From the IMG/VR virus record IMGVR_UViG_3300030110_000659, positions 1-30,442 of that record: 30,442 bases of DNA; one strand, given 5' to 3'. Origin of the DNA: a virus. Under the pieces are notes generated by a model that worked only from the letters and a program-made list of their open reading frames with translations, did not search any database and was not told the DNA's origin. Both the position numbers and the translations under genes were made by a program. This document shows, one piece after another, positions 1-30,442 of the stretch. Each line of letters opens with the position of its first letter. Within the stretch, counting starts at the first letter, position 1.

Positions 1-6860: not shown

Positions 6861-8090
6861 ATGGAATTATCATTGATACGTAGTCTCATGGACAAAGACT
6901 TCTACGATGAACATCGTGGCGCACGTTGTCCTGACAGACTGTTCAGTAAAGATGTTCGTAAGATCAAGCAGTCTATTGATACTGCTATGATACGTTACGA
7001 GCGTACAGTTACACCAGCAGAGATTGAGGCACTGTTCATGGCGAACAATCCTACCCTCACCACTGCACAGAAGCAAGCATACAGTCACCTGTTTATGCAG
7101 GTAAATAAGCAAGTACCTATGGGCAGTGACGTAGCACAAGAGGTGCTATCCAAACTGTTCCAACAGGTAGTAGGTGAAGACATAGCTAACCTTGGCTTTG
7201 ACTATGTGAACGGTGACAAGTCTAGCCTTGAGCCACTACGTAATATGCTTGAGCTATACGGTGATGACTTCACCCCTAACCTTCGCATTGATTGGGAAGA
7301 CATTGACTTCGATACTATCATGGCACTCAATGACCTTGAGACACGATGGACATTCAACATACCTACATTGACACGTAAGGTTGAAGGTGTGAACGCTGGT
7401 CACTTGATTGAGGTAGGTGCAAGGCCCAACACAGGTAAGACATCCTTCCATGCCTCTCTTGTGGCTGGTCCTAATGGTTTCTGTGATCAAGGTGCAAAGG
7501 TTATTGTCTTGTGCAATGAAGAAGGCTATGGACGTGTGGTAATGCGTTACATTAATGCTGTCAGTGGCTATGACAAACATGAGCTACAAGTGCCAGAGCT
7601 TAGGAAGAAAGCAATGGCTGCATTCTTGAGGATCAAACCTAATCTCATGTTCAAAGATGCAACTAGTTGTGACATGAATTGGGTTGAGTCCGTATGTAAA
7701 TCATACAAGCCTGACATAGTTATACTAGATATGGGTGACAAGTTCTCCAAGGCTGGTGGGTTTGCACGTCCTGATGAGGCACTCAAGGCTAACGCTATAC
7801 ATGCTAGGCAGATAGCCAAGCAGCAAGAGTGTGCCATGTTCTACATGTCTCAGCTATCTGCTGATGCAGAGGGTAAGGTTGTACTCAACCAAGCTATGAT
7901 GGAAGGTAGCCGCACAGGTAAGGCAGCAGAAGCTGACCTCATGCTGATGATCTCTAAGAACCCGACAGTTGAGGGTCAAGAGGAAGAAGACAACCAGCGA
8001 CACATCAATGTCGTTAAGAATAAACTGTCAGGGTGGCATGGTATTGTTCACACTGATCTTGAGTATAAGATAGCGAGGTACGTAGCATGA
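6861..8090 (+). CDS. DnaB-like replicative helicase
   Basis: 409 residues. Residues 1-150 are a helical N-terminal part, followed by a RecA-type motor of superfamily 4: Walker A GARPNTGKTS (K193, T194), Walker B PDIVILDMGD (D290), and a later FYMSQLSADAEG motif followed by MMEGSRTGKAAEADLML. It would unwind DNA at the fork with the primase made by the gene just upstream. AGGAG is eight bases before ATG 6861. The stop overlaps the next start (ATGA). Confidence 0.88.
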   Translation: MELSLIRSLMDKDFYDEHRGARCPDRLFSKDVRKIKQSIDTAMIRYERTVTPAEIEALFMANNPTLTTAQKQAYSHLFMQVNKQVPMGSDVAQEVLSKLFQQVVGEDIANLGFDYVNGDKSSLEPLRNMLELYGDDFTPNLRIDWEDIDFDTIMALNDLETRWTFNIPTLTRKVEGVNAGHLIEVGARPNTGKTSFHASLVAGPNGFCDQGAKVIVLCNEEGYGRVVMRYINAVSGYDKHELQVPELRKKAMAAFLRIKPNLMFKDATSCDMNWVESVCKSYKPDIVILDMGDKFSKAGGFARPDEALKANAIHARQIAKQQECAMFYMSQLSADAEGKVVLNQAMMEGSRTGKAAEADLMLMISKNPTVEGQEEEDNQRHINVVKNKLSGWHGIVHTDLEYKIARYVA

Positions 8091-8614
8091 CTCATAATTG
8101 TATAAAATGTGACGCTTACTTAGCCATAGGTGAAAACTGGCAAGAGTCTCGAAAAGCAAAAAGACATTATATATGTGCAGACTGCCATGCTGCACAAAAC
8201 AAGCTGAAAATGTATGTTAATGGAAAGTATGTATCAAAGTCACACCCACTGTACAAGGCAGGTAACTACAAGACATTTGATGACGCTGCCTTTAGTTCTT
8301 TAACTAACTACAATACCACTACCTCTGGTTATGTCTATGCTATGGGTAATGCGGCATGGCCTGAGTGGATCAAGATAGGTAAGGCAGTTGATGCAGAGGA
8401 TAGGTTGAGTTCGTACCAGACTGGCTCACCACTACGTGACTACACTTTGATACACCATGCCTACTCAGATGATCGTAATGTAGCTGAGAGACAAGCACAT
8501 GTACTGGCAGGTAAGCTGGGAGATAAACTTAACGAGTGGTTCAAGATAAGTAATGAAGATGCTGTAGTAATTATAGAACAAGCAGTGTCAGAAGAGATGG
8601 AGATTGCACAATGA
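8087..8614 (+). CDS. Zinc-ribbon GIY-YIG nuclease-like protein (T5orf172/Mug113 type)
   Basis: 175 residues. An N-terminal zinc ribbon has C5/C8 and C30/C33. A GIY-YIG-type domain follows: GYVYAMG (81-87), WIKIGKAVDAEDR (94-106, R106 matching the catalytic Arg) and SSYQTGSP, with ERQAH further on supplying the usual metal-binding Glu. This arrangement matches the T5orf172/Mug113 branch. Such proteins cut or bind DNA; some GIY-YIG enzymes are homing endonucleases. It overlaps the helicase stop by four bases and sits at the edge of the envelope cassette, so it could be either a replication accessory or a selfish nuclease. Confidence 0.75.
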   Translation: MTHNCIKCDAYLAIGENWQESRKAKRHYICADCHAAQNKLKMYVNGKYVSKSHPLYKAGNYKTFDDAAFSSLTNYNTTTSGYVYAMGNAAWPEWIKIGKAVDAEDRLSSYQTGSPLRDYTLIHHAYSDDRNVAERQAHVLAGKLGDKLNEWFKISNEDAVVIIEQAVSEEMEIAQ

Positions 8615-8751
8615 AACAAGAACAATATCATATCAAGGGATGGTTCCCTGCTTTCCTAGTCTGTGCGTTTATGATACTAGGAGTACCAGTAATTATTAAT
8701 CTTATCTATTGGCCTGAGATAGGTGTGTGGACTATTGCCAATGACCCCTAG
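8611..8751 (+). CDS. Small single-span membrane protein
   Basis: A 46-residue frame whose ATG overlaps the GIY-YIG stop by four bases and whose end overlaps the next gene by 11. After a short polar start (MKQEQYHIKG) comes a hydrophobic span of about 24 residues (WFPAFLVCAFMILGVPVIIN) and a short Trp-containing tail. It begins a run of five genes that nearly all encode membrane or secreted products. Function unknown. Confidence 0.6.
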   Translation: MKQEQYHIKGWFPAFLVCAFMILGVPVIINLIYWPEIGVWTIANDP

Positions 8752-8941
8752 AGAAGCAGCGCAGATAGAAGCAGAGGTTACATATATTAGATTCTTACAT
8801 TGGTGTAAGATAGGTACGTATGTAATCATAGGTACATTACTCCTTCTTGCATCATGTAACTTTGGAGTTGATGATAAGAAGAAGTATCCAAACTACAACG
8901 GTGAGGTATATTCACCAATGAACATAGGAGAAAAGAAATGA
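8741..8941 (+). CDS. Small membrane protein with a lipobox-like LASC
   Basis: 66 residues from ATG 8741; a GTG further upstream lies inside the previous gene and is not preferred. A charged N-terminal helix (1-23) leads to a hydrophobic span (24-38) ending in LLLLASC, with C39 placed as in a lipoprotein lipobox. The polar 27-residue tail would face the periplasm. The N-terminal region is longer than in a usual lipoprotein signal, so a plain membrane anchor is equally possible. It overlaps the next gene by four bases. Confidence 0.55.
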   Translation: MTPREAAQIEAEVTYIRFLHWCKIGTYVIIGTLLLLASCNFGVDDKKKYPNYNGEVYSPMNIGEKK

Positions 8942-9270
8942 TTACTAGATCAGTATTAATAGCATGTCTGTCTATTGGGGGATGTGCTCCTGCCTATGCA
9001 GGAGAGATGCAAACTAAACCAGTGATGTGTGGAGATCAGGATGAAACCTTTTCTACCTTGGCAACCTTTAATCAACAGAAGATTTATCAAGCTATACAAA
9101 TAACTACAGTCAAAGAACCTGATGGGTTTAGTGACACTCCTGTTTTATTACCTATGTCAATCTATATGAATCTTGATGAAGGTACATACACTGTAGTTGA
9201 GTACCATCCAGCCTATAAACAGTACTGCTTAGTTAGCTTTGGTAGAGAAGGAAAGTTTGTAAATGACTAG
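8938..9270 (+). CDS. Secreted (periplasmic) small protein
   Basis: The 110-residue product starts with a classic Sec signal peptide: MITR, a hydrophobic core VLIACLSIGG, then APAYA before the likely cut at G22. The mature 89 residues are mostly beta-like with two Cys (in PVMCGDQ and QYCLVSF) that could form a disulfide in the periplasm. It is between a membrane anchor and the Na+/phosphate-cotransporter-like gene, so it may act with them at the envelope (inference). No family recognised. Confidence 0.65.
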   Translation: MITRSVLIACLSIGGCAPAYAGEMQTKPVMCGDQDETFSTLATFNQQKIYQAIQITTVKEPDGFSDTPVLLPMSIYMNLDEGTYTVVEYHPAYKQYCLVSFGREGKFVND

Positions 9271-9694
9271 TTACATGAATATAATAGTAGGTTTAGTAGT
9301 ATTTTACATAGGCTTGAAGATGTTTAGTGGTGGTATGAAGTCACTAGGTAACATAGATCATCTACAATGGTTCTTAGGCAACCCTATCTATATGTTTATA
9401 GGTGGGATAGCCATGACACTAGCTTGGCAGTCTAGTTCTCTAAGTACAACTGCAATCATAGCTTTGGTGGCTAGTGGAGCATTACCCTTACCTGCTGCAA
9501 TAGCAGCCGTGTTAGGTGCAAACTTAGGTACAACTGGAACTATATGGTTGGCAGGTTTCTTTGTATCAGATGGTACACCAAGAGGTGATACGTTACGAAT
9601 TGCTATGGTACATACAGGTGCTAACCTCTTGATGGCAATAAGCCTGTTACCTTTTGTAAATCATATTGCTAAATTTATAGGGAGATTCGGATGA
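9263..9694 (+). CDS. Na+/Pi-cotransporter-family membrane protein, single repeat
   Basis: 143 residues with several hydrophobic spans and the signature of the Na/Pi cotransporter family (PF02690 type). QSSS at 56-59 is followed by STTAIIALVASG, then LGANLGTTGT (N87 region), and near the end RIAMVHTGANLLMAISLLPF, which corresponds to the family's conserved AxxHxxFN helix. Bacterial NptA and eukaryotic type II transporters contain two such repeats in one chain, and NptA often a PhoU-like tail. This protein has one, so it would have to pair with itself or a host subunit. A phosphate-uptake or related auxiliary metabolic role is likely but not shown. It overlaps both neighbours. Confidence 0.75.
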   Translation: MTSYMNIIVGLVVFYIGLKMFSGGMKSLGNIDHLQWFLGNPIYMFIGGIAMTLAWQSSSLSTTAIIALVASGALPLPAAIAAVLGANLGTTGTIWLAGFFVSDGTPRGDTLRIAMVHTGANLLMAISLLPFVNHIAKFIGRFG

Positions 9695-9792
9695 ACAATA
9701 ACTATTACATAGAAGAACTAGCTAAGAAAGTGGAGAGCCTTGAGAAAAGACTTGCCGTACTAGAAAAATTATTATTCGGGGATAGTAAATGA
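9691..9792 (+). CDS. 33-residue coiled-coil peptide
   Basis: ATG 9691 overlaps the transporter stop (ATGA), with GGGAG just upstream, and the TGA overlaps the thyX start. The product is almost entirely one amphipathic helix, VESLEKRLAVLEKLLFG, with Leu/Val spacing of a coiled coil. Its position coupled to the membrane cassette suggests it may bind one of those proteins (inference). Confidence 0.5.
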   Translation: MNNNYYIEELAKKVESLEKRLAVLEKLLFGDSK

Positions 9793-10478
9793 TAACTGTG
9801 ACATATATACAACATATGGGCAACGATCTTACTGTAGTCAATGCAGCAAGAGTATCCTTTGGTAAGCAGAAGGAAGCCCTTGGCTTTACTGGTATAGAAG
9901 GTGGAGTCATGCGTCCTATATTGCATGACAGTGATCTAAAATTAATACGTTACTTAGCCAAGCACAGACACATGTCACCATTTGGTCACTGCTTTGCTTC
10001 GTTCCATGTCAAAGCTCCAATCTTTGTAGCTAGGCAGCTAGTGAAGCATAAGTTCCTACGGTGGAATGAGATTAGCCGTAGGTATGTTGATAACCCACCT
10101 GAGTTCTTTTGCCCTGACGAGTGGAGAGGACGCAGTGTGGATGCCAAGCAGGGTAGTACTGGTGTAGTTAATATGGGTGACTCTAAAAGTCCGTATAACT
10201 GCATTGGTAGGGCAGAGTGGGCTGCATTAGAATGCTATCAACAACTATTAGATCAAGGTGTATGTCCAGAGCAAGCACGTATGGTGTTGCCTCAAAGCAC
10301 CATGACAGAATGGTATTGGTCAGGTAGTCTTGACGCATTCATTGATATGTGCCATCTTAGGCTGAAGGCTGATACACAATATGAGACACAAGTAGTTGCA
10401 GCTAGGATAGCAGAGTACCTTGAAGACATATACCCTGTGTCATGGCGAGCACTGATGGAAGGAGATGACAATGGCTAA
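9789..10478 (+). CDS. thyX: Flavin-dependent thymidylate synthase
   Basis: 229 residues of the ThyX family, which makes dTMP from dUMP using FAD, NADPH and methylene-tetrahydrofolate. Family landmarks are NAARVSFGK at the start, LAKHRHMSPFGHC, the signature region at 86-99, and the C-terminal RMVLPQSTMTEWYWSG and HLRLKADTQYETQ. The classic motif RHRxxSxNExSxRY reads KHKFLRWNEISRRY here, so both arginines around the His are Lys and the first Ser is Arg, while N93, E94, S96, R98 and Y99 are kept. It supports phage DNA synthesis together with NrdJ and MazG. Start and stop overlap the neighbours. Confidence 0.93.
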   Translation: MITVTYIQHMGNDLTVVNAARVSFGKQKEALGFTGIEGGVMRPILHDSDLKLIRYLAKHRHMSPFGHCFASFHVKAPIFVARQLVKHKFLRWNEISRRYVDNPPEFFCPDEWRGRSVDAKQGSTGVVNMGDSKSPYNCIGRAEWAALECYQQLLDQGVCPEQARMVLPQSTMTEWYWSGSLDAFIDMCHLRLKADTQYETQVVAARIAEYLEDIYPVSWRALMEGDDNG

Positions 10479-10647
10479 ATGGACAGTACCTGATGATAAA
10501 GACTTTACAATACAAGCAAAGATTACTAAGGCTATGCAAAAAAACAATCTCACAGTAGATGAAGTTCTTGAAGCAATAGATGCGTACACTAACAACAAAC
10601 AATTTGAGGCAGACCTATATAATACCTACCTCGGCAACGCAGAATAG
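10471..10647 (+). CDS. Small protein of unknown function
   Basis: 58 residues from ATG 10471. An in-frame ATG at 10465 lies inside the ribosome binding site (GAAGGAG), so the later start is preferred. The product begins MAKWTVPDDKDF and continues as helices (ITKAMQKNNLTVDEVLEAIDAY) that could be a small helix-turn-helix-like fold. It overlaps the thyX end and precedes the DNA polymerase by eight bases. Confidence 0.5.
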   Translation: MAKWTVPDDKDFTIQAKITKAMQKNNLTVDEVLEAIDAYTNNKQFEADLYNTYLGNAE

Positions 10648-10655
10648 GAGACTAC

Positions 10656-12698
10656 ATGATTCTGACCATTGACGTAGAAAACACAGTAACCAAACGCAAC
10701 GGCAAGATGCATCTTGATCCGTTTGAACCAACCAATACATTAGTTATGGTGGGTATGCTAGATGATCTTGGTAACGAAAACCTTATAACATTCGATCACT
10801 CAGAGCAACAACCTACCACAAATGGGCGGCGTATAGTACAAGACGCATTAGACGCTGCCCATTTACTTGTTGCACACAATGCACCGCATGACTTGCTATG
10901 GCTATGGGAGTCAGGCTTCACATATACTGGTGAAATATTCGACACCATGCTAGGCGAGTATGTACTGCAACGTGGACAGAAGCAACCACTATCTCTTGAG
11001 GCATGTGCAGAACGCTACGAGCTTGATACCAAGAAACAGGACACACTCAAAGAATACTTTAGCAAGGGTATATCTACCAGAGACATACCTTATGCAGAGT
11101 TGTCAGAGTATCTATCACATGACTTACATGCTACTCAACAACTGTACAATGTTTTGATGACATCATACGAGGAATGCAGTTCACTGGAAGGAACGCTCAA
11201 GCTGACTAATCAACTGGCTATACACTTGGCACGTATCTATCAGCGTGGTTTTCAGGTAGACATGGACGCATTGATGCAAGTGCGTGATGAGTTTGAGTCA
11301 GAGCGTAGGACGCTTACCATTGCCCTTGAGGAACAGGTAGCTGACCTTATGGGTGACAGACCTATTAATCTCAACAGTCCAGAGCAATTGTCTTGGGTAA
11401 TCTACAGTCGTAAGCCTGATGACAAGAAGGTGTGGCCTGATTTGTTTGATGAACGTATGTCTGATAATGAGTACAGAGGTACTGTTAATCTGCATAGTAC
11501 TAAGTTGTATAAGCAGAAAGCATATCAATGCCATGACTGCAATGGCTTAGGCAAAGTGTATCGCACCAAGAAAGATGGTACACCTTTTGCTAAACCTAGC
11601 AAGTGTAATACGTGCGCTGCACATGGTTTTCTATACGAGAACAAACAGCAGGTTGCTGGCCTCAAGTTCTATCCACCTACACCTAAATGGGTTAGTGCCA
11701 ATGGCTTTGGTACTGGCAAAGATAACCTAACATTCCTTGAGGGCATTGCACGATCCAAGGGTATGCGTGAGGCTGAGTCCTTCTTGCAGAAGGTGCGTAG
11801 ACTATCAGCAGTAGAAACATATCTCAGCAGCTTCGTAGAGGGCATAGCAACGCATGTTAAGGGTGACGGTAAGCTACACGTTAGGTTACTGCAACACCGC
11901 ACTGGTACAGGCAGGTTGTCAGGTGCTGATCCTAACATGCAGAACATGCCTCGTGGCGGTACGTTCCCTGTCAAGAGGGTATTCATATCACGCTGGGAAG
12001 GTGGATCAGTTATGGAAGCTGACTTTGCCCAGCTTGAGTTCAGAGTTGCAGCATTCCTATCGCAGGACATAACAGCTATTGATGAGGTAACTACAGGCTT
12101 TGATGTACATAGTTACACTGCCAAGGTTATCTCTGATGCAGGTCAACCTATGTCCAGACAGGACGCTAAGGCACACACATTTGCTCCCTTGTATGGAGCC
12201 AGTGGCTTTGGCAGATCACAGGCAGAGGCTGCATACTACAAACAGTTTACCAAAAAGTATCATGGTATTGCCAAGTGGCATGAGTCTTTAGCTAAAGAGG
12301 CACTCAACACTAGCAAGATCACGACACCATCTGGGCGTGAGTTTTCATTCCCTGATGTAACCAGACGCAGGTATGGAGGTGTGACATATTTCACACAGAT
12401 AAAAAATTATCCTGTACAATCGTTCGCAACTGCTGACATAGTACCTATATCTCTGATATACATAGACAAGTTACTAACAGCAAACAAACTACGCAGTTGC
12501 GTAGTCAACACGGTGCATGATTCAATTGTAATAGACGTGCATCCACAAGAGAAGGAAAAGGTATTACAAGTAATCTCAGCAGCTAACTGTAAGCTGATTG
12601 AGATCATCAACAAACGATGGAATATTGATTTTAATATACCACTGTTATTAGAAGCAAAGATAGGCCCGAATTGGCTTGACACAAAAGACGTAGCATGA
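10656..12698 (+). CDS. Family A DNA polymerase with DnaJ-like zinc-finger insert
   Basis: 680 residues. The 3'-5' exonuclease has D6/E8 (TIDVENT), HNAPHD (74-79) and YLSHDLHAT. A central insert has C292xxC295 and C317xxC320 with Gly-rich DnaJ-like spacing (CHDCNGLGK and CNTCAAHG). The polymerase part follows: HRTGTGRLSG, motif A DFAQLEFR (D456), motif B RQDAKAHTFAPLYG (R501, K505, F509, Y513) and motif C VHDS (H621, D622). The partial DnaJ domain is the known hallmark of the HMO-2011 phage polymerase. The residue matching E. coli Pol I position 762 is Phe. It is the replicative enzyme working with primase, helicase and the SSB candidate. Confidence 0.95.
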   Translation: MILTIDVENTVTKRNGKMHLDPFEPTNTLVMVGMLDDLGNENLITFDHSEQQPTTNGRRIVQDALDAAHLLVAHNAPHDLLWLWESGFTYTGEIFDTMLGEYVLQRGQKQPLSLEACAERYELDTKKQDTLKEYFSKGISTRDIPYAELSEYLSHDLHATQQLYNVLMTSYEECSSLEGTLKLTNQLAIHLARIYQRGFQVDMDALMQVRDEFESERRTLTIALEEQVADLMGDRPINLNSPEQLSWVIYSRKPDDKKVWPDLFDERMSDNEYRGTVNLHSTKLYKQKAYQCHDCNGLGKVYRTKKDGTPFAKPSKCNTCAAHGFLYENKQQVAGLKFYPPTPKWVSANGFGTGKDNLTFLEGIARSKGMREAESFLQKVRRLSAVETYLSSFVEGIATHVKGDGKLHVRLLQHRTGTGRLSGADPNMQNMPRGGTFPVKRVFISRWEGGSVMEADFAQLEFRVAAFLSQDITAIDEVTTGFDVHSYTAKVISDAGQPMSRQDAKAHTFAPLYGASGFGRSQAEAAYYKQFTKKYHGIAKWHESLAKEALNTSKITTPSGREFSFPDVTRRRYGGVTYFTQIKNYPVQSFATADIVPISLIYIDKLLTANKLRSCVVNTVHDSIVIDVHPQEKEKVLQVISAANCKLIEIINKRWNIDFNIPLLLEAKIGPNWLDTKDVA

Positions 12699-12704
12699 TA
12701 TAAC
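12676..12704 (+). promoter_or_regulatory. sigma70-like promoter at the end of the polymerase gene
   Basis: TTGACA (12676-12681), a perfect -35 hexamer, is 17 bases from TATAAC (12699-12704), one mismatch from the -10 consensus. The -35 lies in the last codons of the polymerase gene and the -10 starts just past its stop. Transcription would start near 12711 and give a short leader before the SSB-like gene at 12738. The same -10 hexamer and spacing as at 308-336 makes chance less likely. Confidence 0.6.
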
Positions 12705-12737
12705 TATCGTCTGTTTAAATTAAAAGGAGACTTACAT

Positions 12738-13631
12738 ATGAGTAACGTAACAACAATCGACACTAACAACTTCGCAACTATGGCTGTAGCAATGGGCATG
12801 GGTGCGGATCAACCCAAGGAAAGCAGCAAGGCTAGTACACTAGCACGACTGCGTATCCAACACACCCCACTTATGGGTCAGCAAGAGATTGCTGGTAAGA
12901 TGAAGAACGTAGAGGTTGTGGCTGGTGGTAGCTACAAGCTAGAGATACCTGATGGTCCTACCTACTATGCAGATAAGGTATCTGTGCGTCCGTTCTTACA
13001 ACGGTTCATGTACAAGAAGTTCATCAAGGGTAACGACAATACACCTAACAGGTTTGTCAAAACTGTCATGGCTAATGATCTTAACAGTGACATGAAGGAC
13101 AACAACGGTGGGTTCAACTGTGGTAAACCTGCAGGGTACATCAAAGATTGGGCTGCATTGCCTGACTCAATGAAAGACCTAATCAAATCTATCAAACGAG
13201 TACGTGCTTTGTTTGGTACTGTAGAGATGGTCAATCCTACAGATGAAGGCGGTAGTCCTGTAGACGTGGACACTACCGCATTTATATGGGAGATTGACAA
13301 TCGTGATGCATTCAAGATCATGGGTGACATGTTCTCCAAGTACAACAAGATGCGTAGGCTACCACCACAACACTACATTGAGCTTGAGTCCAAAGAAGTA
13401 CCACTACCTAACGGTAGCAGTTTCTATATTCCTACTGCTAGTCTTGATCTTAACAATACATTAGACATGGACAATGATGCACAGGAAAACTTTGCTAACT
13501 TCCTATCATGGATTGAGAACTACAATACCTACATCCTTAATGCATGGGATGAAAACATGCACAAGAATGAAGAGGTAAACATGGAGACAGTAGAAGAGTT
13601 TGTAGATATATCTGCAGAGGATTTTGTCTAA
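12738..13631 (+). CDS. Probable single-stranded DNA-binding protein
   Basis: 297 residues, not a clear match to a family I can name with certainty. Support for an SSB role: an acidic C-terminal tail (METVEEFVDISAEDFV) with aromatic residues, like the tails of T7 gp2.5 and bacterial SSBs that recruit replication partners; a position between DNA polymerase and exonuclease; and a dedicated strong ribosome binding site (AAAAGGAGAC) and promoter, fitting a protein needed in quantity. The middle is beta-rich with basic patches (FMYKKFIKG, LIKSIKRVRALFG). It could instead be another recombination mediator. The stop overlaps the exonuclease start by one base. Confidence 0.5.
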   Translation: MSNVTTIDTNNFATMAVAMGMGADQPKESSKASTLARLRIQHTPLMGQQEIAGKMKNVEVVAGGSYKLEIPDGPTYYADKVSVRPFLQRFMYKKFIKGNDNTPNRFVKTVMANDLNSDMKDNNGGFNCGKPAGYIKDWAALPDSMKDLIKSIKRVRALFGTVEMVNPTDEGGSPVDVDTTAFIWEIDNRDAFKIMGDMFSKYNKMRRLPPQHYIELESKEVPLPNGSSFYIPTASLDLNNTLDMDNDAQENFANFLSWIENYNTYILNAWDENMHKNEEVNMETVEEFVDISAEDFV

Positions 13632-14473
13632 TGAACCATCCTGCTGAACTGACGATTAATCAGTATCTTGAAAATGCTACATCTGGCAAGTCAACTATGT
13701 CAGATGAAACGATCAAACAGATCGGTGCAGATGTAATGGATGCAATTAAACGTCAGTTTGGTGGGGGCAACAAGCGTGATAAGTTTCGTCTACGTATGTC
13801 TAACATAGGTAGGCCGACTTGTCAGCTTTGGTTTGAGAAGAACAAGCCAGAGACAGCGTTGCCCAAACCAACAACATTTGTAATGAACATGTTGCTAGGA
13901 GATATAGTTGAAGCTGCCTTTAAAGGTATACTCAAAGAGGCAGGTGTTAAGTATGAAGACAAAGATAACTATGTTGAATTAGAGTGTCAAGGCACAAATA
14001 TAAAAGGATCATACGATCTTGTAATCAATGACGCAGTAGATGATGTTAAGTCTGCTAGTGATTGGTCATATAGAAATAAGTTTGAGTCCTATGAAACTTT
14101 GAGTGCTAGTGATCCATTCGGTTATGTGGGTCAGCTTGCTGGCTACGCTAAGGCATCAGGTAAGAAAGCTGGTGGATGGTGGGTAGTCAATAAGGCTAAT
14201 GGTAACATTAAATATGTTGCTGCTAATGGTCTTGACATTGATTCAGAAGTTACTAAGTTAAATGATACGGTTGCTACCGTAAACGATAATGTGTTTGAAA
14301 GATGCTTTAGTCCAACACCCGAAATGTTTAGGGGTAAGGCAACTGGAAACACAGTGTTAAATAGTAACTGTAAGTTCTGTGACTATCGACACGAGTGCTT
14401 CCCTACATTGGAAGAGCTACCGTCTAAAGTATCACAGGCTAAGAACAAACCTATTGTTCAATACGTTATGTAA
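13631..14473 (+). CDS. Cas4-like PD-(D/E)XK exonuclease with Fe-S Cys set
   Basis: 280 residues. The nuclease core shows E94 (GDIVEAAF), D129 (KGSYDLVI) and D138xK140 (VDDVKSAS), followed by a QLAGYAKASG helix. Four Cys are placed as in Cas4/AddB-type iron-sulfur nucleases: C64 (IGRPTCQLW) and C247, C250, C256 (CKFCDYRHEC). Such enzymes degrade DNA ends to make 3' tails for recombination or recycle host DNA. It is coupled to the SSB candidate (TAATG), which suggests the two work as an end-processing pair. No CRISPR or other Cas genes are near, so it is not a CRISPR component here. Confidence 0.8.
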   Translation: MNHPAELTINQYLENATSGKSTMSDETIKQIGADVMDAIKRQFGGGNKRDKFRLRMSNIGRPTCQLWFEKNKPETALPKPTTFVMNMLLGDIVEAAFKGILKEAGVKYEDKDNYVELECQGTNIKGSYDLVINDAVDDVKSASDWSYRNKFESYETLSASDPFGYVGQLAGYAKASGKKAGGWWVVNKANGNIKYVAANGLDIDSEVTKLNDTVATVNDNVFERCFSPTPEMFRGKATGNTVLNSNCKFCDYRHECFPTLEELPSKVSQAKNKPIVQYVM

Positions 14474-14486
14474 GAAGGAGAAATAC

Positions 14487-14723
14487 ATGTTAGGAGATGA
14501 TGAAATAAAAGAAATGCATGAGCATATACAGGCTATGGAAAAAGAACTGTCTGAGCGTAAGAAGACTTTGCATGATGCTAAGTATCAAGGCTTACGTGCA
14601 GCTATGGAAGCTAGGAAGCAAGCAGACGATGCTGTTAAGATGGAACTAAAGGCTCTTGGTTACAACCAACCTTCTGCTTTTAGTATGCCACATATGCCGT
14701 TAAGTTGGAACTGGAAGTTCTAG
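14487..14723 (+). CDS. Small coiled-coil protein
   Basis: 78 residues from ATG 14487, set by AAGAAGGAGAAATAC. An earlier in-frame start would lie in the exonuclease gene. Most of the product is one charged helix (EIKEMHEHIQAMEKELSERK onward to about residue 58), ending in a Pro/Met/Trp tail. It lies between the exonuclease and endonuclease I and overlaps the latter's start (TAGTG). Function unknown. Confidence 0.55.
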   Translation: MLGDDEIKEMHEHIQAMEKELSERKKTLHDAKYQGLRAAMEARKQADDAVKMELKALGYNQPSAFSMPHMPLSWNWKF

Positions 14724-15175
14724 TGAATGGTAGGCGGTTTGCCAATGCATTAAGGCATGGGTATAGAAGTGGTCTTGAGATAAAAAACAAAGACTTCCTA
14801 GTTGAGCATGGTATCAAGGTGAAGTATGAGGAACTCAAGATAGAATGGGAAGACCTCATGTATCGCATCTATACTCCTGACTTTGTACTACCTAATGGTA
14901 TTATAGTTGAGACTAAAGGCAGGTTTACAGCAGATGACAGACGTAAACATGCGTTTATAAAACTACAGCACCCAAAGCTAGACATTAGGTTTGTATTTGA
15001 AAGTAGTAGGCGTAAGCTGAGTAAGGGTGCAAAGACATCCTACGGTCAGTGGTGCGATAGAAACAAGTTTATGTACCATGACAGGATTATACCTGAAGAT
15101 TGGTTGTATGAGAAAGGTAAGGACATGCACCCTGATTTAGTGCCGTTCCCCTTAAAAAAAGTGAAGAGGAAGTAG
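14723..15175 (+). CDS. T7-type endonuclease I (Holliday junction resolvase)
   Basis: About 150 residues, closely following T7 gp3 along its length: RSGLE with E19, YTPDF with D53, VLPNGIIVETKG with E63 and K65, DDRRKH, HPKLDIRFVFESSRRKLSKGAKTSYG in sections, and IIPEDWLYE. The spacing E19/D53/E63/K65 mirrors T7 E20/D55/E65/K67. The enzyme cuts branched DNA, resolving recombination intermediates and helping break host DNA. The GTG at 14723 overlaps the previous stop and gives the best fit to the T7 N-terminus; a TTG at 14705 is an alternative. The tail is basic. Confidence 0.9.
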   Translation: MNGRRFANALRHGYRSGLEIKNKDFLVEHGIKVKYEELKIEWEDLMYRIYTPDFVLPNGIIVETKGRFTADDRRKHAFIKLQHPKLDIRFVFESSRRKLSKGAKTSYGQWCDRNKFMYHDRIIPEDWLYEKGKDMHPDLVPFPLKKVKRK

Positions 15176-15176
15176 T

Positions 15177-15506
15177 ATGTCAGATGATAAAATATTTTTA
15201 GACTTTAGCCCTAATGATTACATAATACGTATCAGTCCTTTTGTAGACAAGAACGGTGCATGGACAGGGGAACTACAAGTAGGTAGTTGTACTACAGATG
15301 AGAACACACTTAGTGATGAAGACTATGTTAATCTTATGCAACTAACACATATGTTACTAGCTGCTATACCTGCTATGGAACAAGACGATAATGTTAGAGA
15401 GGCTCTTTACAAACATGCCAAAGGTGTGTTAGAAGATAAAGAAGAAGCTCCCAAGCGTAGACTTGAGAGCATTGATGGTAACGTAATAAATGTAAACTTT
15501 AAGTAA
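15177..15506 (+). CDS. Hypothetical protein
   Basis: 109 residues, one base after the endonuclease stop, with GAGGAAG upstream. The start is beta-like (DKIFLDFSPNDYIIRISPF), the middle helical (DYVNLMQLTHMLLAAIPAM) and the end charged with a final NVNFK. No family recognised. Its place between endonuclease I and DUF3310 puts it in the replication module. Confidence 0.6.
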   Translation: MSDDKIFLDFSPNDYIIRISPFVDKNGAWTGELQVGSCTTDENTLSDEDYVNLMQLTHMLLAAIPAMEQDDNVREALYKHAKGVLEDKEEAPKRRLESIDGNVINVNFK

Positions 15507-15515
15507 GGAGAACAT

Positions 15516-15812
15516 ATGATGGACAGTACAATAACATTAAACGGAGAGTCATTTACTATTGGAGACACTACACTGTCTGACAATGTAAACTCACCTGATC
15601 ATTATAACTTTGCTGGCATAGAATGCATTGATGCTATACGTGCAGCTACAGGACAGGATGGTTTCTGTTATTACCTACAGGGTAACATAATGAAATACCT
15701 ATGGCGTTATCGTTACAAGAATGGTATAGAAGACTTGATGAAAGCTCAGTGGTATCTTAACCAGTTAATAGAGGAAGAAGACAGTGATAGTCAAGATGTT
15801 CTTAACGCTTAA
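15516..15812 (+). CDS. DUF3310 family protein
   Basis: 98 residues. Residues about 24-85 fit DUF3310: VNSPDHYNFAGIECIDAI, then GFCYYLQGNIMKYLWRYRYKNG, then EDLMKAQWYLNQLI. This small helical phage domain is common in replication and nucleotide-metabolism regions and is sometimes labelled nucleotide kinase-like without firm proof. TAAGGAGAACAT precedes the ATG. It overlaps the next small gene by 17 bases. Confidence 0.75.
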   Translation: MMDSTITLNGESFTIGDTTLSDNVNSPDHYNFAGIECIDAIRAATGQDGFCYYLQGNIMKYLWRYRYKNGIEDLMKAQWYLNQLIEEEDSDSQDVLNA

Positions 15813-15942
15813 TGTAGATGAGGAAGAATACCCTGTACCTGCAGATGGCAGGGTAGAGGACGAATTGCAAGATGCAATACAAGAGTATGTCTATGATATA
15901 GATGGTGTAACAGTTAAAAAAATTAAAACAATAACGGAGTAA
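15796..15942 (+). CDS. Small acidic protein
   Basis: 48 residues, MFLTLNVDEEEYPVPADGRV then EDELQDAIQEYVYDIDGVTVKKIKTITE. It fills the gap between DUF3310 and nrdJ. The pattern of a short strand, an acidic helix and a final strand (YDIDGVTVKKIK) looks like a real small fold, and similar sequences are known to me from other marine phages. The ribosome binding site is weak, so translation may depend on coupling to DUF3310. Confidence 0.5.
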   Translation: MFLTLNVDEEEYPVPADGRVEDELQDAIQEYVYDIDGVTVKKIKTITE

Positions 15943-15946
15943 ACAT

Positions 15947-17848
15947 ATGGATAATAATTATTTACCAACAGACTACCAAGGATTTATACACAAGTCACGT
16001 TATGCTAGGTGGTTGGACACAGAGAAACGTAGAGAGTCATGGTCAGAAACAGTAGACCGATATATGGAGAATGTAGTTGGTGATAAGGTTGATGTTACCA
16101 CTAAGGATGATATTATGTTTGCTATACTTAACCTAGAGGTTATGCCTAGCATGAGAGCCATGATGACTGCTGGCCCTGCACTAGAACGTGACAACACTGC
16201 TGGCTACAACTGCAGCTACCTACCCGTAGATGACCCTAAGTCCTTCGATGAGGCTATGTTCATCCTGTTGTGTGGCACTGGTGTTGGGTTCAGTGTAGAG
16301 AGGCAGTTCATTAGTAAGCTCCCTGAAGTTCCTGAGTTGTTCTACAGTGAGACTAATGTTGTTGTCAAAGACAGTAAAGAGGGTTGGGCTAAGGCGTTCA
16401 GACAAGTGCTTGCTCTCTTGTGGGCTGGGGAGATACCTCAGTGGGATGTATCTCGCATACGTCCTGCAGGTGCAAGACTAAAGACCTTTGGTGGTAGAGC
16501 CAGTGGCCCTGCACCTCTAGTCGATCTGTTTAGCTTTGCTATTACTACCTTCAAGAATGCACAAGGACGTAAGCTAAATAGTATTGAGTGTCACGATCTT
16601 ATGTGTAAGATTGGTGAGGTAGTTGTAGTGGGTGGTGTACGTAGGTCAGCTATGATTAGCTTGTCTAACTTATCTGATGATCGTATGCGTCACGCTAAGT
16701 CAGGACAGTGGTGGGATACTGCATCACACAGAGCATTAGCAAACAACAGTGTATGTTATACAGAGAAGCCAGATTCAGAAACATTTATGCGTGAGTGGCT
16801 GGCGTTAGTTGAAAGCAAGTCAGGAGAACGAGGTGTATTCAATAGGAAAGCTAGTCAGAACCAAGCTGCTAAGTACGGTAGGCGTGATCCTAACTACGAG
16901 TTCGGAACTAACCCATGCAGCGAAATCATATTGCGTCCGTATCAGTTCTGCAATCTTACGGAAGTTGTGGTACGAGCTACGGACACGATTGAAGACTTGG
17001 ATAGAAAGGTTAAATGTGCGACGATACTTGGCACGATCCAAAGCGCATACACAAAGTTTCCATACTTGCGAAAGGTGTGGCAGCGTAATACAGAAGAAGA
17101 ACGTTTGCTTGGTGTGTCACTCACAGGGATAATGGATAACCCATTGATGACTACATCTAACAAAGGATTGGAAAAAACTCTTGAAACATTACGTGAACTT
17201 TCTGTTACTACTAATCATTTGTGGGCTGGTCGTTTGGGTATTCCAGCCTCGACTGCAATCACTTGTGTCAAACCGTCAGGCACTGTCTCCCAACTTGTTG
17301 ATTCGGCCTCTGGAATCCATGCACGACATTCAGAGTACTATATTAGAACCGTCAGAGGTGACAACAAAGACCCATTGACTAAGTTCATGGCAGACCAAGG
17401 TGTACCCAATGAGCCTGATGTAATGAAGCCTGATGCTACCACAGTGTTTAGCTTTCCTATCAAGTCACCACATAAATCAGTGACACGTAATGATCTGTCA
17501 GCAGTACAGCAGCTTGAGACATGGCTAGTGTACCAAAGATCATGGTGTGAACACAAGCCAAGCATAACCTGCACTGTACGAGATGATGAGTGGATGTCCG
17601 TAGGTGCATTTGTATACGAACACTTTGACGAGATGTCAGGTGTGTCATTCTTGCCACACTCAGATCATACTTATCAGCAAGCACCTTATCAAGAGGTTGG
17701 CAAGTCTGATTATAATATGCTATTGTCAGTTATGCCTGATCGAATAGATTGGGCTGGGCTGTCTGAGTACGAGAAAGACGATAACACTGTTGCAATGCAA
17801 ACTATGGCTTGCTCTGGTGACGTATGTGAAGTAGTAGACTTAGTATAA
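15947..17848 (+). CDS. nrdJ: Adenosylcobalamin-dependent ribonucleotide reductase (class II, monomeric)
   Basis: 633 residues of the monomeric class II reductase, which makes deoxyribonucleotides using vitamin B12 coenzyme. Visible are C89 (AGYNCSYLP) for the redox pair, CGTGVGFSVER, PAGARLKTFGGRASGP, GGVRRSAMISL, the catalytic loop NPCSEIIL with C324, KPSGTVSQL, and the C-terminal CSGDVC (C622, C627) that re-reduces the active site. It is shorter than the about 740-residue Lactobacillus enzyme. B12 must come from the host. The stretch about 16905-17330 uses NCG codons (ACG, TCG, CCG, GCG) far more than the rest of the gene, suggesting a recombined segment. It follows DUF3310 and precedes small accessory genes. 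Confidence 0.95.
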   Translation: MDNNYLPTDYQGFIHKSRYARWLDTEKRRESWSETVDRYMENVVGDKVDVTTKDDIMFAILNLEVMPSMRAMMTAGPALERDNTAGYNCSYLPVDDPKSFDEAMFILLCGTGVGFSVERQFISKLPEVPELFYSETNVVVKDSKEGWAKAFRQVLALLWAGEIPQWDVSRIRPAGARLKTFGGRASGPAPLVDLFSFAITTFKNAQGRKLNSIECHDLMCKIGEVVVVGGVRRSAMISLSNLSDDRMRHAKSGQWWDTASHRALANNSVCYTEKPDSETFMREWLALVESKSGERGVFNRKASQNQAAKYGRRDPNYEFGTNPCSEIILRPYQFCNLTEVVVRATDTIEDLDRKVKCATILGTIQSAYTKFPYLRKVWQRNTEEERLLGVSLTGIMDNPLMTTSNKGLEKTLETLRELSVTTNHLWAGRLGIPASTAITCVKPSGTVSQLVDSASGIHARHSEYYIRTVRGDNKDPLTKFMADQGVPNEPDVMKPDATTVFSFPIKSPHKSVTRNDLSAVQQLETWLVYQRSWCEHKPSITCTVRDDEWMSVGAFVYEHFDEMSGVSFLPHSDHTYQQAPYQEVGKSDYNMLLSVMPDRIDWAGLSEYEKDDNTVAMQTMACSGDVCEVVDLV

Positions 17849-17860
17849 GGAGATATAAAC

Positions 17861-18046
17861 ATGGCTACCGTCACCATAGGTGAAACAGAATACGATACAG
17901 ATAACTTTACTGAGGAACAAAACAAACTCCTTGGTGAGTTATCGTATTGTAGTAAGTTAATTACACAATTAAAGTACCAGCTTGCTAGTCTTAATGTTAC
18001 GAATGACATTCTGATTGACAAGATAAAGAAATCACTAGAAACCTAA
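17861..18046 (+). CDS. Small DUF6447-like protein
   Basis: 61 residues: a beta hairpin start (MATVTIGETEYDTDNF) and then a helix (LGELSYCSKLITQLKYQLASL), the layout of a small protein family common in marine phages (DUF6447-like, from memory). Strong ribosome binding site TAAGGAGATATAAAC. Probably cotranscribed with nrdJ. Function unknown. Confidence 0.5.
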   Translation: MATVTIGETEYDTDNFTEEQNKLLGELSYCSKLITQLKYQLASLNVTNDILIDKIKKSLET

Positions 18047-18065
18047 ACAGAATCGGAGTATTCTT

Positions 18066-18545
18066 ATGCAGAAAACAAAATCTTACAGAGAAGGAACAGA
18101 AGCAGAGCAAGAGTTTATTGCACTACGAGGTAATAACGTTATACGTGAAGCTAACTGGAACGAAAACGTTAACGAACATTGGGATGTACTAGATAAAGAG
18201 TTTGGTAGAGTAGATGTCAAAGCAGCTAAACGTAAGTATCGTAATGGCCCTGTGGATAATACTATTTGGTGGGAATTAAAAACCGTTAAAAGACCACACA
18301 ATAATAAGTCAGAAAAAGGTTGGGGCGTACCTAATGGTATTGACAGATATATTGCTATTAAAAATGATGGATACTTTTTCTTAGTTAAACCAGAAAGAGT
18401 AATTGACAAGATCAATGAAAAATGTAAAGATTATTACAGAGGTGAGTTTGGATTACATACTCGTCCTACCAGAGGTGATTTAATGACAATACTACCTTTA
18501 TCTTTTCTACAAGAACACGCAGAACATAAACTTAAACTAGCATAA
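18066..18545 (+). CDS. PD-(D/E)XK nuclease-like protein
   Basis: 159 residues. The first third has E9/E12/E16 on a helix (YREGTEAEQEF), D40 (NEHWDVLD) and D50xK52 (GRVDVKAAK), followed by WWELKTV. This order fits the PD-(D/E)XK core, though the family is not certain. The rest holds GWGVPNGIDRYIAIKNDGYFFLV, a strand-rich part, and a helical tail. It would be the fourth nuclease of this fold in the window. It could also be a non-catalytic relative. Confidence 0.5.
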   Translation: MQKTKSYREGTEAEQEFIALRGNNVIREANWNENVNEHWDVLDKEFGRVDVKAAKRKYRNGPVDNTIWWELKTVKRPHNNKSEKGWGVPNGIDRYIAIKNDGYFFLVKPERVIDKINEKCKDYYRGEFGLHTRPTRGDLMTILPLSFLQEHAEHKLKLA

Positions 18546-18556
18546 GGAGAATACTT

Positions 18557-18820
18557 ATGAAGAACAATACTAAAAGCAGAGCCTCACGTGGCTTAGGTAA
18601 ATACGATGCACCACTAAGAGTGCAATATCAAATGGGTTATTCCGCATTCAAGAACGGACAAACCCTGTCAAGCCCATTCAACGGTGACACGATGCAGCAC
18701 CGTGAGTGGGAGCGTGGGTTTAACAAAGCCTACTTCAACCAACTTAAAAAGGTGAAAGACCATGAACGAACTACAGGCAGAAGCAGACCAGTTTCTAAAG
18801 GAGAAGTACAGCATGTCTGA
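18557..18820 (+). CDS. RMF/CrpP-like small protein
   Basis: 87 residues. The middle (about 22-62) follows the ribosome modulation factor pattern: QYQMGYSAFKNGQ, then PF, then REWERGFNKAYF, that is GYxAxxxG, PF and WxxGFxxA with normal spacing. In bacteria RMF pairs ribosomes into inactive dimers; phage relatives are common but their role is unproven. The N-terminus is basic (MKNNTKSRASRGLGK). It overlaps the MazG start by eight bases. Confidence 0.55.
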   Translation: MKNNTKSRASRGLGKYDAPLRVQYQMGYSAFKNGQTLSSPFNGDTMQHREWERGFNKAYFNQLKKVKDHERTTGRSRPVSKGEVQHV

Positions 18821-19142
18821 CTTTAACTCATACCAACGCAGTGCGTCACGTACTGCAATCTATCCTGACCAGCATAAGATACTATACCCTGCGTTAGGGT
18901 TAGCTGGTGAGGCAGGAGAGGTAGCTAACAAGGTCAAGAAACTTATACGTGATGGACCAGAGAACAGACCTGAGACATGGAGAGAGGACATAGCCAGTGA
19001 GATAGGTGATGTACTCTGGTACTGTGCTGCACTAGCTACTGACCTTAACCTTACCTTGGGTATGATAGCTGCACAGAATGAAAAAAAACTAATGGCTAGA
19101 AAAAATGCAGGTACAATTGGTGGAAGTGGTGACACTAGATAA
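18813..19142 (+). CDS. mazG: MazG-like nucleotide pyrophosphohydrolase
   Basis: 109 residues with the metal-binding ExxE and ExxD pairs of the all-alpha NTP pyrophosphohydrolase fold: E33/E36 (GLAGEAGEVANKVKK) and E63/D66 (SEIGDVLWY), then LATDLNLTLG and the closing GTIGGSGDTR. Relatives hydrolyse (d)NTPs; marine phage MazG has been linked to nucleotide salvage. ATG 18813 with AAAGGAGAAG upstream is chosen because MSDFNSYQRSA is the usual family start; an in-frame ATG at 18762 would add 17 residues. It is the last + strand gene, ending at the terminator. Confidence 0.85.
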   Translation: MSDFNSYQRSASRTAIYPDQHKILYPALGLAGEAGEVANKVKKLIRDGPENRPETWREDIASEIGDVLWYCAALATDLNLTLGMIAAQNEKKLMARKNAGTIGGSGDTR

Positions 19143-19178
19143 AAAAAGAGGGGCTTAATTGCCCCCCCCTGTTTATTT
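19143..19178. terminator. Bidirectional hairpin terminator between convergent units
   Basis: GGGGC (19150-19154), loop TTAATT, GCCCC (19161-19165), within a longer AGAGGGGC/GCCCCCCCCT pairing. An A-run on the left (19141-19147) gives a U-run for the - strand transcript, and TGTTTATTT on the right serves the + strand. It lies exactly between mazG and the end of the 1275-aa virion gene. Confidence 0.75.
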
Positions 19179-22100
19179 CTACATTCTTGGCAGACTCTCT
19201 TTCTCTGCCTCAATCAATCCAAGTATCTCGTTGATGTGGTCTACGTTTCTAAAGTCTATTTCTTCATCTCTACTCATTCTAAATTTACGTATAGCAATTT
19301 TGCGTAAATCAGGATCAGCTTGACGCAATGACCTGTGTGCTATAAATATGGGTTTTGTTTCTGCTAACTTAGCTTCTTTAACTAAGTCTTTAGCCATACG
19401 TTGTAGTTTCTTTACATATGGTTTAGCTTGCGTAGCTATATGGCTTTCTAATGGTACACTATCTCTATAAGATTGTTTAGTAGATGAACTATTATATTCA
19501 TCTGTCCACATGTTTTCGTATTCTTTTAGTACTTCTACTGTAGTAGGTAGCATTGTTAATAGATATTTGTTTTCTTCTACTCTAATAGAGTTAGTTCTTT
19601 CTTTACTACTTAGTTCAAACTCATTAAATCCAAGTTTTTCTAAATATTCTGCATCTTCTGAATCACGAGTAAACTTAGTAACACCAGCAACTAAACTTGA
19701 TCCTAAACCTTTTCTCTCTCTAACACCTTCATCAGCAAAGATAGAAACTCTTACAGGATTTTCGTACTCTTTAGATGGATTAAGTATATTACTGAATGGT
19801 CTTGCATCACCTTCTACTCTACCAAGCCCACTTTGCTTGCCCATACGTTTCATTTCCATGCTAAGTTGTTCGCCAAATGTAGCACCTAATGTTACATTAT
19901 CTGTAGCTGCATCACGAGCCGTTGTTGGTCTATATCCTAAAGCTCTTTGAGCTTCTACTACTTGAGTTAAAGGTATACCCCATGTTCTAACGTAGTCAGA
20001 TACTGCCCTAGCAACAAGTCTATTCTTTCTTTCGTTTCCTGTAACGTTTTCTACCTCTGGTGTAGATAATATATCAGCCATCTCATTAGCAAACACACTT
20101 ATAAATCCTGTACCTCTACCAGCACCACCTAAAAATACATCATTAGCTTCTCTTAAATCAAACCACTCCCCAAAAGTTCCTTCACCTTCTCCTGTTTCAC
20201 CTGCTAGTGTTCTAGTGGCAGCAGCCAAAGGAACAACAGGAAGAGCATATGGGTTATCCATTAAGTTTTTAGTAGGTGCTAGTCGTTTAATAGCTTCAGC
20301 GAACCACAGAGCCTGTCTAAGAGGGAAGAAAGCTGTAGTATCTGTAACTGTACCATCATCACCACCCATTAGTTTGTAGTCAGCAGGTGCTCCTTCAGAA
20401 TTTCTGTACATGAGTGCAGCAGCAATAGCACTAACGCCTACCATATTACGAGATATATTCTGCACATCTTTGTTATCTAACTTACCACCTTTAAGACCCA
20501 TAGCACGTTTTAATATAGGGTTAAATGCACCAGCAGAGTACTGACCCATAAGTTCTATAGATTTAAACATAAATCGTGGAAATGGTGTAGTTACTACGGT
20601 TAAACCATTTCTGGTTAACCAGTTAGACGCATCTGCAAAGAATTTAATTTCAGGTTGACTAGCAAAGGTAACATCTAATGCTCTACGTGTACTGTCTTCT
20701 ATAAGTTCTTCAAATGCACGAGAACCTTTAGGTCTTACATTACTACTGTTTTGTATTAAATCTTGTATTTTACCATCTTGTAGTAAGTCGAGTAGTTCAC
20801 TACCATACTCTTTCTTTACAAGTCTTTCTAGTTCTCCCATAAAAGTACCACGACGAATGATAAACTCTTGTATTCTGTTTGGTGTATTTAAAGCACCAAC
20901 AATGTCTTCACCAGTACTAAGTATAAAGTCAACACCTTTACCTGCTATAGTTTTAGCTTCACCTCTACCTAGTGTAGTCTGATACTCGTTGACCATATCA
21001 AACATTTCACTAAACTGTTTAGAAAACTCTGGTCTATCTAATATAAAATCTGTAATGTCTTTAGCTAATTTAGGGTTAGCAAAGATACGTTGTAGTGATC
21101 TTGTACTACCTTTCCATACTTCAGGTGATGCAAGGCTTGTAGTGCCTTTAGCTGTAGCAGAAACTAAGGCTTTCATTTTACTTTTACCTTGATGGTTTAT
21201 AAACTCATCTTGCATATTAAGTATTACTGTACTAAAAACATTTTCCAGTGCTTCAGCAGGTGCTCTCATAGTAGCTGTAGCAAAGTTACGTGTTGCAGTT
21301 TTAATCATAGAAACCATACCACCTCTACGTATGTTTTCTACCCTGCGCCATGTTTTAATAGCACTACCTTGTGCTAAATCAATAGCTCTTTGTTTCTGTC
21401 TAGCAGCTTGTCCTAGCGAACCTGCCCTACGTATTTGAGATAGCTTGTTAAGTATCTTACCAGCTTCTGATCCACTACCTGTAACCATAAGCACATAATC
21501 ATCAAATGTTAATCCATACTTACTTAGTATGTCAGCAAGTTCTTGTGCATCAGGTCCATCACCATCTAACCTATTACTAACAGTAAGTTCAAATAAACTA
21601 TCTATGATACTTTTATTTTTAGGAAAATACTTAGCTCCGTATTTACTTTTTAAGTCAGCAGATATAGCTACAATAGAATCAAACTTATCTGGATCAAGTA
21701 AAGGACTTACTAGCTCTTCTACAGAAGCTAAATCACGTTCTGCTAAATCAGAACCAACAGAAGAACCACCAAAGGTATCCGCAAACTCTTCAGCAGCTTG
21801 ATCTGAATTGTTTAAAAATGCTACGGCTCTTTTGTTTTGTAACTCATTAACTTCTTCAGCTATACTTAAACCTACAGTACGTGCCTTGTCATTATCTAAA
21901 CTTAGTTTACCTTTATCATCTGCTTGAGATACTAATTTTGCACTGTCAACAACCTCACCAGAAGCATTTCTTGCACCTATACTAATTTCAAATTCTTTAA
22001 TTAAAGATTGTTTAGTCTCTGTATTTGCTTTAGCTACTTTACTAGCTAGTGTTTTCTTTTTGGCTACGTCTATTGCTTCTGCATCTTTTATAGTTTTTAC

Positions 22101-23006
22101 TAAAGCAATATTTCCTTTTACATTTTTAGTAACTTTTTTAACTATTTCTTTACCACCAATTAAACTAGCTCCAAGTTCTGCTACAGTTAGACCTAATATT
22201 GCTGCTGCCCCACCAGCATTTCCTTGATCATATAGCTCTTTAGCAACTGTAAGATTTTCAGGTGCATCAATTGCGCCAAGAACGGTACCTAAAAAAGGTG
22301 TCCAATCTGCACCACCTACAATGTAATTAACTTCGTGAAAATCATAACCTTTATCTAGTAAACCTCTTGTCATAGAAGCTCTAACTGGATTAGGATCATT
22401 GACCATATTTTTTACATTAGCAGCAATATTTTCAGATTTACCTTCATAAGCTAGTATCTGATCTAATTTTACGTCTTCACTTGTAGTAATTTGTTCTTCA
22501 GTCAACTCTCTAGGAGCACCTAATCCAGCCATAAATGGAATAGGTTTACCTTCTTCAGTTTGACCCGATCCTATTTCATCAATTTTTATGGCTTGTTCTG
22601 TGACTAATTTTGTACGTTGTTCTACAAATGAATCATAGTCATCACTATCAAGATAATTTTTTAACTGAACATCTACCTTATCTAAATAACTTTGATTAGT
22701 AGTTTTGGGTTGGGGTGGAGATAGAGCTTGTTCTGTTTCTGTTGGCTCTGTTTCTAAAGTTAGTTCATCATCTGTTGTTTCAAGATCAATAGGATCATAT
22801 GCTTCTCTATATTCATTTGACTCTACGTAGTCTTCTACTCTGTACGGAGTACTAGTAGCTACAGGAGTAGTAGACGTAGTTTCTTTTTTAGTAGAATCTA
22901 AATAATCTTCTACCCTATAAACATTAGTAGTAGGCACAGTCTGCGTTTCTACAGAAGTATCTTCTTCTTTATCTAAATAGTCTTCTACTCTGTATACACT
23001 ACCCAT
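19179..23006 (-). CDS. Large virion (internal/ejection-type) protein
   Basis: 1275 residues. The N-terminus has three YRVEDY motifs at residues 5, 30 and 55 with Thr/Glu-rich linkers, then a long acidic low-complexity part to about residue 115. The rest is mostly helical with Ala/Gly-rich, possibly membrane-active segments (AAAILGLTVAELGASLIGG; later MVGVSAIAAALMYRN) and a charged C-terminal third. No enzyme motif was seen. Size, composition and place at the end of the virion module resemble the large internal proteins that podoviruses eject with their DNA (T7 gp16-like role, by inference only). ATG 23006 is coupled to the upstream stop (TAATG). Confidence 0.6.
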   Translation of the reverse strand: MGSVYRVEDYLDKEEDTSVETQTVPTTNVYRVEDYLDSTKKETTSTTPVATSTPYRVEDYVESNEYREAYDPIDLETTDDELTLETEPTETEQALSPPQPKTTNQSYLDKVDVQLKNYLDSDDYDSFVEQRTKLVTEQAIKIDEIGSGQTEEGKPIPFMAGLGAPRELTEEQITTSEDVKLDQILAYEGKSENIAANVKNMVNDPNPVRASMTRGLLDKGYDFHEVNYIVGGADWTPFLGTVLGAIDAPENLTVAKELYDQGNAGGAAAILGLTVAELGASLIGGKEIVKKVTKNVKGNIALVKTIKDAEAIDVAKKKTLASKVAKANTETKQSLIKEFEISIGARNASGEVVDSAKLVSQADDKGKLSLDNDKARTVGLSIAEEVNELQNKRAVAFLNNSDQAAEEFADTFGGSSVGSDLAERDLASVEELVSPLLDPDKFDSIVAISADLKSKYGAKYFPKNKSIIDSLFELTVSNRLDGDGPDAQELADILSKYGLTFDDYVLMVTGSGSEAGKILNKLSQIRRAGSLGQAARQKQRAIDLAQGSAIKTWRRVENIRRGGMVSMIKTATRNFATATMRAPAEALENVFSTVILNMQDEFINHQGKSKMKALVSATAKGTTSLASPEVWKGSTRSLQRIFANPKLAKDITDFILDRPEFSKQFSEMFDMVNEYQTTLGRGEAKTIAGKGVDFILSTGEDIVGALNTPNRIQEFIIRRGTFMGELERLVKKEYGSELLDLLQDGKIQDLIQNSSNVRPKGSRAFEELIEDSTRRALDVTFASQPEIKFFADASNWLTRNGLTVVTTPFPRFMFKSIELMGQYSAGAFNPILKRAMGLKGGKLDNKDVQNISRNMVGVSAIAAALMYRNSEGAPADYKLMGGDDGTVTDTTAFFPLRQALWFAEAIKRLAPTKNLMDNPYALPVVPLAAATRTLAGETGEGEGTFGEWFDLREANDVFLGGAGRGTGFISVFANEMADILSTPEVENVTGNERKNRLVARAVSDYVRTWGIPLTQVVEAQRALGYRPTTARDAATDNVTLGATFGEQLSMEMKRMGKQSGLGRVEGDARPFSNILNPSKEYENPVRVSIFADEGVRERKGLGSSLVAGVTKFTRDSEDAEYLEKLGFNEFELSSKERTNSIRVEENKYLLTMLPTTVEVLKEYENMWTDEYNSSSTKQSYRDSVPLESHIATQAKPYVKKLQRMAKDLVKEAKLAETKPIFIAHRSLRQADPDLRKIAIRKFRMSRDEEIDFRNVDHINEILGLIEAEKESLPRM
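22821..22997 (-). repeat. Three YRVEDY repeats spaced 25 residues apart
   Basis: Residues 4-12 (VYRVEDYLD), 29-37 (VYRVEDYLD) and 54-62 (PYRVEDYVE) of the 1275-aa protein. The spacing is exactly 25 residues (75 bases), while the linkers between them do not match each other. This looks like short docking motifs rather than a folded repeat domain. Confidence 0.85.
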
Positions 23007-24172
23007 TAGTATACAAACCCGAAAGTTGTTTTAATAGCCATACCTACTTTAGGTTTTCCTCCTGCCTCTTCAGCCTCATTAATATCGGGAGTTTTGGGAT
23101 CGTCTTTTACAAAATATGTGTATCTTATAACAGCACCGTCAGGAAAACTAGATGCCATACTTGGCAAGTCTTCTTCTTTTATTTTACCATCACCCCCAAA
23201 AAACATATTTGTTTTTTCTTTTATTTTTTCTATATAACCACTTTTATCTTCAGCAAACTCAGCAGAGATAACATTTAATTTATTTCTTGCATGTACCCCA
23301 TATACGTTTGGTTCTACATATTCTTTTCTAATAGCCTCATTAACACGACTTCTATAAAAAAGAACATCATGTTCATTGCCTGTTCTAATTTTTTTATATT
23401 TTGTTGTTACATCTTCTTCATACAAACCTACATAGTTAGCAAGTACACGTTGACCAGCGTTATCAAAAAGTACATCTAGTGCCTTACCATCTGCTAAAGA
23501 CCAATCTGTTTCTTTTTTATCTGCACCTGCTATTTTAAATTCTTCATATAACTTTAATGTATCTTTCTTTAGTTCTAATAAAGAAGCATTATCTGGATCA
23601 TTAAGTAACTGCGTATCTATTTCAATTAACCTAGCTTGATATGTTTTAGCATCTGTTTGTATTTTAGGATCAGGTCTAGTAAATCTTTCAGCAAAAGGTA
23701 CAGCCTCTTTTGCAGCAGTTAATTCAAGATTAATTTGTTCCATTTCTTTTTTAGCTACAGCAGGACTAGTTTGTGATCCTCTTATATCATCTATAGAAAA
23801 AGCATATTTACTTTGTACACCTTTTTTTATTTTATCCATAGGAAGACCATATCCTACAGAAGCCGAAAGACCATCATTTGCAAATGCTTCTGCTTGCGAT
23901 AATGCGTATTGAGCTTTTTGTGTACCATTACTTAGTATGTCTACCACTTGCTCAGGTTTATAATGTATAGATAACTTTTCGGCTAACTCCGCAGCAGCTT
24001 CTTCTGCAGCACGTCTTTTATCACCACGAGTTCTTCTATTAATAGCGTCTTGTTGTTTTTGAAATCTTCTATCCCATGACTCATCTTCACGAGCTTGAGC
24101 TTCTTCAGCCTTTACTTTATCTACAATAACATCTGCAAACCCACCTGCAAACTGCATAAAATTAAATGCCAT
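23006..24172 (-). CDS. Probable virion protein
   Basis: 388 residues. The opening FNFMQFAGGFADVIVDK is hydrophobic, followed by a long charged coiled-coil region (about 20-70, EEAQAREDESWDRRFQKQQD onward), then further helical parts and a beta-like end (KVGMAIKTTFGFVY). No family recognised. It lies between a small conserved virion-module gene and the large 1275-aa protein and is coupled to the latter by TAATG, so the two are likely made together; a partner role in the internal virion structure is an inference. Confidence 0.55.
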   Translation of the reverse strand: MAFNFMQFAGGFADVIVDKVKAEEAQAREDESWDRRFQKQQDAINRRTRGDKRRAAEEAAAELAEKLSIHYKPEQVVDILSNGTQKAQYALSQAEAFANDGLSASVGYGLPMDKIKKGVQSKYAFSIDDIRGSQTSPAVAKKEMEQINLELTAAKEAVPFAERFTRPDPKIQTDAKTYQARLIEIDTQLLNDPDNASLLELKKDTLKLYEEFKIAGADKKETDWSLADGKALDVLFDNAGQRVLANYVGLYEEDVTTKYKKIRTGNEHDVLFYRSRVNEAIRKEYVEPNVYGVHARNKLNVISAEFAEDKSGYIEKIKEKTNMFFGGDGKIKEEDLPSMASSFPDGAVIRYTYFVKDDPKTPDINEAEEAGGKPKVGMAIKTTFGFVY

Positions 24173-24173
24173 A

Positions 24174-24695
24174 TTAAGCTCTCCTTGCCATTAGTCCTGT
24201 AGCTAGTGGCTCACTAGCCTCTGCAGGTTCTTCTTCCATCATAGGCTCTGTGTCCTCTACAGGTGCATCACCTGCAGCTTCCATCTTAGCCTTAACCTTC
24301 TTCATAGCTACAGCTATAGTGGAGTCTCTAAACTTATCTTCATCAGGGTCTTCTAGTTCTGTACCCATAACATAGTCAACACCTTCTTCATCACCTACAT
24401 AAGCTAACATCTCCATGATTACTGGTAGTATAAGAACACCTACATCAATAGTATGCTTGCCCATCATAACACCATTACCCTGTAGGGCATTAGCAATAGA
24501 TGTAAGTGGCACACCTAGTTCCATAGTCTCTGCTATTTGATCACGAAACAGTGGGTTCATTATGCGTTCAGCATAGAACTGCATAGCGTCATCTACATTA
24601 GTGTACTGTGCAGGTCTTTGCCAAGGGTACTGACCTAGTTTACTAGTTAAACTCTGGCCTGGGATATGTCTTTCAAAGTTAGGCTCTTCCATCAT
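24174..24695 (-). CDS. Conserved virion-module protein with PGQSLT motif
   Basis: 173 residues from ATG 24695 (an in-frame GTG at 24716 would add seven). The N-terminal HIPGQSLTSKLGQYPWQRPAQ followed by DDAMQFYAERIM is, from memory, a recurring signature of a small conserved protein in marine phage structural regions. The middle is helical with LTSIANALQGNG and ILPVIMEMLAYVG; the tail is acidic and Pro-rich, ending LATGLMARRA. Role unknown. The start overlaps the preceding gene's end. Confidence 0.6.
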   Translation of the reverse strand: MMEEPNFERHIPGQSLTSKLGQYPWQRPAQYTNVDDAMQFYAERIMNPLFRDQIAETMELGVPLTSIANALQGNGVMMGKHTIDVGVLILPVIMEMLAYVGDEEGVDYVMGTELEDPDEDKFRDSTIAVAMKKVKAKMEAAGDAPVEDTEPMMEEEPAEASEPLATGLMARRA

Positions 24696-24891
24696 ATAAT
24701 TTCTTTCTTTGATCACGTACTTGATTAAACATTTCCTGTGCTCTTTCGGCAGGTTCTAATGTTTTCTTTTTTTGTTCAGGTTTTTTACGCATCATACCCA
24801 TAAGACCAGTACTAACTGGCTCTATAGGTTTAATCATAGTTCTGTTTTTCATGTATTTTATGTATGCTCTTCCAGCAGGATTAGTTTCCAT
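24679..24891 (-). CDS. Small basic virion-module protein
   Basis: 70 residues, Lys/Arg-rich (METNPAGRAYIKYMKNRTMI then MMRKKPEQKKKTLEP), ending in a charged helix (AQEMFNQVRDQRKKLYDG). AGGAAA lies upstream. It contains STGLMGMM, close to the TGLMARR end of the next gene's product. It lies directly downstream of the 1291-aa gene and overlaps the next. Function unknown. Confidence 0.55.
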   Translation of the reverse strand: METNPAGRAYIKYMKNRTMIKPIEPVSTGLMGMMRKKPEQKKKTLEPAERAQEMFNQVRDQRKKLYDGRA

Positions 24892-24906
24892 TATATTTTC
24901 CTATTA

Positions 24907-27900
24907 TTAACTACCAAGACCAAAACTACCAAGTATGCCACCTGACAAATCACTTGTAAGTAATGTTGCTGCAAGCTGACCTAATGAGTTAGAAGCAGAT
25001 GCATCTCTTGATGCTTTAGCCGCATCTGCATCAGACATTGCATCTAATTGGGCTATGGCATAGTTAGCTGCACGATCTGCTTCATTTTCAGAAGCCTTAT
25101 ATGCATTATCCATTTGATCACCGTAATGTTGCCACATATTATCGTATGCTTGGTTCTGAATGTCAAGAGTATTCTTAGCATTAATTTCATTTGCTCTGTT
25201 CTGTGCTGCAGTATCTGCAGTTGCTACTTCTCTACGCCACTGTGCATTAGACTGAGCAATTACAAGTTCGTTCTGTGCGTTAAACTGATCAGCAGCATTA
25301 GATTGTGCTACATTAAACTGTTCCATAGCATTTTCTTGTCCAGCATTAAACTGTGATATAGCTGTCTGTTGTGCTTTATTAAACTGATCTACCTGTGTTT
25401 TTAAGTTAGCATTGAACTGATCTACTTGCATCTCTGAGGTAGCATTAAATTGCTCAGATGCATTTACAGATGCCTGATCAGACAGTAGTGTTTGCTGTAC
25501 AGCTTGTGCTTTAAATATAGCTACTTGTTGTTCGTTACTTAAATTAGCTAAGTCAAGCTGTAAGAAGTTCTGTGCATTAAGAACTTGTGCCTGTTGAGCG
25601 TTAGACAGTTCAGCCATATCCATAGATGCAAAGTTAGCTGCATTTTGTAAGGTAGCTGCCTGTGTAGTGTTAAGTTCTGCTAGTCCAATAGACTGCATCA
25701 AGGATGAGTTATGTAACACTTCTTGTTGATCAGAAGTAAAATTAAGATTAGCTGCATCAGAGTAACGTGCAGCAGTATTAATAGCTACCTGTTGATCATT
25801 GGTTAATACTTGACCTTGCAAGGCAGATGCAAGATTAGCACTAGTAATATAAGATTGTTGTTTTGCACTAGCATCAGCTAGGTTAGTTTGCAATTCACCT
25901 ACATTATCTTGCAACACTGCTTGCTGTCTGTTACTCAAGTTTATGTTAGCTTGTTCTGCATACCTAGCTGCAGTTATAATATTAGACTGTTGTGTATTGT
26001 CTAATACTTTACCTTGTAATGTAGTTCTAATCTGTGCATTAGCTAGTTCTACAGACTGCCTATTAGATAAGTTAACTTTCTGTAGGTCAAATGCTTGTAC
26101 ACTATTCTGTAAGTTCATCTGTTGTTCGTTACTTAGGTTTTGTAAAGACAAACCTTGTTGTGCAGCAGCATTAGCAAGTGATACCTTTTGTTGGTTGTCT
26201 AAGTTAGCCATGCCCATTGCTGCATACACTTGAGCATCTTGTTGTGCAATAGGTAAGGCACTTTCCATAGCGGCCTGTACGATAGCTGCAGCAGCCATAG
26301 AGGACGCTGCCATACCACGAGATAGCATAGCCTCATTAGCCGCACGTATGGCCCCTGCAGCCCACGCTGGAGTGCCATTATCAAAGCTCTTCATAAGGCT
26401 AGATAGTTGACCTTGTACAGTTGCCTGTGCGGTAACGTCACCTTGCATAGCTACAGCAAGTGTACCACTAGAAACAGTAAATGCTTCCATCTTTGCAGCT
26501 ATGTAATCTGTAGTTTCACCTGACAAACCAGTGTCAGTTTCTTTCATTGCCTGTACACTTTTCATTATACTGTCTGAGATTTTTGCAGGTGGTGGTAACT
26601 CTTTAGGATCAACTGTGCTTGTCTGAGCTACAATCTTTTTTAATCTGTCAGATATAGAAATGTTAGCTTCTATTGCTTTTAAATCTTTGCCTTTAACTTC
26701 TGCAATTTGTTTAGCTGTAACCTCTAAATCAATAGGATTAACTGCACGTTCAATACGATCTGCAGCTACTTTAATTGCTTCGTCTGCTTGTCCTTCTGCA
26801 CGTATAGTGTCTGTCTGTCCTACTACTTCTCGTGTAAGAGTATCTTGTGTCTGTGCCTCTAAGTTTTTTAACTTTTCTTCTGCTGTATCAGTTATTTCTT
26901 TGCCATCATATGTTTGTTTTGATACAACATCAGGAGCATCAGCATCAAATGATTTAGCTTTTGTAGTAACACCTTGTGCTACACTATCTAATTGACCTGT
27001 ACCTTCTTTAATAAATTGATTATCTTCTACTTTAATTTTATCAGCTATAACTTTAGTACCAGCTTCTTCAGTAATAGCAGATGCAGGGTCTTCAAATCTT
27101 TCTTTAGTTAAATCTTTAACAGTTTTTTGTGTAGATTGATATACAGGAGCAAGGTCAGCTTGTCTTTCCATATCATCTGCAAGTTCTTCTACTTTACTAT
27201 CTAATAGTTCTTGATAGTATGAGTTAACACGAATTTCATTACCGTCATCATCTAATACAGGTTTACCTTTATCATCTAACAGTGTTGTATCAGGGTCTTT
27301 TTTTGCTAAGATATTTAATCTGGAAACTTCTAATTTTTTTGATTCAATATTTTTTATAGTTTTATTATATTCTTCTTCAATATTTTCTATATCTGTAGTA
27401 ACACCTTTTGCACTTTCATCAGCAATGTATCTGCGATACGTATCCTGATTATTTATAAATGCTTTATTTTTTGCTTCATAATTATTTTCTTTTAATTTAG
27501 ATATTACTGGAGTAATTTCATCAGTAAGTGTTTTTTTAGCGTCATTTAAATTGTATCTATTAACAACTGTAGATGTACCATCTTCAAAAGTAAATATCCA
27601 ATTTTCATTACCACCTGATACTTCATACTTATCTGGATTAGGAACTAATTTTTCTGTACCATCAAGACCTATTAACTTGTCAAACATTTCATCACTAGGT
27701 AACTTACCTGATTCCAAAAGCATATCAATGCCTTTTTGAGAATGAGGATTCCAAGTAAGACCTTCAAGCATTTCATCAGTATTAACTTTTTTAGGTGCTC
27801 CTTCTTGTGGATCATATCCAGTAGCATTATTAGTTTTTGCCCACTCAAGCAGTTCTTGCATACCTTTAAATTCTGTTTCAAGAGGTCTACCTGTGCTATC

Positions 27901-28782
27901 TGTTAATGTATAAATAATACCATCATCTGTACCAGAATCGTATGATGACAAAGAATAAGAGTCATCTATTGTATTAAATACAGTTGGATACCTAGTAATT
28001 TTTCTAAATTCTTTACCTTTTGTTACAAGGCTACCATCCATATTTCTTTCATTACCTGCATCATCAAAATATGTACTGTAGTCTGGTTCTTTTTCTTCCT
28101 CTACTGCAGGAGTAATTGCTGTATCTACAGGTGTAGTAGTTGTTGTATCTACAGGTGTAACTTGTTCTTGTTGTGCTTTAGCTTTTGTACCTGCTAGTGT
28201 ATCAACACGAGTTTGTGTAGGTGCTACTGTTGTTGTATCTCTAGGATCATCTATACCTGTAACAGGTTGTTGACTAACTCCTGTGCCATCTGAAGTAAGT
28301 GACGGACCATAACCTGTAATGTTACCTTGACTATCATATATAGGAACCATATCAGCAGTCTGATAGCCTTTTGAAAGTTGATCTTTTGCAATTGTTTCTG
28401 TAGATGTACCTGCTGGTCCTAAACTAGCTTGATAGGTATCACTTTGAGGATCGCCTGTTCCCATTTGTGGTGTTGTACTTGCAGGTGTAGTTGCATCAGG
28501 TCGTGTCTGACTAAAGGTAGGAACTAAACTACCATCACTATTTCTTAATCTACCTTCATTATCAAAGTATTGTGAATAGTCAACGTCACCACCATTAGCA
28601 AAGTTTTGTACCATGCCACCATTAACCATCTCAAGTGCTTTCTGTTGATACATACCCATCTGTTGCATCTTGTCAGGATTTTGATTTAAGTATTCGTTAA
28701 ACCCCTGCATATCTCCTTGATACCCTAGAGTACCAGCAATACGTTGCATAGCTTCAGGTTTAAATCCTTTAAATTGTTTCAT
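24907..28782 (-). CDS. Large repeat-containing virion protein
   Basis: 1291 residues. The N-terminus has NGGMVQNFANGGD (54-66), a motif common in marine phage structural proteins, then a Thr/Pro-rich linker flanked by two copies of a DYSxYFDxxGxxRNxDGSLV segment (68-87, 234-253). The middle (about 420-800) is charged and helical. Residues 860-1101 are eleven units of about 22 residues, and 1111-1187 are seven exact 11-residue units starting QFN. The end is Ala/Ser-rich (SNSLGQLAATLL). The pattern suggests a very long helical rod. Likely a virion component, possibly internal or ejected; no enzyme motif was seen. Confidence 0.65.
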   Translation of the reverse strand: MKQFKGFKPEAMQRIAGTLGYQGDMQGFNEYLNQNPDKMQQMGMYQQKALEMVNGGMVQNFANGGDVDYSQYFDNEGRLRNSDGSLVPTFSQTRPDATTPASTTPQMGTGDPQSDTYQASLGPAGTSTETIAKDQLSKGYQTADMVPIYDSQGNITGYGPSLTSDGTGVSQQPVTGIDDPRDTTTVAPTQTRVDTLAGTKAKAQQEQVTPVDTTTTTPVDTAITPAVEEEKEPDYSTYFDDAGNERNMDGSLVTKGKEFRKITRYPTVFNTIDDSYSLSSYDSGTDDGIIYTLTDSTGRPLETEFKGMQELLEWAKTNNATGYDPQEGAPKKVNTDEMLEGLTWNPHSQKGIDMLLESGKLPSDEMFDKLIGLDGTEKLVPNPDKYEVSGGNENWIFTFEDGTSTVVNRYNLNDAKKTLTDEITPVISKLKENNYEAKNKAFINNQDTYRRYIADESAKGVTTDIENIEEEYNKTIKNIESKKLEVSRLNILAKKDPDTTLLDDKGKPVLDDDGNEIRVNSYYQELLDSKVEELADDMERQADLAPVYQSTQKTVKDLTKERFEDPASAITEEAGTKVIADKIKVEDNQFIKEGTGQLDSVAQGVTTKAKSFDADAPDVVSKQTYDGKEITDTAEEKLKNLEAQTQDTLTREVVGQTDTIRAEGQADEAIKVAADRIERAVNPIDLEVTAKQIAEVKGKDLKAIEANISISDRLKKIVAQTSTVDPKELPPPAKISDSIMKSVQAMKETDTGLSGETTDYIAAKMEAFTVSSGTLAVAMQGDVTAQATVQGQLSSLMKSFDNGTPAWAAGAIRAANEAMLSRGMAASSMAAAAIVQAAMESALPIAQQDAQVYAAMGMANLDNQQKVSLANAAAQQGLSLQNLSNEQQMNLQNSVQAFDLQKVNLSNRQSVELANAQIRTTLQGKVLDNTQQSNIITAARYAEQANINLSNRQQAVLQDNVGELQTNLADASAKQQSYITSANLASALQGQVLTNDQQVAINTAARYSDAANLNFTSDQQEVLHNSSLMQSIGLAELNTTQAATLQNAANFASMDMAELSNAQQAQVLNAQNFLQLDLANLSNEQQVAIFKAQAVQQTLLSDQASVNASEQFNATSEMQVDQFNANLKTQVDQFNKAQQTAISQFNAGQENAMEQFNVAQSNAADQFNAQNELVIAQSNAQWRREVATADTAAQNRANEINAKNTLDIQNQAYDNMWQHYGDQMDNAYKASENEADRAANYAIAQLDAMSDADAAKASRDASASNSLGQLAATLLTSDLSGGILGSFGLGS
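25222..25452 (-). repeat. Seven 33-base (11-residue) QFN repeats
   Basis: Residues 1111-1187 of the 1291-aa protein read as QFNATSEMQVD, QFNANLKTQVD, QFNKAQQTAIS, QFNAGQENAME, QFNVAQSNAAD, QFNAQNELVIA and QSNAQWRREVA, each exactly 11 residues with no gap. An 11-residue period is the hendecad of right-handed or straight coiled coils. Confidence 0.9.
25480..26205 (-). repeat. Eleven 21-23-residue LSNxQQ repeats
   Basis: Residues 860-1101 of the 1291-aa protein. Units start with NLSNxQQ-like motifs (NLDNQQ, NLSNEQQ, NLSNRQS, LDNTQQ, NLSNRQQ, DASAKQQ, LTNDQQ, NFTSDQQ, ELNTTQA, ELSNAQQ, NLSNEQQ) and are 21, 22 or 23 residues long. The unit beginning at 927 resembles the one at 993, 66 residues on, including a shared AARYxxxAN, so triplets of units were duplicated. 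Confidence 0.85.
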
Positions 28783-29243
28783 TATCTAGTTCCTATCCAT
28801 ACCAAGCCAAACAAACTACCTATAAATATAAAGAATAAAGTAATACCTGCACTCCATTCTATTATTGTCTGTTGTAACTCTAGTTTTCTGTATTCATTTT
28901 CTTTTTTCTGAACACGTATCTCTGCTTCTATTTTAAGTAACTCTTCCCAATGAGAAGGTCCGTACACTACAGAAATAAAATCTTTAAGTTCGGCTCTCAT
29001 TGAGTCACGTTTTTTCTTAGCTGCGAATATTTGCATGGCCTCTGACTCAACACCACCACCTAATACTTTAAACACACTAGGTTTTTGATTACGTTTGTCT
29101 ACAAAGTCTATGTCTGACATTGCTCCTGCCCATTGTGACAGTTGACTACCCATGTCTTGTAAATCTTTGCCTACTTGTATACCTTTTTTAAGTGCATTAA
29201 ATGCGGCTGTTGCACCTGCGATAGCAGTAACTGGATCAATCAT
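28782..29243 (-). CDS. Conserved membrane-anchored virion-module protein
   Basis: 153 residues. The N-terminal half (MIDPVTAIAGATAAFNALKK, then LQDMGSQLSQWAGAMSDID) and the middle (VYGPSHWEELLKIEAEIRVQ) are, from memory, conserved in many marine phages. The C-terminus has one hydrophobic span (ITLFFIFIGSLFGLVWIG) before TR. Preceding it is a charged helix. It may link virion or lysis functions to the membrane. The stop overlaps the start of the 1291-aa gene by one base. Confidence 0.6.
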   Translation of the reverse strand: MIDPVTAIAGATAAFNALKKGIQVGKDLQDMGSQLSQWAGAMSDIDFVDKRNQKPSVFKVLGGGVESEAMQIFAAKKKRDSMRAELKDFISVVYGPSHWEELLKIEAEIRVQKKENEYRKLELQQTIIEWSAGITLFFIFIGSLFGLVWIGTR

Positions 29244-29263
29244 ACGCAGTGCCTCTTATAGTA

Positions 29264-29527
29264 TTAGTTTCTAACTGCCATCTTTTCTACAGACATACGA
29301 ATAGCTTTTATGTTTTCATCTATTCTAGCCATAGATACAGCCTGTCCGTGTACTGCATCCTCCATACGGCCTAACCTTTGTTGTACCTCTATAATCTTAG
29401 AGGCATTAACTTCTATATCAGAAGTCATTGTGCTTACAGTCCAAACGATAGCAGCACCCTGCACAAATAAACCAAAAATTAATGTTAATGGTACAGACTT
29501 GCTCAAGTGCCAGTTATCGTTAGCCAT
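29264..29527 (-). CDS. Small protein with one membrane span and coiled coil (holin or spanin candidate)
   Basis: 87 residues: a short polar start (MANDNWHLSKS), one hydrophobic span of about 20 residues (VPLTLIFGLFVQGAAIVWTV), then a coiled-coil tail (ASKIIEVQQRLGRMEDAV, IDENIKAIRMSVEKM). This N-in, coil-out layout fits several small phage lysis proteins (holin-like or inner-membrane spanin), but no diagnostic motif separates them. The SleB-type endolysin at 3350-3745 lacks a signal and would need such a partner. Confidence 0.5.
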   Translation of the reverse strand: MANDNWHLSKSVPLTLIFGLFVQGAAIVWTVSTMTSDIEVNASKIIEVQQRLGRMEDAVHGQAVSMARIDENIKAIRMSVEKMAVRN

Positions 29528-29529
29528 AA

Positions 29530-29874
29530 TTAACCTCCGTTAAGTGTGTCTAAATCATTCCATACTTTAGTAGCATGGGCTGCTGCATCAAAGGTAACTT
29601 CCTCACCATCACTATTTAAGTCTTTCCAACTGTTAGCATTAGCAGAGTTTGTTAGGTATGTCTGTAAGTCAGACTTGCTACTAATCTCAGCAATAGCACC
29701 TGATATGTCTGCACCGTCATCAGCTATACCTATCATGATCCAATCTCTAGGTGAGGCTGTATCTGGGTCAGCTACAACATACATGCCACCTGTTCCTTGT
29801 GGTACACCGAATTTTAACCATGTAGGTATTGTACCATCTGCTTCTAGTCTATACTTTACTACTTTATACGCCAT
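29530..29874 (-). CDS. Conserved small virion-module protein
   Basis: 114 residues. The start MAYKVVKYRLEADGTIPTWL, the centre ADPDTASPRDWIMIGIADDG and the end FDAAAHATKVWNDLDTLN resemble, from memory, a small protein widespread in marine phages near structural genes. Likely a compact beta-rich fold with a final helix. Role unknown. It overlaps the end of the upstream gene by 11 bases. Confidence 0.6.
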   Translation of the reverse strand: MAYKVVKYRLEADGTIPTWLKFGVPQGTGGMYVVADPDTASPRDWIMIGIADDGADISGAIAEISSKSDLQTYLTNSANANSWKDLNSDGEEVTFDAAAHATKVWNDLDTLNGG

Positions 29875-30442
29875 TACTCTTGTCCTCTATTTGTGGTGTG
29901 TTAGCTAATGACGTAGGGTCAAATACATCAAACCCTCTACTGTTAGCAAACGCTGCAGGACACCCTGCCCATTTATCTGCACAACCCTCAAGCCACTGTA
30001 CTGTATGCTCATGCTCTGGGGCTTTGCCTTGTTTAACTAATTCATTCTCCCAGTTAAGGTAAGAGAATACTTCTGCTTGAGCTTGGGCTGCATTAATACC
30101 TAAGTCAAACAAATATATCATGTTACCTTCGTCAATCACACCCTGCCGTGGTCTTGCACTATTTAGTGCTTGCTTCATACAAGTCATAATGTGGTAACGT
30201 GCTTCTTCTAGTTCGTAGTCTTCTTCACTTAATTCTTCTTTACCTATCTTCTTCATTAGGTTGTCATACTGATTAGTAAAGAAGTTCATCTTACGTACAG
30301 CGCCCTGTACTGCATTACGTGTACCTTCTAAGTGACCTTGTATCTCTAGTATTTCTATCTCTAATAGCTCACGTCCAAGAGGGTCACTGCAGTCTAGTAG
30401 TTTAGCTTGTTTCTTCTTTAGCTTTACTTCTTTCTTACGTAG
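29864..30442 (-). CDS. Virion-module protein, 5' end outside the window (partial)
   Basis: The frame is open from the right edge down to TAA at 29864-29866, giving 192 visible residues. A Met at 30289 is internal: no ribosome binding site precedes it, and 51 codons upstream continue without a stop (LRKKEVKLKKKQAKLL onward, a charged coiled coil). The visible part then has ELSEEDYELEEARYHIMTCM, GVIDEGNMIYLFDLGINAAQAQ, and near the end WLEGCADKWAGCPAAF with two Cys. No function recognised. It is the first visible gene of the leftward late unit. Confidence 0.65.
   Translation of the reverse strand, partial: LRKKEVKLKKKQAKLLDCSDPLGRELLEIEILEIQGHLEGTRNAVQGAVRKMNFFTNQYDNLMKKIGKEELSEEDYELEEARYHIMTCMKQALNSARPRQGVIDEGNMIYLFDLGINAAQAQAEVFSYLNWENELVKQGKAPEHEHTVQWLEGCADKWAGCPAAFANSRGFDVFDPTSLANTPQIEDKSNGV

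Follow-up and report, generated by a model that had tools for sequence, protein, structure and literature searches.

A small-medium-large order of genes has been described for podoviral ejection clusters (PMC8954989). In phage SU10, the virion contains gp20-24 but no longer does so once the genome has been released, which identified these products as five ejection proteins (PMC9509320). Both in SU10 and in Salmonella phage 7-11, gp20-24 form a five-gene cluster ending the structural module of a genome with an SU10-type portal. The T7 (gp14-gp15-gp16) and DEV (gp73-gp72) ejectosomes comprise helical proteins encoded in the small-medium-large order. The closest described relatives of the locus examined here are the short-tailed phages (PMC6918029) of the HMO-2011 type, for which a DNA polymerase with a DnaJ-type insert and a B12-dependent ribonucleotide reductase (RNR) have been described (PMC9038755).

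The window, that is, the whole stretch of 30,442 nucleotides analyzed here (IMG/VR record IMGVR_UViG_3300030110_000659), belongs to a 57,078-bp record of a marine short-tailed phage. It encodes a family A DNA polymerase into which a DnaJ-type CXXCXGXG region is inserted (10656-12698, plus strand), and the phage also encodes a B12-dependent RNR. Elsewhere in the record lie genes for a major head protein, an amidase/Hc3-like protein and a portal that matches Pfam SU10_portal (PF23899, E 1.4e-25). The minus strand of the window harbors a homolog of HMO-2011 gp25 (phage1322_25), which shares with it and with its CRP, HTVC, CHOED, MQM1 and phiM6 counterparts the homology of the C-terminal half and an identical gene order; this family carries 3 to 26 repeats, in contrast to exactly 11 in the window protein. 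The features of the locus are as follows.

19179-23006, minus strand: fast-diverging gene of a 1275-aa protein, gp16-like by position and size only
23006-24172, minus strand: gene of a 388-aa protein, gp15-like by position only
24174-24695, minus strand: gene of the 173-aa partner protein, gp14-sized
24679-24891, minus strand: gene of a 70-aa protein, flanked by the repeat gene and the 173-aa gene
24907-28782, minus strand: open reading frame of the 1291-aa repeat protein, the HMO-2011 gp25 homolog
24910-24990, minus strand: Gly-rich, mildly hydrophobic C-terminal tail
25033-25251, minus strand: region over which the 11-residue register and the predicted helix continue, residues 1178-1250 (QWRR...TADTA...MWQ...ENEADR)
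25252-25449, minus strand: six exact 11-mers (FNA...Q), residues 1112-1177
25450-25479, minus strand: 10-residue linker DQASVNASEQ (1102-1111) separating the 22-mer and 11-mer arrays
25480-26205, minus strand: eleven gap-free 22-residue units, residues 860-1101
26206-26430, minus strand: conserved helical domain QGQL...PAWAAGA...RGM..SS...ALPIAQQDA (alignments and AlphaFold2), residues 785-859, immediately N-terminal to the repeats
28582-28782, minus strand: N-terminal module FKPEAMxRIAxxxGYxGDM...GGMV

The structural module closes with the repeat protein followed by a small protein and by proteins of ~150-215, ~300-950 and ~630-1625 aa, so that the repeat gene lies in a small-medium-large cluster ending this module. 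The order is kept in HMO-2011, CRP, HTVC, CHOED, MQM1, phiM6 and Slicky01. It matches T7 and DEV in the genes downstream and in the helical character of the proteins, and SU10 and 7-11 in the cluster ending the module and in the portal type; no 22/11 repeat protein is known from the T7 and DEV ejectosomes, and here it is an extra upstream component. The tested SU10 and 7-11 proteins had no detectable sequence homology to the window cluster outside the Peptidase_S74 (S74) domain discussed below, and on profile comparison we rejected any homology between the neighboring genes and the cluster proteins of 7-11, SU10 and H6/1. In most HMO-2011-type isolates the 173-aa protein and the repeat protein are conserved together: the CRP-3 relative of the 173-aa protein was found in 23 phage records, nearly the same set as that of the repeat protein, compared with 4 records for the 1275-aa protein. 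The latter carries YRVEDY(L/V) three times within its first ~65 residues (~22800-23006, minus strand; VYRVEDYLDK, VYRVEDYLDS and PYRVEDYVES), repeats which the family searches made did not explain and which resemble a repeated short linear motif. In HTVC033P (L033 2433-4547), the structural module also includes a putative ferrochelatase gene and two genes for 2OG-Fe(II) oxygenases, which immediately precede the repeat gene on its upstream side.

By tblastn, relatives of the repeat protein were detected in 27 phage records (HMO-2011, the CRP and HTVC phages, CHOED, MQM1, phiM6 and Slicky01, i.e., the HMO-2011 type and kin), and other family members used as queries recovered a practically identical set. 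Scans of IMG/VR added at least hundreds of further relatives among the matches listed. A supposed occurrence in T4-like cyanophages found no confirmation by tblastn. The protein is annotated as hypothetical in nearly all relatives, and the 'huntingtin' label of the MW202701 homolog (L029 7023-9614) is apparently a misannotation caused by composition. The window protein yielded zero matches to Pfam and PHROG, a PDB sequence search with the protein or its alignment returned nothing significant, and a Foldseek search gave no match.

Full-length members range from 459 to 1556 aa, and their alignments revealed a variable N-terminal half, with conservation in the domain preceding the repeats and in the region from the 11-mers onward. 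The FKPEAMxRIAxxxGYxGDM...GGMV module, which within the phage collection is confined to this family, is N-terminal in HMO-2011 and internal (~residue 450) in CRP-1. Relatives (L001, L035, L036 and L058) differ by exchange of the C-terminal module: some have a Gly-rich tail only, and in others this tail is replaced or followed by Peptidase_S74 or by a helical domain with the motif CWVAREVYG. This last domain was present by motif in 40 of the 152 members, was modeled by AlphaFold2 (AF2) in HMO-2011 with a pLDDT of 83-90, and in tblastn against the phage collection gave no match beyond HMO-2011 itself. S74 ends the homologs of CRP-3 (E 7e-6), CRP-212 (7e-7) and L058 (3e-10), and a domain search found it absent from the window protein. 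As for the tail of the window protein, its maximum 19-aa Kyte-Doolittle mean (~1.05) is not above that of the helical core, so that its candidacy as a membrane segment was dropped as not decisive.

The self-identity of the 1291-aa protein peaks at lags of 22, 66, 44 and 11 residues, confirming a real repeat that proved cleaner than first described. The original prediction had counted eleven units of 21-23 residues; the number eleven holds, but every unit is exactly 22 residues long without gaps, the array spanning 242 residues with remainder 0. The mean pairwise identity of the 22-mers is 27.4%, against 10.2 +/- 0.8% in 5000 shuffles (z 21). Period 11 is raised inside this array as well (20.8%), indicating that 22 is really 2 x 11, as had been proposed. 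Of the seven gap-free 11-mers announced, six are exact and of the FN type, with an identity of 41.8% against 10.2% shuffled (z 14), while the seventh (SNAQWRREVAT) is weaker; the 11-residue register runs on to about residue 1250. The period keeps an unbroken phase within each array, and the expected richness in Gln, Asn and Phe was borne out. At the DNA level, Tandem Repeats Finder (TRF) reported only two short 33-bp arrays in the repeat region; this divergence shows the repeats to be old, neither a recent nor an assembly-made expansion. The Thr-rich N-terminal part of this gene also contains a 24-bp tandem repeat (28111-28159, minus strand; 2.0 copies, 92%), which is more recent than the protein repeats. 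Proteins of the apolipoprotein A-I type and other hendecad proteins likewise carry 22-mers made of two 11-mers. The likeness concerns the repeat pattern; in place of charged lipid-binding faces, the window protein has a QQ pair, an S/N/T/D cap and a composition rich in Q and N.

The repeat number was compared among relatives, as the original prediction had suggested. Block length was taken as the distance from the PIAxxDA motif before the repeats to the WRR motif after them. It equaled 5 mod 11 in 125 of the 132 measured relatives and 5 mod 22 in 122; by inspection the remaining 7 are regex mis-anchors, leaving all 125 correctly anchored sequences in the same phase, and a class of 8 mod 11 obtained with the first anchor set was an artifact of the same kind. 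The numbers of units were mostly 6 (89 sequences) and 11 (21, the window included), followed by 16 (3), 21 (2) and 26 (2), with 3, 3.5, 4, 5.5, 10 and 11.5 as rare values. The usual step is thus five units, equal to 110 residues or 330 bp. This quantization by 11, 22 and 110 residues across relatives is new here. In the 26-unit members, self-identity reaches 0.44-0.45 at lag 110 and 0.39-0.42 at lag 220, compared with ~0.27 at lag 22, and DNA identity at the 330-bp lag is only ~0.5, which argues that the 110-residue blocks are not recent duplications. In a tree built from the sequence outside the repeats, which has some long branches and a bootstrap that is not fully settled, each of the 16-, 21- and 26-unit classes requires two or more changes, also when only well-supported branches are counted. 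The unit number correlates with the N-terminal length (rho 0.63), weakly with the size of the 173-aa-type neighbor (rho 0.19) and not with that of the 1275-aa-type neighbor; the correlation with the 388-aa-type neighbor is moderate and negative (rho -0.41), in a statistic that ignores relatedness.

The structural evidence separates the two arrays. Two AF2 monomer models, of a window fragment and of an HMO-2011 fragment, reached low to moderate confidence (mean pLDDT 57 and 60, pTM 0.23). Over the 11-mers and beyond, the window fragment is predicted as a single unbroken helix (fragment residues 373-486, 114 aa, pLDDT ~60-75), and so is the HMO-2011 fragment (residues 248-370, 123 aa, with a pLDDT of 74-83 over the 11-mers). 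For the 22-mers, both models give interrupted helices with a pLDDT of ~40-55. Across 730 unique 22-mers, position 2 is L/F in 92%, position 3 is S/N/T/D in 98%, position 6 is Q in 88%, position 7 is Q in 78%, position 10 is L/V/M/I in 99% and position 13 is A in 69%. The residue preference at position 3 resembles that of a helix N-cap, and a cap there would be consistent with helices breaking or kinking where units meet. Hydrophobic power at period 3.67 amounts to 7-10% in the same 730 units, about chance, and in the 11-mers to 49% on a LIVMF scale and 12-18% on other scales. The continuous hendecad coiled coil of more than 300 residues originally envisaged is thus partly supported, the models speaking for it in the 11-mer part and not in the entire stretch: mostly helix was indeed predicted, but in the 22-mers at low confidence only, with breaks and no hendecad stripe.

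Several observations bear on what this protein does. The suggestion that the rod lines an ejection channel agrees with the adjoining ejection-like genes, but outside S74 no homology to characterized ejection proteins was detected. A profile-profile comparison against the ejection proteins of 7-11, SU10 and H6/1 returned nothing, the PHROG 'DNA ejection' and 'virion structural' matches of relatives disappear once S74 is removed, and the CRP-212 match to a PHROG 'DNA ejection protein' was accordingly discarded as rod homology. S74 also ends genes annotated as DNA ejection or injection in 7-11, APT65 and H6/1, annotations which are themselves transferred; in 7-11 it sits on one cluster member, as in CRP-3 and L058, and the best match of the L058 domain outside the family is the H6/1 putative ejection protein. 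A literature search for virion proteomics found none for any relative. From gene order, we consider it an evenly balanced proposition that in HMO-2011-type podoviruses the repeat protein belongs to the interior of the virion and is probably ejected. Similarly middling confidence attaches to an ejection-protein-like function, which we infer from synteny rather than from established descent from ejection proteins.

On this proposal, the protein would travel inside the head, leave it together with the 173-, 388- and 1275-aa products, and help to form a temporary conduit through which the genome crosses the periplasm. Its N-terminal part, which varies, would lead into the conserved helical domain. 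Next would come a modular rod made of the 22-residue helical repeats, with a length set by the count of 110-residue (5 x 22) blocks; after it would come a fixed, straight hendecad helix of ~115-120 residues (~17 nm at 1.5 A/residue), probably oligomerizing. S74 domains are trimeric chaperones, and their presence in relatives leads us to guess at trimers.

The main competitor, unlikely in our estimate, is a trimeric tail fiber or other external appendage, with the repeat rod as a shaft of varying length and a C-terminal S74 chaperone folding it in some relatives. S74 is best known from tail fibers and spikes, variation in shaft length is common among fibers, and the repeat gene comes after a set of tail genes. 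The best argument comes from arithmetic: at a rise of 0.15 nm per residue the 11-mer helix measures ~17 nm and each 110-residue block adds 16.5 nm, so that a 26-unit rod would reach ~100 nm as one straight helix and exceed a podovirus head. The longest members would then not be packaged straight, being either folded back or external. Nevertheless, the predictions show no receptor-binding or beta-structured region from the end of the helix to the C-terminus, a variable N-terminus with a conserved C-terminal half is the reverse of usual receptor-binding fibers, and the gene sits within an ejection-like cluster. The nearest S74 domains outside the family are moreover mostly ejection-annotated where a function is named, the exception being a tail spike/chaperone label. 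A channel or ejection role, unproven, is favored over a fiber. It is improbable, although we retain the idea, that the protein is an internal head or core component, packaging- or scaffold-like and remaining in the head, organizing DNA or internal proteins with its rod on the portal or on spooled DNA. In related systems the portal is indeed surrounded by helical core proteins, e.g., DEV gp72 (PMC10925440), and the ~3.3 nm rise of a 22-residue helix is near the B-DNA pitch (arithmetic only); this reading, however, leaves the Gly-rich C-terminal tails and S74 unexplained, and all five proteins of the SU10 cluster are ejected (PMC9509320).

What the repeats themselves are for allows further alternatives. 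The low AF2 confidence of the 22-mers and their weak amphipathic period would suit a flexible spacer under low selection, expanding by recombination without a defined rod, and recombination between homologous 110-residue blocks could alone maintain the 110-residue steps. We regard such a spacer as very improbable: the common phase of the 125 anchored relatives and the near-invariant positions 10 (99% hydrophobic) and 3 (98% S/N/T/D) imply strong purifying constraint, and DNA has diverged while protein is conserved. The tape-measure-like element of the original prediction fares poorly with short-tailed relatives, and a fixed-length ruler is unlikely because the unit number spans 3 to 26. For the 110-residue step, a neutral account, by which lag-110 misalignment is favored after one duplication of that length, is as open as a structural one. 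As a rather unlikely version of the latter, the protein may be an adjustable rod with a quantum of 110 residues (five 22-mers, 30 hendecad turns), to which lineages would add, or from which they would remove, whole quanta (6, 11, 16, 21 or 26 units), because only whole blocks, e.g., as closed up-and-down hairpin layers, would keep the flanking domains registered; the block number would tune the length of the ejected conduit or rod.

Together, these results define a candidate family, assign it a partner in the gene of the 173-aa protein, and yield a strict rule, namely a block length of 5 mod 11 with 110-residue steps, which is directly testable by structure. If the rod is ejected, the natural series of 3 to 26 units would offer a ready set for relating ejectosome length to the host envelope.
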